Assembly: GCF_014698445.1 (NCBI RefSeq)
Contig: NZ_JACJSZ010000012.1
Location: 1 to 64,000, forward strand
Origin: Microcystis elabens FACHB-917
GTDB taxonomy: Bacteria > Cyanobacteriota > Cyanobacteriia > PCC-6307 > Cyanobiaceae
Direction: 5' to 3'
Length of the DNA: 64,000 nt
Shown here piece by piece: positions 1 through 64,000 of the stretch. The translations under genes were made by a program, and so were the position numbers. The notes beneath the pieces were generated by a model that made no database searches, was not told the origin of the DNA, and was given only the letters and a program-made list of their open reading frames with translations. The number at the start of each line of letters is the position of its first letter. Within the stretch, counting starts at the first letter, position 1.

Positions 1-1
1 C

Positions 2-208
2 CTGCGGGCCCTGCTGGAGCAGCTGCCGGAACTGCAGGGACGGGTGCTGAAGATGCGCTACGGCATCGACGGCGAGGAGCCGATGAGCCTCACCGGCATC
101 GCACGCACCCTGGGGATGAGCCGCGACAAGACCCGCAACCTGGAGCGCCGTGCCCTCGAAGGCATCCGCCACCACTCCCGCTCCCTGGAGGCCTATCTGG
201 TGGCCTGA
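2..208 (+). CDS. RNA polymerase sigma-70 factor, C-terminal fragment (partial, 5' end outside window)
   Basis: The frame is open from the first bases to a TGA at 206-208 and gives 68 residues. They match sigma-70 region 4: a helix with LPELQGRVLKMRYGIDGE, then the helix-turn-helix MSLTGIARTLGMSRDKTRNLE, which contacts the -35 element. The family is the RpoD-like group, either primary or group 2; the missing regions 2 and 3 would decide which. A strong hairpin follows the stop. The protein would direct core RNA polymerase to promoters. Confidence 0.85.
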   Translation: MRALLEQLPELQGRVLKMRYGIDGEEPMSLTGIARTLGMSRDKTRNLERRALEGIRHHSRSLEAYLVA

Positions 209-213
209 CATGG

Positions 214-239
214 GAGAGCCCCCGTTGCCGGGGGCTCTC
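214..239. terminator. Hairpin between sigma factor and RRM gene
   Basis: GAGAGCCCCC pairs with GGGGGCTCTC around a 6-nt loop. It lies 5 bases after the sigma-factor stop and 17 bases beyond the stop of the convergent RRM gene, so it could end both transcripts. There is no clear T-run on either side. Confidence 0.6.
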
Positions 240-255
240 GAAAACCCGTCAGGGC

Positions 256-546
256 TCAGTAACGGGCGCGGCCACCACCGGCACCGCCGACGCCGCCACC
301 AACATTACGGGGCTGGGCCTTGTTGACCCGGATCATCCGCCCCATCCACTCGACGTCCTGCAGGTCGTCGATGGCCTTGGTTTCATCGGCCTCGTTGGCC
401 ATTTCCACGAAGGCGAAGCCGCGCTTGCGGCCGGTCTCCCGGTCGAGGGGCAGGCTGCAGTTGCGCAGAGCTCCGTACTGCGCGAACAGATGGCTGAGAT
501 CCTCCACCTCCGCATCGAAGGAGAGATTTCCAACGTAAATCGTCAT
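256..546 (-). CDS. RRM-type RNA-binding protein (cyanobacterial Rbp family)
   Basis: A 96-aa protein with one RRM domain. RNP2 is IYVGNL (residues 3-8) and RNP1 is KRGFAFVEM (about 41-49). A short glycine-rich tail ends in ARY. This architecture, an RRM of about 80 residues plus a Gly-rich tail, is typical of cyanobacterial Rbp proteins, which bind single-stranded RNA and in other strains respond to cold or affect mRNA localisation. The ATG start gives the canonical 'MTIYVGNL' beginning. The gene stands alone on its strand with a 5' region of about 140 bp. Confidence 0.93.
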   Translation of the reverse strand: MTIYVGNLSFDAEVEDLSHLFAQYGALRNCSLPLDRETGRKRGFAFVEMANEADETKAIDDLQDVEWMGRMIRVNKAQPRNVGGGVGGAGGGRARY

Positions 547-881
547 GAACAGAGAAAAACTTATGAACCGATTCGTCGATAGCCCTTGCAGGACGTTGCC
601 ACTCGCCGAAGAGAAATCTTTGAATCACCAGAAGCGTACAGCCCGACCTGACTGGCAGGCTGGGGCCGCGGCGGGGGGCGAACGATGATGCAGCGGATCA
701 CGGCCATCGCCCTGGTGGCACTCTGGATGCTCGGCTGGGGGGGTGGGGGGCTCGCTCATCGGCGCCGGCGTCTACGACCTGGAGGGGGTCCAGGGGGAAC
801 CCTGGTCACCTTCGTGCTCTGGAGAGCCTGCTCTGGGGCGGCGTCGGCCTGAGGACGCCGAACGGGACCGACCGGGTAGGC
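547..881. other. Gap with a possible small broken membrane-protein gene
   Basis: No convincing intact gene. A 55-codon + frame (685-852) starts MMQRITAIALVALWMLGW, a plausible membrane segment, then runs through the G-rich stretch near 740-750. A neighbouring frame reads SLIGAGVYDLEG right after it, and a third frame reads LESLLWGGVGL. Together these could be one small protein broken by slips in the G-tract. This is inference from frame character only. Confidence 0.25.
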
Positions 882-1061
882 CTACTTGCGGATGCCAAGC
901 AGCAGGGCACCGTAATGCTCGGAGAACTCGGCCTGGTGCTGCCAGGCGGAAAGGAGGGTCTTGGCGACCTTGCGGAGTTCCTCGATGTCGTTGCAGCTGT
1001 CGATGGCGCGGGAGTGGACGGCGATCGAGAACTGGCGGTTGAGGGAGAGGGAAGCCTGCAT
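882..1061 (-). CDS. Small conserved-looking protein of unknown function
   Basis: A 59-aa protein from the ATG at 1061; a TTG at 1067 in the same frame would add two residues. The product is soluble and mostly helical, with one Cys (SRAIDSCNDIEELRKVAKTL) and a C-terminal GALLLGIRK. I do not recognise the family; the size is near that of NblA but the sequence is not. An AGG lies about 7 bases upstream of the ATG, and a perfect palindrome sits immediately upstream, so the gene may be tightly controlled. Confidence 0.6.
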   Translation of the reverse strand: MQASLSLNRQFSIAVHSRAIDSCNDIEELRKVAKTLLSAWQHQAEFSEHYGALLLGIRK

Positions 1062-1069
1062 GTCCAACC

Positions 1070-1091
1070 TGTAATATTTCAGAATATTACA
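1070..1091. promoter_or_regulatory. Perfect palindrome just upstream of the small gene
   Basis: The arms are TGTAATATT and AATATTACA, 9 of 9 paired, with a 4-nt spacer (TCAG). It is an AT-rich island in very GC-rich DNA. It includes TAATAT-like -10 candidates for the minus-strand gene whose ATG is 9 bp away, so it could be an operator over the core promoter. The binding protein is unknown; the pattern is neither GTAN8TAC (NtcA) nor TGTGAN6TCACA (CRP). Confidence 0.5.
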
Positions 1092-1143
1092 AGCTGTTGC
1101 CGTCCAGCGGGCGGTTGCCAGCGGACGGCAATCCGCACCCGGC

Positions 1144-1632
1144 TCAGAAGAACTGGTCGAAGTTGTCGAAGTCCACGGCGCTGAAGGTTCCGTCCTGCAC
1201 CTGGGCCATCAGCCGCTCCAGCTGCACCCACAGGGCCCCGCCGGTGAGCAGCGACAGCACGAAGGCCACCAGCAGGGCGGCCCCGGCGGCGAAGCCGAAC
1301 ATCTGCAGGCTGGCGCCGATGAACAGCGTCACCCCGATCACCAGGCCCCCGTAGGGAAGGGTCGTCTCCAGGTTGGCGATCGGCAGCAGGGCCAGCCGGT
1401 CCTGCTTCCAGCCCTCCAGCCGGTTCTGAACCATCCGGGCGAAGGTGAGCCCGCACAGTACGGCCATGGCCAGCCCGATGCCGGCCAGCACGTAGGGCGG
1501 ATAGGTGAGCGGGGCGTACTCCAGCAGTATCTCCATGGCGTCCAGGTCGCCGTAGTCCCCGCTGACCTGGTCCAGCCCCGCCTGCCGGAGGGTCACGGGA
1601 GCAGCGTCGAGGGCGGCCAGCAGCAGGGACAC
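1144..1632 (-). CDS. Hypothetical membrane protein
   Basis: A 162-aa product from a GTG start. At least three hydrophobic spans are visible: YVLAGIGLAMAVLCGLTF (about 47-64), YGGLVIGVTLFIGASLQMFG (about 94-113) and AGAALLVAFVLSLLTGGAL (about 116-134). The acidic aromatic tail ends DFDNFDQFF. No enzyme motif is seen and I do not recognise the family. It lies 53 bp after the DUF2339 gene on the same strand, so co-transcription is likely. Confidence 0.65.
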   Translation of the reverse strand: MSLLLAALDAAPVTLRQAGLDQVSGDYGDLDAMEILLEYAPLTYPPYVLAGIGLAMAVLCGLTFARMVQNRLEGWKQDRLALLPIANLETTLPYGGLVIGVTLFIGASLQMFGFAAGAALLVAFVLSLLTGGALWVQLERLMAQVQDGTFSAVDFDNFDQFF

Positions 1633-1685
1633 GGCGGTGAGGCGTCAGGCGGTCGCGCCCGACCCTAGGCGCCGGAGCCGCCCCA

Positions 1686-4343
1686 TCAGAGGAACCGGCT
1701 GCGGAAGCGATGGACCAGGGCATTCAGCGCCAGCAGCAGAAGCCCCACCCCGACGAACACCAGGCCCCGCAGTCCCAGATCGGCCTGGGCCATGTCGACG
1801 GCCAGGAGTCGCAGCAGGCAGGCCCCCAGGCCCACAAGCGCCACCTGGCGGAACTGGGGCTCCCGCAGCACCACCCCCAGCAGGTAGATGGCAAGGGCCT
1901 CCGCCGTCCACAGCAGGGTCAGCAGGGCCCGGTCGTAGCCGCTGGCCAGCACCACGGCCACGGCGATGAACAGGGGATGGCCAAGCCAGAGGTTGGGGCG
2001 CCGCGCCACCCGCCCGCCGACCCAGGCCAGCAGCGGCCAGCCGCCGGGGTCGGCCAGCCGGTCGCGCTCGAGCCAGCGCCGGCAGGCCAGGACGAAGGCC
2101 GTCTGCAGGCCGATCGCCACCAGCCCGGCGCTCCGGGCCGCCGCGGTATCGGGGGGGAAGGAGGGGAGGCTGACGCTGAGGCCGACCAGCAGCGTCGCCA
2201 CCGCCAGCCAGTAGACGATCACCCCATAGACCTGCAGGCGGATGGCGAAGCGCCGCACCAGCGCCGGGCAGACCAGGAGAAGGGCCAGCAGCGCCCAGGC
2301 CACGGGACGCCAGGCGGCGCTGATCTCCCCCTGCAGCAGCAGCAGCACCCCCAGCAGGGACACCTCCAGGAAATAAGGCTGCACCGCCATCCAGCCGGGC
2401 AGCCGCGCCAGGTCCGGACCCGCCCGGAAGAACCAGCCGTGGAGACCGACGGTGATGGCCAGCAGCTCGATCAGCAGGCGGCCGCGCACCTGCAGGGCCC
2501 CGAGCGTCACCAGCTCCTCGCTGGGCCCGATCACCACCAGGAACGCGGCGGCGTAAGCGGCCAGGTAGGCCAGGGAGAGGCCCAGTCCCACCCGCACGAC
2601 ACCACCCCGCAGCCAGCGGCTGCCGGCCAGGGCCGCGGCGGACAGCAGCAGCCAGGCCGCCCCCGGCAGCAGCGGCGAGATCGGCTCGAGCAGCCAGAGG
2701 ACGCCCAGTCCCGCATCGACCCCCAGCAGCGCCAGTCCGAGGCCCTGCCGGCGGCCGCCGCCACCGGCGACCGTCAGCAGCAGGGCCAGCAACCCCAGGG
2801 GCAGCAGGCGGGCCAGCAGGGTCAGGGCCGGCCAGGGGGCATCGGCCAACAGGGTCAGCCAGCCGGCGCCATGGGCCAGAGCGATCGCGGCGGTGACGCC
2901 GCCCAGCAGGCCGGGGGGGCGCCAGCGGCGCGCCGCCACCAGGAAGGCGCCCATCACCACCAGGCTCAGGGGCGAGCGCCAGTCCTCGGGCACCACCAGG
3001 GCGGTCCCCACGGCGACCAGCCCCCCGGCCAGCCAGCCCAGCAGGGGCGGCAGGGGCAGAGGCCCTCCCGGAGGGGGCTCCTGGCGGCGCTGCAGCAGCC
3101 ACTGGGTCCCCGCCGTGAGACCTGCCCCGACCGTCAGCACCGCCCCGGTCTGCAGCTGCTGCATCGGACCGCCGCCCGGCAGCGCGGCCCCCAGGCCGCT
3201 CAGGGCCAGCACCAGGCCGGCGGCGGCGCTGAGCCACCAGCCGGCGCGGCAGAGAGGGCCGGAGCCCTCCCGCATGGCGATGACCAGGAACAGCAGCGAT
3301 TCCAGCAGCACGACCCCGGCCAGCAGCGGCCCATCGGCGATCACCGGGGCCAGGCTCAGCAGGGCCGCCAGAATCAGGGTCTGGCCCACCAGGGCATCGC
3401 CCAGGGCCAGCCAGCGCGGCCCCCGTAGACGGGCGCCGCGGCCCAGCAGCACCGCCACCCCGGCGGCGACCGCCAGGGCCCCGGCGCGGACGGCCGCCAA
3501 GGAGGGAAAAAGCAGCAGGGCCAGACCGAGGCCGCCCCACGGACTGAGCAGCAGGGCCACCGGCACCGCCTGCAGCCGGGCCTGCGCACCCCCCGGACGA
3601 TGCAGACGCAGCAGCGCCGGGCCGAAGACCAGCACCGCCGCCAGGACAGCGCCAGCGGCCAGGGCGGGGTAGGCGGCCAGAGCGGGGCCGTTGCGCAGGA
3701 ACCAGACCACCTGGAAGGCGCCGTACAGCCAGCTGACGACGAGCCGATGCCGCGGCCAGCGGTGCCCCAGGGGCAGCTCCGCGCCCATCAGGGTAATGGC
3801 GCCGGCGATGGCCAGGGCGGGGCCGCCTTCGGGACCGATGGCGAGAGGCACCAGGCTCACCGCCACATGCAGCGAGGCGATCGCGGCGGTGCGGGCGATG
3901 GCGGCCAGGGCCAGGTTGGCGGCCACGCCCGCGGACAGCAGGGCCAGGGCCGGAAGCGGGTCCTCGATCCACCGGAGCCCGAGCTGGGGCAGGCCGCCGG
4001 CGGCGGCGCAGGCGAACAGGACCAGGGCGCCGCCACCGCTGCGCATGGCGTCGGTGAGGTCGCGCCAGGGCTGGCGCCGGCCCCAGAACAGGGAGGGCAG
4101 GGCCAGGGCACCGCCCGCCAGCAGGGTGACCAGGAAGCGCTCGCAGGGCCCCAGTTGCAGACCGGCGTTGATCGTCAGGAAGGTGACCCCGGCCACCACC
4201 ACGAGCACCCCCAGCAGGCCGCTCCAGTTCTCCACCAACAGCCGCTCGATCCGCTTCCAGGGCCCGCCGGTCGCCCCTCTGGGCGGCGAGGCCGAGGCGG
4301 TGGCCGGTGGGCGCAGGCAGGGAATGGCCACCGGCACCGGCAC
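1686..4343 (-). CDS. DUF2339-family polytopic membrane protein, main body
   Basis: An 885-aa frame beginning at a GTG. It is a very hydrophobic chain with more than 20 candidate transmembrane spans and a proline/alanine-rich start. The first span region, WSGLLGVLVVVAGVTFL, matches the usual opening of DUF2339 (COG5373) proteins. Function in the family is unknown. These proteins normally begin with one membrane anchor, a coiled coil and a Pro-rich linker; exactly that lies directly upstream in the same frame (4404-4619), separated by one TAA. The gene is therefore either split by a nonsense codon or expressed as two polypeptides. The real start of this part could be any codon after 4403. Confidence 0.8.
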   Translation of the reverse strand: MPVPVAIPCLRPPATASASPPRGATGGPWKRIERLLVENWSGLLGVLVVVAGVTFLTINAGLQLGPCERFLVTLLAGGALALPSLFWGRRQPWRDLTDAMRSGGGALVLFACAAAGGLPQLGLRWIEDPLPALALLSAGVAANLALAAIARTAAIASLHVAVSLVPLAIGPEGGPALAIAGAITLMGAELPLGHRWPRHRLVVSWLYGAFQVVWFLRNGPALAAYPALAAGAVLAAVLVFGPALLRLHRPGGAQARLQAVPVALLLSPWGGLGLALLLFPSLAAVRAGALAVAAGVAVLLGRGARLRGPRWLALGDALVGQTLILAALLSLAPVIADGPLLAGVVLLESLLFLVIAMREGSGPLCRAGWWLSAAAGLVLALSGLGAALPGGGPMQQLQTGAVLTVGAGLTAGTQWLLQRRQEPPPGGPLPLPPLLGWLAGGLVAVGTALVVPEDWRSPLSLVVMGAFLVAARRWRPPGLLGGVTAAIALAHGAGWLTLLADAPWPALTLLARLLPLGLLALLLTVAGGGGRRQGLGLALLGVDAGLGVLWLLEPISPLLPGAAWLLLSAAALAGSRWLRGGVVRVGLGLSLAYLAAYAAAFLVVIGPSEELVTLGALQVRGRLLIELLAITVGLHGWFFRAGPDLARLPGWMAVQPYFLEVSLLGVLLLLQGEISAAWRPVAWALLALLLVCPALVRRFAIRLQVYGVIVYWLAVATLLVGLSVSLPSFPPDTAAARSAGLVAIGLQTAFVLACRRWLERDRLADPGGWPLLAWVGGRVARRPNLWLGHPLFIAVAVVLASGYDRALLTLLWTAEALAIYLLGVVLREPQFRQVALVGLGACLLRLLAVDMAQADLGLRGLVFVGVGLLLLALNALVHRFRSRFL

Positions 4344-4403
4344 CAGGCCGGCTTCGGCCCTGGAGGCGGACGGGGCCTCGGCCTCGGGCGCCGCTGGGGG
4401 GAG

Positions 4404-4619
4404 TTACTCGGCGGCAGGGAGCCGGAGCGGTTCAGGCCCGGTGTCCCCGTCCAGCCGCTGCTGGAGCACCCCGCTCCACAGCGACAGGGCGAAGAAACGC
4501 TGGCTCAGGGAGGCGGCCTGCTGCTCGAGGCGCCGGACCCGCCGCTCCAGGGACCGGACCTGCAGGATCCAGACCACCGCCAGCAGGGTCAGGAGGATCA
4601 GCAGCAGGGCCTCGTTCAA
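4404..4619 (-). CDS. N-terminal anchor and coiled coil of the DUF2339 protein, cut by TAA
   Basis: A 71-aa frame: the transmembrane segment ALLLILLTLLAVVWILQ (4-20), then the coiled coil RSLERRVRRLEQQAASLSQR, then a linker ending LPAAE and a TAA. The next gene's reading frame continues in phase beyond the TAA with a Pro/Ala-rich linker (LPPAAPEAEAPSAS). DUF2339 proteins usually carry this anchor-coil-linker block as their own N-terminus, so I infer one ancestral gene. Confidence 0.65.
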   Translation of the reverse strand: MNEALLLILLTLLAVVWILQVRSLERRVRRLEQQAASLSQRFFALSLWSGVLQQRLDGDTGPEPLRLPAAE

Positions 4620-4666
4620 GGGGCCGGCGGTCGGGGGGGGGACGACCCAGCTTCGCCCGGGAGGCG

Positions 4667-6382
4667 TCAGGCGGCGAGGGGATTCAGGCGTGCCAGCAGG
4701 CCCGTGGCCAGCTTGCGGGCCGAGAAGGTGCGGCGCATCAATCCCAGCAGGGCCTGGAGATCGTCGGTGTGGAGCCGGTCGTGGCTCACCAGGCTCAGCA
4801 GCAGCCGCTGGCGCAGGCTGGTGCCCTCCTTGCCCAGCAGCAGGCGCAGGCCGTCGCGGGCCACCGGCAGCAGATCGGTGGAGGCCGAACCGTTCTCCAC
4901 CACGGCCAGCAGGTTCTCCAGCCGCTCCACCCGCAGGCGCCCTTCGCGATCGAAGATCACCTCCAGCAGCTTCTCGCGCATCTCAGCCGTGTCACCGGCC
5001 AGCAGGCGCCGGGCCACATAGGGATAGGCCACCCGGATGATGCGGAAGTCGGGGTCGAGCCGCATCGCCAGACCCTCCTGGCTGACCACCGCCCGGATGA
5101 TGAGGGCGAAGCGCGCCGGCACCCGGAAGGGGTAGTCGTACATCAGCTCCGAGAAGCGATCGGTGATCGCCTTGAAGTTGAAGCTGCCCACGTTCTCCCC
5201 CAGCGCACCACCGAGCACCTGCTCAAGGGCCGGAACGATCGGCCCAAGGGGGGTGCTGGGGTGGAGGAAGCCCAGGGCGACGAAATCCCTGGCCAGGGCC
5301 TCGAAATCCCGGTTGATCAGATGGACCACCGCCCCGGTGAGGGTGAGCCGGTCGGCATCACTCAGGGAGTCCATCATCCCGAAGTCGACATAGGCCACAT
5401 GGCCCAGGCCGTTGGTCCTGCCCGGGAGCGCGAACAGGTTGCCCGGGTGGGGATCGGCGTGGAAATAGCCGAACTCCAGCAGCTGCTGCAGGCCCGCGAT
5501 CACGCCGGTGCGGATCAGGGCGGCGGGATCCAGGTGGTGGGCCTCCAGTTCGCGGCGGTTCTGGAGTTTGGTGCCGTTGATCCAGCTGGTGGTCAGCACC
5601 CGGCGGCTGCTCAGCGATCGAACCACCGCCGGAACGGTCACCTCGGGGTGGTCCTGGAACAGGGTGGCGAAGCGTTCGGCGTTGTCGGCCTCACGCCGGT
5701 AGTCGATCTCCTCGAAAAGGGTGCAGCCGAACTCATCGATGATCGCCCCGAGGCCGAAGCCGAGGTTGAGGGGCAGGAACGGGGCCGCCAGCACCGCCAG
5801 GGAGCGGATGATGACCAGGTCGCGGCGCAGGACGAAGGGCAGGTCGGGCCGCTGCACCTTCACCGCCACCCAATGGCCGTCGGCCAGGCGGGCCCGGTAG
5901 ACCTGCCCCAGGCTGGCCGCTGCCATCGGGTAATCGGGGAACTCCTCGAACAGCTGATGGGCCGGAGCCCCGAGTTCCGTCTCGATCAGCGCCAGGGCGA
6001 CCGGGTGGGGGAAGGGGGGCAGGTCGTCCTGGAGGCGGGCCAGTTCCTCCAGCCAGTCGCGCCGCACCAGGTCGGGGCGGGTGGAGAGGGCCTGGCCCAC
6101 CTTGATGAAACAGGGACCAAGGCCGCTTAGGGTGTCAAGGATGGCGCGGGCGAGCCTTTGCTGCACCCGGGGGTCGGTGCTGCTGGACTGGACCGCCAGG
6201 CGCAGGCCGAGGCCCGTCAGGCGCCACAGCACCACGATCAGCCGGCTGAGCAGGACCCAGGGCCGCTGCAGCAGCCAGCGCAAGTCCGCGTTGGGGTCGT
6301 AGCGCGGGGTGGGGGTGACGTCCTCGGCCAGGGTCCTTTCGCACGGGTCGTCAGACTCTAGGAACCGTGTTCCCCGGTCCAT
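4667..6382 (-). CDS. ABC1/UbiB-family atypical kinase
   Basis: A 571-aa protein, normal for cyanobacterial ABC1K proteins. Family marks in order: FIKVGQALSTRPDLV (the KxGQ motif), AAASLGQVYRARL (the Ala-rich loop replacing the P-loop), VAVKVQRP with the ATP-binding Lys, FHADPHPGN (catalytic loop) and VDFGMM (the DFG metal-binding motif). These kinases act at membranes in isoprenoid-quinone and tocopherol metabolism or stress responses; the substrate of this one is unknown. The ATG at 6382 is the best start, although the frame runs further upstream. Its start codon overlaps that of the divergent + gene within one CCATGG. Confidence 0.93.
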   Translation of the reverse strand: MDRGTRFLESDDPCERTLAEDVTPTPRYDPNADLRWLLQRPWVLLSRLIVVLWRLTGLGLRLAVQSSSTDPRVQQRLARAILDTLSGLGPCFIKVGQALSTRPDLVRRDWLEELARLQDDLPPFPHPVALALIETELGAPAHQLFEEFPDYPMAAASLGQVYRARLADGHWVAVKVQRPDLPFVLRRDLVIIRSLAVLAAPFLPLNLGFGLGAIIDEFGCTLFEEIDYRREADNAERFATLFQDHPEVTVPAVVRSLSSRRVLTTSWINGTKLQNRRELEAHHLDPAALIRTGVIAGLQQLLEFGYFHADPHPGNLFALPGRTNGLGHVAYVDFGMMDSLSDADRLTLTGAVVHLINRDFEALARDFVALGFLHPSTPLGPIVPALEQVLGGALGENVGSFNFKAITDRFSELMYDYPFRVPARFALIIRAVVSQEGLAMRLDPDFRIIRVAYPYVARRLLAGDTAEMREKLLEVIFDREGRLRVERLENLLAVVENGSASTDLLPVARDGLRLLLGKEGTSLRQRLLLSLVSHDRLHTDDLQALLGLMRRTFSARKLATGLLARLNPLAA

Positions 6383-7742
6383 GGGCCCTTTCTGGCGGTC
6401 AGCGCCGCTGGCCCTGCACCTGCCGGCCCATGGCCGGGGCCGGGCCCTGGCCCCAGGGCTGCGCCGCCTGCTGCGCCAGCCGCCGGGCCGCTGGGATCTG
6501 CCCGAGCTGCCCGGCTTCGGCGGGCCACTGGAGCCGGAAGGCACGGTGGCCGAGGCCCAGGGGCGCGCGGCGGCCCTGCTGGGGGCGGAGCGCTGCTGGT
6601 TCGGGGTGAACGGCGCCTCGGGGCTGCTGCAGGCCGCCCTGCTCGCCCTCGGCCCGCCCGGATCCCGGGTGCTGCTGCCCCGCAATCTGCACCGCAGCCT
6701 GCTGCACGGCTGCGTGCTGGGGGGGCTCGAACCGCTGCTGTACGACCTCGCCAGCGATCCGGCCACGGGGCTGTGGCAGCCGCCGGAACCCCTGCGGCTG
6801 GAGCGGGTCCTGGCCGCCGCCGCCGCCCGGGGCGGGCCTCCGGTGACGGCCCTGGTGCTGGTGGATCCCACCTACCAGGGCCTGAGCGCCAATCTGCCGG
6901 CCCTGGTGGCCCTGGCCCACCGGGCGGGCCTGCCGGTGCTGGTGGACCAGGCCCACGGCGGCGGCGAGGCGCTGGCCGCCGGCGCCGATCTGGTGGTGCT
7001 CTCGGTTCAGAAGAGCGGCACCGGTCTGGCCCAGAGCGCCGCCCTGCTGGCCCAGGGCGAACGGGTACCGCCCGCCGCCATCGAGCGGGCCCTGCTCTGG
7101 TTGCAGGCCTCCAGCCCCAGCGCCCTGCTGCTGGCCTCGACGGCGGCGGCCCTGGAGCACGGCGCCAGCGCCGCCGGCCGGCGCCAGCGCCGGCGGGCCG
7201 AGGCCAGGGCCTCCCGGCTGCGCCATCGGCTGGTGGCCCAGGGCCTGCCGCTGGTCGCCAACGGCGATCCCCTGCGCCTGGTGCTGGCCACGGCACCGCT
7301 GGGGATCAACGGCCTGGAGGCCGACACCTGGCTGCTGCAGCGGGGGGTGATCGCCGAACTGCCGGAACCCGGCGCCCTCACCTTCTGCCTGGGGCTGAAC
7401 CCGCCCCGGGGCGTGGAGCGGCGGCTGCCGCGCCGGTTGCAGGAGCTGCGCCGGGCCCTCGGCGGTGCGCCGCTGCCCCCCTTCACGCCGCCCCCCCTGC
7501 CGCTGCTGGCGGCGCCGGAGCTGCCGATCGGTCTGGCCTGGCGGAGTCCCACCGAGGCCGTTCCCCTGGAGGAGGCCGCCGGCCGGGTGGCGGCGGCGCC
7601 GATCTGTCCCTACCCACCGGGGATTCCGCTGCTGGTGCCGGGGGAGCGGATCGATCCGGCCCGCGCCGACTGGCTGCTGGAGCAGCGCCGTCTCTGGCCC
7701 GGTCAGATCGCTGATACGGTAAGCGTCGTGGCCGGTTCGTGA
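6381..7742 (+). CDS. PLP-dependent Orn/Lys/Arg decarboxylase-family protein
   Basis: 453 aa from the ATG at 6381. Fold-type I marks: LALHLPAHGRGRAL near the N-terminus (the family's PGH segment), VDQAHGGGEAL (PLP-contacting Asp) and SVQKSGTGLAQSA with the PLP Lys. The family includes arginine, lysine and ornithine decarboxylases; cyanobacterial members of this compact type are often annotated as arginine/lysine decarboxylases, but the substrate cannot be read here. The usual TH before the PLP Lys is VQ. The stop overlaps the next start (GTGA), so it is translationally coupled to cbiT. Confidence 0.85.
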   Translation: MGPFWRSAPLALHLPAHGRGRALAPGLRRLLRQPPGRWDLPELPGFGGPLEPEGTVAEAQGRAAALLGAERCWFGVNGASGLLQAALLALGPPGSRVLLPRNLHRSLLHGCVLGGLEPLLYDLASDPATGLWQPPEPLRLERVLAAAAARGGPPVTALVLVDPTYQGLSANLPALVALAHRAGLPVLVDQAHGGGEALAAGADLVVLSVQKSGTGLAQSAALLAQGERVPPAAIERALLWLQASSPSALLLASTAAALEHGASAAGRRQRRRAEARASRLRHRLVAQGLPLVANGDPLRLVLATAPLGINGLEADTWLLQRGVIAELPEPGALTFCLGLNPPRGVERRLPRRLQELRRALGGAPLPPFTPPPLPLLAAPELPIGLAWRSPTEAVPLEEAAGRVAAAPICPYPPGIPLLVPGERIDPARADWLLEQRRLWPGQIADTVSVVAGS

Positions 7743-8347
7743 GCCCGTTGCCGAACCCCTTCCACTGGGATTTCGTCACCCCCGGCCTGCCGGACAGCGC
7801 CTTCGAGGACGCCCCGGGCTTCAGCCCCACACCGCTGGAGCTGCGGGTCATGCTGCTGGCCCACCTGCGGCCCCGGGCCGATTCGCTGGTCTGGGACGTG
7901 GGCGGCGGGACCGGCGCGCTGGCGCTGGAGATCGCCCGGCTGATGCCCGGCGGTGCGGTGCACACCCTGGAGCGGGATCCGGAGGCGATCGAGCTGCTGG
8001 AGCGCAACCGCCAGCGCTTCGACATCCACAACCTGCACATCCACGCCGGCGAGGCCCCCGATGGCCTGGCCCTGCTGCCGCCCCATCCCGACCGGGTGCT
8101 GCTGGAGGTGGGGCGTCCGCTGGAGGACGTGCTGCGGGCCGTCTGGGAGGCGCTGCAGCCCGCCGGACGGCTGGTGATCAGCACCGTCAACCTCGAGGGC
8201 CTGGTGAAGGCCACCGACACCCTGGCCCAGCTGGGCGCCCACGATGTGCAGGTGGTGCAGGCCACCGTGCACCGCATGCAGCGCCGCGGCAGCCAGGCCA
8301 AGCTGGCCGCCGCCGAGCCGCTGTTCGTGATCGCCGCCGAGCGCTGA
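7739..8347 (+). CDS. cbiT: Precorrin-6B C15-methyltransferase (decarboxylating), CbiT type
   Basis: 202 aa from a GTG start that overlaps the previous stop by 4 bases. The SAM-binding motif is WDVGGGTGALALE (about 60-72), followed by the acidic ERDPEAIELLERN strand that holds the SAM ribose. This is the stand-alone CbiT form, not the CbiE-CbiT fusion CobL. The role is cobalamin corrin-ring synthesis (C15 methylation and C12 acetate decarboxylation). No other cob/cbi gene is in the window. Confidence 0.85.
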   Translation: MSPLPNPFHWDFVTPGLPDSAFEDAPGFSPTPLELRVMLLAHLRPRADSLVWDVGGGTGALALEIARLMPGGAVHTLERDPEAIELLERNRQRFDIHNLHIHAGEAPDGLALLPPHPDRVLLEVGRPLEDVLRAVWEALQPAGRLVISTVNLEGLVKATDTLAQLGAHDVQVVQATVHRMQRRGSQAKLAAAEPLFVIAAER

Positions 8348-8357
8348 GTCCGAGCCC

Positions 8358-9275
8358 TTGCTTCCCTCCCCCCGCACCGCCACCTCCCAGCCCCGCCTGC
8401 TCAGCGGCTGGCTGGCGGGCGGTTTCGGGCTGGTGGTGGTGGGCCTGGGGGGCTGGTGGTTCACCGTCGCCGTGGGGGTGATCGTGCACCTGGGCCTGCT
8501 GGAGTTCTTCCGCATGGCCCAGTTCAAGGGCATCCGGCCGGCGGCCAAGACCACCCTGGTGGCGGTGCAGCTGCTGCTGGTCTCCACCCAGGTGGCCGCC
8601 GGCAGCCTCTGGGGGGGGAGCGGCATGGGAGGCGGCGTGGCGGGTGACGTGGCGGCGGCCGTGCTGCCCGCCTCCGGGGCGGTGATCTGCGGCTGGCTGC
8701 TGCTCCAGCCCGTCACCGGCACCATCGCCGACATCGCCGCCTCGGTGTTCGGCCTTTTCTATCTGGGCTTCCTGCCGAGCCACTGGATCAAGCTGCGCGA
8801 CCTGACCGATCCCGCCCTGGCCCCCGCCCTCGACGGCCTGGGCTGGCCCTGGAGTCCTGGCATGGCCCTCACCCTGCTGGCCTGCCTGATGATCGTGGCC
8901 ACCGACATCGGCTCCTACGTGATCGGACGGCGCCTTGGGCGCCACGCCCTTTCGCCCATCTCCCCCGGCAAGACGGTGGAGGGGGCCCTGGGCGGGGTGC
9001 TCTGCGCCCTGCTGGTGGGGGCCCTGGGGGGGGTGCTGCTGGGCTGGCGCTGGGGCTGGCTGATCGGGGCGGTGCTGGGGGCGGTGGTGTCCCTGTTCGC
9101 CCTGGTGGGCGACCTGACCGAATCGATGATGAAGCGGGATGCGGGCCTGAAGGATTCCGGCGATGCGATCCCCGGCCATGGCGGCATCCTCGACCGGATC
9201 GACAGCTACCTGTTCGTGCCGGCGGTGGTCTACTCCCTGGTGACCCTGGTGCTGCCCCTGCTGCAGCGGGGCTGA
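8358..9275 (+). CDS. cdsA: Phosphatidate cytidylyltransferase (CDP-diglyceride synthase)
   Basis: 305 aa from a TTG start, 10 bp after cbiT. A multi-span membrane protein. The C-terminal signature is complete: S-(x)n-KRDAGLKDSG, then IPGHGGILDRIDS, with the catalytic Lys/Asp residues. It makes CDP-diacylglycerol from phosphatidate and CTP at the membrane, feeding phosphatidylglycerol synthesis. Likely the last gene of the + run; a perfect hairpin follows. Confidence 0.93.
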   Translation: MLPSPRTATSQPRLLSGWLAGGFGLVVVGLGGWWFTVAVGVIVHLGLLEFFRMAQFKGIRPAAKTTLVAVQLLLVSTQVAAGSLWGGSGMGGGVAGDVAAAVLPASGAVICGWLLLQPVTGTIADIAASVFGLFYLGFLPSHWIKLRDLTDPALAPALDGLGWPWSPGMALTLLACLMIVATDIGSYVIGRRLGRHALSPISPGKTVEGALGGVLCALLVGALGGVLLGWRWGWLIGAVLGAVVSLFALVGDLTESMMKRDAGLKDSGDAIPGHGGILDRIDSYLFVPAVVYSLVTLVLPLLQRG

Positions 9276-9292
9276 GGGCCCGCACGGGCCCT
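9275..9292. terminator. Hairpin after cdsA
   Basis: AGGGCCC-GCAC-GGGCCCT, a perfect 7-bp stem that starts at the last base of the cdsA stop codon. It lies between cdsA and the convergent DUF2993 gene. There is no T-run. Confidence 0.55.
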
Positions 9293-9307
9293 GGAGCTCG
9301 GTGAGCC

Positions 9308-9955
9308 TCAGGGGCAGACCCGGGCCTCCCCCTCCAGGTGCAGCAGGCCGGCACCGAGCTCGGCCCTCTCGATGCGGATGTCGGGGTCCATCGGCAGCCG
9401 GGCCTGGGGCGCCCCCTCCACGCAGCGCAGCTCCACGGTGCCGCCGTCGGCCCGCACCAGCACCTCCCGCTCCACCGGATCCCGGTCGCCGCTGGCGAAG
9501 GCCCGCAGCACCAGCCGGTCCTCCCGGATGCGCAGGCCCGCCAGGGGGGTGAGGCCCAGCAGGTCGTCGGCCAGGCCGTCGCCGAGGCCGCGCCAGGCCG
9601 GGGTGCTGAGGGAGCGGCTCAGCCCGTCGCCGCTGAAGCTCACCTGCCCCTGGATGCGGAAGGGCGACTCCAGCATCACCGCCTGGTTGCGCACCAGCGA
9701 CCCCATCCGCACCTGGATGCCGTCACAGCGCAGCTCCACCTCCTCGATTTCCATCGCCTGGTACACCACCCGGCGGGCCCGCAGCCGCACGCCATCGAGG
9801 CGGCCCCGCAGCAGCCGCAGGCCCGAACCCTCCAGGCGGATCTCCAGCCGTTCGATCGCCTCGCACTGCTGGCGCAGCCAGAGCTCCAGGCCGCGAGCGA
9901 GCAGACCCATCACCGGGCCCTCGGTGGGTCTCTCGCCGTCCGGGGTCTCGCTCAT
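9308..9955 (-). CDS. DUF2993 (LmeA-like) family protein
   Basis: A 215-aa protein of alternating beta-rich segments: AIERLEIRLEGSGLRLLRGRL, VYQAMEIEEVELRCDGIQV and a PFRIQGQVSFSGDGLSRSL block. This matches the DUF2993 family, widespread and often multicopy in cyanobacteria and related to mycobacterial LmeA, a periplasmic phospholipid-binding protein. No clear signal peptide is seen. The ligand is unknown. Confidence 0.8.
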   Translation of the reverse strand: MSETPDGERPTEGPVMGLLARGLELWLRQQCEAIERLEIRLEGSGLRLLRGRLDGVRLRARRVVYQAMEIEEVELRCDGIQVRMGSLVRNQAVMLESPFRIQGQVSFSGDGLSRSLSTPAWRGLGDGLADDLLGLTPLAGLRIREDRLVLRAFASGDRDPVEREVLVRADGGTVELRCVEGAPQARLPMDPDIRIERAELGAGLLHLEGEARVCP

Positions 9956-9986
9956 CCGCCACCAGGGGACAGGGCTCCCCAGATTC

Positions 9987-10298
9987 TCACTCCGTCCGGG
10001 CTCGCTGGGCGGCGCGGTAGGCCTCGGCGGCGGTGAGCACCGCGAGCAGCAGCAGCCCCCCCAGGCCGACCAGCTGGTCGGTGGGATCGGCGGCCGCCGG
10101 ATCCGCCGCGATGCCAGCGCCGCCCCGCAACGCCCCGAGCAGGAACCAGCCCGTGGCCAGGGCGGTGGTGATCCAGTAGGCGCGCCAGCGGCGTTGATAG
10201 ATGTAGCCGCTGCCCAGGCCGGGCACGACGTTGAGCAGGGCCCCCAGCCAGGGGGCGGACGCCGCCAGGATGGTTCTGTCGTCAGGCGTCATCGGCAT
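9987..10298 (-). CDS. Small membrane protein, unknown function
   Basis: 103 aa from the ATG at 10298. It opens MPMTPDDRTILAASAPWL, then the GLGSGYIYQRRWRAYW motif typical of small cyanobacterial proteins with glycine/aromatic turns, followed by two hydrophobic spans (ITTALATGWFLLGAL and LVGLGGLLLLAVLTAAEAY). I do not know its function. Its start is only 6 bp from the start of the divergent flavoprotein gene. Confidence 0.65.
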   Translation of the reverse strand: MPMTPDDRTILAASAPWLGALLNVVPGLGSGYIYQRRWRAYWITTALATGWFLLGALRGGAGIAADPAAADPTDQLVGLGGLLLLAVLTAAEAYRAAQRARTE

Positions 10299-10304
10299 CG
10301 CTCC

Positions 10305-11846
10305 ATGGGTGGATCCGCCGACGAGTCTGGCCAGGGGCCTGGGCCAACGGCGCCCTCGGTGGCGGTGATCGGCGCCGGGGTGGCCGGCTGCGCCCTGGCC
10401 GCGGCGCTGCGGCGCGGCGGCTGGAGGGGATCGATCGTCCTGCGGGAAGCGGGTCGGGGCCCCGGCGGGCGGGCCGCCACCCGCCGCTCCCGCCACGACC
10501 CCGGCTGGCAGATCGACCATGGGGCGCCGCTGTTCAACCTGCTCGAGGAGCCCGAACCGGATCTGGTGGCGCCCCTCGTGGAGGGGGGCTGGATCGAGCC
10601 CTGGCGCGAAGTGGCGGCGCTGCTCGACGGCGAGGGACGGCTGGGGCCGGCGGAAGGGGACCCCCTGCTGCGCGGGCGCCTGCATCGTGGCCGCGGCGGC
10701 ATGGACGGCCTGGGCCGGGGGCTGCTGGCCCTGGCGGAGGAGCAGGGAACGGCGGCGGGCCTCGATGTCCGCTACGGCACCCTGATCCAGCACCTGGAGG
10801 CCCTGCCCGCCGGGGGCTGGCGCCTGGCCGACGCCAGCGGGGCGGTGCAGGGGGAGGCCGACTGGCTGGTGCTCACCGGCACCCTGCTGGCCCATCCCCG
10901 GGCTCTGGAGAGGTTCGGCTGGCCGCGGGTGCCGCTGCGGCAGGCGTCGCAGAGCCTGGGCGACGCCGAGCTGGAGGCCGCCCTGGCGGCCATCGCCAGG
11001 ATGGGGATGGAAGCGCGCACCAATCTGATGCTGACGATCGACGCCGCGGCGGCACCGCCGTGGCTGGCCCTGCCCTTCCGGCTGCTGGGCTTTGACGGCC
11101 CCGCCCAGCGGCGCTGGGGGCTGCGGCGACTGTCCATCCAGCCCCTGGCCGATGGCCGCTGCGCCGTCGTCGCCCATGGGCTCCTGGCGGAGCCCGACGA
11201 CGCGGCGGCGATCACCGCACTGGAGGGGGCCGTGGCCGGGGCGCTGGCCCCCTGGCTGGGGGAGCGGCCCGGCGACGGTGAGCCGCTGGCGGGGGTGGAG
11301 CACCGTCAGCTGATGCGCTGGGGGGCCGCCTTCCCCGCGTCCGGCGGTCTGCCCGCCGCCGCCACGGTCTGCCCCCGCAGCCGGGTGGCCTTCTGCGGCG
11401 ACTTCGTCGCCGGGCCGGGGTTCGGCCGGATCGAGGGGGCCCTGCGCAGTGCCCAGGCGCTGGCGGGCCGGCTGCTGGCCCTGGTGCTGCTGCTCGGCCT
11501 GGCCCTGGGCAGCCCGGCGGCGGCGGTGGCCGCCTGCACCGCGTCCTACCGCTGCGACGGCGACCTGCTGCTGGCAACCCGTGATAACGGGGCGGTGGAT
11601 GCCCCGGGGATTCCCAACACGGTCGCCGGCACGGTGCCCGGTGCCACGGTGCTGCTGGAGTGGCGAGGGCTGCGGCTGCAGCTGCCCCGCACCAACAATG
11701 CCGGTCCGCCCAGCTACACCGACGGGATCTGGTGGTGGAGCCTGGAAGATCCGGCCCAGCCCCGCTTCCTGCATCGGCGCGGCGCCATCGAGAGCTTCAG
11801 CTGCCGGGCAGTTCCCGCCGCAGGGCTGCCAGCCGACGGCCGTTGA
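10305..11846 (+). CDS. FAD-dependent amine-oxidase-like protein fused to a secreted-type C-terminal domain
   Basis: 513 aa. Residues about 18-385 form a renalase/COG3380-like flavoprotein: dinucleotide fold VAVIGAGVAGCALAAAL and the conserved end VAFCGDFVAGPGFGRIEGAL. Where relatives stop ('ALAGRLLA'), this frame continues without a stop into a perfect signal-peptide-like stretch (LLALVLLLGLALGSPAAAVA) and about 110 residues of a small Cys-containing domain (ACTASYRCDG ... WRGLRLQLPR ... GIWWWSLEDP ... ESFSC). This looks like two genes merged by loss of a stop and start. A GTG at 11484 could start the second part separately. The end overlaps the convergent DUF1499 gene by 50 bp. Confidence 0.75.
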   Translation: MGGSADESGQGPGPTAPSVAVIGAGVAGCALAAALRRGGWRGSIVLREAGRGPGGRAATRRSRHDPGWQIDHGAPLFNLLEEPEPDLVAPLVEGGWIEPWREVAALLDGEGRLGPAEGDPLLRGRLHRGRGGMDGLGRGLLALAEEQGTAAGLDVRYGTLIQHLEALPAGGWRLADASGAVQGEADWLVLTGTLLAHPRALERFGWPRVPLRQASQSLGDAELEAALAAIARMGMEARTNLMLTIDAAAAPPWLALPFRLLGFDGPAQRRWGLRRLSIQPLADGRCAVVAHGLLAEPDDAAAITALEGAVAGALAPWLGERPGDGEPLAGVEHRQLMRWGAAFPASGGLPAAATVCPRSRVAFCGDFVAGPGFGRIEGALRSAQALAGRLLALVLLLGLALGSPAAAVAACTASYRCDGDLLLATRDNGAVDAPGIPNTVAGTVPGATVLLEWRGLRLQLPRTNNAGPPSYTDGIWWWSLEDPAQPRFLHRRGAIESFSCRAVPAAGLPADGR

Positions 11847-12276
11847 CGCCCAGGTCGGAATCCCCCAGCCGGGAGCTGGAGCGGGCCTGCAGCACGCCGG
11901 CTCCCGGCTGGGCGAGGAGCTCGAGGTCGTCGACGAAGCCGAGCAGCCGGCTGGTGGCGGTGGCGTGCAGGTAGCGGCCCTGCCGCTCGACGATTCTCAC
12001 CCCCTCGGTGGTTTCCAGGACGGGCACCAGCGCGCTCAGGGCCGCCTCCGGATCGGCGATCGGCCAGTCGGCCCGGGCACAGTGGGCCGGCGCCCCGCAG
12101 GGGGAAAGGGAGCCGGCGTGGACGCCGAGATCGGCCGGCTCCGGGCCCTCCAGGTGCAGCAGCGCGGCCTCGACCCGGCCGGGGAAGGCCAGGGCGGGAA
12201 CCCCGAGCAGCAGCACGAGCAGCAGGCCGGCGAGCAGACGCGGCAGGGAGCGGGAAGGGGAAGGGGAAGGGGTCAT
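11797..12276 (-). CDS. DUF1499 family protein, exported
   Basis: 159 aa. A signal peptide (RLLAGLLLVLLLGVPALAFPG) is followed by a DUF1499 core: LSPCGAPAHCARADWPI, GVRIVERQGRYLHATATSRLLGFVDDLE and a closing ARSSSRLGDSDLGVNGRRL. The family is periplasmic or lumenal with unknown function and is common in cyanobacteria. The ATG overlaps the hydrolase stop (ATGA), making it the third gene of a coupled operon. Confidence 0.85.
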   Translation of the reverse strand: MTPSPSPSRSLPRLLAGLLLVLLLGVPALAFPGRVEAALLHLEGPEPADLGVHAGSLSPCGAPAHCARADWPIADPEAALSALVPVLETTEGVRIVERQGRYLHATATSRLLGFVDDLELLAQPGAGVLQARSSSRLGDSDLGVNGRRLAALRRELPGS

Positions 12277-13184
12277 GGCTGGGTGGGGATCGGAGCGCGG
12301 GAGGCGCCCAGCCAGGCGGCGGCCACCTGCCCAGGCTGGTCGATGTGGGGGAGGTGGCCGCAGGCGGCCAGTTCGGTGATGCGGGGACCCAGCAGGGCCT
12401 CGGCGGCGCGCTTCTGGGGGGCCCGCAGGATCCGGTCGTCGACGCCCCAGAGCACCGCCAGGGGCTGGGGGGGCAGGGGGTCGCCGCAGCCGGCGAAGCC
12501 GCCGCTGCGGGCGAAGCGGCCCAGGGCAGCGGCCCAGCCCGGCGTCTGCAGGTGCAGGGAGGCGATCTCCAGCTCCGCCGGCCCCACGTCCCGGTCGGGG
12601 TCGGCGAAGGCGCTGCGGCAGAGACCACGGCGCACCGAGGGCAGGGCCAGGAAACGCACCCCCAGCCCGTCCAGCAGGGGGGGCAGGGGCATGGGCCGGC
12701 CGGTGAGACCGGCCGGGGCCAGCAGCAGCAGGCGCTCGAAGTGGTCGGGATGGCGCCGGGCCAGTTCCACCGCCACCGCACCCCCCATCGAGGCGCCGAT
12801 CAGGCCGAGGCGGCGACCGGAGGAGGGCTCCCGCCGCTCCAGTGCCTCCAGCAGCGCGTCGAGGTGCAGCAGCACGGTGCGCGGGGTGTACTCCCGCTCG
12901 CTGGGCCGGGGACAGAAGCCGAACCCGTGCAGATCCGGGATCAGCAGCCGGTGATGCGCCGCCAGCAGGGGGGCCAGGCGGCGGAACTCCAGAAAGGAGC
13001 TGTCGAAGCCGTGCAGCAGCAGCAGGGGCGGACCCTCCCCCAGCACCGCCACCGGCCACGTTCCGGAGTGCTTCGGCAGCTCCCACCACTGCACCCGGGC
13101 GGCCAGGGCGCGGCCGAGGGGGTCGAGCAGGGAAGCGGCAGCGGCCCTGACCAGCTCGCGGCCGCCACAGGGGCCGGCCGTCAC
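12273..13184 (-). CDS. Alpha/beta-fold hydrolase
   Basis: 303 aa from a GTG at 13184 that overlaps the upstream stop (GTGA). Hydrolase marks: oxyanion HGFDSSFLEFRRL, nucleophile elbow GLIGASMGGAVA (Ser), acid VLWGVDDRIL (Asp) and ACGHLPHIDQP (His). The layout fits cofactor-independent esterases, lipases and dehalogenase-like enzymes; the substrate is unknown. It is the middle gene of a three-gene coupled operon with an Fe-alcohol dehydrogenase and DUF1499. Confidence 0.88.
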   Translation of the reverse strand: MTAGPCGGRELVRAAAASLLDPLGRALAARVQWWELPKHSGTWPVAVLGEGPPLLLLHGFDSSFLEFRRLAPLLAAHHRLLIPDLHGFGFCPRPSEREYTPRTVLLHLDALLEALERREPSSGRRLGLIGASMGGAVAVELARRHPDHFERLLLLAPAGLTGRPMPLPPLLDGLGVRFLALPSVRRGLCRSAFADPDRDVGPAELEIASLHLQTPGWAAALGRFARSGGFAGCGDPLPPQPLAVLWGVDDRILRAPQKRAAEALLGPRITELAACGHLPHIDQPGQVAAAWLGASRAPIPTQP

Positions 13185-14293
13185 GCCTGCTGCCGTTCGA
13201 CGGTGGCTCCGACCATGGCGGCGAGCAGATCCTCGGGGGCCACGGCGAAGGGCAGCCGGTGCAGGTCGGAGCCCTCCCGGCAGGCGAAGAGACACACCCG
13301 GCGCAGCTGATCGAGGCTGGCGCCGGCCAGCCCCAGGGCCTCGAGATCGGTGGGCAGCCCCAGCCGTCGGAAGAACGGCAGCAGCTGGCGGCGGGCCTGG
13401 GCCGCCAGCCGGTTGCCCGCCAGCTGCTCCTCCAGCCACAGCTGCACCAGCACCCCGAAGCCCACCTTCTCGCCGTGAAGGCAGCCGTGGGTGGTGGCGA
13501 GCTGGGTCAGGCCGTTGTGGACGGCGTGGGCGGCCACGGTGCGGCAGCGGGCCCCGCCGATGCCGCCGATCAGGCCGGCGGTGAGGCCACAGCCCTCCGC
13601 CACCCGCACCCAGGCCTCACTGTGGGGGTCGGCCAGGGCGGCCTCCCCCTCCAGCAGCAGCAGATCGCGCAGCAGGCGGGCCATCTGCACCGCCTGCAGC
13701 GCCAGCCCATCGCCGCTGGTGCCGCTGCTCACCGAAGCCTCGTACCACTTGGCCATCGCATCGGCGATGCCGCTGGCGAGGGTGCGGGCCGGCGCCTGCC
13801 GAACCAGCCCATGGTCGAAGACCAGCAGGTCCGGGCAGCGATCGAGGGCGACATCGCCCAGGAAAGCCCCCTCGGGGGTGTAAAGGTTGGCCAGGGCCGT
13901 CCAGCCGGCGCAGGTGGCGGCGCTGGTGGGCACCGTGATGCAGGGGAGGCCGAGCCGCTGGGCCAGCAGCTTGCCCGCATCCAGCACCTTGCCGCCACCG
14001 GCGGCGATCACCGCATCGCAACCAGCGGCGGCGGCGTGCACCGCCAGGGGGACGAGGTCATCGTCGCAGCAGTCGCGGAGATCCTGGCTGGCCACAGGAT
14101 CGGCGCCGGCCCGCTCCAGATCAACCGCCAGGTGCTGCCTCAGCCCGAAGGTGGAGGCACTGCGGCCGAGCAGCAGCGGCCGCGGGCCGAGGGTGACGAT
14201 GCGGGGCAGGGCCTCAAGCCAGGCCCCCTCCCCGCGGAAGACTACCGCCGGGGCGATGGCCTGGGTCTGAACAGGATCCGTCATGGCCGCCAT
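13181..14293 (-). CDS. Iron-containing alcohol dehydrogenase family (glycerol dehydrogenase-like)
   Basis: 370 aa. NAD-binding region AAAAGCDAVIAAGGGKVLDAGK (family GGGS/K motif), then ITVPTSAATCAGWTA and metal-binding residues in ASGIADAMAKWYEA (Asp) and HAVHNGLTQ / HGEKVGFG (His). This matches the GldA-like clade of oxidoreductases acting on a polyol or similar alcohol; the actual substrate is not known. ATG codons at 14293 and 14284 are both usable. First gene of a coupled operon. Confidence 0.85.
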   Translation of the reverse strand: MAAMTDPVQTQAIAPAVVFRGEGAWLEALPRIVTLGPRPLLLGRSASTFGLRQHLAVDLERAGADPVASQDLRDCCDDDLVPLAVHAAAAGCDAVIAAGGGKVLDAGKLLAQRLGLPCITVPTSAATCAGWTALANLYTPEGAFLGDVALDRCPDLLVFDHGLVRQAPARTLASGIADAMAKWYEASVSSGTSGDGLALQAVQMARLLRDLLLLEGEAALADPHSEAWVRVAEGCGLTAGLIGGIGGARCRTVAAHAVHNGLTQLATTHGCLHGEKVGFGVLVQLWLEEQLAGNRLAAQARRQLLPFFRRLGLPTDLEALGLAGASLDQLRRVCLFACREGSDLHRLPFAVAPEDLLAAMVGATVERQQA

Positions 14294-14338
14294 CTCATCG
14301 AAGAAATGTAGAAGTCGGCCGATCCAGGACGCGATCGA

Positions 14339-16888
14339 TCAGGCGCTGGCGCTGGCCAGCTCCAGCAGGGAAGGCGCTGGCGACTGCTTGCGGATCACCA
14401 CCTGCTTGTCGTCGTCGACATCCACCAGGCAGGCATCGCCCTCGCCGATCCGGCCGGAGAGGAACTCCTCCGCCAGGGAATCCTCGAGCAGGCGCATCAC
14501 CGCGCGGCGCAGGGGACGGGCGCCGTAGCTGGGGTTGTAGCCCTCCTCAACGAGGCGCTCCTTGAAGGCCTCGGTGACGGCCATGCCGATGCCCTTGTCC
14601 TGCATGCGGGCGAAGACCTCCCGCAGCATGATCTCGGCGATCAGCTTCACCTCGTCGCGGGTGAGCTGGCGGAAGACGATGATCTCGTCGAGACGATTGA
14701 GGAATTCCGGGCGGAAGTACTGCTTGAGTTCCTCGTTGACCAGGGAACGGATGCGGTTGTACTGGGTTTCCTCCACGTCGCCGCCGCCGAACTCGAAACC
14801 GAGGCCGCCGCCACCCTTTTCAATCACCTTCGAACCGATGTTCGAAGTCATGATGATCAATGTGTTCTTGAAGTCGACCGTGCGGCCCTTGGAATCGGTG
14901 AGCCGGCCGTCCTCCAGCAGCTGCAGGAGCAGATTGAAGACGTCGGGGTGGGCCTTCTCGATCTCATCGAAGAGCACCACGGTGTAGGGACGCCGACGCA
15001 CGGCCTCGGTGAGCTGGCCGCCCTCGTTGAAGCCCACATAGCCCGGAGGCGAACCGATCAGCTTGCTGACGGTGTGGCGCTCCATGAATTCGCTCATGTC
15101 GAGCCGGATCATGGCCTCCTCGCTGCCGAAGAAGTAGGCGGCCAGGGCCTTGGTGAGTTCCGTCTTGCCGACGCCGGTGGGGCCGGAGAAAATGAAGCTG
15201 GCGATGGGGCGGTTGGGATTCTTCAGGCCGACCCGCGCCCGGCGGATGGCCCGGGACACGGCCTTGACGGCCTCGTCCTGGCCGATGAGGCGCTGGTGGA
15301 GTGTCTCCTCCATGTTGAGCAGCTTCACCGACTCGCTCTCGGTGAGCTTCTGGACGGGCACGCCGGTCCAGGAGGCGACGATCTGGGCGATGTCCTCCTC
15401 GGTGACCAGGGGGGAGCGGGCCTCGTCGCTGCCGCCCTCGCCGGCCGGCGTGGCCAGCAGCATGGGGGAATCGGCTTCGGCGGGGCCGGTGGAGGGCTCG
15501 TCGTCGCGGCGGGCCTGGAGGATCGAGCGGATCTGATCGCGCAGTTCCACTTCCTTGTCGCGGAGTTCACCGGCCTTGGTGAAGTCCTGCTGGCGGACGG
15601 CGTCCTCCTTCTCCTTCTGGACGCCGCGCAGCTGCTTGTCGACCTCCTTGGCGGCCGGCGGCAGCTTGGAGTTGAGCAGGCGCACCCGGCTGCCGGCCTC
15701 GTCGATCAGGTCGATGGCCTTGTCGGGCAGGAAGCGGTCGCTGATGTAGCGGTCGCCCAGGGTGGCGGCCGCCACGAGGGCCTCATCGCTGATCTTGAGA
15801 CGATGGTGCTGCTCGTATCGCTCCCGCAGGCCCTTGAGGATCTCGATCGTGTCGACGACCGAGGGCTCGCCCACCATCACCGGCTGGAAGCGACGCTCGA
15901 GGGCCGCATCGCGCTCGATGTGCTTGCGGTACTCGTCGAGGGTGGTGGCGCCGATGCACTGCAGTTCACCCCGGGCCAGGGCCGGCTTGAGGATGTTGGC
16001 GGCATCGATGGCCCCCTCGGCGGCTCCGGCGCCGATCAGGGTGTGGACCTCGTCGATGACGAGGATCACGTTCCCGGCGGAGCGGATCTCCTCCATGATC
16101 TTCTTGAGCCGCTCCTCGAACTCGCCGCGGTACTTGGTGCCGGCCACCAGCAGGCCGATGTCGAGGGTGAGGACGCGCTTGTCCTCGAGGATGTCGGGGA
16201 TCTCGCCCTGGGTGATCCGCTGGGCCAGGCCCTCGGCGATGGCGGTCTTGCCGACGCCGGGCTCGCCGATGAGGACGGGGTTGTTCTTGGTGCGGCGCCC
16301 GAGGATCTGGATCACCCGGTCAATCTCGTTCTGGCGGCCCACGACGGGGTCGAGCTTGGACTCGGCCGCCAGCTGGGTGAGGTTGCTGCCGAACTCGTCG
16401 AGGGTGGGGGTCTTGGTGGAGCCCTTGCCCGAGCTGCCGGAGGCCACTTCGGCCGTCTCGCCCAGCATGCGGATCACCTGGGTGCGGACCTTGGCCAGGT
16501 CGACGCCGAGGTTCTCGAGCACCCGGGCGGCCACGCCCTCGCCCTCGCGGATCAGGCCCAGCAGCAGGTGCTCGGTGCCGATGTAGTTGTGCCCAAGCTG
16601 GCGGGCCTCCTCCAGTGAGAGCTCCAGCACCCGCTTGGCCCGGGGGGTGAAGGGGATCTCGACGGCGACGAAACCGGAGCCGCGGCCGATGATCTTCTCG
16701 ACCTCGACCCGGGCGTCCTTGAGGTTCACCCCCATCGACTTAAGGACCTTGGCGGCCACACCGGTGCCTTCGCCGATCAGCCCCAGCAGGATCTGCTCGG
16801 TGCCGACGAAGTTGTGGCCGAGGCGGCGGGCCTCTTCCTGGGCCAGCATGATCACCTTGATGGCCTTCTCGGTAAACCGCTCGAACAT
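14339..16888 (-). CDS. clpC: ATP-dependent Clp protease ATP-binding subunit ClpC
   Basis: 849 aa, full length. Two Clp_N repeats (about 1-145), NBD1 with Walker A GEPGVGKT (about 208-215) and Walker [15 protein letters not shown], a UVR domain in the middle region ([20 protein letters not shown]), and NBD2 with GPTGVGKT and [14 protein letters not shown]. The chaperone unfolds proteins for the ClpP/ClpR protease and is essential in cyanobacteria. It has its own 5' region on the minus strand. A long + frame opposite (14948-16618) is only a shadow. Confidence 0.98.
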
Positions 16889-17104
16889 GGGGCGGGACCT
16901 GATGCAAGTGGCTCCAACCTATCAGGGTTGAAGGGCCATGTGGGACGCGGGGAGGCCTCTCGGCCGAAACCACGGTGCCACGGGCGCTGAGGCGAATCAG
17001 AACAGAAATGAAACGTCCGGATTGACAGGAAAATAGGTATAAGAATTTACGGTTATCCGCACCCCAGTCACATCCACAACTCTCTCACATCCACACCCTT
17101 GTCG

Positions 17105-17566
17105 CTACGTCAGCCTGACCCATTGGATCAGGGCGTCCTCCCCATTGCGGTAGTAACCATGACGGATGCCGGCGGTGCGGAAGCCCAGGGCCCCGTAGAG
17201 GGCGATTCCCGGGCCGTTGCCGGCCGCCACCTCCAGGGTGGCGCGGGTGGCGCCGCGCTCGCGGCCGGCGTCCATCAGGGCCTGCAGCACCCGGCGCCCG
17301 AGCCCCCGCCGGCGCTGGTCCGGGGCCACCGCCACCAGGGTGATGTGGAGCTCGTCGACCACCAGCCAGCCACTGGCCATGGCCAGCAGGTCGGCCCCGC
17401 GGCGCAGCCCCAGGCCCGGCCGGCCCTCCTCCTCCAGCTCCCGCTGCCATTGCGCCAGGCTCCAGAGCCCGCCGAGGGCGGACCGGTCGAGGGCCAGACA
17501 GGCGTCAGCGTCGGCGGGGACCAGGGGAGCCAGGTGGGGAGCCAGGGGTGGTGGCGGTGTCGGCAC
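17105..17566 (-). CDS. rimI: Ribosomal-protein-alanine N-acetyltransferase (GNAT)
   Basis: 153 aa from a GTG start. GNAT fold: ITLVAVAPDQRRRGLGRRVLQALM (acetyl-CoA motif A, Q/RxxGxG/A form), LEVAAGNGPGIALYGALGFR and the late Tyr-rich turn HGYYRNGEDALIQW. This C-terminal pattern is the RimI signature. RimI acetylates the N-terminus of ribosomal protein S18. The start is divergent from and overlapping the upstream region of lysA. Confidence 0.85.
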   Translation of the reverse strand: MPTPPPPLAPHLAPLVPADADACLALDRSALGGLWSLAQWQRELEEEGRPGLGLRRGADLLAMASGWLVVDELHITLVAVAPDQRRRGLGRRVLQALMDAGRERGATRATLEVAAGNGPGIALYGALGFRTAGIRHGYYRNGEDALIQWVRLT

Positions 17567-17628
17567 GGCCGGTGGGCACGAACATCCTTACGATCGGTCA
17601 TCCCGCCCACCCTCACGACCAGGCCGCC

Positions 17629-19056
17629 ATGGTGACCAGCGCCTCTCCGGCGACCCCTCCGGTCGCTCCCCTCTCCGCGGCCCCGATCGCCGCCGGGGGG
17701 CCCTTCGAGCAGGGGGCCGATCCGCTCAGCCCCAACCGCAATCTGGCTCCGCTCAGCGCCGGCCTCGATGCCCTGGGCCGCCTGGAGGTGGGGGGCTGTC
17801 TGCTGAGCGACCTGGCCCGCACCTACGGCACGCCCCTCTACGTGCTCGACGAGACCACCCTGCGGGCCACCTGCCGGGCCTACCGGGAGGCGCTCGAGGC
17901 CCACTACCCCGGCGAGGCCCTGGCCCTCTACGCCTCCAAGGCCAACAGTTCGCTGGCGATCACGGCGCTGGTGGCCTCCGAGGGGCTCGGCCTCGATGCC
18001 GTCTCGGCCGGGGAGCTGCTCACGGCCCTGCAGGGCGGCATGCCCGCCGAGCGGATCGTCTTCCACGGCAACAACAAATCGGCCGAGGAGCTCCAGCTCG
18101 CCGTCGACCGGGGCGTGACGGTCATCCTCGACAACTGGAACGACATCACCCTGCTCGCCGGCCTGGCGGCCGGGCGGCCCGATCCGGTGCGGGTGCTGGT
18201 GCGGTTCACCCCGGGCATCGAGTGCCATACCCATGAGTACATCCGCACCGGCCACCTCGACAGTAAGTTCGGCTTCGACCCCGACCAGCTGGAGGCGGTG
18301 TTGCGGCACCTGGCCGCCTGCCCCTGGGCCCGGGTGGACGGCCTGCACGCCCACATCGGCTCCCAGATCTTCGAGCTGGAGCCCCATCGCGACCTGGCCG
18401 GGGTGATGGCCGAGGCGCTGGCGCTGGCGCGCTCCCTGGGCCACCTCTGCGGCGACCTCAACGTCGGCGGCGGCCTGGGCATCCGCTATGTGGACTCCGA
18501 TGACCCCCCGAGCATCCAGGAGTGGGTGCGGGTGGTGGCGACGGCGGTGGCCGAGGCCTGCGGCCAGCGCCAGCTGGCGCTGCCGCGGCTGCTGTGCGAA
18601 CCCGGCCGCTCCCTGGTGGCGACGGCGGGGCTGACCCTCTACACCCTGGGCAGCCGCAAGGAGATCCCCGGCCTGCGCACCTACCTGTCGGTGGACGGCG
18701 GCATGAGCGACAACCCCCGGCCGATCACCTACCAGTCGCTGTACACGGCCGTGCTGGCCGACCGGCCGCTGGCGGAGGAGGACACCGAGGCGGTGACCGT
18801 CGCCGGCAAGCACTGCGAGTCCGGCGACGTGCTGCTCCATGACGTCCGCCTGCCGCTCAGCAGCCCCGGCGACGTGCTTGCCGTGTTTGCCACCGGCGCC
18901 TACAACGCCGCCATGGGGTCCAACTACAACCGCATCCCGAGGCCGGCGGCGGTGCTCGTCCACGACGGCCTGGCGGAGGTGGTGCAGCGGCGCGAACAGC
19001 CGGAAGACCTACTGCGCTACGACGTCCTGCCCCACCGGCTCCTGCCGGTATCCTGA
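17629..19056 (+). CDS. lysA: Diaminopimelate decarboxylase
   Basis: 475 aa from the ATG at 17629; a frame extension upstream exists but lies within the rimI leader. PLP Lys in LYASKANSS, glycine-rich phosphate loop DLNVGGGLGIRY, CEPGRSLVA and the second-subunit CESGDVL loop. It converts meso-diaminopimelate to lysine and CO2. First gene of a long, tight + run, with cdaA 48 bp downstream. Confidence 0.96.
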   Translation: MVTSASPATPPVAPLSAAPIAAGGPFEQGADPLSPNRNLAPLSAGLDALGRLEVGGCLLSDLARTYGTPLYVLDETTLRATCRAYREALEAHYPGEALALYASKANSSLAITALVASEGLGLDAVSAGELLTALQGGMPAERIVFHGNNKSAEELQLAVDRGVTVILDNWNDITLLAGLAAGRPDPVRVLVRFTPGIECHTHEYIRTGHLDSKFGFDPDQLEAVLRHLAACPWARVDGLHAHIGSQIFELEPHRDLAGVMAEALALARSLGHLCGDLNVGGGLGIRYVDSDDPPSIQEWVRVVATAVAEACGQRQLALPRLLCEPGRSLVATAGLTLYTLGSRKEIPGLRTYLSVDGGMSDNPRPITYQSLYTAVLADRPLAEEDTEAVTVAGKHCESGDVLLHDVRLPLSSPGDVLAVFATGAYNAAMGSNYNRIPRPAAVLVHDGLAEVVQRREQPEDLLRYDVLPHRLLPVS

Positions 19057-19104
19057 GCCGGTCAGGCGGCCACCCGTTGAACCGGCCTGCCCCACCTGTG
19101 TCTT

Positions 19105-19920
19105 GTGATCTGGCTGCGGCTCATCGACTTCCGCCTGCTGCTGGATCTCCTGTTCGCTTCCCTGCTGGGGCTGCTGCTGCTCGGGCGGGTCACCGAAGCG
19201 CGCACCCTGTGGCTGCTGCGCGGCTATCTGTTCCTGGTGGCGCTGGCCTGGTTCGTGCAGCGCTACGCCAACCTGCCGCTCACCAGCAGCCTGGTGGATG
19301 CGCTGGTGCTGGCCTGCAGCCTCGCCCTGGCGATCCTGTGGCAGGGGGAACTGCGGCGCCTGATGGAACTGCTGGGCACCGGACGCCTCGGGGTGCTGTT
19401 CGCCGACCGCAGCCGTGACCAGCTGGCCTCGGGGTCGGTGAGCCTGCTCACCGAGGCCGCCGGCCGCCTCTCCCAGGCGCGCTGCGGAGCCCTGATCGTC
19501 CTCGACCTGGGCAGCGATCTGCGCCCGGAGGACTTCCTCAACCCCGGCATCCGCATCGACGCCCAGCTCTCGGTCGACCTGCTGCTCAACCTCTTCGCCG
19601 TAGACACCCCTTTGCACGACGGCGCCGTGCTGGTCCAGAAGAACCGCATCGTGGCGGCCGGGGTGATCCTGCCCCTTTCCCGCCAAGGCCTCAACCGCTA
19701 CGGCACCCGCCACCTGGCCGCCATGGGCCTGACCGAGCGCCACGACGGCTGTTTCTGCATCGTCATCTCCGAGGAGACGGGCACGCTCTCGCTCGCCTCC
19801 CAGGGCCGGCTGGAGCGGCCGATCACCAGCAGCCGGCTTCACGACCTGCTCACCGACGCCCTGGCCTCCGCTCCCACGGGGCGTAGCGTGGCTGCGGACC
19901 CGCCGGAACATCGCGGATGA
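19105..19920 (+). CDS. cdaA: Diadenylate cyclase CdaA
   Basis: 271 aa from a GTG start. Three N-terminal membrane spans ([49 protein letters not shown]), then a DAC (DisA_N) domain with the catalytic [11 protein letters not shown] (DGA at about 172-174) and [10 protein letters not shown]. The second motif reads RHL where many DACs read RHR. It makes c-di-AMP from two ATP at the membrane. The stop overlaps the uppS start (ATGA). The cdaA-uppS pairing is common in cyanobacteria and firmicute-like layouts. Confidence 0.95.
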
Positions 19921-20717
19921 GTCGCGCCCTGGCGACCACTCCATCGTCCGATCCCGACCAGCTGCCCGCCCAGCTGGATCCGGCTCGGCTGCCCCGCCAC
20001 GTGGCCGTGATCATGGACGGCAACGGGCGCTGGGCCCGGCAGCGGGGGCTGCCCCGGGCCATGGGCCACCGGGCCGGGGTGGAGGTGCTCAAGCGCACCC
20101 TGCGCCACTGCAGCGACTGGGGCATCGGCGCCCTCACCGCCTACGCCTTCTCCACCGAGAACTGGACCCGGCCCGGCGAGGAGGTGGCCTTCCTGATGGC
20201 CCTGTTCGAGCGGGTGCTTGCCCGCGAACTGGAAGCCCTCGAGCGCCAGCAGGTGCGGATCCGCTTCCTCGGCGATCTGGAGCCCCTGCCCGAGGGACTG
20301 AAGGTGCTGATCACCGATGCCACCGAGCGCACGGCCGGAAACACTGGCATCCATTTCAACGTCTGCACCAACTACGGCGGCCGCAGCGAGCTGGTCCGGG
20401 CGGCGCGCCGCCTGGCCGAGCAGGCGGCCTGGGGCGATCTGGATCCGGCCCGCATCGACGAGGAGATCTTCGCCGCCGAACTGTTCACCGCCGGCGATGC
20501 CGATCCCGATCTGCTGATCCGCACCAGCGGCGAGCAGCGCATCAGCAACTTCCTTCTCTGGCAGCTGGCCTATGCCGAGCTCCACATCACCGAGGTGCTC
20601 TGGCCCGACTTCGACACCGAGGCCCTGCTGGCGGCGCTGCTCGATTATCAGGGGCGCCAGCGCCGCTTCGGTGGCTTGCAGAGTGGCGTCCAGAACGGTG
20701 TGGAGACCACCCCATGA
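19917..20717 (+). CDS. uppS: Isoprenyl transferase (undecaprenyl diphosphate synthase)
   Basis: 266 aa. Catalytic signature [14 protein letters not shown] with Asp34, then [21 protein letters not shown] and [27 protein letters not shown] cis-prenyltransferase that makes the lipid carrier for peptidoglycan. Overlaps cdaA upstream and bioB downstream by ATGA, so the three are translationally coupled. Confidence 0.96.
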
Positions 20718-21718
20718 GCGCGCGCCACGACTGGTCCCGCCAGGAGATCCAGGACCTGCTCGATCTGCCGCTGGTGGATCTTCTGTGGCAGGCCCAGGCG
20801 GTGCACCGCAGCGCCAACCCCGGCTACCACGTGCAGCTGGCCTCGCTCCTGAGCGTCAAGACCGGAGGCTGCGAGGAGGACTGCGCCTACTGCCCCCAGT
20901 CGATGCATCACCCCAGCGATGTGGGCGGCCGCCCGGAGCTGGCGGTGGAGCCGGTGCTGGAGCGCGCCCGGCAGGCCAAGGCGGCCGGCGCCCACCGCTT
21001 CTGCATGGGCTGGGCCTGGCGGGAGATCCGCGACGGCGCCCCCTTCGAGGCCATGCTCGCCATGGTGCGGGGGGTGCGGGAGCTGGGACTGGAGGCCTGC
21101 GTCACCGCCGGCATGCTCACGGGCGGCCAGGCGGCCCGGCTGGCGGAAGCGGGACTGACCGCCTACAACCACAACCTCGACACCAGCCCCGAGCACTACG
21201 GCCGGATCATCTCCACCCGCACCTACCAGGAGCGGCTCGACACCCTCCAGCGGGTGCGGGCCGCCGGCATCGACCTCTGCTGCGGCGGCATCATCGGCAT
21301 GGGCGAGACGCCCCAGGACCGGGCCGGACTGCTGCAGGTGCTGGCCAGCCTGGATCCCCACCCGGAGAGCGTGCCGATCAATGCCCTGGTGGCGGTGGAA
21401 GGCACGCCGCTGGAGGGACGCCCGGCGGTCGACCCGCTGGAGCTGGTGCGGATGGTGGCCACCGCCCGCATCCTGATGCCCCACAGCCGGGTGCGCCTCA
21501 GCGCCGGGCGCGAGCAGCTGGGGCGGGAGGCACAGATTCTCTGCCTGCTGGCGGGCGCCGATTCGATCTTCTACGGCGACACCCTGCTGACCACCGCCAA
21601 CCCGGCGGTGGCCAGCGACCGGGAGCTGCTGCGGGCCGCCGGGGTGCGGGTGCAGCTGGAAGGCCCGCCCGCGCCCGCCGTCACCACCGCCACCCCGGTG
21701 GCCGCCGCCGGCCACTGA
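20714..21718 (+). CDS. bioB: Biotin synthase
   Basis: 334 aa. Radical-SAM CxxxCxxC at Cys53, Cys57 and Cys60 ([13 protein letters not shown]), [28 protein letters not shown] and the second-cluster region with [29 protein letters not shown]. It inserts sulfur into dethiobiotin. Starts within the uppS stop (ATGA) and ends 2 bp before the next start. Confidence 0.97.
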
Positions 21719-21720
21719 GT

Positions 21721-22659
21721 GTGCAGGTCGCCAGCCTCTACCGGTTCGTCCCCCTGGCCAGCGCGGAACTGCCGCTCTGGCGGGCCCGGCTGCTGGCCCT
21801 GGGCAGCGAGGCCGGCCTGAAGGGCACGGTGCTGCTGGCCCGCGAGGGCATCAACGGCACGGTCTGCGGGCCGGCCGATGGCGTCGCCGCCCTGCTGGCG
21901 CTGCTGGAGACCGATCCGCGTCTGGCCGGGCTGGCGGTGAAGCGCAGTGAAGCGCCCGCCGCGGTGTTCCACCGCTTCAAGGTGCGCATCAAGGCCGAGA
22001 TCGTGACGATGGCCGAGCCCTCCGCCCAGCCGGCGCGGGGCACGGGAATTCCGGTGCCCCCCGAGCACTGGAATGCTCTGCTGGACGATCCCGACACCCT
22101 GGCCATCGACACCCGCAACCACTACGAGGTGGCCCTGGGCAGCTTCGCGGGCGCCCTCGACCCCGGCACCGGGCACTTCCGCGACTTTCCCGCCTGGGTG
22201 GAGCGGCACTTGCGGCCCCTGGTGGACCGGAGGCGGCCGCAGCGTCTGGCCCTGTTCTGCACCGGCGGCATCCGCTGCGAGAAGGCCACCGCCCACCTGC
22301 TGAACCAGGGGTTTGCGGAGGTGCTGCAGCTGCAGGGGGGGATCCTCAACTACCTGGAGCAGGTGCCGGAGGCGGAGAGCCGCTGGCATGGTGAGTGCTA
22401 CGTGTTCGACCAGCGGGTGACCGTCGACCACCGGCTGCAACCGGGCACATATCACATCTGTCATGCCTGCGGCCTGCCCCTGTCCCCCGCCGACCTGACC
22501 CTGGAGAGCTACGTGGCCGGGGTGAGCTGCCGCCACTGCATCGATCGCTTCTCCGACGCCGACCGGGAGCGGTTCGCCGAACGCGAGCGCCAGATGCGGC
22601 GCGCCGAGGCTTCCGGTGAGGCCCACATCGGCCGGGTGATGCCCGGCGTGGGCGGCTGA
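21721..22659 (+). CDS. trhO: tRNA uridine(34) hydroxylase (rhodanese-like), TrhO/YceA family
   Basis: 312 aa from a GTG 2 bp after bioB. The N-terminal acylphosphatase-like domain has KGTVLLAREGINGTVCGP, the rhodanese domain has the catalytic Cys in LALFCTGGIRCEKATA, and a C-terminal Cys-rich part has ICHACGLPL and GVSCRHCIDRFS. The family makes 5-hydroxyuridine at the tRNA wobble position. A longer frame upstream is only a shadow of bioB. Confidence 0.93.
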   Translation: MQVASLYRFVPLASAELPLWRARLLALGSEAGLKGTVLLAREGINGTVCGPADGVAALLALLETDPRLAGLAVKRSEAPAAVFHRFKVRIKAEIVTMAEPSAQPARGTGIPVPPEHWNALLDDPDTLAIDTRNHYEVALGSFAGALDPGTGHFRDFPAWVERHLRPLVDRRRPQRLALFCTGGIRCEKATAHLLNQGFAEVLQLQGGILNYLEQVPEAESRWHGECYVFDQRVTVDHRLQPGTYHICHACGLPLSPADLTLESYVAGVSCRHCIDRFSDADRERFAERERQMRRAEASGEAHIGRVMPGVGG

Positions 22660-22663
22660 GCGG

Positions 22664-23698
22664 ATGGCGCAGGCCCCGCCCATCCTCTACAGCTTCCGCC
22701 GCTGCCCCTACGCCATCCGGGCCCGGCTGGCCCTGGCGGCGGCGGGGCTGAGGCCGGGGCTGGATCTGGAGCTGCGGGAGGTGCACCTGGGGCGCAAGCC
22801 CCCCGAACTGCTGCAGGCCTCCGCCGCCGCCACCGTGCCGGTGCTGGTGCTGCCGCCGGAAGCCGGCGACGATCCCGAGGGGGGCGCCCGGGTGCTGCCG
22901 GACAGCCTGGCGGTGATGGCCTGGGCCCTGGAGCGCCACGACCCCGGTGACCTGCGCCGCGGCGGGACGGATGGCGTCGCCGCCGGTGAGCGCGCCCGGA
23001 TCGAGGCCCTGATCGACGCGAACGACGGGGCCTTCAAGCACCATCTCGATCGCTTCAAATACACGGCCCGCCACCCCGACGCCGACAGGGAGCAGCACAG
23101 GAGCGCCGCTCTGGCGATCCTGCGGGGCTGGAGCGACCGCCTGGAGGCCAGCGGCTGGCTGGTGGGGGGCCGGCCGTCCCTGGCCGATGTGGCGCTGCTG
23201 CCCTTCGTGCGCCAGTTCCGGCTCGCCGATCCGGAGGACTTCGACCGGCGCAGCGATCTGGCTCCGCTGCAGCGCTGGCTGCAGCGCTTCCTGCAGGGGC
23301 CCGAGCTGGCCGCGGTGATGGGAGGGCCCTGGGCGCCCCGCCGGCCCTGGAGCTCGGGCCAGTGGATCTACCACCTCGCCCTGGCCGGCGAATGGCGGGA
23401 CGCCCAGGCGCGCGGCGTCTACGAGCGCTCGACCCGCGGCCGGTCGCTGCAGGAGCTGGGCTTCATCCATGCCAGCGGGGCCGAGCAGGTGGAGGCCACC
23501 TACGGACGCTTCTACGGCGATGCGGGGGAGGTGCTGCTGCTGACCATCGACCCCGGGCGCCTGACGGTGCCGGTGCTCTGGGAGCCGGCCCCGGAGAGCG
23601 GCGAATGCTTCCCCCACATCCACGGGCCGCTTCCGCTGGAGGCGGTGCTGGCCGCCGAGCCCTTTCCGCCACCGCCGCCGGGCGGCGCCCCGTGCTGA
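22664..23698 (+). CDS. Glutathione S-transferase domain fused to DUF952
   Basis: 344 aa. Residues 1-about 225 are GST-like: a thioredoxin fold with FRRCPYAIRARLALAAAG (a CPYA redox site as in omega/Grx-like GSTs) and a helical domain with LVGGRPSLADVALLPFVRQF. Residues about 235-335 are DUF952: WIYHLALAGEWRDA, LQELGFIHAS, FYGDAGEVLLLTID and CFPHIHGPLPLEAV. Both domains are known separately; the fusion suggests a shared, unknown thiol-related role. 4 bp after trhO. Confidence 0.88.
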   Translation: MAQAPPILYSFRRCPYAIRARLALAAAGLRPGLDLELREVHLGRKPPELLQASAAATVPVLVLPPEAGDDPEGGARVLPDSLAVMAWALERHDPGDLRRGGTDGVAAGERARIEALIDANDGAFKHHLDRFKYTARHPDADREQHRSAALAILRGWSDRLEASGWLVGGRPSLADVALLPFVRQFRLADPEDFDRRSDLAPLQRWLQRFLQGPELAAVMGGPWAPRRPWSSGQWIYHLALAGEWRDAQARGVYERSTRGRSLQELGFIHASGAEQVEATYGRFYGDAGEVLLLTIDPGRLTVPVLWEPAPESGECFPHIHGPLPLEAVLAAEPFPPPPPGGAPC

Positions 23699-24195
23699 GC
23701 CTGGAGGGTCTGGAGCGGCAGGCCCGGGAGCGCGGCCTGCTGCTGCGGCTGCAGGTGCAGGGGCTGGCGGGGCTGCGCGGGCTGCGGGTGGGGGTGGCAC
23801 GGCCACGGGCGGAGCAGCAGCCGCCGCTGCTGCTGGGGGAGCTCAGGGGCTGGTGCCTGCCGCTGGCCGATGGCCTGCGGCTCGACACGATGCGGGTGCA
23901 GGGGGAGCGCAGCGCCGCCGTCGGGCCGCTGATCTGGGCGGCCACCTTCGCCTGGGCTATGGAGGAGACGCCCTGCCGCTCGGCGCGCCTGCTGGCGATC
24001 CGCGATGGGGAGCGCCAGCACCGGCGGCTGGTGCGCTACTTCCGGCGGCTGGGCTTCACGCCGCTGCGGGAGCTGGCTGGCGGCCCGCTGGATCTGGCCC
24101 CGCGGCTGGTCTGGGGTGGGGCGGGGCTGCTGATGCGGGGTGACTGCGACGAAGGCCTGCAACGCAGCGTCCGCTGGCTGACGACCATCCGGTGA
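23692..24195 (+). CDS. GNAT-like protein, cyanobacterial hypothetical
   Basis: 167 aa from a GTG that lies inside the end of the GST gene (7-bp overlap), so the start is set by context. The C-terminal half resembles a GNAT acetyl-CoA region: ARLLAIRDGERQHRRLVRYFRRLGFTPLREL. The N-terminal half is rich in Leu/Arg with no motif. Last gene of the long + run that starts with lysA. The substrate is unknown. Confidence 0.7.
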   Translation: MLSLEGLERQARERGLLLRLQVQGLAGLRGLRVGVARPRAEQQPPLLLGELRGWCLPLADGLRLDTMRVQGERSAAVGPLIWAATFAWAMEETPCRSARLLAIRDGERQHRRLVRYFRRLGFTPLRELAGGPLDLAPRLVWGGAGLLMRGDCDEGLQRSVRWLTTIR

Positions 24196-24289
24196 AGACC
24201 GTCGGCCCTGTCCACGCACTCCCGTGGGCACCTGTGGATTTCATCGTTGCTGGCTAAGCCGGCAGGGTGCCGTCGTCTCGACGCGCGCC

Positions 24290-25387
24290 ATGCCGTTCCC
24301 TGACCCCCTGCCGCGAGAGCCGATGGCCAGTTTCACCCTGATGTGCTGGAACGTGGAGAACCTGTTCCTCCCCGAAGCCGATGCCAGCGAGCCGGTGCGC
24401 GAGCGCTTCGAGGCCAAGCTCGCCACCCTCGCCGCCGTGATCGACAGCCAGCGGCCCGACGTGCTCGCCCTGCAGGAAATCGGGCCGGACGGAGCCCTGC
24501 AGGCGCTGCAGGGGGCGCTGACCAACCCCCTGCCCCATGCCATCGAGGGCAAACCCGACGGCCGAGGCATCCGCGTGGCCGTCCTCTCCCGCCATCCCTT
24601 CAGCACCAGCCGCTCGATCGTGGCCTTTCCGGAGATGATTCTTCCGGTTCAGGCCAGGGATCCGGTGTTTGATGATCCCGCCACCCCCGCGGATGAGTCC
24701 CTCACCGCCTCGCTGGGACGCGGTGCCCTGGAGGTCGTGGTGGAAATCGAGGAGCACCCGGTGCGGATCATCACCGCCCACTTCAAGTCGAAGCTGATCT
24801 CCTATGCCCGCCAGAAGGGGCTGGTGGACGGCAGCCAGTTCGCCCCGAACGACGAGAACGAGCGCTACCGCTACGCCGCCTACGGCCTGTACCGTCGCAC
24901 CACCGAAGCACTGACACTGCGGGACCGAGTGAACCAGATTCTCTCCAGCGGCGCCGGATCACCGGATCCGGAGGCGGGGCTGGGTCGCCAGAAGGCGGTG
25001 GTGGTCTGCGGGGACCTCAACGATGCCACCGACGCCGCCACCACCCAGATCCTGCAGGGACCGAGCGGCTCCGAGCTGGGCACCGAGGGATTCCGGCGGA
25101 GCGACAAAGGCGATGGCTACCGCCTCTGGAACCTGGCACCGCTTCTCAATGCCGGACCGAACGGAGAGCCCCCCGCTGAGCCCCCCTTCAGCCGCCGTTT
25201 CCAGGGGCGGGGGGAACTGATCGACCACATCCTGGCCAGCCATCGGCTGGTGAATCCCGGCAACATCCCCGTGGCGCGGACGCTGCTGGCCGGCGATCAT
25301 CTGCCGTCGATCTCTGAAACACCCTCCGATCGGGCCGCCGATCCGGGCTCGGATCATGCGGCGCTGGTGGCGGAGTTCGAGATCTGA
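24290..25387 (+). CDS. Endonuclease/exonuclease/phosphatase family protein
   Basis: 365 aa from the ATG at 24290 (another ATG at 24323). EEP motifs in order: LMCWNVENLF, DVLALQEIGPDG, VRIITAHFKSKL, VVVCGDLNDATDAAT, ELIDHILAS and GSDHAALVAEFEI. These hold the catalytic Asn, Glu, Asp and His. The family covers nucleases and phosphodiesterases; no signal peptide, so likely cytosolic. It has its own leader of about 95 bp after the lysA-to-GNAT run. Confidence 0.87.
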   Translation: MPFPDPLPREPMASFTLMCWNVENLFLPEADASEPVRERFEAKLATLAAVIDSQRPDVLALQEIGPDGALQALQGALTNPLPHAIEGKPDGRGIRVAVLSRHPFSTSRSIVAFPEMILPVQARDPVFDDPATPADESLTASLGRGALEVVVEIEEHPVRIITAHFKSKLISYARQKGLVDGSQFAPNDENERYRYAAYGLYRRTTEALTLRDRVNQILSSGAGSPDPEAGLGRQKAVVVCGDLNDATDAATTQILQGPSGSELGTEGFRRSDKGDGYRLWNLAPLLNAGPNGEPPAEPPFSRRFQGRGELIDHILASHRLVNPGNIPVARTLLAGDHLPSISETPSDRAADPGSDHAALVAEFEI

Positions 25388-25548
25388 GGGCCTTCGTTGG
25401 AATCCAGACGCGCGCGGTTGCGGTTGTTCCGGCAGCGCTCGGAGCAGTAACGCACCTCCTCCCAGACCTCCTTCCACTTCCGGCGCCACTGGAACGGCCG
25501 GCCGCAGACCGGGCAGGTCTTGGTGGGGCGATCAGTGTGGTGGGGCAT
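25354..25548 (-). CDS. DUF2256 zinc-binding small protein
   Basis: 64 aa from the ATG at 25548. The core CPVCGRPFQWRRKWKEVWEE followed by VRYCSERCR is the DUF2256 pattern with four Cys for zinc. In other bacteria it is often next to photolyase/cryptochrome-like genes; here it is not. The 3' end overlaps the convergent EEP gene by 34 bp. Confidence 0.82.
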   Translation of the reverse strand: MPHHTDRPTKTCPVCGRPFQWRRKWKEVWEEVRYCSERCRNNRNRARLDSNEGPQISNSATSAA

Positions 25549-25660
25549 CCGGCCAGAGATCATGACTGCCAGCCTGGCAAAACCGAAGCCGTCGCCGTGA
25601 GCCGTTCGATCGCTCCTGGCCTTCTCCCTACGCTGACCGCGGCTATCAGCCGATGAGCGC

Positions 25661-26707
25661 GTGTCTGACGCCAGCTTCTATCGCATCGGCCGAACGGGCC
25701 CGGCGAAGCGTGTGGCGTCGGCCGTGGAGGCTGTGGCTGCGGGCGATGGGGACAGTTTTGCCTGGTTGCAGTACCGCGAGGCCAGCAGGGAGGAACTGGG
25801 CGAGCTCGTGGGCCTGCTGGGCCTGCACGCCCTGTCGATCGAGGATTGTTTCGATGATCATCAGATTCCCAAGATCGACGATTTCCCCGACAACGTCTTT
25901 GTTCTCTTCAATACGTTTCAGTACATCGATGGCATGCTGGAGGTGGGTGAAATCAACCTGTTCCTTGGTCAGCGGTTTCTGATCAGCATCAGCCACCTGA
26001 ATCCCAGGCAACGCTCCTACCTCGATGAGGTGGAGAAGATGGTCGAGAGGGGCATCGAGGAGGCCCGCCAGGGCCCATCCCACCTCATGCATCTGATCCT
26101 CGATCATGTCGTCGATCAGAAGTTTATGGCCATTGAGGCCCTCGAGGATGAGCTGAATGGCGTGGAAGAAGCCCTGATGGCGGATCCGGCCAGTTTCAAA
26201 CCGGCCGAACTGATCCGATTCAGGCGCTACCTGCTGCGGCTGCGCAAAAGCCTGTTTCACGAACGGGAGATCCTCAGCAAGATCTGCCGGGGCGATTTCC
26301 CTTTGGTTTCCGTGAAGGCGATCTACCACTATCGCGACATCTACGACCATCTGGTGCGCTTCTATGAAGTCACCGAGTCGTACCGGGACATCGTCACCAG
26401 TCTGATGGAGATGTATCTGTCGATGCTCAACAACCAGATGGCGAAAGCCGCCAACGACACCAATGCCACCGTCCGGCGCCTGACGATGATCACGACGATC
26501 TTCATGCCGCTGACCCTGCTGGCGGGCATCGGCGGCATGTCCGAGTGGACGATGATCACAGGCCCAGACAACTGGCCTGTCTCCTATCCGGCCTTCATGC
26601 TCGCCATGGTCGTGATCGGCTTCGCCTGTTACCACATCCTCAATCGCCTTGACCGGAACCGCAACGCGGCGCGGCGCCCTCAGTTGAGCCGGCGCTGGCG
26701 GGCCTGA
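25661..26707 (+). CDS. CorA-family divalent cation transporter, GMN-variant
   Basis: 348 aa from a GTG. A long cytosolic N-terminal alpha/beta domain, then helices (the willow/pore region RYLLRLRKSLFHEREIL...), and two C-terminal spans with RLTMITTIFMPLTLLAGIGG and PAFMLAMVVIGFACYHIL. The pore-mouth signature is GGMSEW rather than GMN followed by xMPE: Asn of GMN is Ser. Known CorA-like variants share this form; the ion carried may differ from Mg2+. Confidence 0.88.
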   Translation: MSDASFYRIGRTGPAKRVASAVEAVAAGDGDSFAWLQYREASREELGELVGLLGLHALSIEDCFDDHQIPKIDDFPDNVFVLFNTFQYIDGMLEVGEINLFLGQRFLISISHLNPRQRSYLDEVEKMVERGIEEARQGPSHLMHLILDHVVDQKFMAIEALEDELNGVEEALMADPASFKPAELIRFRRYLLRLRKSLFHEREILSKICRGDFPLVSVKAIYHYRDIYDHLVRFYEVTESYRDIVTSLMEMYLSMLNNQMAKAANDTNATVRRLTMITTIFMPLTLLAGIGGMSEWTMITGPDNWPVSYPAFMLAMVVIGFACYHILNRLDRNRNAARRPQLSRRWRA

Positions 26708-26729
26708 CGGCGGGCGGTCGCCTCACCGG

Positions 26730-26960
26730 TCACGGCCGACAGGACAGGCTGTCACGGAGTTTCTCGAGCCGCAGGAGTCGCTGGGCGTGGAGATCGGTCT
26801 CCGCCGACCAGCCACCCGGCGGCGGCTCAGGCGGCTCAGGCTCCCTGGCCGGCGGATCCGTGGCGGGCTCCACCGGGGGCGGACCGTCCAGGGTGGCGAC
26901 CACCAGCAGGGCCACCAGCAGCTCCGCCAGGAAGGGGAGATCGATCATGGGGATGGACAT
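26730..26960 (-). CDS. Small single-span protein with proline-rich linker, unknown
   Basis: 76 aa from the ATG at 26960 (a longer frame upstream is not credible). One hydrophobic span (LPFLAELLVALLVVATL), a run rich in Pro/Glu (PPPVEPATDPPAREPEPPEP), then a short charged helix (AETDLHAQRLLRLEKLRDSL). I do not recognise it. Confidence 0.5.
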   Translation of the reverse strand: MSIPMIDLPFLAELLVALLVVATLDGPPPVEPATDPPAREPEPPEPPPGGWSAETDLHAQRLLRLEKLRDSLSCRP

Positions 26961-27092
26961 GGGCGGCAAGGACTTGGTTCGGTTCCTCAGCCACCTTCCA
27001 CCAGGCAGAGGGAGTTCGGTCCCATTCACCTGCGAAGAAGGGCTCGAGCCGCCCCACCCAACAAGCCGATCGGGCGGTGGCGCCCAAGATCT

Positions 27093-27106
27093 GTAGCAAC
27101 AGATAC
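27093..27106. promoter_or_regulatory. Exact NtcA-type box GTAN8TAC
   Basis: GTA-GCAACAGA-TAC matches the nitrogen regulator NtcA consensus exactly. It lies 36 bp upstream of the ATG at 27143. No convincing -10 is seen at the expected distance, so activation of that gene is uncertain; a chance match is possible. Confidence 0.35.
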
Positions 27107-27142
27107 AGTTGAGGGCAGAACTCCAGCCGCAGGACACCTCCC

Positions 27143-27490
27143 ATGGCCAGCGGTTGCTTCCCCCATCCGTTCGAAGGCAGCTTTTCCGCCTTCAAGGAAC
27201 GGCAGCTGGTGTTCGCACTCACCCGCGAGCTGGCCGACGCCCAGTTGCGGCGGAGCGACCGTTCCCGGAGCGAGCGCATCACCGGCCTCCTGTACGGAGT
27301 CCAGGACCATGGCGACATGGTGGCGACAGATTCGGTTTATCGCCCCTACCGCGAGCGGCAGCGGGAAGCCCTGAATCGCGCCAGAGGTCGCCTGGCCCGG
27401 CTGGCCCGCCTCACCGGGCGTCGACCGGCCCGGACGTCCGGGCCCCAGCGATCAGCAGGTCGGAAACTTCAGGCCACGAAGCGGCCGTAG
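27143..27490 (+). CDS. Hypothetical basic protein
   Basis: 115 aa with an ATG start, preceded by a weak purine stretch. The first 75 residues look like a soluble helical protein (GSFSAFKERQLVFALTREL, ERITGLLYGVQDHGDMVATD); the rest is Arg-rich. I do not recognise it. The 3' end overlaps the convergent NTF2-like gene by 22 bp. An NtcA-type box lies just upstream. Confidence 0.5.
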   Translation: MASGCFPHPFEGSFSAFKERQLVFALTRELADAQLRRSDRSRSERITGLLYGVQDHGDMVATDSVYRPYRERQREALNRARGRLARLARLTGRRPARTSGPQRSAGRKLQATKRP

Positions 27491-27912
27491 AGCCAGCGCA
27501 CAAAGCCTCCCACCAGCGGCACCGGGGTGAAGGTGGGGCCGACGAAGTCGAAGTAGTCGCGATGATCAATGACCCGGCCGTCGGCGCCAAGGCGCAGGCG
27601 GCTGGTGCCGGGGTAGATGAATTCGATGCCCTTGATCTTCAGGCCCATCGTCCATTCCACAAAAGCGGTGTCACCGCTCAGTGCCACGGCACCCGGCTCC
27701 AGGAAGACGTCGTCGCAGCGCTGGAGCAACCCCTCCTGGGCCACGATGTAGGCCTCGAGGCCCTGCCGCTCCTGGGTGGGGTCGGTGAAGTGAACTTCTT
27801 CGTCGTAGAGCGCCCGCCACTGCTCCGGGGTGGGCCCCGGGGCGCCGTAGGGCTTGGTGAACAGGGCCCGCAGAGCATCTTCCCCCAGCGGTGGCTGTGT
27901 CATGGCGGTCAT
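27469..27912 (-). CDS. SnoaL/NTF2-like fold protein
   Basis: 147 aa. Cone-shaped alpha+beta barrel pattern: YDEEVHFTDPTQERQGLEAYIVAQ, DDVFLEPGAVALSGDTAFVEWTMGLKIKG and TSRLRLGADGRVIDHRDYFDF. It may bind a small ligand or act as an isomerase/hydroxylase-like enzyme; function unknown. Likely in one unit with the upstream 81-aa membrane-protein gene on the minus strand. Confidence 0.8.
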   Translation of the reverse strand: MTAMTQPPLGEDALRALFTKPYGAPGPTPEQWRALYDEEVHFTDPTQERQGLEAYIVAQEGLLQRCDDVFLEPGAVALSGDTAFVEWTMGLKIKGIEFIYPGTSRLRLGADGRVIDHRDYFDFVGPTFTPVPLVGGFVRWLYGRFVA

Positions 27913-27925
27913 GGCAGAGGTGATC

Positions 27926-28171
27926 TCAGGCGGCGGCCGGCCGCGGACGGGTCAGCGCCAGGGCTGCTCCGCCGACGGTCACCAGTCCCAGGGCTCCGGC
28001 GGCGGCCAGGAACAACAGGGTCTGCAGGGCCAGCAGGAACAGGCCCAGGGCCGAGGCCACCTTGATCTGCACCCTGGCCTTGATCAGCAGGGTGAGCAGC
28101 AGCAGAACCGTGGCCTGCAGACCTGCGATCCGGGCCGCCGTGAAGGGACAGATGGGGGGCGGGAGCAGCAT
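27926..28171 (-). CDS. Small two-span membrane protein
   Basis: 81 aa. Two long hydrophobic segments (GLQATVLLLLTLLIKARVQIKV and ALGLFLLALQTLLFLAAAGALGLVTVGGAALAL) and a short basic end. No motif. It sits between the Hli genes and the NTF2-like gene, all minus strand, with 13-14 bp gaps. Confidence 0.6.
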   Translation of the reverse strand: MLLPPPICPFTAARIAGLQATVLLLLTLLIKARVQIKVASALGLFLLALQTLLFLAAAGALGLVTVGGAALALTRPRPAAA

Positions 28172-28185
28172 CGGGGGCAGTGCGA

Positions 28186-28422
28186 TCAGAAGCAGAAGGG
28201 CAGGAACTGGGTGCGGCAGGCGGCGTAGCCGTCGGTCAGGGCGCCGAGGCCGATCTGATGGGCGATGCCGGAGCCGGTGAGGGCTTCGGTGAGCACACCG
28301 ATCACCAGGCCGAGCATGGCAGCACGGCCGTTGAAGAGTTCGACACGCTTGAGCTGCTCCATGTGGATGGAACGGTCAATGTCGCCCTGGAGGAAGGCGT
28401 CGTTGGCGGGGGTGTTGGTCAT
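28186..28422 (-). CDS. High-light-inducible (Hli/SCP) chlorophyll-binding protein
   Basis: 78 aa with one CAB-type helix: VELFNGRAAMLGLVIGVLTEALTG, where ExxNGRxAM binds chlorophyll. A short extra C-terminus with two Cys (YAACRTQFLPFCF) is unusual for an Hli protein. Hli proteins sit in thylakoids, shield pigments and help photosystem II assembly under high light. Second of two tandem hli genes. Confidence 0.92.
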   Translation of the reverse strand: MTNTPANDAFLQGDIDRSIHMEQLKRVELFNGRAAMLGLVIGVLTEALTGSGIAHQIGLGALTDGYAACRTQFLPFCF

Positions 28423-28465
28423 GGGTTGAGCACGGGGAAAGGGTGAACGCTGGGCCGTGGGTCGA

Positions 28466-28609
28466 TCAGCCCAGGCCGATCTGGGAGAGGATCCCCTGGC
28501 CGGTGAGCAGTTCGGTGCCCAGGCCGATCACGAAGCCGAGCATGGCGAGGCGGCCGTTCCAGGTTTCCGCGAAGGCGACGAAGCCGAAGCGGGCGGAGGA
28601 ATCAGTCAT
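28466..28609 (-). CDS. High-light-inducible protein, short form
   Basis: 47 aa: MTDSSARFGFVAFAETWNGR then LAMLGFVIGLGTELLTGQ. The ExWNGRxAMxG motif marks the chlorophyll-binding helix. Compact HliC-like size. First gene after an RpaB-type box, and very probably co-transcribed with the second hli gene 43 bp downstream. Confidence 0.93.
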   Translation of the reverse strand: MTDSSARFGFVAFAETWNGRLAMLGFVIGLGTELLTGQGILSQIGLG

Positions 28610-28632
28610 GAGTGTTTCAGTTTGTTTCGTGA

Positions 28633-28650
28633 ATTGTAACAGCTTGTGAA
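28633..28650 (-). promoter_or_regulatory. HLR1-like (RpaB) element over the hli promoter
   Basis: On the minus strand TTCACAAG-CT-GTTACAAT: two direct repeats of the (G/T)TTACA(A/T)(A/T) type with the required 2-bp spacer (second repeat 8/8, first 6/8). The second repeat contains TACAAT, a good -10, 24-30 bp before the ATG. HLR1 over the core promoter is the known arrangement for RpaB repression in low light. Confidence 0.6.
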
Positions 28651-28726
28651 GGTTGGTGACAAGCGTGGCCGCAGGGGCGGCAGGCAGTCGCCACCGGATC
28701 CATCGGAATCCGTTGCGGCCCGGTGG

Positions 28727-29033
28727 ATGTCGAGCGTCTCCCTGCCGGCCGAGCTGATGCGGCGCTACCGCCGGCTGTTCCGCTTCTACGACTGCGACGG
28801 CGACGGCCGCCACATCCTGGAGGGTGACTTCCAACCGGTGGCGGTGCGGATCGCGCGGCGCTGGCAGGGTCGGCCCAGCCGCTTCCCGGATCTGCTGGGG
28901 CTGCTGCTCGACACCTACCGGCACGAGGCCGCGGCAGGCCTTTCTGACGCTGGTGGAGCAGTACTGGTTCGATCCCTCGCCGGAGGCCCCCGGCCGCCAT
29001 CTGTTCGACGGGGTGGACCTGGTGATGGACTGA
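28727..29033 (+). pseudogene. EF-hand protein, internally deleted and frameshifted
   Basis: The first part reads MSSVSLPAELMRRYRRLF then RFYDCDGDGRHILEGDF, an EF-hand loop rich in Asp, and continues to LLLDTYRHEA near 28930. The natural C-terminus then appears in the +1 frame (AFLTLVEQYWFDPSPEAPGR, HLFDGVDLVMD, stop at 29033). Calerythrin-like cyanobacterial proteins have more EF-hands between these parts, so about the middle of the gene is missing as well as one base of phase. Confidence 0.65.
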
Positions 29034-29096
29034 GGCCGCACGCCGTCTCTTCGTCCTGGTGACGGGCGCAGGGCCGGCGACGGATCCCGACGGCCA

Positions 29097-29433
29097 GCCC
29101 GGCAATCCGCTCCTGCGGCGGCTCGGGGCCCTGGCCCCACAGGCTCTCGAAGTAGAAGAAGGCCACTCCCAGACCCTGGGCGCGGTTGGCGGCCAGCTTC
29201 TGCGCCATCAGGGCCAGGGGGGTGGGGCGGTTGCGCTGACCGCTCATCACGGCGATGGCCGTGGGGATGCGCTGGCGGGCCTCCTGCACCTCGGGCCGGT
29301 AGATCTGCACCAGCAGTTCATCGGCGATGCCGCGCCCCACCCACTCCCGCCAGTCCTGCAACTGCAGCCTGTAGGCGAAGTCGTAATTGTTGGGGGAGAT
29401 CGAGATCACGGCGCCGGGGCGAGCCGCCCGCAC
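29097..29433 (-). pseudogene. Fragment of a GHL10-type glycoside-hydrolase-like protein (C-terminal part)
   Basis: The minus frame reads VISISPNNYDFAYRLQLQDW, REWVGRGIADELLVQIYRPE, IPTAIAVMSGQRNRPTPL and LGVAFFYFESLWGQGPEPPQ. This is the end of the TIM-barrel of the GHL10 (COG1649) family of extracellular glycosidase-like proteins. The rest of the domain is absent: the 5' side joins directly to a DUF1400 remnant. Confidence 0.6.
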
Positions 29434-30105
29434 CGCTGGCTGGCTCGATCACCATCACCTCCAGCGGCTGGGGCCGATGGAAAACCTGCAGGCTGGCCAG
29501 CCGCCGGTTCACGGCGACCCCAGGGCCGTTCGACGTGCCAGCGGGCAGGGAGGCGGCGGGTGTAGTGGCGAGCAGCGCTTCAGCCTGCTGCCGATGCAGC
29601 GCCATCCGGGTGACGATCTGACGGGCGCGACCGAGATTGAGCGTCACCCGTTGGCCGGGGATCGCTCAGGATCAGGCTCGGCAGGGTGAGCTCGCCGTTC
29701 GCGGAGGCCCGCAGCAGGGCTTGATTCAGCGTCCGTCCGCTGAGGTCGGTCGTGCGTCCCTCCACCGTGCCGAGCGAGGCGATCACGAGCAGGCCTGCTC
29801 GAGCAGGGGCGAGCCCACCGAGCCATCGGCCACCTGCTACACGCTGAGAGGCACGGGCTGGAGCAGCAGCTCCCTGAGCTGACGGCCTGCGGCGCCTCCG
29901 GTGGCGCGATCCAGCTCGGCCAGATCACTGTTGCCCTGGCGCAAGGCCTCAGGGGACCGCAATTCATCCAGGCGTACCGTGAAACGGATCTCCAGCAGGG
30001 GGATCTCAATCACCACCTCTTCCAGGGCCCTGGCCGGGGCCGAAGCCATCAGGTGGCGATCAGTGCGATTCCAAGCCGTGCGGCCAGGCGTAAGCGGCAG
30101 TTCAT
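29420..30105 (-). pseudogene. DUF1400 alpha/beta-hydrolase, N-terminal remnant with several frameshifts
   Basis: Reading across frames on the minus strand: signal peptide MNCRLRLAARLGIALIA... then ASAPARALEEVVIEIPLLEI and LDELRSPEALRQGNSDLAEL; after an in-frame TAG, VIASLGTVEGRTTDLSGRTL; then VTLNLGRARQIVTRMALHRQ and VFHRPQPLEVMVIEPA. This is the DUF1400 N-terminal domain typical of cyanobacterial hydrolases. At least three phase changes and one stop break it, and the hydrolase domain itself is missing. Confidence 0.65.
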
Positions 30106-30666
30106 CGTCTGTTCAGCGTTGTTGGTGAGTTTTGCTGCCGGGATTGCCGCTGGCCATGGTGACCCCGCCAGGGTTGCAGGGCTCGAGCCTGGCGGCCTGT
30201 GGGGGGCAGCGATGAACAAAGAGCCGTGCTCTTGAGCTTCCATGGACATCAGTGCCAGGCTCGTCCCAGAAGTGCAATATCCCTCCATGGCCGCATCAGC
30301 GGGAGCCCCGCTGGTACGTCGGCTGCGGATCGAGCACGACGGTCTGGGTTTTCTCGAGGAGACGGCACGGCTGCTGGGATTTCGCAGCCGCATGCTTCGC
30401 GGTTGAGAGCCTCGAACTCCAGAGCGGCATGCAAGCGGTGATCCAGCATCCAGCCGGCGCAGGTGCGGATGCAGGGGATGTCGCCGGCCCGCCGCCGAGC
30501 TATGGCCATGGAAGCAGGATAGAAGCGAGGCTCTCCGGGGACGGCGTCGGGACACCCCGGCTGGGCTGATGGGTGCGCCGAGCAGGGTTCCGCAGAAGGC
30601 TCCGGGTGCGCGTCTGCGTTGATTCCGGAGAGGAGGGGCGTCGCGTCGGCCCCCCACACTGGGGGG
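30106..30666. other. Gap without a convincing gene
   Basis: A 54-codon + frame at 30242-30406 starts MDISARLVPEVQYPSM and ends RLLGFRSRMLRG; it may be the end of a lost gene. Nothing else is supported on either strand. The region continues the decayed zone to its left. Confidence 0.35.
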
Positions 30667-31332
30667 ATGCGCCTCAACCCGCACGCACCGGTCGCCCTGC
30701 TGCTGGCGGTGGCGATGACCATGGCGGCGACAGGCTCGGGGGCCCTGGCTGGAGCCGAGGTTCGCGCCACGGTGCTCTCGATCGGCGATGGCGACACGAT
30801 CCGCGTGCAGCAGGGCCAGCAGCGGCTGACGATCCGGCTGGCCTGCATCGATGCCCCCGAGATGGCGCAGGCTCCCGATGGTGCCAACGCCCGCCGCTAT
30901 CTGCAGACCCGCCTGCGGCTCGGCTCCGGCGTCACCCTCCGGCCGCAGACGGTGGATCGCTTCGGGCGCACGGTGGCGGAGGTGGTCGGAGCGGTGAATC
31001 TGAACCTGACGCTGGTGGAAGACGGCATGGCCTTCGCCTACCGGAGGTACCTGGACCAGTGCGACGCCAGCGCCTATCTGGACGCTGAGGTGCGGGCCTC
31101 CCGCAGACGCCACGGCGTGTGGCGGGTGCCGGGTGGCATCACCCGCCCCTGGGACTTCCGCCGTGGCAGAACAGCAGGGCGCTCCCCCAGCGCCAGTGAA
31201 TCGATCCCTGGCGGACGGACATTCCGCTGCCGTGAGATCGGCTCCTTTGCCCGCGCCCAGGAGTTGCTGCGCCAGGGCCACAGCAACCTGGATGGGGATG
31301 GGGACGGCGAGGCCTGCGAAAGCCTCCGCTGA
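30667..31332 (+). CDS. Secreted thermonuclease-like (SNase) protein with excalibur domain
   Basis: 221 aa from the ATG at 30667. Signal peptide (VALLLAVAMTMAATGSGALAGA), SNase fold with ATVLSIGDGDTIRV, LTIRLACIDAPEM (catalytic Arg and Glu) and VDRFGRTVAEV (second Arg), then a C-terminal excalibur calcium-binding motif RCREIGSFARAQELL ... HSNLDGDGDGEACE. All three staphylococcal-nuclease catalytic residues are present. Likely an exported Ca-dependent nuclease. Confidence 0.9.
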   Translation: MRLNPHAPVALLLAVAMTMAATGSGALAGAEVRATVLSIGDGDTIRVQQGQQRLTIRLACIDAPEMAQAPDGANARRYLQTRLRLGSGVTLRPQTVDRFGRTVAEVVGAVNLNLTLVEDGMAFAYRRYLDQCDASAYLDAEVRASRRRHGVWRVPGGITRPWDFRRGRTAGRSPSASESIPGGRTFRCREIGSFARAQELLRQGHSNLDGDGDGEACESLR

Positions 31333-31727
31333 GGCGGCGAGCAGGCGCAGCCTGCAGGTCCGTCGGACATCGACGTGGACCCTGGCCTGCGGACCCAGGC
31401 CAAGAGGCGACGCGATGCGATCACAACGGGGCGCAAAGGGGGCAGCACGGATCGGGCGACATCCAGATCAGGCCCGGAGGTAGCCATCCATCGCGATGAG
31501 AAAACGATCCGTTGACCTCGAGGAATCGATAGCCCGAGAGCCGGCAACATCATGCGTCGACCATGGCCTGAGACATGGTTTCACCAACCCCATGGGTTCA
31601 GCGTTGCGGCCAGCCACGCAAGCCGTTGTCAGTTCGCCGGACGTTGCAGATCGGGACCGAAGCTGCGGACAGCAAAAACCAAAGACAAGCTCCTCCCTAG
31701 GATCAAAGAAAGATCCGCCTTCCGGTC
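31333..31727. other. Gap, nothing recognised
   Basis: 395 bp without a supported gene, RNA or clear hairpin. Base composition becomes less GC-rich towards 31.7 kb. Confidence 0.4.
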
Positions 31728-32345
31728 ATGAGGGCCATTCGCCAGGGTCAGCACCTGCTTCTGATTATCACTGCTGTTCCGCTGGTGGCCGCAGCCGATG
31801 GGGGGTTCTTCGCGCCGCCTGCTTCCGCTGCACTGGATTTCGGTTTCTCCTTTGCAGGCGTGGAGGGGGTGATCGAAGGACTCGTCGATAACAGCATCCG
31901 CCAACCAACCAGCGTGAACGTCATTGGGGGAGCAGGGGTGCCAGCGGATTCCATCGGCACCTATATCCAGATAGAAGGAACGGGGTTCCGAGTCTCCGCT
32001 GGACAGGTCGTGGGCTACCTGCCACCGGATCCAGCGCCCGGGATGCCTCCGACCATCATGTTCTCGACGTATTTCCATGGACAGAACTCCTCGGGTCACC
32101 GCTTATTCTTTGGAACTCACCCCGAATCCCCTGATCTGATCAGTGGCACCTTGAGCGGCGTGCCTTCAGATCCATGGCTCCCGTTCGGTGGTGTCGTCAC
32201 CTTGCAACAACGCCCTTCCGCGTCGGTTCCCGCTCCTCTGCCATTGGCAGGATGTGCCGCCACCTTCAGCTACAGCCGCATGCTTAGACAACGCAGGAAG
32301 GTCAAGAAACAGCATCATCATCACGTTGTCGATGGGATGTCTTGA
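31728..32345 (+). CDS. Secreted protein with PEP-CTERM-like C-terminal sorting tail
   Basis: 205 aa. Signal peptide (HLLLIITAVPLVAAADG), a beta-rich body (DFGFSFAGVEGVIEGLVDN, VVGYLPPDPAPGMPPTIMFS) and the tail VPAPLPLAGCAATFSYSRML RQRRK. The order Pro-rich motif, hydrophobic span, basic cluster is that of PEP-CTERM/exosortase-type tails; a second protein with this tail is at 49.4 kb. A His/Lys-rich extension follows the tail. The body resembles choice-of-anchor style repeat-free beta domains; function unknown. Confidence 0.65.
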   Translation: MRAIRQGQHLLLIITAVPLVAAADGGFFAPPASAALDFGFSFAGVEGVIEGLVDNSIRQPTSVNVIGGAGVPADSIGTYIQIEGTGFRVSAGQVVGYLPPDPAPGMPPTIMFSTYFHGQNSSGHRLFFGTHPESPDLISGTLSGVPSDPWLPFGGVVTLQQRPSASVPAPLPLAGCAATFSYSRMLRQRRKVKKQHHHHVVDGMS

Positions 32346-32553
32346 CCGGCCTGCAGGAGATCGGTAGCTCCACCAGTCCTCCTGATCCCGTTCATCCAAA
32401 ATCCTGAGGAGCTCGGGACGTCTGATGCATGCTCGCAGAGCCACCGACGGGCGGGGCGGTTGCCCTTCAAGGGCAGTGGGATGAACCAGCCGGTAGCGGT
32501 TGATGCCCAACCCCTGTCCAACTGGAAGTGCATCGGCATCGCCGAGAACCCAA

Positions 32554-32595
32554 TCGGGGCGACAGGATTCGAACCTGCGACCTGGTGATCCCAAA
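32554..32595 (-). other. 3' half of tRNA-Pro(TGG): probable attachment site (att) of the integrated island
   Basis: Minus strand: anticodon loop TTTGGGA, 3' anticodon stem TCACC, variable AGGTC, T-arm GCAGG-TTCGAAT-CCTGT, acceptor CGCCCCG and discriminator A. The 5' half does not exist next to it: no CGGGGCG acceptor partner and no D-arm up to 32.77 kb. A tyrosine integrase starts 175 bp away, pointing inward. tRNA 3' halves are classical integrase targets, so this is read as the displaced copy at the left edge. The flanks (32,346-32,553 and 32,596-32,769) hold nothing else I can support. Confidence 0.75.
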
Positions 32596-32769
32596 GCCCT
32601 TGAAATAGAGTCTGCCAGATCGACTGCCGCAGCTGGATTCTACCCCTGAGACCCCTTGCTGTTACTGGCTTTCAGGCTTGCAGGCTGTGGCCGTCTCTGG
32701 CAGGGCGTGCCAAGCTGAAGGGTTGATTCTCTTGCAAGGGGTGTCGTGTGTGCCTGATTCCCTGGTGCC

Positions 32770-34047
32770 GTGCCGCAGACCACCCCCGCCCCCCGACAAG
32801 CACGAGCAGCGAAAGACCGTGGCTGGGTAGCAGCTCTGCGGCTTTCGTTGACATCAGACCTCGGGCCTCGTAGTGGCTGGACTGTGTCAGAAATGCGCGG
32901 ACGTGTTCTCCTCAATGTCTCCGCTTCAGCCGCTGGGGGTGCCCGTCAGCAGCGGGTGCTCCCCTTCGATTGGTCCGCATCCGATAGGCAGGCGACTCAT
33001 ACCGCAGTGCTTGCTATCCATGCTGATTTCAATGATGGTGTCCCCCTTGACCTCGCCATCGAAACTCATGCGCGAGTTCCTTCAACGGAATCAAGCTCCA
33101 ATGGAGTCACCGTTAGTGAGGCAATCAATTGGTCACAGCTGATTCAGGGCTTCAAGGATCACAAGCTGAGTAGTGGAGCTATCAAGCAGAGCACCTGGGA
33201 TGATATGTATTGGCGGCGAATGTCTGTGATTCTCGATGCCATTGGTGGCAAGCGGCGACCGACCTCATCCAAGCAACTTCTGGAGGCCGTGATCGAGTCA
33301 GGGAAGGACAGACCAGGATCTCGTGGCCGTCAGCTGCAGGTTCAATTCACAGCAGCGCTTTTGCGTTGGGGCGTCGATTCGGAGCGGCTGCCGTCATCCT
33401 GGGAACCCCCACTTGATCTCTCGGTCTACGTTGGTCGAAAGCGTGATGAACGAGGAGTCACAACTCCGATTGATGTCAGCCACGTGCTCGACCTGGTAGA
33501 GGCAATATCCGATCCGCGCTGGCGATTGGCGTTTCAGCTGATGGCTGCCTACGGCCTCCGTCCAGAAGAACTGCAACACCTGGAGATTCAAAAAGGGCAG
33601 CTCTGGACAACCTATCAGAAAGTTTCCAGTCGGGGGCGCACCCGCTCAAGAGTCCTGCGACTGTTGCCTTGCGACAACTGGGCACAGGAATGGCAGCTTG
33701 AGAAAGCATTTCGACCTGACCGTATGCCGCCGATGCGACCAGGTCATGGGGCTGAGGACCTTGGGACTTACATGCGGCGTCGACCGCTCTGGCAACAGCT
33801 ACGGCGGGAGTACGAAGAGAAGGGCGAAAAGCTGGTCCTCTATTCCTGCCGCCATGGTTATGCCCACCGCGCTCATGTCACTTGCGAGCTTCCGCCCAAG
33901 GTGGTTGCTGCAGCCATGGGTCACTCAGTAGAAACCCACCTGGCTGCCTACAGTCGCTGGTGCGGGGATGACGTTGTGGATGACGCCTTCGCCAAGGCGG
34001 AGCAACGGCTGGCCCATGGCCACCGAGCTCAGAGCTCAGCGGCGTAA
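32770..34047 (+). CDS. Tyrosine recombinase / phage-type integrase
   Basis: 425 aa from a GTG. Catalytic C-terminal domain: Arg I in MAAYGLRPEELQHLE, the His-Arg box in LYSCRHGYAHRAHV, and MGHSVETHLAAYSRW with the nucleophilic Tyr. The N-terminal part is a SAM-like DNA-binding region. Codon use is clearly less GC-rich than the housekeeping genes to the left. It lies next to the tRNA-Pro fragment and presumably integrated the island there. Confidence 0.9.
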   Translation: MPQTTPAPRQARAAKDRGWVAALRLSLTSDLGPRSGWTVSEMRGRVLLNVSASAAGGARQQRVLPFDWSASDRQATHTAVLAIHADFNDGVPLDLAIETHARVPSTESSSNGVTVSEAINWSQLIQGFKDHKLSSGAIKQSTWDDMYWRRMSVILDAIGGKRRPTSSKQLLEAVIESGKDRPGSRGRQLQVQFTAALLRWGVDSERLPSSWEPPLDLSVYVGRKRDERGVTTPIDVSHVLDLVEAISDPRWRLAFQLMAAYGLRPEELQHLEIQKGQLWTTYQKVSSRGRTRSRVLRLLPCDNWAQEWQLEKAFRPDRMPPMRPGHGAEDLGTYMRRRPLWQQLRREYEEKGEKLVLYSCRHGYAHRAHVTCELPPKVVAAAMGHSVETHLAAYSRWCGDDVVDDAFAKAEQRLAHGHRAQSSAA

Positions 34048-34218
34048 TGCCGCAGGGCCTGCGAGAACCTGCTCAAGCGTTGCCAGATATTCATCGACTG
34101 TCTTGGTTGGGTTTCTGAGGCTGGCCCGGGCGCTACTCCATCGCCATGCAGAGGTGGCTGGCTTGTGAGCTCAGTGGGTCGCGGTGATGGTTGCTCACGC
34201 CAGCTTTAGAGACGCGTC

Positions 34219-34641
34219 TCAGTTCAGCGCCGGCGTCAGGCCCAGGACCTTTGCGGCTTGCTGCATTCGCACATCGAAGCTGGCCAGCCGGGTGCAGCGG
34301 CTGTGCAGCGCTACGACCAGATGCAAGGCGTCACCGGCCCGTAGATCGAGTGCTGGATCCTGGAGCAGCTCGGCTGCCTGGCGAAAGCGGTCGCGATCGA
34401 GCGAGCGCAGTTCCACTCCGCCCTGCAGCAGGCGCTCGAACTGCTCCCCAGCGGCCTGGCGCGCCTCAGAACTGAGTCCGTGGTGGCGCTGCTTGATTCC
34501 CAGGGCGCTGTGGGTTTCGGTGATCAGCCAGTCGCTGCTGATCAGGGGGTCCCGAGATTGAGCAAACCAGTCGAGGGCTTGGGCACTGCGCTCTTCCGGG
34601 GTCAGCAGAGCCACCACCACGCTGGTGTCGAGATAGATCAT
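34219..34641 (-). CDS. PIN-domain toxin (VapC family)
   Basis: 140 aa from the ATG at 34641; a GTG at 34668 would overlap the antitoxin by 14 bp. PIN marks: MIYLDTSVVVALL (first Asp), SDWLITETHSALG (Glu), LRAGDALHLVVAL (Asp) and SFDVRMQQAA (final Asp). The four acidic residues of a Mg-dependent RNase are intact. Paired with the AbrB-like antitoxin directly upstream. Confidence 0.9.
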   Translation of the reverse strand: MIYLDTSVVVALLTPEERSAQALDWFAQSRDPLISSDWLITETHSALGIKQRHHGLSSEARQAAGEQFERLLQGGVELRSLDRDRFRQAAELLQDPALDLRAGDALHLVVALHSRCTRLASFDVRMQQAAKVLGLTPALN

Positions 34642-34654
34642 CGATGGGTGAGCG

Positions 34655-34990
34655 TCACCAGCGTTCACCGCCGCGGCATTCCCGTATCACCGAAGGGGTG
34701 AGAGGCATGGTGGCCTGAAGCTGACGCAGATCAGCGGCCAGGGCAGAGCGATCCAGCTTGCGCAGAGGCTCCAGGCTCAGGCGGCCATCAGGACCAACGA
34801 CGATGTCGATCTGATCGCCTTCCTGCAGTCCGGCCTGACGCAGGCAATCGGCCGGGAGTCTGACCGCCAGGCTGTTCCCCCAGCGGCGGATCGCCTGCGG
34901 GAAGTGCTGGCTGGCGTCAGCTGAGCGATCTTGAGGCCTGGACTGTGTCAAGGAACGCCTTCGACCGTTCACGGCCACCCGTAGAGACAT
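34655..34990 (-). CDS. AbrB/MazE-type antitoxin (VapB family)
   Basis: The swapped-hairpin DNA-binding core is IRRWGNSLAVRLPADCLRQA, GLQEGDQIDIVVGPDGRLSL. The first about 33 residues (SLRVAVNGRRRSLTQSRPQD) look unlike antitoxin sequence, so the true start may be further in, around the IRRWGN segment. A palindrome surrounds the ATG at 34990. It neutralises the PIN toxin and likely represses its own operon. Confidence 0.85.
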   Translation of the reverse strand: MSLRVAVNGRRRSLTQSRPQDRSADASQHFPQAIRRWGNSLAVRLPADCLRQAGLQEGDQIDIVVGPDGRLSLEPLRKLDRSALAADLRQLQATMPLTPSVIRECRGGERW

Positions 34991-34999
34991 GACTCTACG
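34980..34999. promoter_or_regulatory. Palindrome at the vapBC start
   Basis: CGTAGAG-N6-CTCTACG, 7 of 7 paired, enclosing the first ATG of the antitoxin frame. Typical of an operator for TA autoregulation; if so the true translation start is downstream. Confidence 0.5.
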
Positions 35000-35014
35000 T
35001 CCAGTTTGTGGTTT

Positions 35015-35257
35015 TCAGTGCTGCAGATACCTGCGGCTCCAGCCCGTGATGGTGGCCTCCACGTTTTCCATGTGCCACTGCAGCGGCCCCCTGCCCTGGG
35101 TGCAGCCCCAGCGGCGGTAGTGCTTACCAGGGGTGAGCACCCCCCGGAGCCGCAGGTGGCGGAGGGTTTCGCGGCTCATCCCCAGAGCAGCGCAGGCTTC
35201 TGCCGTTGTGACCCAGACGCGGTGACGTCCGGCTGGGACTGTCGTCTGGTTCTCCAT
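35015..35257 (-). CDS. Small helix-turn-helix protein (excisionase/MerR-like)
   Basis: 80 aa from the ATG at 35257, overlapping the upstream stop by one base (TGATG). A winged-helix-like core VWVTTAEACAALGMSRETLRH LRLRGVL followed by TPGKHYRRWGCTQGRGPLQW fits excisionase-type DNA binders. In an island next to an integrase this could be a directionality factor, or a regulator. Confidence 0.65.
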   Translation of the reverse strand: MENQTTVPAGRHRVWVTTAEACAALGMSRETLRHLRLRGVLTPGKHYRRWGCTQGRGPLQWHMENVEATITGWSRRYLQH

Positions 35258-36042
35258 CAGGCCAGCTCCCGGAGCACGCTGACCACGGCGGGATTCCAGA
35301 GGATCTGGTAGCCGCTGTGGCCGCCGCGGCAATAGGGCAGGGCTTCTGCCCAATGCAGGCCGGCATTGGTGAGCTCCCATTCCCCCCGCTGATTGCGGAT
35401 CTGCAGCCCGCAGGCTGCGAGGTGTTGGTTGGTGTCCTTGGCCTTCATCCCCAACAGCTGCCCGAGTCCCGTGGCATTGAGTGAGCAGATCGGGTCCTCC
35501 GTAGCCGGCAGGGCTCGCCGCAGGGTTTCGGTTGCTAGCCCTGTGTTTTCCTGAATGCAGGTGAGTGTGGCGGTCATGGCGATGCCGGGTTTCACTCCGG
35601 GGACCTGGGCGACGGCCTGACCAATCAGCAACAGGGCGCCGACGCTGTCTTGCTTGTCCGAAGGCAAGGATGTCGGCGCAGGCGCGAGGCCAGGCAGGGC
35701 GTAGCGGCCTGTCTGGCGGATCGCCGGCAGCACCTCATGCGTGACCCAGCGCTTGAAGCGCTTGGCCTCCGGCTTGCGGCTGCCGTGGACCAAGGTGTAG
35801 AGCCCAGGTTCGTTGATCAGGTTCAGGCTCGGCGGCCCGCCTGCTGGGGCACCCTCATTTGAGATGAGGGTCTTCTCGTCCCCGTCCAGACGGCTGAGTG
35901 CCTGGCTGACGTTGCCGATGCCGAGGGTTGAGCAGACATCTGCGGCGACAAACCAGGGATCACCCTGCTCATCGGTGAAGACGCGGATCTGGTTGCCTTC
36001 AAAGTCGAATAGAACCAGGGCGCTTGATGTTGTGTTGTTCAT
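35257..36042 (-). CDS. BRO-N domain phage antirepressor-like protein
   Basis: 261 aa. BRO-N domain: LVLFDFEGNQIRVFTDEQGD, PWFVAADVCSTLGIGNVSQA, then LINEPGLYTLVHGSRKPEAK RFKRWVTHEVLPAIRQTG. The C-terminal half carries another small domain ending YQILWNPAVVSVLRELA. BRO proteins are typical of phages and control lytic/lysogenic genes or bind DNA. In a run of overlapping minus-strand genes. Confidence 0.88.
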   Translation of the reverse strand: MNNTTSSALVLFDFEGNQIRVFTDEQGDPWFVAADVCSTLGIGNVSQALSRLDGDEKTLISNEGAPAGGPPSLNLINEPGLYTLVHGSRKPEAKRFKRWVTHEVLPAIRQTGRYALPGLAPAPTSLPSDKQDSVGALLLIGQAVAQVPGVKPGIAMTATLTCIQENTGLATETLRRALPATEDPICSLNATGLGQLLGMKAKDTNQHLAACGLQIRNQRGEWELTNAGLHWAEALPYCRGGHSGYQILWNPAVVSVLRELA

Positions 36043-36326
36043 CGGTCTGAAAGCGGTGTGACGGGTGGAAGCTCAGCGGCATCACTGCCGGCATCGGAGC
36101 GGAAGACGGTGTTGGGGTTGCTCACTGGCCGCGGCGGCACGGGCCCGGCGAGCACGAGCAGCAGGGTGCTGAGCTGAAAGAGGAGCCCCAGCAGCACCAG
36201 GCCACGCAACCCGACGAGGCTGCTGGCTGTGACCGCGACGGTGGTGGGCCGGCGGGTGCGGCAGAAGGCCGGCAGCTGGGGGCGGCGCCCACCGCCCCGG
36301 CTGCTGGTGACGTACGGCGAGCCCAT
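36039..36326 (-). CDS. Hypothetical single-span membrane protein
   Basis: 95 aa, overlapping its neighbours by 4 and 1 bases. One hydrophobic span (VGLRGLVLLGLLFQLSTLLLVLAG) between an Arg/Pro-rich N-terminus and a polar tail. Position in the replication/regulation operon is its only context. Confidence 0.5.
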   Translation of the reverse strand: MGSPYVTSSRGGGRRPQLPAFCRTRRPTTVAVTASSLVGLRGLVLLGLLFQLSTLLLVLAGPVPPRPVSNPNTVFRSDAGSDAAELPPVTPLSDR

Positions 36327-36919
36327 CAGAAGGGGGCCTCGTCGTCGTCATCGACGGCCCAACCGCTCGCGGTTCCGTCATCGGAGCCACGACCGGTGGT
36401 GTAGCCATCCAGCTCATCGAAGCCGTCGGTGGGGTCGACCTGCTCGTAGGGCACGAACTCGACGACCTGGACGGCGCGGGGCTGGAAGGTCATCCCGCAG
36501 CCGTTCTCGCCGTCCCAGTCGTAGATGTCGAAGGCGACGACCACCTTGGAGCCGTTGCCGATGGCGGCCCCATCCCAGGGCTGCTTCTTGGCATCAACAA
36601 TGCGGGGCCCCTCGGAGAGGGAGCCGTCGCGCCGCTGGAACTGCGGCACCTTGAAGCGCACCACGGTGATCTCGCTGGGCTTCTCTTTGTCCGGCTTCCA
36701 GGGGAAGCCCTTCTCAGCGCGGCGCTTGCGACTGCCGTGCAGGGCGATGAACTGGTCTTCCATCGCCAACAGGAAGGACTGGGCCTTCTCGTCGCTGTTG
36801 GCCAGCAGCAGATCGGCAGTCCAGGCCTTGGGTTTGCTCTTGTCGAGCTGGTGCCTTGGGGTGATCAGGTGGGCCCAGCGCACTTCGGCAAGGGGCGTAC
36901 GGAAGATGTCTTTAGCCAT
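36326..36919 (-). CDS. DUF2815-type phage single-stranded-DNA-binding protein
   Basis: 197 aa from the ATG at 36919. Body: IFRTPLAEVRWAHLITPRHQ, KPKAWTADLLLANSDEKAQ and NGSKVVVAFDIYDWDGENGC as in DUF2815 phage proteins, which have an OB-like ssDNA-binding fold (T7 gp2.5-like). The acidic C-terminus ends VDDDDEAPF, mimicking the SSB tail that recruits repair and replication partners. In phages DUF2815 travels with VRR-NUC and a helicase, as here. Confidence 0.85.
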   Translation of the reverse strand: MAKDIFRTPLAEVRWAHLITPRHQLDKSKPKAWTADLLLANSDEKAQSFLLAMEDQFIALHGSRKRRAEKGFPWKPDKEKPSEITVVRFKVPQFQRRDGSLSEGPRIVDAKKQPWDGAAIGNGSKVVVAFDIYDWDGENGCGMTFQPRAVQVVEFVPYEQVDPTDGFDELDGYTTGRGSDDGTASGWAVDDDDEAPF

Positions 36920-37157
36920 GGGATGAATCGGTGGACGTTTGTTGTTGATCGAACGGGGGAAGGGGCGGCAGGCCAAAGCGTTCGCGCAGCAGGTGATGCA
37001 CCGCTCCGCTCGCCGAGAGGTTGTGGCGCTCCATCACTTCGCGGACTCGCAGGTAGACGTCGGTGCGCACCTGGGTCTGGATGAAATGGCGACCAGCCAG
37101 AGAACGGGGCTGCTCGCCGTAGCGGCGTGGCGGCCGGGGGCGATGGCTCTCGCTCAT
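36912..37157 (-). CDS. Small RHH-like protein, copy A of a duplicated pair
   Basis: 81 aa. The core TQVRTDVYLRVREVMERHNL SASGAVHHLLRERFGL fits a ribbon-helix-helix fold: one beta strand and two helices. A paralogue at 41919-42158 has the same core (HSDVYRHVRQLSVEHQLSLS GAAHHLLRL). In both cases the ATG overlaps the stop of a partner gene by ATGA. Confidence 0.6.
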   Translation of the reverse strand: MSESHRPRPPRRYGEQPRSLAGRHFIQTQVRTDVYLRVREVMERHNLSASGAVHHLLRERFGLPPLPPFDQQQTSTDSSHG

Positions 37158-37684
37158 GAGCCCGGCTCCGCAGCAGGTTCGAGCTGCACCTGGTCCTGCG
37201 CTTCTTCGAGGAAGAGTGCAATGAAGTCGCTGTGCTGGCGCTGGGTGATGCGATCACCGATGGAGCGGGCATTGCGCGGCACCTGGAAGTGCTCGCGGAA
37301 GGCCTTGGTCAGCTCCTGACGAGCAGCCTTGGGCAGGTCGAGCACACGGCGGTGAACCTCGCTGACCTCCACAGGGGTGAGGGGAGCCAGGGCTGGATCA
37401 CCGTCTACAGAAGTGCCGTCATCCCTGGAGTCGGCCAGGGGGACGGGCTCCTCAGCAGACGGACCTTCTGCTAGCTGATCATGGCAAGTCTGCTGCGAAG
37501 GATCCACATCAGACTTTCCGGCTGCATGAGCTTCTGCATTTATACCGGGCTCTACAGCCCGAGCCTGTGCGGACACAGGAATGCCCAGCAGCATGGCCAA
37601 CATCAGACCGGTGGTTTCGGCCAAATTGGTGGCCTCATCAGCCCAGGACGCGCTGCAGAGCTCGGCCCCGGCGACGTGCATCAC
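37154..37684 (-). CDS. Partner protein, copy A of a duplicated pair
   Basis: 176 aa from a GTG (ATG one codon later). The C-terminal about 70 residues (LTPVEVSEVHRRVLDLPKAA RQELTKAFREHFQVPRNARS, IGDRITQRQHSDFIALFLEE) match the 66-aa protein at 42155-42355. The N-terminal extension (about 100 residues, Ala/Glu/Ser-rich) is absent from the paralogue. The same reading frame continues upstream past a TAG at 37733 into a 63-aa frame, so the N-terminus may once have been longer. Confidence 0.55.
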   Translation of the reverse strand: MMHVAGAELCSASWADEATNLAETTGLMLAMLLGIPVSAQARAVEPGINAEAHAAGKSDVDPSQQTCHDQLAEGPSAEEPVPLADSRDDGTSVDGDPALAPLTPVEVSEVHRRVLDLPKAARQELTKAFREHFQVPRNARSIGDRITQRQHSDFIALFLEEAQDQVQLEPAAEPGS

Positions 37685-37732
37685 CGTGACCTGCAGCCTG
37701 GAGCGGCCTTGCTGTTCGTTCAGGCGAGCTGA

Positions 37733-37924
37733 CTAGCAAATCCCATTGCGCGCGGCAGGCCGGACCGCTTCTGCCACTGCCGGCAGGTCAGCGTTTGGAA
37801 TGGGAGACACCTCGGCCTGAAAGCTGGCCAGGGCATGGGTGAGCTGTTGCTCGGGGGTGGCGTCGGCCGGGACGGCCGGCGGTGACTCAATGCCGGCCTC
37901 TGGAGGCCTGGGGGGTGGAGCCAT
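37733..37924 (-). CDS. Small hypothetical protein upstream of the pair
   Basis: 63 aa from the ATG at 37924: Pro-rich start (PPPRPPEAGIESPPAVPADA), then TPEQQLTHALASFQAEVSPI and AVAEAVRPAARNGIC before TAG. It is in phase with the next gene, so it may be a free small protein or a cut-off N-terminus. Confidence 0.4.
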   Translation of the reverse strand: MAPPPRPPEAGIESPPAVPADATPEQQLTHALASFQAEVSPIPNADLPAVAEAVRPAARNGIC

Positions 37925-38014
37925 GACGGATCGAATCGGGCGGTTGCCCGCTGATCCGGATCTTAGGGCTGTTTATTAGAAGCCGCACTCATAGCGGCTG
38001 TTAATTCCTAGCCA

Positions 38015-38767
38015 TCAGGCCGTGACTGGCTTCTTGCCTTTGCGGCCGCTGGGCTTGCTGCCCTTTCTGTTGGCGGCCTCACACTGGTCCAGCCAGCGCT
38101 TGGGCAGGTAGATGTCGCCCTCGATCCACAGCGGCGGCAGCTCCTCCGTACTGTAGTCGCCAAAGCCGGTGAGCACGGCGTAGAAGCGCTTGCGGTGTTC
38201 TTCGCTGGCTTCGACCGCCAGGGAGTTGAGGGCGTCGCTGGGCTCAAGGCCGCATTCATCGACAACCCGGCGCATCTGATTACGCCACTTGGCCGAGAGC
38301 TCCGTCGCTTTGCGCTGGCCAACGGTCGGCGCGGGCGTGGTCTGGAACGCTTCCGGCACATCCCTCAGGCCGCAATAGCAGGCCCAGAGCTCCAGGGGGG
38401 TCCAGGCCGGGCATTCGTCGTCACCCAGCGGGATGGCGTTCTCGAGCTTGTCCTTGATCGCCTGGCTCTTGACCGAGCCCCAGTCCTTCTCGGCGATGCG
38501 GCGGTTCAGCTCGCCCAGCTGCCAGAAGGCCTTCTGGCGCAGTTCGCCGGCCTTGCCCTGCTCGATCACCGAGAGGTTGCCGTAGGAGATCGCATCGAAG
38601 CCGGCCTCTTCCGCCCAGCTGCAGGCGGTGTACTGGGTCCAGCCGTTGGTTCTTCGCCAGTTCAGCAGCATCCGACCGAACGCTGCGCGGTTCTCCTCCT
38701 GGCGCTCAAGCAGCTCCTTGTAGGTGATGGCCACGTTCAGGATCCTGAATGGGATGTCCCGAACCAT
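38015..38767 (-). CDS. Island protein of a duplicated HTH-like family (copy A, intact)
   Basis: 250 aa. The most conserved stretch, FGRMLLNWRRTNGWTQYTAC then YGNLSVIEQGKAGELRQKAF WQLGELNRRI, reads like a Cro/C1-type helix-turn-helix region with the WTQYTACSWA segment as a possible recognition part; the fold is inferred. A central part (LELWACYCGLRDVPEAF) and a late RKRFYAVLTGFGDYSTEELP are shared with copy B at 61.2 kb. The tail is Lys-rich (SKPSGRKGKKPVTA). Five phased 10-bp repeats lie directly upstream, so it probably binds them. I do not know the family. Confidence 0.75.
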   Translation of the reverse strand: MVRDIPFRILNVAITYKELLERQEENRAAFGRMLLNWRRTNGWTQYTACSWAEEAGFDAISYGNLSVIEQGKAGELRQKAFWQLGELNRRIAEKDWGSVKSQAIKDKLENAIPLGDDECPAWTPLELWACYCGLRDVPEAFQTTPAPTVGQRKATELSAKWRNQMRRVVDECGLEPSDALNSLAVEASEEHRKRFYAVLTGFGDYSTEELPPLWIEGDIYLPKRWLDQCEAANRKGSKPSGRKGKKPVTA

Positions 38768-38780
38768 ACGCCAAACTTGG

Positions 38781-38840
38781 CACTCCTAGTCACCTCCTGT
38801 CCCTTCCTGACACGTCCTGGCATATCAGGTCTGATCCTGT
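38781..38840. repeat. Tandem 10-bp iterons upstream of the HTH-like gene
   Basis: Four consecutive 10-mers at 38781-38820: CACTCCTAGT, CACCTCCTGT, CCCTTCCTGA, CACGTCCTGG (consensus CACnTCCTGn), and a fifth in the same phase at 38831-38840 (CTGATCCTGT) after one skipped unit. The array starts 14 bp before the ATG at 38767, which fits a regulator's operator or an initiator's iterons. Confidence 0.65.
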
Positions 38841-38989
38841 CCGAGCTTCTGCAGGATCTGCTTGGCAAGCTGCCCAGTGATCACCTTCCCTGTCTCTGCC
38901 TGCAATCTCAGAGCAAGGGTGTAGGGGTGCTCGCCTGGGTGGGCCTGTGCGAGACGCCTCAGCCGCTGCTGCAGTTCTGCCGGATCCAT
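38825..38989 (-). CDS. Small phage-type protein after VRR-NUC
   Basis: 54 aa, ATG at 38989, overlapping the VRR-NUC stop by one base (TGATG). Sequence MDPAELQQRLRRLAQAHPGE ... TGKVITGQLAKQILQKLGQD looks like a compact helical protein. The one-base overlap implies coupled translation. Function unknown. The array of iterons overlaps its 3' end. Confidence 0.65.
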   Translation of the reverse strand: MDPAELQQRLRRLAQAHPGEHPYTLALRLQAETGKVITGQLAKQILQKLGQDQT

Positions 38990-39366
38990 CAGTGTCCCAG
39001 CAGTACTTGCCTCGGGCTGCCAAGCAGCTGCTCGGCCTCCTCCACAGAGCGGCAGACCGCCGCCACGCCACCGAGCTCCTGCACGAGGCGCAGAAACGCC
39101 CGCTGCTCGGGGCTGACGAGTCCACTGGCGGTCTTGACCTCCAGGGCGACGAACTGGGCGAGCCGCTGGCCGACCAGCTCAGGCGTGACCTCCAGCGAGC
39201 GCTGGCCGATCAGGTCGCTGCTGCCCTTGCACAGCCCAAAGCGCACGAAGCGTCCCTGCTGGTCGACCAGGGCACCGGTGTTGTTGCGCCAGAGCCGCAC
39301 CGCCCCGCGGCCGCAGGCCAGGCGGATGCGCTGCTGGATCTCGTGTTCGCACAGGGAGGAGGCCAT
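38989..39366 (-). CDS. VRR-NUC domain nuclease
   Basis: 125 aa with a strong AGGAGG 4 bp before the ATG. Nuclease core: EHEIQQRIRLACGRGAVRLW RNNTG, GSSDLIG (Asp) and FVALEVKTASG (E-x-K): the PD-(D/E)XK layout of VRR-NUC. Stand-alone VRR-NUC proteins are standard in phage replication modules; they cut branched DNA. The first 17 codons and leader lie inside a 67-bp repeat whose second copy is at 40144-40210. Confidence 0.9.
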   Translation of the reverse strand: MASSLCEHEIQQRIRLACGRGAVRLWRNNTGALVDQQGRFVRFGLCKGSSDLIGQRSLEVTPELVGQRLAQFVALEVKTASGLVSPEQRAFLRLVQELGGVAAVCRSVEEAEQLLGSPRQVLLGH

Positions 39367-39384
39367 GCCTCCTGTTGCCGGGCT
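39318..39384. repeat. 67-bp direct repeat, copy A
   Basis: Identical base for base to 40144-40210. This copy holds the ribosome-binding site and first codons of the VRR-NUC gene. The vapBC module lies between the copies. Confidence 0.95.
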
Positions 39385-39426
39385 ACAAGCCCGCCCTAGA
39401 GTTGGTCATCCAGATGGTCAACGGCC

Positions 39427-39663
39427 ATGATGCAGGTGACGGTGGCGGAAGCCAAGACCCAGCTCTCCAGCCTTCTGGATGCGGTGGAGGCTGGCCAGGC
39501 GGTGGTGATCACCCGGCGCGGCAAGGCCATCGCCGAGCTGGTGCCGCGCTGCAGCGTGCGTGATCTGCTCCCCCAGCTCGCAGCCCTGCGTGGCTCGTTG
39601 CCCGAGCAACCGACCAGCGGCGTGGAGACCATGCGGGCGTTGCGGGATCAGCCCGGCTCCTGA
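39427..39663 (+). CDS. Phd/YefM-type antitoxin of a VapBC module
   Basis: 78 aa. MQVTVAEAKTQLSSLLDAVE AGQAVVITRRGKAIAELVP is the classic Phd N-terminal DNA-binding domain; the C-terminus (PEQPTSGVETMRALRDQ) would wrap the toxin. The stop touches the toxin's ATG (39663). Opposite strand to the surrounding operon, inside the 67-bp repeat-bounded cassette. Confidence 0.92.
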   Translation: MMQVTVAEAKTQLSSLLDAVEAGQAVVITRRGKAIAELVPRCSVRDLLPQLAALRGSLPEQPTSGVETMRALRDQPGS

Positions 39664-40109
39664 TGCTCTACATCGACACCTGTGTGCTGCTGGCGGTGCT
39701 GACGCCGGAAGTGCACTCCGCCACGGCGGCGGCATTTCTGGCTGAGGCCAGTGCCCCGCCGGCGATCAGCTCCTGGAGCGTCACCGAGCTCCATTCCGCC
39801 CTCGGCCTGAAGGTGCGCACCAGGGCCCTGAGCCAGGAACAAGCCGAGGCGGTGCTGCAGGGTTTTGAGCGCAGCCTGGCGCCGGGCCTACTGGTGCTGG
39901 AACTGGAGCCGCAGGACTTCCGCAATGCAAACGGCTGCTTGCGCGGCTGGAGCACGACCCTGCGAGCGGCCGATGCCCTGCACCTGGCCATCGCCAGCGG
40001 CCGTGGCGCCACCCTCTGCAGCCTGGATGCTCCGTTTGTGGCCGCGGCCCAACAGCTGGGCCTGGAGGCTGAACTCCTGGGAGCAGGCAGCAAGCCAGTC
40101 AGGGATTGA
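39663..40109 (+). CDS. PIN-domain toxin (VapC family)
   Basis: 148 aa. MLYIDTCVLLAVLTPEVHS (Asp), ISSWSVTELHSALGLK (Glu), LRAADALHLAIASGRG (Asp) and SLDAPFVAAAQQLG (Asp). All four acidic PIN residues are present. The sequence is clearly related to the PIN toxin at 34.2 kb, although the antitoxins are of different families. Confidence 0.92.
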   Translation: MLYIDTCVLLAVLTPEVHSATAAAFLAEASAPPAISSWSVTELHSALGLKVRTRALSQEQAEAVLQGFERSLAPGLLVLELEPQDFRNANGCLRGWSTTLRAADALHLAIASGRGATLCSLDAPFVAAAQQLGLEAELLGAGSKPVRD

Positions 40110-40143
40110 GGCCTGCGGTGGGGGTAGCCCAGATGTGCTTGGC

Positions 40144-40210
40144 CCAGGCGGATGCGCTGCTGGATCTCGTGTTCGCACAGGGAGGAGGCCATGCCTCCTG
40201 TTGCCGGGCT
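40144..40210. repeat. 67-bp direct repeat, copy B
   Basis: Identical to 39318-39384. On the minus strand it carries the leader and MASSLCEHEIQQRIRL of VRR-NUC, after which the frame runs into the vapC complement. It is thus a vestigial gene start left by duplication. Confidence 0.95.
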
Positions 40211-40213
40211 GGG

Positions 40214-40483
40214 CTATTCGTAGTGGCTCCAGAGCCGCAGCACCTTCACGATCTGCTCCTCTTCCAGCACCTGATACACGAGGCGGTGCTGGATGTTGAT
40301 GCGCCTGGAGCAGGCCCCTCGCAGATCGCCGACCAAGGCCTCGTATGGAGGGGGCTGCTGATAGGGGTCGACGGCAAGGATGTCCAGCAGGGCCTGAGCG
40401 TTTTGCTTGAGAGCAGGGGATGCGGAGGCGAGTTTGCGAGCGTCCTTTTGGGCCTGCTTGGTGAAGAGGACCGTCCAGCTCAC
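40214..40483 (-). CDS. yoeB: Txe/YoeB-family toxin
   Basis: 89 aa: SWTVLFTKQAQKDARKLA, LVGDLRGACSRRINIQHRLVY and a final VLRLWSHYE. The Glu/Arg/His/Tyr set of the ribosome-dependent mRNA interferase YoeB is visible (RRINIQHRLVYQV, LWSHYE). It overlaps the antitoxin by 4 bp. Confidence 0.93.
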   Translation of the reverse strand: MSWTVLFTKQAQKDARKLASASPALKQNAQALLDILAVDPYQQPPPYEALVGDLRGACSRRINIQHRLVYQVLEEEQIVKVLRLWSHYE

Positions 40484-40722
40484 CAGCCCGGTTCGCTGCT
40501 CAGTTCGCTCACCTCAGTGGCCATGCCTTCCAGGATGGATTCGCGCATGCCCGGGATCGAGACCAGATGCAGCGTCTCCTGGATGGCGCGCCAGTCGTCT
40601 TCCGAGAGCAGGACGGCATTGCCTCGCTTGCCGGTGATCTGCACCGGCTCGTGGGACTGCCCCACCTCGTCGATCAGGGCGTACAACCGCTTGCGGGCTT
40701 CTGTGGCTGAAACGGTGGTCAT
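40480..40722 (-). CDS. yefM: YefM-family antitoxin
   Basis: 80 aa. TVSATEARKRLYALIDEVGQ and VQITGKRGNAVLLSEDDWRA IQETLHL are standard YefM. The C-terminal Glu/Ser-rich part binds the toxin. A pair of GTAC-centred sites upstream matches the known operator spacing. Order antitoxin-toxin on the minus strand. Confidence 0.93.
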   Translation of the reverse strand: MTTVSATEARKRLYALIDEVGQSHEPVQITGKRGNAVLLSEDDWRAIQETLHLVSIPGMRESILEGMATEVSELSSEPGW

Positions 40723-40737
40723 GACATGGCCTTCACC

Positions 40738-40754
40738 CGTACGTCAAAGCGTAC
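40738..40754. promoter_or_regulatory. Twin GTAC-core operator of yefM-yoeB
   Basis: CGTACG at 40738-40743 and GCGTACC around 40751-40754; as a unit GTACG-N6-CGTAC. The two GTAC cores are 12 bp apart centre to centre, the spacing known for the E. coli yefM-yoeB operator (TGTACA cores). Confidence 0.55.
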
Positions 40755-41929
40755 CGCTCTTGGCCGTGTGGTGCTGCCTTGCGGCCCAGACGTGCCTGGC
40801 CCAGCCAGGTTTGTAGCCGCGCTCCTGCTCGCGCTGCAGCAGCTGCTCAAAGGTCTTGCAGCCTGCTGCCGGGTGCGCCCGCCGGGGCCTCTGCTGCTGA
40901 TTGGGTTTAGGCCGGTGGCGGGCTGCGCCCGTGACTTCAACCAGCTCGCCCTCCAGCTGCTGCAGCCCGCGGCGCTGCTCATCGCGTTCCTCGGCGAGGA
41001 ACAGGTGGCCGCAGTCGGGGCAAACCTGGGCTGCGCTGGGGCAGCTGCAGAAGCAGACCGGGCAGTCCTTGATCGGGATCGAGACGCCCTCGCGGCGGCG
41101 CCGCCCGGCCAGGTTCCAGTCGCGCTCATCGGTGGGCAGGCCATGGCGATGGGCGTTGCCGACGTGATCGAGGATCACCGCCTCCTGCTTGCCCGGTGCG
41201 GGACGCAGGGCACGGCCGACCATCTGCAGATACAGGCTCAAGGAGGCGGTGGGGCGCATCAGGATCGCGCCGCCGACTGAGGGGATGTCGGTGCCCTCGG
41301 AAATGATCATGCAGCTGCTGAGCACCTCCACCTCCCCAGTGCCGAGCCCGGCGATCAGGCGTTTGCGCTCTTCCGCTGGGGTAGCGCCGCTCACCGATGC
41401 GGCCCGGATTCCCGCAGCGCGGAAGGCCGCGGCCATCTGCTCGGCGTGCTCGATCGTGCAGCAAAAGCAGATGGCGGTGCCCGGGTGCAGCCGGCGGCGG
41501 TAGTGGGAGACGGCATCGCCGATGGCGGTCCGATCGCCAAAGGCGCGTGCTGCCTGCTCGAGATCAAACTCGCCCATCCGGCGTCGCAACTTGCTGTTTC
41601 TGGCCCCTGGCCAGGAGAAGACCTTGGGCCTGGCCAGCCAGCCCTGCTCCACCAGCCAGGCCGCTGAGGGGCCGAGCACCAGGGCCTCGAAATAGCCGCC
41701 GGCCTCTATGCCCAGTCCCTTCCCGTCGAGGCGTTCCGGGGTGGCGGTCTTGCCGATCAGGTGGGCGCCAGGCCAGGCCTCGATGATCCGGCCCCAGACG
41801 TTGCCGGCGACCAGGTGGTGGGCCTCGCTGCTCCGGGCGCACGATCGCCGCATAGGCCACCTTACCGAGGCGCTGCTGACGGATCACCGGCGCCGCAATG
41901 CGGCTGCCGTCGTTGAGTTCAATCGCCAT
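40744..41929 (-). pseudogene. Phage SF2 DEAD/DEAH helicase, truncated at the N-terminus
   Basis: The open frame 40744-41853 gives helicase domain 2 and the end of domain 1: EAHHLVAGNVWGRIIEAW (motif II degenerated to SEAH), LIGKTATPERLDGKGL (motif III), SSCMIISEGTDIPS and LSLYLQMVGRALRP (motifs V and VI), then a Zn ribbon CPVCFCSC...CPDCGHLF. Walker A is absent. The natural-looking ATG at 41929 (MAIELNDGSRIAAPVIRQQR LGKVAYAAI) runs into another phase near 41845. So about 100-150 residues are deleted and the gene is very likely dead. Confidence 0.8.
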
Positions 41930-42158
41930 GGGACTTGCTGTTCAGGTTGGAAGTGGAAGAGGACAGGGGAAGCAGGGGCTCCAGGCCGGCACCCAGCCGC
42001 AACAGGTGATGGGCGGCACCGGAGAGAGACAGCTGGTGCTCCACCGACAGCTGCCGCACATGCCGGTAGACATCGCTGTGCACACAGACGCACAGGTAGT
42101 GACGGCCGTGCTGCGAGCGCGGCTGGGGCCTGGCGTAGGCGCGGCGGCAGCCGCTCAT
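41919..42158 (-). CDS. Small RHH-like protein, copy B
   Basis: 79 aa from the ATG at 42158. Core CVCVHSDVYRHVRQLSVEHQ LSLSGAAHHLLRLG matches copy A at 36912-37157. Arg/Pro-rich N-terminus (CRRAYARPQPRSQHGRH). Overlaps the helicase start by 11 bp and the partner gene by ATGA. Confidence 0.6.
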   Translation of the reverse strand: MSGCRRAYARPQPRSQHGRHYLCVCVHSDVYRHVRQLSVEHQLSLSGAAHHLLRLGAGLEPLLPLSSSTSNLNSKSHGD

Positions 42159-42355
42159 GGCGTTCCTCCCGCCAGCTCGCGCTCGAACACATCGATGAAG
42201 TCCTTGTGGCGTCGCTGGGTGATGCGGTCCTTGATCATCCGCACCTCCCGCGGCACCTGGAAGTGGTGGCGGAACTCGATCGTGAAGCGCTTGCGCGCCT
42301 CCTGAGGCATCGCCCCGAGGAACTTGTGCAGGGTGGCGATCTCCTCGTCCGACAA
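42155..42355 (-). CDS. Partner protein, copy B
   Basis: 66 aa from a TTG: SDEEIATLHKFLGAMPQEAR KRFTIEFRHHFQVPREVRMI then KDRITQRRHKDFIDVFEREL. Same core as the end of 37154-37684, including HFQVPR and DRITQR-HxDFI. An in-frame TAG at 42422 lies upstream with sense-like codons between, so this copy may be a truncated gene with a rescued start. Confidence 0.55.
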   Translation of the reverse strand: MSDEEIATLHKFLGAMPQEARKRFTIEFRHHFQVPREVRMIKDRITQRRHKDFIDVFERELAGGTP

Positions 42356-42449
42356 CGGCTCCAGGCCGGAGTGCTCCTCGCCCTCCCTGGGCCCCAGAAC
42401 CGCGAGACGGTATTTCAGCTTCTAACTTGAACGGACCCAATCAGAAGCG

Positions 42450-42686
42450 ATGGGATCCTTCTCCTTCACGACGGAAATCAAGGAAGACCGGACCCTGCAG
42501 CTGCCGGCTGGAACTCCCCTCGGTCGCGTGATGGTGGCGATCACACCGGCCGATGAGGTTGCATCGACAGGCCGCAAGCTGCTGGCCAAACTTCTGGACC
42601 TGCAGGCCGCTATTCCCCCAGCTCAGGGCCTCAGACAGAAGCAGATCGACACCGCACTGGAGCACGAACGGACCGGCTGGCGGTGA
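42450..42686 (+). CDS. Antitoxin-like protein of a decayed PIN module
   Basis: 78 aa: SFSFTTEIKEDRTLQLPAGT PLGRVMVAITP resembles the beta-strand DNA-binding start of small antitoxins, followed by a helical tail. It is followed on the same strand by a broken PIN-toxin fragment, which supports the assignment. Confidence 0.55.
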   Translation: MGSFSFTTEIKEDRTLQLPAGTPLGRVMVAITPADEVASTGRKLLAKLLDLQAAIPPAQGLRQKQIDTALEHERTGWR

Positions 42687-42711
42687 GCAGATGCGGCGCC
42701 ACACCCTGTAG

Positions 42712-42894
42712 CAGCTGGAGCGCTATGGCGATGCCGACTGGGAGATCAGCGATCTGGTGCGCATGGAATGCCTTGGAGGTCCATTGCGCTCGGCTGATCA
42801 GTTCCGCTTGCTGGCCACTGTCTTGAGCCTCGAAGAGGCCGCCAATGAACCGGACCAGTTCTGGGAGCTGCCAAGGATGACGCGAGAGGGGTGA
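42712..42894 (+). pseudogene. PIN-domain toxin fragment
   Basis: The frame after a TAG at 42709 reads LERYGDADWEISDLVRMECL GGPLRSADQFRLLATVLSLE and ends PRMTREG. ISDLVRMECLxGPLR is the middle of VapC toxins. The N-terminal YLDTN part and the last Asp region are missing. It is a remnant. Confidence 0.55.
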
Positions 42895-42902
42895 GACCGG
42901 GT

Positions 42903-43433
42903 TCAGCGCCCCAGGGTGCGGCGGATGTCCTTGAGCAGCAGCAGCAGATGCAGCGGATCGGTGGGTGAGCGCTCAAACTCCGGGATCAGGTGCTCGTAGA
43001 AGCTGCGGGCCTGCTCGGATTCGGCATGCACCAGCAAGCCGCGCCAACCGATGGCCTCGCTGAGGCTGGCCTCCCTGAGGCTGGCGACCCGGGTGATCAC
43101 CTCCAGCAGCAGGGCCGCACCGAGGCCCTGGCCTTCATGGCGTTGGTCCACCCCCAGGCGGGCCAGCAAGGCGATGGGCTGGGGGGTGCGGCCGGCGCCA
43201 CGGCGCAGCCGCTTGGGCAGATCGGCGATCGCCACGCTCGCCATGCACCAGGCGAAATAGGCAACGACATGGGGCTGATCCACCTCGGTGACGACAAACA
43301 CCCGCGTCGTGCCGGTGCCATGGGCCTGCCTGGCCACCTCCACCAGCCAGGCGGTCTGCTCCTCGGAGCGGCAGCGGAAGCCTGCGAGCTGGTGACGGGC
43401 CGCCAGCAGCCCTGGCGGTTGGTAGAGGCTCAT
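42903..43433 (-). CDS. GNAT-fold toxin (TacT-like acetyltransferase)
   Basis: 176 aa from the ATG at 43433, overlapping the DUF1778 stop (ATGA). GNAT marks: RVFVVTEVDQPHVVAYFAWC, IALLARLGVDQRHEGQGLGA ALL (acetyl-CoA motif) and GLLVHAESEQARSFYEHL. Paired with DUF1778 this is the TacAT type: the toxin acetylates charged tRNA and stops translation. Confidence 0.9.
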   Translation of the reverse strand: MSLYQPPGLLAARHQLAGFRCRSEEQTAWLVEVARQAHGTGTTRVFVVTEVDQPHVVAYFAWCMASVAIADLPKRLRRGAGRTPQPIALLARLGVDQRHEGQGLGAALLLEVITRVASLREASLSEAIGWRGLLVHAESEQARSFYEHLIPEFERSPTDPLHLLLLLKDIRRTLGR

Positions 43434-43762
43434 GCCTGGGGCTGATCTGCCACTGGAGGGGCAAAGGGCGAGGGCCGCTCCAGCAGGCGCGCCAGTCCCG
43501 GCAGGCTGCGGGCCGGGCGGCTGTTGATCCGCTCCCACTCCTGCTGGGCGTCGGCATCGAGCACGAACTGCTCACGGTCGGCCAGCACCCGCTGGGCTGC
43601 CAGGCGCCCGTGGGCCAGGAGGAAGGAACTGCGATCGGTGCCGACGGCCGCCGCAGCCCGATCCAGCAGATCGCGGTCGTCTTCTGTGGCCCGCAGCTCG
43701 ATCCGGCTGGTCTTGGCCGGCCGGTGGCCCTGCGGCTTGGTGCTGGTCAAGGCGACACCCAC
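43430..43762 (-). CDS. DUF1778 antitoxin (TacA-like)
   Basis: 110 aa from a GTG. RIELRATEDDRDLLDRAAAAVGTDRSSFLLA is the RHH DNA-binding DUF1778 signature; the tail (LPGLARLLERPSPFAPPVAD) binds the toxin. An inverted repeat is 6 bp upstream of the start. Confidence 0.9.
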   Translation of the reverse strand: MGVALTSTKPQGHRPAKTSRIELRATEDDRDLLDRAAAAVGTDRSSFLLAHGRLAAQRVLADREQFVLDADAQQEWERINSRPARSLPGLARLLERPSPFAPPVADQPQA

Positions 43763-43768
43763 CAGGAA

Positions 43769-43785
43769 CGTACGGACACTGTACG
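43769..43785. promoter_or_regulatory. Inverted repeat upstream of the TacAT module
   Basis: CGTAC-N7-GTACG, 5 of 5 paired; as direct repeats GTACGG occurs twice 11 bp apart. Fits an RHH operator (DUF1778). Confidence 0.45.
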
Positions 43786-43801
43786 GCGCCCAATCAGAGA
43801 A

Positions 43802-43815
43802 GGGGCCGCAGCCCC
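43802..43815 (-). terminator. Hairpin after the small 42-aa gene
   Basis: GGGGC-CGCA-GCCCC followed on the minus strand by TTCTCT. A very similar hairpin is at the end of the related gene near 51.1 kb. Confidence 0.45.
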
Positions 43816-43827
43816 CGGCGATGGGCC

Positions 43828-43956
43828 TCAGGCCATCTGCAGCCGCAACGCACCCAGCGCCTCACGCTCAGCCTCCAGCTGGCAGCGGTGCATCAGCTTC
43901 TGCTGGGCCAGGCCGTCCATCTCGGAGATCGCGCCAAGGCGGTATTGGAAAGCCAT
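43828..43956 (-). CDS. Small protein related to the end of the 51.1-kb gene
   Basis: 42 aa from the ATG at 43956: ISEMDGLAQQKLMHRCQLEA EREALGALRLQMA. The 117-aa protein at 51122-51475 ends LLAQQELLQCCRLEADRVAL VELRLQMA. Either a short paralogue or a 3' fragment of a copy of that gene. The shared hairpin after both supports the duplication. Confidence 0.45.
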   Translation of the reverse strand: MAFQYRLGAISEMDGLAQQKLMHRCQLEAEREALGALRLQMA

Positions 43957-43994
43957 GGCCCAGTGGCCAGCCCGTTGGAGAGCCGCCCAATGCC

Positions 43995-44618
43995 CTACGG
44001 AGGTGTCTGCAAGGCCCGGGGAGGAATCTCAGGCGCGGCTCCGGAGTGCCAGAGACCACGCCCGAGGGAGCGGGCGCGGCTCTGGGCTGCGGCGTAGCGC
44101 TCTCTATCGCAACCAGGGCCAACGCCTGATCTGGTAACCGCTTGGGCTGGGGACGCATCAACAGCGAAAGCCAGGCCGCGGGCCACCAGCTGCAGGTTCA
44201 GCGGCGCTTCCCACCGCCGGCTGAACACCTCAGCCCACCAGCTGCCGTCGGTATCGCGAGCCGCAGGCTCACTGATCACCACCCAGGAGCCGATCGGCAG
44301 TTGGTTGGCAAGCGCCTGCTGGGCCGCCATCGCCGCCGCCGTCCCCGCCCCTTGCGGGACGCGGATGCAGGCCAGATGAACCGTGAGCGGATTGGGGTTG
44401 GGGTTGGGGAAGGGAATGCCCTGTGGCGCCAGCTGCAGGGTGGTGGCGGCCAGCACCTCCTGCACCCGCATCTCATCCGGAGCTGGTGGGGGGATCGCCA
44501 GGCCCGGTTGGCCGGCAAGACCCCCGAGGACAGCGAGGGCGGGCAAGGGCAAGATCAGGCGACATGGCAACGTCCATCTGGGTGACGAACCGCCACTGGC
44601 CACCCTTGAACGATTCAT
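43995..44618 (-). CDS. Exported SNase-fold protein lacking the catalytic residues
   Basis: 207 aa from the ATG at 44618. Signal peptide (CRLILPLPALAVLGGLAGQPGLA). SNase-like order: TVHLACIRVPQGAGTAAAMA, LPIGSWVVISEPAARDTDGS WWAEVF, LNLQLVARGLAFAVDA and ERYAAAQSRARSLGRGLWH. Compared with the active nuclease at 30.7 kb, the Arg of IRLAC is His, DAPE is RVPQ and DRFGRT is DTDGSW. So the fold is kept and the active site lost. Confidence 0.7.
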   Translation of the reverse strand: MNRSRVASGGSSPRWTLPCRLILPLPALAVLGGLAGQPGLAIPPPAPDEMRVQEVLAATTLQLAPQGIPFPNPNPNPLTVHLACIRVPQGAGTAAAMAAQQALANQLPIGSWVVISEPAARDTDGSWWAEVFSRRWEAPLNLQLVARGLAFAVDASPAQAVTRSGVGPGCDRERYAAAQSRARSLGRGLWHSGAAPEIPPRALQTPP

Positions 44619-44727
44619 GGCGCTCCAGGCGGTGAACCTTCTGATCCTGGATGCCAAGGGAGCCAGCAGCAGCTAACTCTGAGGGACGATGCCAGTGGCC
44701 ACCGTCGCCAGCCCTGCTCCACACACC

Positions 44728-45066
44728 ATGAAGATCCTCCAGCTCCTCTGCGGCGTGCTGCTGTTCACGCCTGTCCAGGTGTTGGCTCAGTCGTCCCAGC
44801 AGTCCTACCGGGCGACCTGCACCATGAAGTTGGAAGCTCGGCCGGCAACGCTCTTTCACTGCCGCTGGATGCGCGATGGCACAACCGGATCCACAATATT
44901 TGTGGACAATGGCGACACCAATGAGCGTTACACGGTCACGAATAGCTCCGATGCGAGTGGCTGGAACGCCGAAAAAGGGCGAGAGTGCATCACGATCCAG
45001 GCGATGGCTGGTGGCACCACCAGGGTCTGCTCTGGTGATCAGCGCCAACGATTGAATGGCACCTGA
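44728..45066 (+). CDS. Small exported protein, unknown
   Basis: 112 aa from the ATG at 44728. Signal peptide MKILQLLCGVLLFTPVQVLA, then a body with four Cys (RATCTMKL, LFHCRWMRDG, GRECITIQA, TRVCSG) suggesting two disulfides. Similar in plan to the small Cys proteins at 48.5 and 48.9 kb. Confidence 0.6.
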   Translation: MKILQLLCGVLLFTPVQVLAQSSQQSYRATCTMKLEARPATLFHCRWMRDGTTGSTIFVDNGDTNERYTVTNSSDASGWNAEKGRECITIQAMAGGTTRVCSGDQRQRLNGT

Positions 45067-45146
45067 TGGAGGAATGGCGTCCGACGAAGCTGGTCTCCCC
45101 GTGATTCTTCACAGTCCTACAGCCCGAATCGATTGAGAGTGTTGGC

Positions 45147-45437
45147 ATGACACAAGCAGAGATCTCTGCGCTGGAAACCCTTACGCGCGACTACAGCGAA
45201 ACAGCCAGGCGGGTGGTGTTTGTGCTGGGCAGCGGCAAGAGCCCCGCGGTGGAGGTATTTCAAGCGGCTGCAAAAAATCCCCTGACCAGCATCCCTCCCG
45301 AGCACTTGGTGGAGATGGCCGACGGACGGCGCCGATCACTGACCCTGCGACTCCCGTTTCAGATGGTGCCCGATCTTGTGCGCCAACTCGCTCAGCGCAA
45401 TGTGGCTGTCTACCATGTTCAACTGCTGGAAGACTGA
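45147..45437 (+). CDS. Hypothetical cytosolic protein
   Basis: 96 aa. Compact alpha/beta pattern: MTQAEISALETLTRDYSETA, RVVFVLGSGKSPAVEVFQAA, RSLTLRLPFQMVPDLVRQLA, NVAVYHVQLLED. No family recognised. Confidence 0.55.
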   Translation: MTQAEISALETLTRDYSETARRVVFVLGSGKSPAVEVFQAAAKNPLTSIPPEHLVEMADGRRRSLTLRLPFQMVPDLVRQLAQRNVAVYHVQLLED

Positions 45438-45566
45438 GACAAGCCGCACGGGATCAGGCCAGGGCCCTCAAACAGCTTGGAGGGGGATACGTGACAGGTG
45501 TGGTAAAGGTCCCATCCTCAGCAGCGGCTCGGCAGACCATGCTGACCTGCGCCTGTGTGTGATCCC

Positions 45567-45791
45567 GTGAAACGCCTTACCCTGTCCCGGCGACTCCTGC
45601 TTCTGTCGGGTCTGTTGTTTGCTGGCTTTCTCGCCTGCCAGATCAGTTTCACCATCATCGGGTCAAAAATTGATGCTCAGGGTGTTCTGCGAGAACCGTT
45701 CTTTCTGATTCCCACCAGCGTGTTGCTCCTTCTGGCCAGCAGTGTCAGCCTTGTAGGCGCTGGCATCGCTGCGGCCAAACGCAAGATGTGA
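45567..45791 (+). CDS. Small two-span membrane protein
   Basis: 74 aa from the GTG at 45567 (another in-frame GTG at 45555). Two spans: LLLLSGLLFAGFLACQISFTI and LIPTSVLLLLASSVSLVGAGIAAA, with a basic end AKRKM. Function unknown. Confidence 0.5.
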   Translation: MKRLTLSRRLLLLSGLLFAGFLACQISFTIIGSKIDAQGVLREPFFLIPTSVLLLLASSVSLVGAGIAAAKRKM

Positions 45792-45857
45792 CATCGTGCA
45801 ACCAGCGATTGCGACTGGGCTCACAACAACCAGAGTGGTAGGAGCAACCCACACCCG

Positions 45858-46445
45858 ATGAGACTCTTCACACGCCAGTCGATGCTGCCTGGGTTACTCG
45901 CTGCCAGCGTTGGCCCAGGTCTGGTATCTGCCGTTCAGGCCACACCTGTTCAACAGAGCGCTTCACTGCAAGGTGTGACCTTTCAGGTGACAGCAACGGG
46001 AGAGGGTTCGCTGCAGCAGTTGGTGGTGAAAGCGAGCGAGAACGGCAAGCCCTTAGCCACGGTGAAGACTGAAACGGACGGGCGCGTCACGGGAATGGAA
46101 GTGGAGGATCTCAACAGCGATGGCAAGCCTGAAGTCCTTGTTTATGCCACGAGCGCCGGCAGCGGCAGCTACGGCAGCGTGAAAGCCTGGACGGTGAGCA
46201 AAGGCCACACACTCCTGCCGATCAACATGCCTGAGCTCAGCGGGACGTGGGCCAAGGGCTACATGGGGCACGACAGTTTTGCCGTGGTGGAAACCAGCCT
46301 GATGCGCAAATTCCCCGTCTACCGCCCTGGCGACAGCAACGCCAAGCCCACAGGCGGGATTCGCACGATCACCTACAAGCTGGTGCCTGGAGAAGCCAGC
46401 TGGCAATTCAAGCCGGTGGCAAGCAACAGTTACCCCGGCAGTTGA
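45858..46445 (+). CDS. PliI-family inhibitor of I-type lysozyme
   Basis: 195 aa. A signal-type N-terminus (MLPGLLAASVGPGLVSAVQA), then GMEVEDLNSDGKPEVLVYATSAGSGSYGSVKAW, where SGSYG is the inhibitory loop of PliI, then SGTWAKGYMGHDSFAVVETS LMRKFPVYRPGDSN and a final TYKLVPGEASWQFK. PliI proteins are periplasmic and block invertebrate-type lysozyme, useful against grazers or hosts. Confidence 0.8.
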   Translation: MRLFTRQSMLPGLLAASVGPGLVSAVQATPVQQSASLQGVTFQVTATGEGSLQQLVVKASENGKPLATVKTETDGRVTGMEVEDLNSDGKPEVLVYATSAGSGSYGSVKAWTVSKGHTLLPINMPELSGTWAKGYMGHDSFAVVETSLMRKFPVYRPGDSNAKPTGGIRTITYKLVPGEASWQFKPVASNSYPGS

Positions 46446-46546
46446 GCTCACGTCCGAAATCGTAGGGAACAGGTCGCTCGCAATGGCCAGCCGTTCTCCG
46501 CTGGCTCGGTACTTCCGGCACCACATCAGGAGGCTGTCTGTGGCTT

Positions 46547-47413
46547 CTAGTGGCGATGCAGAGCATGCTGACGGGTACGGCTTGGCAATTCTCCATAGCA
46601 ATTCTGGTAGTCGGCTGATGTCACGCCGCAAGCGAGAAGACCTGCCGCCTGCATCAACTCCGCCACGCTGCGGTCGCTCCACTCGGGATTGAGGAGCAGT
46701 CGACGGAGTTGATTAAGGCGCATGCGTTTGAGCTCAGCAAGCGGTGAGCACCCCAGTTCAACCTTGAAGCCAACTTGCAGCGTCCTCACTGACACATTTA
46801 GTGCTGAGCTGAGCTCCACCACTGAGAAGCGTTCAGCTAGGTGTTGCTGCATCCAACTGCAGGCATCACGCACCAGGGCACGGCGACGAATCGCGGTGAG
46901 TCGTTCATGATGTTGGTCGGGATTGGGCGGGTTGCAGACGTGATACAACGCCTCCACCAAGCGTTCAACCGTAAAGCTGGCCCCAGCTAGCTGCATTGCC
47001 GCAGCTTCCACGAGATCCCAGGCTGTCTGGATGAGTTGCTGAGCGGCAATGCCCTCACGCAAAAGCGGAGACAATGGCCCACGTCCTTGGAGGTAACGGT
47101 TTGGAACCAGGATGGAGACGCCTCTGACCGTGTCAGCGGTTAACTCTGTCATCACATCGCCGGGCGAAAACAGCATCGCCGATCCAGGCTGCGCCAGATG
47201 CTGCCGGCCATTGATGGTCTCCTGAATCAGACCCTTGAGCGGCAACCAAAGAACACCATCACCACACTGCTCTCGTTGCAACTCCAATCGACCTGTGCCA
47301 TGCAGCGCAAGCACCTGAAAGTCGTCAACATGGCTTGTGCGAATCTCTGCCTGAAAGGGCATTAAGCCAGGAAGTAAACGGCTGCAGTGATGCCCGAGAG
47401 TGGTAGCCAGCAC
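46547..47413 (-). CDS. AraC-family transcriptional regulator
   Basis: 288 aa. N-terminal cupin-like sensing part (GVLWLPLKGLIQETINGRQH, LFSPGDVMTELTADTVRGVS), then two C-terminal helix-turn-helix units: HLAERFSVVELSSALNVSVR TLQVGF and EWSDRSVAELMQAAGLL with a closing YGELPSRTRQHAL. A ligand is not evident. It faces away from the secreted genes to its right. Confidence 0.88.
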   Translation of the reverse strand: MLATTLGHHCSRLLPGLMPFQAEIRTSHVDDFQVLALHGTGRLELQREQCGDGVLWLPLKGLIQETINGRQHLAQPGSAMLFSPGDVMTELTADTVRGVSILVPNRYLQGRGPLSPLLREGIAAQQLIQTAWDLVEAAAMQLAGASFTVERLVEALYHVCNPPNPDQHHERLTAIRRRALVRDACSWMQQHLAERFSVVELSSALNVSVRTLQVGFKVELGCSPLAELKRMRLNQLRRLLLNPEWSDRSVAELMQAAGLLACGVTSADYQNCYGELPSRTRQHALHRH

Positions 47414-47789
47414 CGCATCCCACTCACCGAAATCCTGGCTGCTGAAAAGGGGCCGTCAACCCGAGCCGCGCATCCAGGAAGGGTTGGTACCAGCAGCCAA
47501 CAGGCTTAAAAGATTTTTAACAGTCAAGCAGAGGAGCACTTGAGCGGGCAGGCAGTCTCGAGTAAACGGTCACACAGAGTTACACCCGACGTCCTGACCC
47601 TGCGTTTTCATTACATGGGGTGTTTCGGATTGAAAACGATCCAAATCGCCACTCTCAAATCACAAGAACAAGCCGATCACCAAAGCAAGTGGAAGTGTTG
47701 ACAAACGGTATCAATCCTTCTCCCTGTCCTGAGGCGGGAGTTCCTATCTTCCTAGACTGTCGAAGTCTCCACAATCGGGTGATTCGTCG
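47414..47789. other. Regulatory gap between AraC gene and secreted-protein run
   Basis: 376 bp, AT-richer than its surroundings. A TTAAAA-N3-TTTTAA palindrome is at 47506-47520, upstream of both divergent genes. No RNA gene or ORF is supported. Confidence 0.35.
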
Positions 47790-48527
47790 ATGCGATTTTT
47801 TCTCACTGGCCTCGCCGCTGCCCTGGTTCTTGGCTCCGCCTTGGAAGTCCGCGGCCAGCAAGGGGTGTATTCCCCGCGCCGAGGCGTGGTCTGCGACTCC
47901 GTCGGCAGAACCTGCTACGACAGCTACGGCCCCTCCATTGGCATCACTGCTGAGATCTATGGCAGCCAGGCCGGCAATGCCCTCAGCCAACAGCTCAGCC
48001 AGAGCTCCAGTGGCGGTCGCGATTTCCGCCTCAGCAGCGGCCAGGCCTGCAGTGTCGCCAAGCGCACCTGCTGGGATGATGGCTGGAGAGCCCAGAACGT
48101 CGCTTTCGGGTTGACCCAGCAGCTGTTCGGCAGCCCAGGGGGTGGTGGCCAGAGCGGCCAGGCCCAGGTGGCCCGTGATACCGGCCTTTGCAGTCTCAGC
48201 CGCCTCGGTGAGCGCATTTACGACGGAAGCTGCAAGCTCAAGCAGGTGAGGCAAAACGGGCAGGATCGCTATGAGATCAAACTGGGCAACGGCAACAAGT
48301 ACATTTTTGAGCAGGCAGGTGGGCAGTTCCTGATCCGCGATGGTTTTGGTGGTTCCTGGCCCGCCACCTTCGTGGACCATGGCAACACCGGCATCTTTCG
48401 CTTCGGCGACTACAAGCTCATCGCCACCCAGGAAAACTCCAACCGCAGCACCAGCAGCGAAGCGGCGGCGGGCACTGCAGCGGGTGCCGCCATTGGCAAT
48501 CTGCTCAATGCGTTGTTTGGCAAATAA
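47790..48527 (+). CDS. YcgJ-like secreted protein
   Basis: 245 aa. Signal peptide (FFLTGLAAALVLGSALEVRG), then two Cys repeats of YcgJ type: GVVCDSVGRTCYDSYGPSIG ITAEIYG and GQACSVAKRTCWDDGWRAQN VAFGLTQQLFG. The C-terminal half (LCSLSRLGERIYDGSCKLKQ ... YEIKLGNGNKYIFEQ) resembles the next gene product. The end has a Gly/Ala run (AAAGTAAGAAIGNLL). Exported; function unknown. Confidence 0.75.
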   Translation: MRFFLTGLAAALVLGSALEVRGQQGVYSPRRGVVCDSVGRTCYDSYGPSIGITAEIYGSQAGNALSQQLSQSSSGGRDFRLSSGQACSVAKRTCWDDGWRAQNVAFGLTQQLFGSPGGGGQSGQAQVARDTGLCSLSRLGERIYDGSCKLKQVRQNGQDRYEIKLGNGNKYIFEQAGGQFLIRDGFGGSWPATFVDHGNTGIFRFGDYKLIATQENSNRSTSSEAAAGTAAGAAIGNLLNALFGK

Positions 48528-48851
48528 ATGAGCATGACCCGCCTTGCCTTGCTCACAGTCGCCCTTGCCTCCGCTGCTCTGTCGTCGCCCGCCTGGGCAG
48601 ACAGCAGGGAGGCGTTCTGTCGCCTCAGCCGCCACGATCACACGATCCCGGTGGAAGAGGGCCCCTGCCGCTTCAGCCAGCGGCAGGGCAATGTGAATGT
48701 GGAGATGGGCAAGCGCTGGGTCTTTCGGTTCGCCAGCGATGCCGATGGCAAGGATGTCCAACGGGAGAACATCGCCACCGGCATCCGCTTCAGCCGCGAA
48801 GGCCACTACACCCTGACCGTGTTCTGGCAAAAACCAGCACCGCGTCCCTGA
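48528..48851 (+). CDS. Small secreted protein, related to the end of its neighbour
   Basis: 107 aa, ATG directly after the previous TAA. Signal peptide (ALLTVALASAALSSPAWA), then FCRLSRHDHTIPVEEGPCRF SQRQGNVNVEMGKRWVFRFA. The C-S/R-L-S-R ... C pattern matches the second half of 47790-48527, so one arose from the other by duplication. Co-transcribed. Confidence 0.65.
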   Translation: MSMTRLALLTVALASAALSSPAWADSREAFCRLSRHDHTIPVEEGPCRFSQRQGNVNVEMGKRWVFRFASDADGKDVQRENIATGIRFSREGHYTLTVFWQKPAPRP

Positions 48852-48881
48852 AGTCTCACCCCCATCGCCTTGTTGTCCACC

Positions 48882-49286
48882 ATGCCCACCACCCGGCCGC
48901 GCCAGCTGCATTGCCTGCTGGCCACCCTGGCTCTGCCTCTGGCCCTCGCCGCTACCGCTGGGTCCGCCCCAGCCCAGACACCAAAGGGCAACCTCGAGGG
49001 AACCAAGGCTCGGTGCATCATGAACGCCAAGCAGTTTCCCAACAATTGGAAGCCTTGCCGCATTGGCCCGCTCAAGGGCGTGAAGGATGGCTTCTTCATC
49101 CGTTTCGACGGCACCTACGACGCCTACTGGGGTAATTTCCGGCCGGCTCCTGGTAGCCAACCCACCACGGATCGCCGCCCGATGGTCGACGACCAGGGCA
49201 CCCTCTATCTGATGTCGGGCCATCACAGCTTTGTGCTGGAGGAAGTGGGCGGCTACGGCAATGTGATTGAGGTGGCAGTTCCCTGA
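48882..49286 (+). CDS. Small secreted protein, unknown
   Basis: 134 aa from the ATG at 48882 (a TTG at 48870 is in frame). Signal peptide (LLATLALPLALAATAGSAPA), then RCIMNAKQFPNNWKPCRIGP LKGVKDGFFIRFDGTYDAYW with the same two-Cys spacing logic as its neighbours. Third gene of the run; a strong hairpin follows. Confidence 0.6.
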   Translation: MPTTRPRQLHCLLATLALPLALAATAGSAPAQTPKGNLEGTKARCIMNAKQFPNNWKPCRIGPLKGVKDGFFIRFDGTYDAYWGNFRPAPGSQPTTDRRPMVDDQGTLYLMSGHHSFVLEEVGGYGNVIEVAVP

Positions 49287-49322
49287 GCCATCTCAGCGGC
49301 GCAGCCACAGGCGACAAGAAGA

Positions 49323-49356
49323 AAGGGCCGGCCCGCTGATCAGCCGGCCGGCCCTT
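49323..49356. terminator. Strong bidirectional terminator
   Basis: AAGGGCCGGC pairs with GCCGGCCCTT around a 14-nt loop. A-run before and T-residues after allow it to work for the secreted run (+) and the beta-helix gene (-). Confidence 0.75.
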
Positions 49357-49374
49357 CTGCCCGGATGCGTTGGT

Positions 49375-50415
49375 TCAGCGGCGTGCTGCGCGCACGGCGC
49401 GGCGCAGACGCCTGGACCAGCGGAAGGCAGCCGCCAACCCAAGGGCCGGAAGCGGACCAGGCACCTCCTGGGTGGACTGGACGGCACCGATGTCACGGAA
49501 TCCATAAGCGGTGCGGGGATTGCCATACACATCAGTATCAATCACGCTGCCATCAATCGGGCTGCGCAGCTGGTTGACACCATCGGCATCCGCGATCGCA
49601 CTGCGCAGAGGGCTGCCCGGCACGAGATAGGCGCCCTCCGGCAAATCGCCAAAAGTCAAACCACCATTTGTTAACGCGTAAGGAATGGCTCCGGTGAACA
49701 AGCCTGGCTGATTGAAGAGAGCCTGAAGGGCGGTTGGATCAAGCAATGGGGTTGGCTGCACGTAAGTGAATGAATCAGCCTTGAGATCACCGGAGGCAAA
49801 AGTTGAGAAGGTTTCTAAATAGGGATAATTAATGGGGAGCAGCTCCATGTTGATCGCCGAAATTATACTTTCTTCCAGATTAATAGTGCCACCATCGAAT
49901 GCCTGCAAGGGGACCCCGTTGCAGAGGTATTCCCCACTGTTCGCAGGAAGTTCGCAGTTGACACCACCAGTCATGGTGAAGAGTCCGTTCAGCTGCACCG
50001 TGGAGGCGATCAGATTGACAACGCCTCCATCCCAGGCCTGAATGCGCCCTACCTGCGCGTCGGCACTCTCAGGCTGGAACAAACTGTTCACGAAATTGAG
50101 AACACCCTCCTGACCTCCGTTGTCGGTGATGGAAAGCCCGCCGGCACTGCCGGTAAAAATGGAAGACACAATATTGGCCGTGCCCCCCAACCAATTTACC
50201 CCTCCCAAACTGGTGGACAGACCCTGGACTTGGCTATTCACCATATTGAGTGTCGCTTGGCTGCCAGAGATGGCACCGATCCAGACCTCCTCAAAGCCAG
50301 GAATCGACTCGAAAAGTGGATTGATCCGATCCAACGTGACACCGGTGAGATTCACTGTAGCGCCCTCTAGGGCATCAATGGCACTCCGACCTCCAAAGCC
50401 ATAAAAGATAGTATT
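49375..50415 (-). pseudogene. Secreted beta-helix protein, C-terminal part after an in-frame TGA
   Basis: 346 residues after the TGA at 50416-50418. Repeated beta-helix-like units (GATVNLTGVTLDRI, QATLNMVNSQVQGL, GTANIVSSIFTGS, GVVNLIASTVQLNG, GTINLEESIISAIN), then YGNPRTAYGFRDIGAVQ, and the sorting tail VPGPLPALGLAAAFRWSRRLRR. First ATG in this part is at 50355. It is in phase with 50416-50937, so the two are one gene cut by a nonsense codon. Confidence 0.75.
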
Positions 50416-50937
50416 TCAGATTACACTGTTGGTCACAGTGGCAACAGCGTTTTTGCCCACTTCCAGAAACCCGTTGAGCCCGTTTGCTGAGAGATTGTCT
50501 ATTGAAACGGATACATTATCCTCCACAGTTGCGAAGGAAAAGGCTTCCCTAACAATTATGTCAGTGCCTACGGGCGTTGATGGGTTGAATTTGTTGTAAA
50601 TATATCCACCGCTGGACACGAATGTGGGATCGCCCAACAGGGTGACTCCATTGCCCAGAATATTTACCGACTCCGTGATGCGGCTAAGGAAGGAGGAAAT
50701 TACCGGCGTAGAGTCATCCACATTGATGGTGTTGCCGCTTACCAGTTGTAGGTCGATCGTGTCCAGCCCGGGATTGGTATTGGCCTGGTTGAGGGCCCAG
50801 GCGAAGCTGTTCGTCGTTGTCGCATCACCCCAGAACGACTCTGTCACGGTGAAAACAGCCGCAGAAGCAGGCAGGCACGCGCTGAATGGAATGCCGCTCA
50901 CCAGCATGCACGACCACAGGCGTTTGCGGATGTTCAT
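50416..50937 (-). pseudogene. Secreted beta-helix protein, N-terminal part
   Basis: 173 aa from the ATG at 50937. Signal peptide (CMLVSGIPFSACLPASAAVF), then choice-of-anchor style start FTVTESFWGDATTTNSFAWA LNQANTNPGLDTIDL and strands ending ATVTNSVI before TGA. The next codons, NTIFYGFGGRSAIDALEG, continue the domain. A single change TGG to TGA would explain the stop. Confidence 0.75.
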
Positions 50938-51095
50938 AACGGCATAAAAATTCTACCCGTATCTTACCCCCCCCCGAACCAGCCAAGCTTCTCGAATGCG
51001 TTGGCTTTTGTTGACAATCTGCGTTTTGATGACATGGGAGCTGCTCGTCTTGTTCTGGCGACGCGCTGCCGCAGTTATCGCTCTTCTTCGGAGAA

Positions 51096-51110
51096 GGGGG
51101 GCAGCCCCCC
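51096..51110 (-). terminator. Hairpin after the 117-aa gene
   Basis: GGGGGG-CAG-CCCCCC, then TTCTCC on the minus strand. Like the hairpin at 43802-43815. Confidence 0.5.
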
Positions 51111-51121
51111 GGTCCTGGCCC

Positions 51122-51475
51122 TCAGGCCATCTGCAGCCTCAGCTCAACCAGCGCCACACGATCAGCCTCCAGCCGGCAGCACTGCAGCAGCTCCTGCTGG
51201 GCCAGCAGCCGCTCATCGGGCACATCGACTCGCTTGAGGCACTGCTGGATCGACGCGATCACCTCCTCTTCCAGCAGGATGATTCCCCCCTCGCCATAGG
51301 GCTGCTCGATCCAGGTGCGCCGCAGCGGCAGCCCCCGCCGGCGCAGCAGGATTTCTTCAACCGAGCGCAGCGTCGACTCAAGCAGCAAAAACGGATCCTC
51401 TTCTGGTTTGCAGAACGCACCTTCCGGTGCGATGGGCCGGCAGAACGGAGAAGCCGCAGCAGAAAGCATGGCCAT
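51122..51475 (-). CDS. Hypothetical protein, duplicated family
   Basis: 117 aa. FLLLESTLRSVEEILLRRRG LPLRRTWIEQPYGEGGIILL EEEVIASIQQCLKRVD and a helical end LLAQQELLQCCRLEADRVAL. No known motif. The last about 27 residues recur in the small gene at 43828-43956. Function unknown. Confidence 0.55.
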   Translation of the reverse strand: MAMLSAAASPFCRPIAPEGAFCKPEEDPFLLLESTLRSVEEILLRRRGLPLRRTWIEQPYGEGGIILLEEEVIASIQQCLKRVDVPDERLLAQQELLQCCRLEADRVALVELRLQMA

Positions 51476-52379
51476 GGACTCGGCGCCGAGAGCGGCGCAG
51501 CGACGGGACTGATCCCAGCGGGGGCCTGACGACAGGAAGGCCCCAGACTGGAGAGGCCCGGAGCAAGGCGGCTACAACAGCCAGCACTCTGGATCTCACT
51601 CTCACTGGTGCCAGGGGCATGGCGGAGATGGATATGGAGCTGCTTGCTGCTCTGCTAGGTGGCCCGTGCCGACGCCTGCGGGATGCCAACCACCTCGATT
51701 CCCACAACATACTGGTGTGGGACCAGCAGCGCCAGCCCGCCATCGCGGCTTTGCCCTTTCTGGTGCTGCTCAGCCTCTACCCGTTCGGAGAGCAGGCAGG
51801 CAGCCACTGGAGCGGGCAGCCAAGCCAGCGAAATGGTCATCAGGTGGCTCAGTTCTCGGCGATGTCGCCTCGATGCCGATCTGCCAAACCTTCATCGCGA
51901 ATCTGCAGTGGCCACTGCACTGCGGAGCGCAAACTCGATGAGACGAAGGCGGGCGAAGACGTGGCGACTAGGGCCCTCCCGCTGCTGGTTGTGGTCCAGG
52001 TGGTGGACGAGCGGATGCTGGTGGCTGATGTGATAAACCGCTGGTGAGCGACATTAAGGTTACAACCAAGGTGTGACCAGAATCACATCTTTGTTCCCTA
52101 AAAAGAGCCCCGACAGGATGTTCTACCTTGCTAAAATTTTAAATTGAATCAAACAATGCAGTAACCCAATGGCTTAGGACGTCTGGTCCCATTGCTATAC
52201 GAGCTTTGCCATGCCCACGTTGACCGCGCTCCAGCAGTGCCGTCCCCCTGGGCCGTTCTCGGCAAGGGTTGCCCGGCCTGGGGTCGGTGAGTGATCGGCG
52301 ACTGCGCCGCCGACCAACGACGGAAGGCGGATGCATTGTCCAGCGCCAACTCCTAAGCCATCCCCCTCAGTCGCCATCC
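51476..52379. other. Long gap upstream of the CRP-like gene
   Basis: About 900 bp. Frames here are not convincing; the minus frame near 51655-51840 (SERVEAEQHQKGQSRDGGLA) could be a remnant, family unknown. After 52.05 kb the DNA becomes AT-rich. It contains a perfect CRP-type palindrome at 52072-52087. Confidence 0.4.
52072..52087. promoter_or_regulatory. Perfect CRP-type box TGTGA-N6-TCACA
   Basis: TGTGA-CCAGAA-TCACA, an exact match to the CRP/SyCRP1 consensus, 293 bp upstream of a cNMP-binding regulator frame. No E. coli-like promoter is clear near it. Confidence 0.6.
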
Positions 52380-52817
52380 ATGCAAGCAGAAACGAGCCCA
52401 GAATCAGGCGAGAACCCCTTCGGCTTCGAGTCTCTGAGATCTCTTCAGGATGGACGCTTCGAACAGACGTCCTACTCCCGCAGTCAGGTCCTGCTCAAGG
52501 AACGGGATTCCCTGAACGCCGAGCTGGTGATCATCGATGGTATTGTGAAAGTTCGCAGTTGTCTCTTTGATGGTAGCGAGAATGTACTGGGGATTCTCGT
52601 CAGCGGCGAATGCATCAGTATCGCCAGTGTATTCGGAGCTGTGCGTTCCTTGGGGGATGTGGTGTCAATTACCCCGCGGCGGCTAATCCGGCTCCCTTGG
52701 AGGCTTGCTTCTCCCGCCGCTGCCAGGCGGCTGCCCGGGTTGGCTATCGCCCGCTGCCAACCGGTCTGCTGGCTGCCTGCCACTACCGGTTCGGCACAAG
52801 CAGTCCGCCAGCGCTGA
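52380..52817 (+). pseudogene. CRP/FNR-like regulator, N-terminal cNMP domain with broken C-terminus
   Basis: From the ATG at 52380: ENPFGFESLRSLQDGRFEQT SYSRSQVLLKERDSLNAELV, IIDGIVKVRSCLFDGSENVL GILVSGECISIASVFGA. This is a cyclic-nucleotide-binding jelly roll. After about VVSITP the frame becomes Arg/Pro-rich nonsense; another frame reads PLEACFSRRCQAAARVG. No helix-turn-helix domain is found. So the DNA-binding half has been lost or scrambled. Confidence 0.6.
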
Positions 52818-55454
52818 TCGAGACACGCTGGCATCGCTGGTGCCCCGCACAACGGCGACTTCGAGCGCTTCAAACTTCCGACGGCCGAACTGGAGTTCAC
52901 CGACGTTGGCCGCTGGTTGGAGCAGGTGCTGCACCAGGGCCATGCGGCAGTGGGCGACTCGCCAAAGTTTGCCGGCCTGATGGATCTGCTGATTACCCAG
53001 GGGGATTGGTATGCGGCGGTGAGGCTGGCGGCTCAGCAGGTTTTCCCCCACGACGACCCCGCACCCTCTTTGGAGGAGCTGGAACGCTGAACGGCATCCT
53101 TCGAGGCGGGCTTCCAGGCGCTGCCGGCAGAGCAGCCCTCGACCGCCTTCGATCCCGCTGATCCCGCCGTTCATCAGCTCGCGGATCTGCTCCTGCTATG
53201 GCTCGCGAATGACGATCGGCTCCACCACCATGGCCAGAAGCAGCAGCGCCGCTGGATCGACGCCAGCATTGAAGCGTTTCTGCGCAACGATCCCGCTCGC
53301 GCGGTGATGCAGTTCATGGAGCTGGCCCGGGGCAGCTTCGGGCTGGTGGTGGTCTCCTCAACCTGGCCGGACCGGCTGGTGCTCGCCAGCCTCGGCCAGC
53401 CGATCACACTTGGATTCGATCCGGCAGCGCCGCAGGCGGTCTACGCCTCCGAACCGGCGGCGGTCGATGCCGTGCTGGCCGGAGTGCGTGGCGCCTACCG
53501 GATCGACCTCGATCAAAACGCGGGTGAGATGGCGGTGCTCGCCTGCGCCGAGCTCTTCCTCCATTCCCTCTCGCAGGGGCGGGAGGTGCCGGATCGGGAG
53601 CGGCTGGAGCGCCGCCACTTCCATGGACAGGATCCAGCTGGTACTACGGCCAATGCCCACCGCTCCTCCGGCCGTCGTGCCGCCGGCCGCCGCCCTGACC
53701 CGGTGGGCGACGACCTGCGTTCGATCCCCGGGCTGCTGGCTGCGATTCGCAACGACTGGATCGATCCCGGTTCCGCCAACCGACAGAGCGCTGACCACCT
53801 GGCCCAGTTCCTGATTGCCAAGGCGGCCCACCTGGCCCAGAAGCAGGCGGTGCTCAGCGGAATAAGGCTGGATCCGACCCTGGCGAAATCGCGCCACGTG
53901 GACCTGCTGATCACCGGGGTTGAGACCAGCCTCTGGCTGGGGGAGCAGTTTGCCCGCGATCTGCAGAGCCTGATGCCCCTTCTGAGCGTGCGGGCCCTCT
54001 CCGCCGACGCGGTGCTGCAACACCTGCAGTACGACATCGAAACGCTGGGTCTCGCCCGTCAGTCGATCGTGCTGGTGCTCACCCATTCCGGCCAGACCTT
54101 TGCCAGCCGCCAGGTCGCGGAAACCTGCGACCTGCTGGTGCGTCAGGAGGTGATTCGTGAGCTGTTCGTACTCACTGGTGAACCCACCAGCTTCCTGGGA
54201 TCGCCGCTGCTGGAGGTGCTGGCTCCAGGCGAGCCGTTCTGCCGCCGGCTGTTCACCACCGGCGCCGGACGCCGACTCGCCGAACCGGCCACGGCCACTG
54301 TGGCCGCGATGAACCAGACACTCACCGAACTGTTGTTCTGCCTCTGCCGCCAGGTGCAGCAGGCCTTTCCGGACCAGCTTCCCCTTGGGCTGCGGCTTCC
54401 CTCTGAAGGCCTGATTGCCCTGGAGGATATGGAGGGCCATCTCTTCCTCGAAGACGTGGCCACAATCGTCGGCGCTGACGCCACTGGGCTACGGCGGCCT
54501 ACCGAAGTGTCCCAACAGCTGCGCCGCACGGGGCGGCGCAGGGCCCTCCACGTGCTCGAAACACCTGCCGCCTGGTTGATCCATGCGCTCTACATCCTGG
54601 CCAGCGTGGGGGTCTCCATGCCCCTGTTCCGCACCCTGATCAACGCGGCATTGCCGTTGTTCGGGGGAGGGGAACGGTTGGACGATGTGCTTCTCGCTGT
54701 GAGTATGTCCGCCGATGTTGCCCTCTATGTGTTTGGTCCCTGGGTATGGACACTTGGGCTACGGCTGATCCAGGGCCGCCCACTTCTGGCCCGCACCGGT
54801 CGCCGCACCGTTGTGATCGGCGAGACCGAGGGGGTGTACCAGCTGCTGGTGAACTATCTGAGCAAGTTGTTTGCCCTCAGCTTCGGTATCGCCGCCGTCG
54901 ACGTGCAGGGGGCTGATCCTGTCGATCACTTCCTGCACATCCAGGCCCACCGGGTGGTGCGTGGGACCTTGGTTTATCTGGAAGTGCCCGATGGACGCTG
55001 CGGCAAAGGGCAGGAGTCCCTGGTGCAGGCAACGATTTTAGCTGGGCGTATGGCCGATGGTATCCTCCACCTTGGGGTCGGCCCGGAAATTGTGGCCGTT
55101 GGCTCAGACCCCCGGCTGCGGCAGGAGGCCTTCAGTGAAGAGATTGTGCTTCCCTGCCCGACCGCTCCCCGACCTGGGAGTGAGCCCCCCGATCTCGGGA
55201 TTGGATTCGAAGAGCTGCGTGAATCCCGTTTCGGAAAGTTCCGCCGACTGCTGGCCGCTTACGTGCTGTTTTGGGCGATGGGCCGTCGCGTGGCCGCCCT
55301 GCCGTTGATCGGTTTCGACTGCTGGCGCTCCCAGAGCCGCACCAAGGTGATGACCACCTCCTCCCCCATCTCGGCCGCCCGTCTCGATCTCACTGAAATT
55401 GAGGAGATCCGGGAGCTGGCACTGGAGGATCTTTCCCGCCGGGAGCAGAGCTGA
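52818..55454 (+). pseudogene. GlmS-like protein: class II glutamine amidotransferase + SIS + membrane region, broken at the 5' end
   Basis: The frame opens at 52818 and reads AGAPHNGDFERFKLPTAELE (HNGDF of class II amidotransferases), then a TGA at 53088-53090 in phase, then 788 open codons (first ATG 53304). Later: GSFGLVVVSSTWPDRLVLAS LGQPITLG and AVYASEPAAVDAV (amidotransferase), LLITGVETSLWLGEQFARDL and LVLTHSGQTFASRQVA (SIS sugar-isomerase fold), then about 3-4 hydrophobic spans (LIHALYILASVGVSMPLF, ALYVFGPWVWTLGL). The N-terminal catalytic Cys region is absent. An unusual membrane-anchored GlmS relative; the upstream part is decayed. Confidence 0.7.
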
Positions 55455-55467
55455 GCTTCAGCTGATC

Positions 55468-56868
55468 TCACCTGAGCAGCCGCCGTACCAGGGGCAACTT
55501 GCCGGCGTAGGGGGGATAGCGCAGGGGAACATCCAGCCAGAACAGACGCCGCAGCACGCTGCGGCAGTGGGAAAAGGTGAGAAACCCCGCTTCCCCGTGG
55601 TAGCTGCCCATGCCGCTCTCCCCCACGCCGCCGAAGGGCAGCTGGCTGGAGCCGGCCTGCATCACCACATCGTTGAAGCACACTCCCCCCGAGCTGGTTT
55701 GCTCCAGCACCTGGCGCTGGGCCTGGCGGTTGTTGGTGAACAGGTAGAGCGCCAGGGGCTTGGGCCGGCTGCGGATCTCCCGGCAGGCGGCGGCCAGATC
55801 CGGCACGGTCTGCATCGGCAGCAGGGGCCCGAAGATCTCCTCCTGCATCAGGGGATCGTTGCCGCTCTCCACCGTCACCAGGGTGGGCTCGATGCGGCGG
55901 CGTGCCGGATCACAGCGGCCGCCATGGAGGATCTGCCCGCGCTGGCGGGCACCCTCCAGCAGGCCATGGAGCCGCTCGAACTGGGCCTGATTCACGATCG
56001 CGCCCAGGTCGGGGCTCTGGAGCGGATCGCTGCCGTAGAAGCGCTCCAGCTCGGCGGCGATCGCCGCCACCAGGGGCTCGCGCACGGCCGGCTCCACCAG
56101 CACGTGGTCCGGGGCGATGCAGGTCTGGCCGGCATTGAGGCTGCGGCCCCAGGCAAGTCGCCGCGCAGTCACGGCCAGATCGGCATCGGCCAGCACCACC
56201 GCCGGACTCTTGCCGCCCAGCTCCAGGGTGACGGGGGTGAGGTGGCGGGCCGCCGCCGCCATCACCAGCCGGCCCACCCGGCCGCCGCCGGTAAAGAAGA
56301 TGTGGTCGAACTGCTCCTCCAGCAGCCGGGCCGCCACGCTGCCGTCGCCGCACACCACCTGCACCACCTCCGGGGGGAAGCTGCGGCCGATGGCAGCGGC
56401 GATCAGCTCTGCGGTGCGGGGGGCGTGTTCGGAGGGCTTGAGCACCACGGTGTTGCCGGCGGCCAGGGCGCTCACCAGCGGGTGCAGACAGAGCTGGAAG
56501 GGGTAGTTCCAGGGCCCGATGATCAGCACGCAGCCCAGGGGTTCGGCCTGCTGGAAGGCCTGGCCCGGCCGCAGGGGCAGGTCGAGGGGCAGCCGCCGCG
56601 GCGCCATCCAGCGGCGCAGGCGGCGGCGGCTGAGGCGCAGCTCCTGGCGGATGGCCACCAGCTCGAAGCTGGCCTCCAGGGCCGGTTTGCCCAGGTCGGC
56701 GGCCAGGGCCTCCAGCACGGCGTCGGCCTCCCGCTCCAGCAGCGCCTCCAGCCGCTCCAGCTGCTCCAGCCGCCAGGCCAGCGGGCGGGTGTACCCCTCG
56801 CTTACGGGGGCCCGCAACTGGGCCACCGACAAGGCGAGGGGGGAGGGCAGATCCACGGCGACAGTCAT
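55468..56868 (-). CDS. Class 3 aldehyde dehydrogenase
   Basis: 466 aa from the ATG at 56868 (a longer frame upstream lacks family similarity). NAD(P)-binding GCVLIIGPWNYPFQLCLHPL and FFTGGGRVGRLVMAAAARHL, catalytic Glu in VTLELGGKSPAVVL and Cys in GQTCIAPDHVLVEP, then EEIFGPLLPM. The C-terminal GVGESGMGSYHGEAGFLTFS HCRSVL is typical of the class 3 group that oxidises fatty aldehydes, relevant for alkane/alkene or lipid-aldehyde removal. 13 bp from the convergent GlmS-like gene. Confidence 0.93.
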   Translation of the reverse strand: MTVAVDLPSPLALSVAQLRAPVSEGYTRPLAWRLEQLERLEALLEREADAVLEALAADLGKPALEASFELVAIRQELRLSRRRLRRWMAPRRLPLDLPLRPGQAFQQAEPLGCVLIIGPWNYPFQLCLHPLVSALAAGNTVVLKPSEHAPRTAELIAAAIGRSFPPEVVQVVCGDGSVAARLLEEQFDHIFFTGGGRVGRLVMAAAARHLTPVTLELGGKSPAVVLADADLAVTARRLAWGRSLNAGQTCIAPDHVLVEPAVREPLVAAIAAELERFYGSDPLQSPDLGAIVNQAQFERLHGLLEGARQRGQILHGGRCDPARRRIEPTLVTVESGNDPLMQEEIFGPLLPMQTVPDLAAACREIRSRPKPLALYLFTNNRQAQRQVLEQTSSGGVCFNDVVMQAGSSQLPFGGVGESGMGSYHGEAGFLTFSHCRSVLRRLFWLDVPLRYPPYAGKLPLVRRLLR

Positions 56869-57053
56869 CAGGGGCGTGCTGGTGCGTCCAACCTGGCCAA
56901 CCCTCCCATCAGCTGGAATGGGGACAGAGTATTCGTATTTTCCACATATCCGCTTTCTCATTCTGGTTGATTGAAACATTGTGCGCCGCTGCCACGGGTT
57001 GCAGAAGCGGCTGAGCGAGGATTCATGTCATCAAATTCCTGGAAACAAGCCCC

Positions 57054-57788
57054 TCAGCTGCAATGCCGGGCCGCCGCCGCCCTTGCCCCATGGGCCGGGA
57101 AGGTGACCACGAGGGAGCGCCCGGCCTGGGCGCAGAGCGGCAACCCCCAGCGCCCGCCGCAGCTGATGCACTGGACCTTGCAGCCGCCTTTTCCCCGCCG
57201 GCTGGCGGGACAGGCCACGAAGCGCACGCCCTCATGGCGGAACACCGCCGGCGCATCGGGCGGCACCACGCAGACCGCCGGGATGCCTTGGCGCATCAAG
57301 GCCGCCGACGCGCTGCGGGATTCAGTGGAGGCATTGACCACCAGCCCCCTGGTGGCTGCCTGCCGCAATGCGGCTTGATTCTCTGGGCTCATCGGGAAGT
57401 GGGTGAATGACCAGGCCGCCCGCAGATGCCGGGTGGCCCGGGCCAGCTGGAGCAAGAGGGCCTGATCGATGCGCAGCGGATTGGCCGGATCGGGCCATTG
57501 ATCGCCGGCCACGCAGTGGCGGAACAGGATCCCGGCCGGCAGCGCCAGCACCTGCTTGATGAAAGCCGCCGCCGGCGGGCCGCTCTCGCCCCGGCTGAGC
57601 CGATCCCAGTGCAACCGCGTGTGGAAGCCAGCCTCGGCATAGCAGCCCTGATCGCCGGCCAGGGGGCAGCTGGAGGGGCAGGTGCGCCGGCTGGTGCTGG
57701 AGACAGCGATCGGGCCGGTTTTGCCGTTGTCAGACGGGAAGGACAGGGAGGCACGGTGGGACTCGGCAGCAGCCACGGGAGGAGTGAC
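57054..57788 (-). CDS. Phage/plasmid-type protein with Cys clusters (DUF7227-like)
   Basis: 244 aa from the GTG at 57788; the frame runs to 57833. SSTSRRTCPSSCPLAGDQGC YAEAGFHTRLHWDRLSRG, LPAGILFRHCVAGDQWPD, AWSFTHFPMSPENQAALRQA and RFVACPASRRGKGGCKVQCI SCGG, ending VVTFPAHGARA. I know this layout from phage-borne proteins of unknown function (DUF7227-like); the Cys may hold a metal cluster. Name uncertain, family likeness moderate. Confidence 0.65.
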   Translation of the reverse strand, partial: VTPPVAAAESHRASLSFPSDNGKTGPIAVSSTSRRTCPSSCPLAGDQGCYAEAGFHTRLHWDRLSRGESGPPAAAFIKQVLALPAGILFRHCVAGDQWPDPANPLRIDQALLLQLARATRHLRAAWSFTHFPMSPENQAALRQAATRGLVVNASTESRSASAALMRQGIPAVCVVPPDAPAVFRHEGVRFVACPASRRGKGGCKVQCISCGGRWGLPLCAQAGRSLVVTFPAHGARAAAARHCS

Positions 57789-57954
57789 GCAGGACCCGCC
57801 CTGCAGCCGCGCCGCCAGGCAAGGGCCAGCCACCCCCCAATGGCGGAGCGCAGCGGAGCCGAACGTCCAGCCCGGCTGGCTGGTGAAACCCTTGCCCAGG
57901 CGCGGAGCATGGAAGGGCCTGCGGCACCGACCTCAAAGCGCAGGCGAGGGCTCC

Positions 57955-58192
57955 TCAGCGGATGGCGTCCACCACCACCGCCCAACCCTTGCCCGGGGCA
58001 TAGCGGTAGGCACCGCTGCCGATCGGCTCCACCATCCAGCGCTTCCCGTAGCCGCAGGCCCGCGCAGCGGTAGTTCTGCCGGCTGAACCGCAGCCCCATG
58101 CCCCTGCTGTTGAGGGTTGGTGCCATGGATCAGATTGGGCTCACCCCAGGGGTCGTTGACCACCACCTGGGTGGGGGTGTGGCCGATCACTA
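57955..58192 (-). pseudogene. Frameshifted tail of the endolysin (C39-like peptidase end)
   Basis: Just after the stop of the 58193-59311 frame, a neighbouring frame reads HWLIVIGHTPTQVVVNDPWG EPNLIHGT, the His and Asn/Asp motifs of a papain-like peptidase; another frame then gives RWMVEPIGSGAYRYAPGKGW and a TGA at 57955. At least two one-base changes separate these from the main gene. Confidence 0.7.
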
Positions 58193-59311
58193 TCAGCCAG
58201 TGCCCGAGCCGGTGGGGCGATCGACCGGGCCGCGGTGGAGGTAGCCGCAGGGAATGGGGATTCCGCGGGCGATCTGCTGCTCGATCAGCTGGAAGTCAGC
58301 GTTCTGCACCAGCCGGGGCGACACGCCGAAATGGGCCAGGGCGCGGATCTGGGCGTTGGCGTCGGTGGTGTCGCCAAAGCGCTGCACCACCGCCAGGTAT
58401 TGGTCGTCGCCATTGGCGCCCTGGAGAGTGCCGGGCTTGATGGCCTCCAGCAACATGGCGCAGCTGGACGAGAAGCAGGTGCGATCGCGCTGGGCGAGCT
58501 GGGCTGAATCGCGCTGACTGAACCGGGGCACTCCCACCAGCGGGTTGGGGTGACTGCTCACCTGGCTGGGGCTCACCCGATCGGGTGATGGCGGGCTCCC
58601 CTGATCGGGTGAGGAGGGCGAGGCGCTCCAGAGAGCCCCTTCTGCCTTGCGGCGGCGCCGGAGGCCGGCTTCGCTGGGGCCGCCGGGGTTCACGTAGAGC
58701 ATCAAGGCGGCGGGCACCGCCTCCAGCTGGCCTGCTTTCAAGGCCTTGCTGAGGGTGTCGAACCTCTGGGCACCAAACCAGCGGGGGCCGCAGTTGTAGG
58801 TGAACGACAGCAGGGCCGCCTGACGGTTCACAGACAGCGCCTTGTAGATGGGGATGCAGTCGCGCAGCCGCCGCCAGTCGTCCTCAAGCCGGCTGCGCAG
58901 CAGGGCAACTCCTTCGGAGAAGGCTGCGCCTACGGCCTCCTCCTGGCTGATCTGGTCCCCCTCCTTGAACAGCCGCCCCTGCGAATCACGGGTGCTTCCC
59001 CAGCCGATCGTCCAGGGCTCTGCGCCGGTCTCGGGATCGGGGTAGGCCGTGAGCCGGCAGCCCTCGAACTCCTTCACCAGGGGAAGAGCAACAGCGACGG
59101 CAGCGGGGATGTCGGCCAGCGGAGCCGACCCACCTTCGGCGGCAGGAGCCTGGCGGGCAGTCCAGAGCCGCCGCAGGGTGCCGCCCTCCTCCAGGGCCTG
59201 GGGTTCATGGGTCACCAGCTGCTCGAGCACCGCCAGCAACCAGGCCAGGTGATGCGGGAGCTCTGGGTCGAAGTGCTCGACGTAGTCGCCGGCAGGAATA
59301 GGGCCACTCAT
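58193..59311 (-). CDS. Phage endolysin: GH24 lysozyme + C39-like peptidase (truncated by frameshift)
   Basis: 372 aa. GH24 domain about 75-230: KEFEGCRLTAYPDPETGAEP WTIGWGST has the catalytic Glu and the Y-x-D ... TIGxG pattern, then LSFTYNCGPRWFG. A Ser/Pro linker follows, then a peptidase-like domain LVGVPRFSQRDSAQLAQRDR TCFSSSCAMLLEAI (catalytic Cys) up to RPTGSGTG and a stop. The His motif continues in another frame. No signal peptide. The lysozyme part could still be active; it would cleave peptidoglycan. Confidence 0.88.
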   Translation of the reverse strand: MSGPIPAGDYVEHFDPELPHHLAWLLAVLEQLVTHEPQALEEGGTLRRLWTARQAPAAEGGSAPLADIPAAVAVALPLVKEFEGCRLTAYPDPETGAEPWTIGWGSTRDSQGRLFKEGDQISQEEAVGAAFSEGVALLRSRLEDDWRRLRDCIPIYKALSVNRQAALLSFTYNCGPRWFGAQRFDTLSKALKAGQLEAVPAALMLYVNPGGPSEAGLRRRRKAEGALWSASPSSPDQGSPPSPDRVSPSQVSSHPNPLVGVPRFSQRDSAQLAQRDRTCFSSSCAMLLEAIKPGTLQGANGDDQYLAVVQRFGDTTDANAQIRALAHFGVSPRLVQNADFQLIEQQIARGIPIPCGYLHRGPVDRPTGSGTG

Positions 59312-59553
59312 CGGAACACCCCCCGCCGGCCAGGCGCCAAGGCCGGCTGGGTCTTGGCGACTGCGGTCTGCATGCCGGAGGAGAAGAACAGGGCGAGAGC
59401 CGGGCTGCGCGACCGGCAGGCATTCACCTGGCGGGGCGCCTGGATCCAGTTCGGCAGCTCACAGGCGCCATCGAAGGCGGTCGAGAAGACGATCTGACCG
59501 GTGAGTAGGCCGTTTGACGCGGCCGCACCGAGCAGCCGCAGCAGGGGGGTCAT
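59308..59553 (-). CDS. Small hypothetical protein upstream of endolysin
   Basis: 81 aa from the ATG at 59553; its stop overlaps the endolysin ATG (ATGA). LLRLLGAAASNGLLTGQIVF, TAFDGACELPNWIQAPRQVN and ALALFFSSGMQTAVAKTQ. One weak hydrophobic part; not a clear holin. Coupled to the lysozyme. Confidence 0.5.
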   Translation of the reverse strand: MTPLLRLLGAAASNGLLTGQIVFSTAFDGACELPNWIQAPRQVNACRSRSPALALFFSSGMQTAVAKTQPALAPGRRGVFR

Positions 59554-59617
59554 GGAGCCAGAAGGTGGCGGGTCCTCTGGCTCTTGCCACACGCCTGGCA
59601 GGAATCCCGTGGGGGCC

Positions 59618-60247
59618 TCAGCCCGCCCCCACCAACTGCTGGCGCAGGGCGGCGAGGGCCTTTTCCTGAGCCCGCTGCACCGCCTTTGGGCTGATCTGCA
59701 ATTGCGCCGCGGCTGCTCGGAGCGAAAGCCCCTCGAGGACGGTGAGCCGCAGGGCCATGGCCTGGGCTGCGGGCAGCTGCTCCACCAGCCGCTCCAGCGC
59801 CGACCCGGTGAGGGAGGCCTCCAGCGTGGGCTCAGCGGCGGGAGCCGCCAGCTGCTCCAGCAGGGAGGACTCACCGGCGGCGGGAGCATCAAGGCTGGTG
59901 TGGCCGAGCGGCACGGTGCCATTCTCATGCTCGCGGCGGGAGATGCGCACCAGCCGCACCCGATCGCGCAGGTGGCGCTGCAGCGCCCCTGTGATGCAGC
60001 GGCGCAGATAGGGCGCCGCCTGCTCTCCGGCTCGGCAGCGGGGAGCGGAGCGCACCAGGGCTTCTCGGGCCACCTGGATCAGATCCTCCCGCTCCACCAG
60101 CGGGAACAGACGCCCTGCGGTGCGGGAGGCAATCGCATCGGCCAGCGGCAGGTGCTCCAGCACCAGGGCATCGCGGGCACGCAGGGCAGAACGGCTGAGA
60201 GCCGGGGGCTGCTGCTGGCGGCGGGGGGAGGAAGCGGGAGAAGCCAC
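59618..60247 (-). CDS. Sigma-70-like factor of the island
   Basis: 209 aa from a GTG. Region 2: LPLADAIASRTAGRLFPLVE REDLIQVAREALVRS and PYLRRCITGALQRHLRDRVR LVRISRRE. Region 4: LERLVEQLPAAQAMALRLTV LEGLSLRAAAAQLQISPKAV QRAQEKALAALRQQL. Smaller than group 2 sigma factors and with the short region 1-2 typical of phage/island sigma proteins. It may switch on late island genes such as the endolysin downstream of it. Confidence 0.82.
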   Translation of the reverse strand: MASPASSPRRQQQPPALSRSALRARDALVLEHLPLADAIASRTAGRLFPLVEREDLIQVAREALVRSAPRCRAGEQAAPYLRRCITGALQRHLRDRVRLVRISRREHENGTVPLGHTSLDAPAAGESSLLEQLAAPAAEPTLEASLTGSALERLVEQLPAAQAMALRLTVLEGLSLRAAAAQLQISPKAVQRAQEKALAALRQQLVGAG

Positions 60248-60404
60248 CTGAAGGACGGCGAAGAACCCCACCCCCACCGGCCGGCCGCAGCGCCGGGGCA
60301 AGGACGCCCGACATCGGAGGGCGCCTGGCCCGATCCTTGACGCGGCGTGAGGACCGGCCGAGGGATGCGGTGGGTGTGCGCCGGCCCGGTGGTGATTCGC
60401 CCCA

Positions 60405-60566
60405 ATGGCCCCGGTACGGTTGAAAGGTCGCAGCCCTCCGGTCCTGCCGGCATGGCCCGTGGTGAATGACCTGCTGACCCTGTGGGACTCGATCGCGGCC
60501 GAGCAGAACGGCCCTGAGTTCACCGACGCCGATGCCGCACTGGATGCCATCGAGCAGTCGCTGTGA
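60405..60566 (+). CDS. Small hypothetical protein
   Basis: 53 aa from the ATG at 60405: the last about 33 residues (NDLLTLWDSIAAEQNGPEFT DADAALDAIEQSL) look like an antitoxin-type acidic helix. No toxin partner follows directly. A GTG inside the frame is also possible as start. Confidence 0.4.
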   Translation: MAPVRLKGRSPPVLPAWPVVNDLLTLWDSIAAEQNGPEFTDADAALDAIEQSL

Positions 60567-60647
60567 GCAAGGTGCTGCGCCCCCTGCCAGTGACCGCTGG
60601 CTGACCCTGACAGAATGGAACGGGTCCACTGACCTGGAGCGGAACCG

Positions 60648-60863
60648 ATGACGCAAGCTCTGTCTGCAGCGGTGGCATCCGCAGCCAAGCTCCCGGAAGA
60701 GGAGCAGAACGTGCTGGCTGCGATCCTGCTCGAGGAAATGGAATCAGAAGAGCGCTGGAGCGCCCTGTTCGCTGGATCGCAGAACCTGCTGGAACAAATG
60801 GCCAGTGAAGCCATTCAAGAATTCCAGGCTGGCCGGGTGCAGCCCATCGATGAGCTGAAGTGA
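60648..60863 (+). CDS. RelB-like antitoxin
   Basis: 71 aa: AASAAKLPEEEQNVLAAILL-type helices, with EEMESEERWSALFAGSQNLL EQMASEAIQEFQAGRVQPID. This acidic two-helix pattern is a common cyanobacterial partner of RelE-like toxins. The stop overlaps the toxin start (GTGA). Confidence 0.8.
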   Translation: MTQALSAAVASAAKLPEEEQNVLAAILLEEMESEERWSALFAGSQNLLEQMASEAIQEFQAGRVQPIDELK

Positions 60864-61129
60864 ACTCAGTTACGACTGATCAGTTCAGACAGCTCTATAC
60901 CCAGGCGCCTCTCGAAAGGAGACGAAAGATCAGGCGCGCCTATCAACTGTGGCAAGAGAACCCGGCCCATCCATCCCTGAGATTCAAGAAGGTCCATACA
61001 ACGCTTCCGATCTACTCGGCCCATGTCGATCTCGACTGGCGGGCCGTCGGAGTGCTGAAGGACGGCACGTTGATCTGGTTCTGGGAGGGGTCGCACAAGG
61101 CCTATGAGGCCTTGCTGCGGACGCTCTGA
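60860..61129 (+). CDS. RelE/ParE-superfamily toxin
   Basis: 89 aa from a GTG that overlaps the antitoxin stop. LERRRKIRRAYQLWQENPAH PSLRFKKVHTTLPIYSAHVD LDWRAVGVLKDGTLIWFWEG SH: beta-strand core and basic helix of RelE-like mRNA interferases. Tight two-gene TA layout. Confidence 0.85.
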   Translation: MNSVTTDQFRQLYTQAPLERRRKIRRAYQLWQENPAHPSLRFKKVHTTLPIYSAHVDLDWRAVGVLKDGTLIWFWEGSHKAYEALLRTL

Positions 61130-61202
61130 CGAGCCCTGCGCGCCAGCCATCAACGGGTTCACGGCATCAAGCCGCTGCGGCCGAGGCGGCCGGCAGCGAC
61201 CG

Positions 61203-61923
61203 TTACCACTGCTCCAGCCGCAGCTCTGGCCGGCAGCGATCCTTCTCCAGCCACAGCACCGACAGCTCGGCGGGGGTGTAGCGGCGAAAGCCGGTGAGCA
61301 CGGCATAGAAGTCGCGCCGGGTGCTCCTCTCCCGCCAGGGCCATCAGGTCGTCCAGCGCAGCGGCCGCATCGAGCTGGTGCTCCTCGATCAGGGTCTGGA
61401 GCTGGCGGCGCCAGCGGCTGCTCAGGGCAGCGGCCTGCCGTGCACCGATCAGAGGAGCTGGTGTGGAGGCAAAGGCGGGTGGCACTGGCCGCAGGCCGCT
61501 GTAGCAGGCCCAGAACTCCAGCGGCCCCCAGACCGGCGCAGCGTCATCCCCGATCCGTCCCCAGTCACCGGAGGCGATGCGGCGGTTCAGCTCCCACAGC
61601 TGCCAGAAGGCCCGCTGCCGCAGCTCCCCGGCCTTGCCCTGCTCGATCACCGACAGGTTGCCGTAGGAGATGACGAGCGAGGGTTCACCGATCGCCTCGG
61701 CCCAGCTGCAGGCGGTGTACTGGGTCCAGCCGTTGCGGCGCCGCCAGTTCAGCAGCATCCGCCCGAAGACTCCCCGGCTCTCCTCCTGCTGCTGGATCAA
61801 CACCTCATAGGCGGGGATGGCCGGAAGCGGCAGCCGGTTGGGGTGCTGGGGGCTGGTCGCACCGTGATGTGCGCTTGGCAGCGCAGTGCTGCTGGGCGTG
61901 GATGGAAGTTGCGTTGCAGGCAT
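61203..61923 (-). pseudogene. Island HTH-like family, copy B, frameshifted
   Basis: From the ATG at 61923: ESRGVFGRMLLNWRRRNGWTQYTACSWA, YGNLSVIEQGKAGELRQRAF WQLWELNRRI, FWACYSGLRPVPPAF. After ALDDLMALAGE (near 61325) copy A's ending appears in another frame: RRDFYAVLTGFRRYTPAELS VLWLEKD, stop TAA at 61203. One base lost or gained. Clear paralogue of 38015-38767. Confidence 0.8.
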
Positions 61924-62036
61924 GGGGCTCGCCGCTGATGGCGGTGGATGGCACCTGCTCTTGCCAGGCAGCCCAAGCCCCATCCACGGCAGGCAGGAGC
62001 AAGCCGGAGGCAAAGAAGCCTCCGGCACCCGGGGGC

Positions 62037-62274
62037 TCAGAGCACCCGCACCTCGGCCTGGGGACCAAGTACCCGCTGCTGATTGGCAGCCAGGATCAGG
62101 GCTTGCTCGCGGGGCACGTAGTGCGGCTCAGCGGAGATGTGCCCACTGGCTTCGAAGAAGCCTGGCGGCTTGGTGATCGAGGAAGAGCACCCGCAGCAGC
62201 TGGCCGGCGGCATCAAGCAGATGCACCGAGATGATGCGGATCGGGCAGGAGCGGCTGAGGGGAGTGGGGGCCAT
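62037..62274 (-). pseudogene. Small hypothetical gene with a frameshift
   Basis: From the ATG at 62274: RIISVHLLDAAGQLLRVLFL DHQ; then in the next frame KPPGFFEASGHISAEPHYVP REQALILAANQQRVLGPQAE VRVL and stop. The parts join near 62165-62170. Together about 78 residues of a beta-rich protein I do not recognise. Confidence 0.5.
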
Positions 62275-62450
62275 GGCTGGGCTGGCGAACGACACCGCCG
62301 TTCAGCCCCGGCGCAGCCAGCGCCGCGCAAGGGTCGCGGAGCGACTCGCGTCAGCCCTTGCGCGGTGCGCAAGCCGGGGCAGGCCGGGTGGCGTGATCGC
62401 CAGCCCCAGACGCGTCGACCAGTTCCGCTAAGCCCTCTCCGCGAAAGGCA

Positions 62451-63053
62451 TCAACCAGCCGTTTCCTGGCGGACGACCCCCGAAAAGCCCATCGCCACCG
62501 GCGGCTGATAGGGCCTGAGCTGGTGAGCCGTGGCCTCCAGGAAGGCCACCAGGATCGTGATCAGCAGGATGTAGTCCCGCAGGGCGGGCTCCAGGGGGCC
62601 GTGGGCCGTGGGTGGCTGGGCAGCCAGCACCGTCTCCAGGGGAGCCCAGAGGGGGTTGGTGCGGGCCACGGAGTAAATCTCGGCCAGACGGGCGCTGTGG
62701 GCAGGATCAGCCAGCGATGCCGATTCAGCGGAATGCGCGAAGGCATTGCGAAGCTTGCGCAGAGCAGAGAGAGCCCGCTCCACCGGGGCGTCGATCAGGC
62801 CCAGACGGCGAGCGAGGGCGACCTTGGCACCGAGGGAACCCAGGGGCCGATCCGGCAGAAACAGGCCATCACCTCGGCTGGCTGCCGGGGCCATCAGGGC
62901 CTGAAGCAGATGCTCAAGGGCGGCATCGACCCGGGCCACACCCACCAACACCGCGCCCCGGCCGCGCTCCTGGAGCATCTGCAGGGCGATGGTGCGGGCT
63001 GCAGCAACAGCGGGGCCTTCCGGGCTGTGGGGCGAGCCTGTTGCCATTGACAT
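62451..63053 (-). CDS. MltR-like / HEPN-type helical protein
   Basis: 200 aa from the ATG at 63053. AAARTIALQMLQERGRGAVL VGVARVDAALEHLLQALM, PLGSLGAKVALARRLGLID and ALRKLRNAFAHSAES. This is the MltR fold (mannitol operon repressor group, helical) and contains RNAFAH, an R-x4-H motif as in HEPN RNases. It lies 12 bp after a UvrD-like helicase gene, so is probably co-expressed with it. Function could be regulatory or part of a defence pair; inference. Confidence 0.65.
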   Translation of the reverse strand: MSMATGSPHSPEGPAVAAARTIALQMLQERGRGAVLVGVARVDAALEHLLQALMAPAASRGDGLFLPDRPLGSLGAKVALARRLGLIDAPVERALSALRKLRNAFAHSAESASLADPAHSARLAEIYSVARTNPLWAPLETVLAAQPPTAHGPLEPALRDYILLITILVAFLEATAHQLRPYQPPVAMGFSGVVRQETAG

Positions 63054-63065
63054 GTGGCGGTTGGG

Positions 63066-64000
63066 TCAGCTGCGACTGATGAAAGGTGACGCCTTGCCGC
63101 TGTAGCTCACCACCACCCGTTTCTTGGCCCGCGTGGCGGCCACATGCAGCAGCGAGCGCTCCTGCTGCTCGAACAGCTCGCGGGAGAGGGCATCGGGCCG
63201 TTTATTGAGCTCCACCTGCAGCGGCATCTGGGAGGCATCCAGGGCAGGCAGGAAGACCTGATCGAACTCCAGCCCTTTGACGCGGTGCATGGTGGCAAGC
63301 CGCAGCGCTGGATCGCTGGGATCGTCGGATTCCTCGGGCTTGATCACCCGGGTGGCGAACCCCTCGCCCTTGAGCAGGGCTTCAAGCTTCTCCACGGCCT
63401 TGTTGGTCCGGGCCGCCACGCAGGTGGAGGCCAGCGACTGCTGCTCGTCGCGCAGTTGACGCAAGGTGCTCACCAGGAAACGCTGCTCCTCTCCGGGGTC
63501 CTCAAAGCCCTGCACCAGGGGTTGGTCGCCGTGAAGCAGGGAGCGGGTATCGCTGGCGGGATCACTGCCACCATCGAGATCGTCGAAATCGAGGCCGTGG
63601 AGCACGGCGGTGGCCCAGGCGCGGGTTTCCTCGGTGGTGCGGTAGTTGATGCGCAGCTTGCGGGCGCGGCCGCGGATGTCGATGCCGCAGCGGCTGAGCA
63701 CCAGCGGCTTGCCGTAGATGCGCTGGTGGGGATCGCCGACGATGAACAGATCATTGGCGCGGGGCTCGCCCACCAGGGCGCGCAACAGCGAGAAGGATGC
63801 GACATCAAGATCCTGGGCCTCATCCACCACCACGGCGGCGTACAGCGGTGGTTGTTTGGCCTTATGGATCAGGTCGGCAGCGATCTGCTTGGCTTCCTCC
63901 AGCTCCCATAGCCCCCGCTGACGGAATTCAGCCCGCACCGCATCAAACACCGGCCAGATCTGGGCGCGCTGCGGGCGGCTGAGGCGGGTGCCGCGTCCGA
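63066..64000 (-). CDS. UvrD/Rep-type superfamily 1 helicase (partial, 5' end outside window)
   Basis: The frame is open to the window edge; 311 residues seen. Walker B YAAVVVDEAQDLD, then LFIVGDPHQRIYG (motif III), LRINYRTTEETRAWA (motif IV), ATMHRVKGLEFDQVFLPAL (motif V) and LLHVAATRAKKRVVVSYSG (motif VI). Motif I is outside. No helicase-accessory C-terminal domain follows. It could be a repair helicase or the motor of a phage-defence system. Confidence 0.88.
   Translation of the reverse strand, partial: GRGTRLSRPQRAQIWPVFDAVRAEFRQRGLWELEEAKQIAADLIHKAKQPPLYAAVVVDEAQDLDVASFSLLRALVGEPRANDLFIVGDPHQRIYGKPLVLSRCGIDIRGRARKLRINYRTTEETRAWATAVLHGLDFDDLDGGSDPASDTRSLLHGDQPLVQGFEDPGEEQRFLVSTLRQLRDEQQSLASTCVAARTNKAVEKLEALLKGEGFATRVIKPEESDDPSDPALRLATMHRVKGLEFDQVFLPALDASQMPLQVELNKRPDALSRELFEQQERSLLHVAATRAKKRVVVSYSGKASPFISRS

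Follow-up and report, generated by a model that had tools for sequence, protein, structure and literature searches.

Positions 52,691 to 55,454 of the window (the whole 64,000-nucleotide stretch of DNA that was analysed) hold a pseudogene on the forward strand, the decayed second copy of a cyanobacterial membrane protein of ~1,210 residues. The host genome is a 3.68-Mb draft in 121 contigs, and the genomes of its genus and family in the collection used go under the names Cyanobium and Synechococcus. A first piece of the gene (52,691-52,857, +), corresponding to residues ~265-322 within the amidotransferase (GATase) domain and recognized by tblastn and blastn against intact homologues, lies in another frame than the rest; comparison with homologues places after it the middle of the GATase domain with HNGDF and GDSPK (52,848-53,087, +), an in-frame TGA (53,088-53,090, +), and the C-terminal half of the domain (53,091-53,620, +), delimited by the open frame and the alignment. 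Downstream follow the phosphosugar-binding SIS1 domain with its THSGQT loop (53,690-54,500, +), assigned by alignment and by the match of the corresponding part of a paralogue model to GFAT isomerase domains; membrane spans (54,555-54,765, +) evident from alignment-averaged hydropathy and model helices; and a conserved, poorly modelled and putatively SIS2-like C-terminal region that closes with a conserved Q-S-R-T-K tail and a stop (54,780-55,454, +). An earlier note on this DNA had read HNGDF, THSGQT and several hydrophobic spans as parts of one frame, which is confirmed, with HNGDF from ~52,848 and THSGQT at ~54,081, and the GlmS-like, membrane-spanning architecture that it deduced is borne out in intact homologues, the window copy itself being broken.

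Three lesions are seen. The first ~265 codons, among them the catalytic Cys end noted previously as missing, are gone, and the remainder is fused to another broken gene. A frameshifting 77-bp deletion lies between the pieces of the window copy, and in Synechococcus sp. 1G10 it is bounded by AACGGCG repeats. The TGA at 53,088, suspected from the outset of interrupting the GATase frame in phase, indeed does so and replaces a Trp found at the equivalent site in all relatives. Beyond it the frame is open from 53,091 to 55,451 (787 residues), with a first start at GTG 53,304 that would give 716 residues. The intact gene of Synechococcus sp. 1G10 (locus L027) is 85% identical at the nucleotide level over 2.6 kb (52,848-55,455) and 80% identical over 52,691-52,857, with similarity ending before 52,691; this 85% identity, together with the 62% protein identity between the long frame and a paralogue in the same genome, means that the resemblance is not due to chance. 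The dN/dS ratio of the window copy against L027 is 0.28, as compared to 0.23 and 0.21 for intact pairs. The codon patterns thus still look constrained, and the window branch is ~5 times longer than that of L027, the nearest relative in a tree of the shared region; together they point to decay that set in fairly recently.

The gene to which the remnant is fused is the 5' fragment of a cNMP-binding (Crp/Fnr-like) gene (52,380-52,703, +; PF00027, E = 1e-6), the homology of which stops at ~52,700 with the C-terminal HTH half absent. The fragment shows 32-36% identity to the Crp proteins that are linked to intact family members (see below), has lost key pocket residues and is without the GELA pocket motif; no closer relative of it was found among 201 genomes of the host's family. 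It was considered as a partner or orthologue of the linked Crp and rejected on this level of identity and on its orientation, which is same-strand rather than divergent. The low identity and different orientation indicate that the window shows no conserved pairing but two broken genes joined by chance. The earlier expectation that a cNMP gene and the membrane protein belong together therefore fails for the window's own pair, but it holds for the family in one clade, where eight genomes carry a divergent Crp gene. A perfect CRP-type palindrome, TGTGACCAGAATCACA (TGTGA-N6-TCACA; 52,072-52,087), stands 293 bp upstream of the cNMP fragment; it is one of only two such sites in the 3.68-Mb genome, and 0.02 would be expected in the window. 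Another apparently broken gene nearby encodes a secreted-looking protein (49,375-50,937, minus strand) in two frames, 50,416-50,937 and 49,375-50,355. No tRNA hinting at an island is present between 44 and 60 kb of the window, and the plasmid records searched gave no match.

An intact paralogue of 1,208 residues, free of stops, is encoded in the same genome (G000:C34:86888-90511). In the tree the window copy groups with L025, L026 and L027, nearest to the Synechococcus 1G10/Cyanobium FGCU6 clade, and the C34 copy groups with L017, L023, L024 and L028 within the host's own clade; these separate placements point either to old paralogues or to horizontal arrival of the window copy. A scan of genome contigs yielded 21 loci, all of them cyanobacterial (Cyanobium, Synechococcus, Aphanothece, Phormidium, Pseudanabaena, Pleurocapsales, Acaryochloris and others); adding the C34 copy, the G090 copy (L017) and the split G457 remnant (L022) brings the number of loci to 24. 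The family is rare (3 of 386 genomes phylum-wide, 8 of 201 within the host's family). All near-complete homologues have membrane spans; homologues lacking them, which by the earlier note would have refuted its reading, did not appear. Damaged or truncated-looking copies occur at L022, L038, L039, L040 and L041, some of which may reflect contig ends or MAG errors, and a 3.5-kb contig carries another fragment, L011. The decayed copy in G457 (L022:9634-11639) begins as a DUF3365-like sensor, as judged by eye, that runs into a broken GATase/SIS piece.

Single members scanned against Pfam and NCBIfam yield nothing above cut-off for GATase, SIS or M50. The GlmS model NF001484 reaches 11.1 bits (E 0.09) against a cut-off of 381, PDB sequence searches give at best E 1.8, to GlmS glutaminase, and PADLOC yields no match for the membrane protein. 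Literature searches found no published description of this architecture, and the membrane-anchored GlmS-derived family is apparently undescribed so far.

Alignment and modelling lay out the intact members as a multi-helix membrane domain followed by a class II (Ntn) GATase, a SIS domain, a membrane hairpin and a SIS2-like tail. Conserved in the alignment are an invariant C-G (Cys196), RG, HYRFGTSGPP, HNGD, GDSPK, S(Q/H)SGQT and a terminal Q-S-R-x-K. The AlphaFold2 model of the paralogue (mean pLDDT 67.8, pTM 0.47) gives in Foldseek a best PDB match to human GFAT-1 over its whole length (E 2.6e-12), and by VIA-align it matches the GlmS glutaminase (1xff) with Z 25.8 and 2.5 A over 239 of 239 residues, such that model residue 187 (Cys196 of the full protein) superposes on residue 1 of the glutaminase chain. 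SIS1 of the same model matches GFAT isomerase domains with Z of 15-17 (loop THSGQT/SQSGQT), and hydrophobic spans at ~912-972 in the averaged hydropathy are helices in the model. The C-terminal part is of low pLDDT and only putatively SIS2-like; its Lys tail is conserved. Whole-length profiles of the family and of GlmS align colinearly; the isolated SIS1 and SIS2 regions gave no usable alignment in hhalign.

The catalytic Cys is thus residue 196, preceded by a conserved membrane domain, and not the N-terminal residue. Class II amidotransferases require the Cys as their N-terminal residue, its free amino group being a general base, and acid ceramidase is an internal-Cys Ntn enzyme that cuts itself at that Cys (PMC9140057). 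The internal Cys196 consequently implies either that the chain is cut before this residue or that glutaminase activity is absent. Most members retain the full set of GATase catalytic residues together with the SIS phosphosugar loop. In L017, L023, L024 and L028, HNG, HYRF and GDSPK are altered, and the GATase dN/dS among these loci is 0.18-0.34; residue loss accompanied by continued selection speaks for a function in binding or regulation, in this lineage at any rate. A separate canonical GlmS (758.8 bits) is encoded in the host genome.

The first ~195 residues contain hydrophobic spans and, in the alignment, the M50 motif order HGxGH ... G(G/P)xxN ... SxxDW. His63, His67, Asn139 and Asp182 are invariant in 21 rows, and Gly takes the place of the catalytic HExxH Glu in every aligned member except L042, which has HELGH. 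When the domain is modelled alone (pLDDT 78.5) its top VIA-align match is the site-2 protease 3b4r, with a modest score (Z 7.5, 134 aligned); neither Foldseek (E 1.5) nor Pfam gave a significant match for it. The M50 assignment is an idea drawn from the motifs which the modest structural match supports short of proof.

The surroundings of the intact genes differ among lineages. In eight Cyanobium-group genomes (L003, L017, L023, L024, L025, L026, L027 and L028) a Crp-family gene lies head-to-head with the GlmS-like gene. The linked Crp proteins are 65-92% identical to that linked to the C34 copy and retain a cAMP-type pocket, GELAMLLG...R[S/T]AD. L025 and L026 have no further flanking gene cluster in common with other loci, which suggests that Crp and the GlmS-like gene travel as a unit. 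A perfect TGTCA-N6-TGACA of varying spacer is found in the shared promoter region in all eight, about 41-43 bp before the Crp ATG in three genomes and 89 bp in a fourth, and there are only 2-3 such sites per genome searched; G090 and G175 have three each, of which two flank the GlmS-like gene. The second of these lies just past its 3' end (G090:C1:2766742-2766757, G175:C1:90970-90985) and perhaps controls the next gene.

Five of the eight Crp-linked loci continue with an AAA-type class III cyclase; the one beside Crp at L003:9449-12568 matches TIGR03903 (TOMM_kin_cyc) with E 2.4e-155, below the cut-off and without the kinase part. At two other loci a CHASE2-class III adenylate cyclase (L029:6745-8979, L030:6745-8979) is close to the GlmS-like gene, and ~180 bp upstream of the latter stands TGTGA-N6-TCACA, of which there are 2-4 sites per genome and which is the SyCRP1 consensus (PMC2633013). 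The Pleurocapsales-type loci L035, L036, L038 and L042 share a homologous divergent gene of ~590 residues upstream of the GlmS-like gene, that of L038 being recognized from the resemblance of its start. Scans of three of these genes gave matches to GGDEF, one just under cut-off, and for L035 to PepSY_TM as well. About ten lineages have no cyclic-nucleotide neighbour, so the link is suggestive and not universal. Of the "signalling or surface-sugar system" envisaged in the earlier note, the cyclase, Crp and GGDEF neighbours favour signalling, and the surface-sugar part has no direct support.

The best explanation of the whole is that the window holds a decayed copy of a Crp-controlled, membrane-held, GlmS-derived sensor or regulator that binds glutamine and a phosphosugar. 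As judged from sequences and models this reading has about an even chance of being correct; it is favoured over a membrane amino-sugar synthase, with ligand, cleavage and function all predicted. In the Cyanobium group the divergent Crp would bind TGTCA-N6-TGACA, and a cyclic nucleotide acting through Crp would set the expression both of Crp itself and of the GlmS-like protein. The latter would be a membrane protein whose GlmS-like body projects into the cytoplasm, there to bind glutamine and a phosphosugar, its main job being to sense nitrogen/hexosamine status as distinct from the separately encoded housekeeping GlmS; glutaminase activity, if present, should require cleavage just before Cys196. 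However, the catalytic residues kept in most members suggest catalysis, which counts against a sensor. A bolder proposal, tentative and on the whole rather unlikely, is that a pseudo-site-2-protease joined to a GlmS-derived body constitutes a new receptor class for nitrogen/hexosamine status, wired through a dedicated Crp, in which the internal Ntn Cys may be a cleavage-activated switch.

A membrane-bound amino-sugar synthase is a less probable but serious alternative. Such an enzyme would be cleaved before Cys196, release ammonia from glutamine and use its SIS domains to aminate a sugar phosphate at the membrane, serving surface polysaccharide under cyclic-nucleotide control. The conserved GATase motifs and SGQT loop of most members speak for it, as do the whole-length structural match to GFAT and the terminal Q-S-R-x-K, which resembles the GlmS tail with its Schiff-base Lys. 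However, no polysaccharide gene was recognized among the neighbours examined, a canonical GlmS is already present in the genome, four genomes have lost GATase residues yet conserve the protein, and Arg appears at the position of the GlmS catalytic Glu in an alignment made by eye and not confirmed. A self-processing membrane zymogen, in which an active or autocatalytic M50-like protease domain would cut the chain ahead of the Cys, is improbable. The four invariant residues of this domain, the HELGH of one member, the site-2 protease as top structural match and the self-cleavage of internal-Cys Ntn enzymes of the acid ceramidase type (PMC9140057) agree with this proposal, but the HExxH Glu is replaced by Gly in every other aligned member and a protease domain is unnecessary for Ntn self-cleavage. 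Expression of the frame remaining from GTG 53,304 as a functional protein of SIS-membrane-SIS2 layout that lacks GATase is less probable still: the 716 codons are open and dN/dS to 1G10 is near that of intact relatives (0.28 vs 0.23), but no homologue of such shortened architecture occurs among the loci found, and the promoter and start have been replaced by a foreign gene fragment. That the gene is intact in the cell and only looks broken through faulty assembly or sequencing is hardly credible, even for a draft of 121 contigs, in view of three lesions independent of one another (extensive loss with fusion to another gene, a repeat-mediated 77-bp deletion and a stop) and the long window branch.

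If the sensor or regulator reading is right, the family would form a bridge between glutamine/hexosamine metabolism and second messengers in freshwater picocyanobacteria. It is in any case a scattered cyanobacterial family with a class II amidotransferase fold buried behind a membrane domain and invisible to Pfam, and the catalytic-residue loss in some members offers a natural test between enzyme and sensor. Class II amidotransferases are soluble enzymes in which the Cys becomes the N-terminus. The family resembles GlmS/GFAT in the order of GATase II and SIS, in an Ntn fold with Cys-Gly, HNG and GD, in the SxSGxT loop and in a Lys-containing C-terminal tail. Unlike GlmS/GFAT, of ~610 residues, the family protein is about 1,210 residues long, has a ~195-residue membrane domain before the Cys and a membrane hairpin between the SIS regions, and has turned up only in some cyanobacteria and beside signalling genes. 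With M50 site-2 proteases (MjS2P, 3b4r) it shares a multi-helix membrane domain containing HxxxH, G(G/P)xxN and a later SxxD in the same order; it differs from them in having HGxGH for HExxH in all aligned members but one, in the GATase fusion and in a weak structural score. The regulatory side is similar to cAMP-CRP systems of the SyCRP1 type in its Crp-fold regulator, similar cNMP pocket and symmetric N6 palindrome, with the canonical site at L029 and L030, whereas the local divergent Crp with TGTCA-N6-TGACA, present at only 2-3 sites per genome searched, sets it apart from that type.

Follow-up and report, generated by a model that had tools for sequence, protein, structure and literature searches.

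Close relatives of a small gene near the right edge of a 64,000-nucleotide stretch of Microcystis elabens FACHB-917 DNA (the window; bases 1-64000 of a 75,695-bp contig, the remainder of which was used to extend the gene reading) stand last in several unlike anti-virus operons of related cyanobacteria, a pattern suggestive of a second-line weapon that is optional and can be swapped. The operons are of six kinds, namely ARMADA-type, Type III-type, Type I, McrBC, RecQ-DprA, and DISARM. The small protein is most likely a metal-independent RNase, and the explanation we favor, to which we give an even chance of being right, is that it is a HEPN RNase, both optional and exchangeable, which restriction operons carry at their end as a second line of defence. 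Restriction systems have mostly been studied as closed units; one selected, often in-place-deleted gene ending many unlike systems would point to modular second-line immunity and, if this is true, the MtlR fold would gain a defence branch.

Table 1. Coordinates of the genes and motifs under study, and of gene sets seen at other loci.
Feature	Sequence	Coordinates	Strand	Basis or remark
Small MtlR-fold HEPN protein gene, 200 aa	window	62451..63053	-	ORF; last gene of the operon
RNAFAH, residues 102-107 (HEPN R-x4-H motif)	window	62733..62750	-	read from translation
UvrD-type helicase, C-terminal 310 aa	window	63066..64000	-	ORF; gene continues past the window edge
DEAQD of the helicase	window	63810..63824	-	read from translation
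Genes for a 77-aa protein (broken), a sigma-70-like protein and a phage-lysozyme domain protein	window	58193-62372	-	follow the small gene
BPTD_3080-type enzyme, Type III-type methylase, Pfam HEPN gene, RelE-UvrD, small gene	L009 (same genome, contig C64)	10892-19915		small gene overlaps RelE-UvrD by 4 bp
RecQ-family helicase, then DprA-like gene, then small HEPN gene	L039	6419-9934		same set at L032, L041 and L045
HEPN gene between or near McrB and McrC	L030	5499-6020		
HEPN gene between or near McrB and McrC	L054	7393-7912		beside a short nucleotidyltransferase-like gene (named by eye)
HEPN gene between or near McrB and McrC	L046	3885-4497		beside a short nucleotidyltransferase-like gene (named by eye)
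Conserved operon with DUF6079 protein of 1215 aa	L052	3164-9009		points away from small gene; also L047, L050
47% identical copy of the small gene, Sideroxydans MAG	L063	10001-10585		behind a ubiE-like gene (named by eye)

The small gene and the helicase gene (Table 1) are co-directional and 12 bp apart by ORF reading, as the initial annotation had described, and the R-x4-H motif that it had noted in a small helical protein is present; its family label "MltR" should read MtlR, and a HEPN fold for the small protein is supported by the structure comparisons below. The helicase DEAQD is presumably a motif of Walker B type. Contig C64 of the same genome carries another, diverged copy of the pair, and this, together with the R-N-x-x-A-H residues kept in 40 of 40 aligned homologues, places the arrangement beyond chance. 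Beyond the window edge, and upstream in transcription order, are drmC (270 aa), drmB (637 aa), and drmA (1206 aa), with NCBIfam scores of 168, 533, and 1125 bits against cut-offs of 133 (DISARM_DrmC_I), 240 (DrmB_fam), and 950 (DISARM_DrmAS), respectively. Given these genes, the pair is the 3' end of a DISARM operon, in keeping with the defence context that had been proposed for it. Past drmA comes a divergently oriented gene that matches Pfam AbiEi_2, and of a DISARM-type methylase (the drmMI slot) the C-terminal third is present, ending about 300 bp before the contig does; the match to DISARM class I is in drmA, drmB, and drmC, and the contig stops short of where drmD could be expected. Neither the small gene nor a helicase at least 60% identical to that of the window occurs in any of the 29 DrmA-hit regions of other genomes (L106-L130 and L132-L135, several of which stop at contig edges), and on these regions the idea that DISARM routinely carries this pair was rejected. 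With its truncated methylase and a truncated RelE part in the helicase, the window operon may be decaying. The genome also holds a second, decayed DISARM locus (L131, contig C52), in which drmA, drmB, and drmC are broken into pieces and a methylase is represented by its C-terminus.

The helicase frame remains open to contig position 65540, with homology to relatives ending at 65189, and it matches the Pfam models UvrD_C (E 3.7e-21) and UvrD-helicase (E 1.2e-19) above their cut-offs. The initial annotation had looked to the N-terminus beyond the window, for example for a nuclease domain, to decide whether the two genes are a defence pair. In intact relatives, an N-terminal domain of nuclease type, modelled at pLDDT 88.1, finds RelE-type toxins as its top PDB matches (YafQ, Z 10.9; RelE1, 10.8; ribosome-bound RelE, 9.9), and the Pfam HigB-like toxin model matches 6 of 11 helicase family members at E<=1 (best 2e-4). 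The window copy is truncated here: it aligns with intact relatives from about residue 38, so that some 37 residues of the RelE part are gone from its 5' end, and with them the opening strand of the fold and two of its helices. The remainder is an open frame, 87% identical to the L023 protein. The truncated RelE part abuts unrelated DNA behind drmC, and the stretch of roughly 300 bp that separates this remnant from drmC gave, among the loci compared, a single weak 50-bp match, to L045. The DISARM-helicase junction is a one-off in our sample, through recombination or misassembly. A housekeeping UvrD, Rep, or PcrA protein, the plain reading that the annotation had set against its own, was rejected, since the best score is 73 bits against equivalog cut-offs of 911 to 1168 and the relatives have the RelE-fold N-terminus. 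Gabija was likewise rejected, with no GajA match in the six C24 proteins scanned and drmC and the small gene as the helicase's neighbors; GajB models match only through UvrD.

An AlphaFold2 model of the small protein, built with 40 homologues, reached pLDDT 87.8 and pTM 0.82, and in this model the protein has the MtlR/HEPN fold. Its closest structural matches are Vibrio MtlR (Z 14.4, 143 residues aligned, rmsd 3.1), E. coli MtlR (Z 14.1, 141 residues, rmsd 2.3), YggD (Z 13.5), and HepS of prophage Gifsy-1, solved both alone (Z 12.0) and in complex with the tail tip protein J of phage lambda (Z 11.2), ahead of further HEPN structures at Z 6 to 8.5 (2hsb, 8.5; sacsin, 7.8; HepT, 7.5); helical models reach high Z values easily, and the top five exceed the rest and cover most of the domain. 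Foldseek alone also gave MtlR as its best match (E 1.7e-3), and a sequence profile search of the PDB with the small protein returned chance-like matches only. DUF4145 (PF13643) is the sole Pfam family matched: the window copy scores 20.1 bits against a curated cut-off of 23.1, falling below it, and all eight relatives match at E<=1 (best 8e-6), while none of the eight members matches the Pfam MtlR model at that threshold. The R-N-x-x-A-H residues are also kept in seven of seven distant cyanobacterial homologues that were aligned. Selection on the gene is purifying, with a median dN/dS of 0.30 over 724 pairs and a value of 0.17 between the window copy and its nearest relative on the tree, L030.

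MtlR regulates the mannitol operon, and the MtlR fold is best known from a sugar-operon repressor. The small protein could accordingly be an MtlR-like regulator, acting through contact with RNA or with a protein partner to adjust expression of the operon that it ends; we regard this as rather unlikely. MtlR is the best fold match, E. coli mtlR also ends its operon with a start overlapping the mtlD stop, and an exchangeable tail slot would suit a self-contained regulator. However, the motif that the small-gene family keeps without exception is eroded in the solved relatives, E. coli MtlR keeping only the R and H and solved Vibrio MtlR and YggD neither, and a regulator would require a common target in unlike operons. 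The small gene also differs from MtlR and YggD in its operons, which are of the restriction and not the sugar type.

Matches to the small gene were found in 8 of 339 genomes of the phylum, with eight near-full-length copies in five genomes and three more that are short or broken. The 49 loci found by scanning named genomes comprised 48 from cyanobacteria (Cyanobium/Synechococcus/Vulcanococcus-type among them) and one from Sideroxydans; with the window, L009, and L022-L026, 56 loci were examined. At 29 of these, the small gene starts no more than 40 bp from the end of a restriction-type gene or overlaps its stop, the overlap often being 4 bp. That gene is HsdR at ten loci, RelE-UvrD at eleven (six in Type III-type operons, four in ARMADA-type operons, and the window DISARM), McrC at five (one a fragment), and a DprA-like gene after a RecQ-family helicase at three. 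Partner identities come from scores over NCBIfam cut-offs for McrC and the RecQ family, and from Pfam for HsdM, HsdS, HSDR_N, and DprA; the BPTD_3080-type restriction enzyme scores 1192 bits against 800. L055 and L070, whose contigs start inside the helicase, were called Type III-type from helicase similarity alone, and "ARMADA-type" denotes a large DEAD/MZB helicase before RelE-UvrD, ArmA and ArmB forming no part of the criterion. At 11 further loci either the upstream partner is farther off or separated by other genes, or the small gene itself is cut short or stands at a contig end (L022, L026, L040, L043, L045, L054, L057, L060, L064, L073, and L074). Five have a PglX-type methylase or RNA ligase upstream (L028, L029, L035, L037, and L042), three a DUF6079-type operon directed away from the small gene (L047, L050, and L052), and eight no partner or no information (L027, L031, L033, L051, L053, L063, L068, and L072).

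Several of these loci merit separate mention (Table 1). The RecQ-DprA-small HEPN set is perhaps an undescribed defence operon; the tail of its RecQ-family helicase (L039 type) weakly matches ribose-phosphate pyrophosphokinase models. Around the Sideroxydans copy no restriction gene was recognised nearby, and the neighbors resemble housekeeping genes. A plasmid search for the small protein gave one 29% match, in Shewanella, behind parA/parB. Carriage as phage cargo is unsupported, one scan of viral contigs having confirmed no relative.

Viewed from the partner side, in a survey of 151 genomes of the family (some of whose loci are on the same contigs as the named-genome loci), the gene is far from obligatory. 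Behind ARMADA-type RelE-UvrD genes of at least 76% identity, it follows directly in the window, L175, and L178, and at about 0.4 kb in L176; L177 is the L022 locus, where it stands behind an McrC fragment, and no small gene was seen in the flank examined at L180-L183, L184/L189, and L185. It is present at all four Type III-like helicase loci (truncated at one) and at three of five McrC loci. Two of the HsdR loci listed have it, a fragment of it remains at L199, L193 retains only its first codons behind an intact HsdR, and no small gene was found at the remaining HsdR loci listed. In-place truncation beside an intact partner, seen at L075/L186 and L193, fits a costly effector. No such gene is annotated behind the operon-ending RelE-UvrD genes on plasmids of Pseudomonas, Gemmobacter, Thermus, E. 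coli, Pseudanabaena, and Cylindrospermopsis, for which plasmid annotation is incomplete. The small gene is optional, bound to one lineage, and repeatedly gained and lost.

These distributions bear upon the proposal of the initial annotation, that RelE-UvrD and the HEPN gene form a dedicated two-gene defence pair. MtlR homologues do stand beside such helicases at other loci, a finding on which the annotation had made its proposal depend, and the two genes recur together with both ARMADA-type and Type III-type neighbors, without exception at the Type III-like helicase loci. Yet McrC, HsdR, and DprA-like genes carry the small gene equally tightly, many RelE-UvrD genes are without it, and the RelE part in the window is truncated, so that a dedicated pair is very improbable.

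A tree of the 40 homologues in alignment A2 was used to follow partner exchange; fragments, contig-end cuts, and some full copies stood outside the alignment (L027, L029, L031, L033, L035, L046, L051, L053, L054, L068, L070-L075, the duplicate L021, and L171-L173). The tree contains a Type I clade (seven rows), a Type III-type clade (five), a second Type I pair (two), and a mixed clade of 20 rows whose partners alternate among McrBC, ARMADA-type, RecQ-DprA, Type I, and the window DISARM, several of its inner branches being weakly supported; the Sideroxydans branch is very long (2.48). Eleven partner changes are required over the 33 rows labelled, with PglX-type, orphan, divergent, and Sideroxydans rows excluded and the window row counted as ARMADA. 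The gene order at L061 (ARMADA-type genes, McrBC, small gene), repeated at L022 with a McrC fragment in the place of McrBC, looks like successive exchange. In the window the small gene is followed by island genes that reappear, with their order unchanged and an ArdC antirestriction gene added, on another contig of the genome (L136, contig C35) and after many copies of the small gene elsewhere; they are a repeated genetic element.

Such a setting would also suit a passenger or anchor, a permanent component of an island cargo site in this cyanobacterial group, with cargo systems swapped upstream of it by recombination and the tight spacing inherited rather than selected for joint function with the partner. 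This explanation has real support in that the same flanking genes (for the 77-aa protein, ArdC, and the sigma-like and lysozyme-like proteins) lie downstream of the small gene whether its partner is of the DISARM, Type III, Type I, McrBC, or DprA type, and the partner changes on the tree, the orphan copies (L031, L033, L042, and L063), and the fusion of the window helicase mid-gene to foreign DNA agree with it. Against this, the main Type I clade keeps its partner and has none of these flanking genes in the sequence examined, overlaps of 4 or 11 bp recur across three unrelated partner types, and the strong motif conservation requires a function of the gene's own; on balance we consider the passenger explanation rather unlikely.

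An RNase that is optional and acts after restriction or alongside it would fit the invariant motif, the HepS-like fold, the linkage with restriction genes, and the in-place loss. This explanation builds on observations: the order of the genes, the fold and unbroken motif of the protein, purifying selection, linkage that recurs behind different partners, and loss in place. The linked system (here DISARM drmABC with the RelE-UvrD helicase) would first attack foreign DNA, while the HEPN protein, putatively co-transcribed and translated from the mRNA of its partner, would be kept silent by the partner's complex or by self-assembly. Should the partner be inhibited or overwhelmed, a presumed trigger, the HEPN protein would be released and its predicted RNase activity would cut RNA, perhaps tRNA, whereupon the cell would halt. 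It is difficult to envisage a silencing contact specific to each partner when a single family goes with such different ones; the trigger would have to be common to them, or else one of the other two explanations, regulator or passenger, is correct. Weighing against an RNase effector, the partners work, or at least persist, without the small gene, shared island genes lie behind several partners as they would for a passenger, MtlR-fold proteins are also known as regulators, and the window operon may be in decay. A broader form of the proposal, tentative and rather unlikely at present, is that this HEPN RNase subfamily senses a shared consequence of restriction, such as broken or persisting foreign DNA, and not one partner protein, and could hence be appended by recombination to any of the six operon kinds as a general add-on giving two-tier defence.

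Parts of this arrangement have known counterparts. HepS (PDB 9oij and 9oik) is a HEPN protein of similar fold, tied to phage through its co-structure with the lambda J tail tip according to the PDB title; it is, however, a prophage gene and was not seen in this survey behind restriction genes. The helicase resembles ArmD of ARMADA Type II, described as a RelE-like N-terminus with a GajB-like UvrD helicase (PMC12458937), both in the RelE-like domain fused to UvrD in its relatives and in their position after a large DEAD/MZB helicase, as ArmD follows ArmC. In the window, by contrast, the helicase follows DISARM drmC, and drmABC stands upstream in place of the ArmA-ArmB-ArmC-ArmD operon order. 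According to the portions of that 2025 preprint available to us, ARMADA Type II comprises four genes, without a HEPN gene among them, and needs all four together with the Walker A lysine of ArmD (PMC12458937). PrrC with PrrI provides the precedent of a proposed RNase second line behind restriction, although PrrC has its own ABC ATPase domain whereas the small protein is a bare HEPN domain. The nearest published account, as far as the available parts of the paper go, is that of HEPN genes in R-M and McrBC operons, with a DUF4145-like clade that includes MtlR, which were proposed to act like PrrC with PrrI (Anantharaman et al., 2013; PMC3710099); the available text has no mention of ARMADA, DISARM, or partner exchange. 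The open-access literature searched yielded no account of an MtlR-fold HEPN gene common to several restriction systems. HEPN genes in R-M and McrBC operons, and ArmD, are thus already known, while the portability of one subfamily across six operon kinds was not found in that literature. The small protein shares with the published set the HEPN fold with R-x4-6-H, an operon with restriction genes, and DUF4145 as its only Pfam family, and differs from it in that one closely related stand-alone subfamily ends six operon kinds, with tree evidence of partner exchange.
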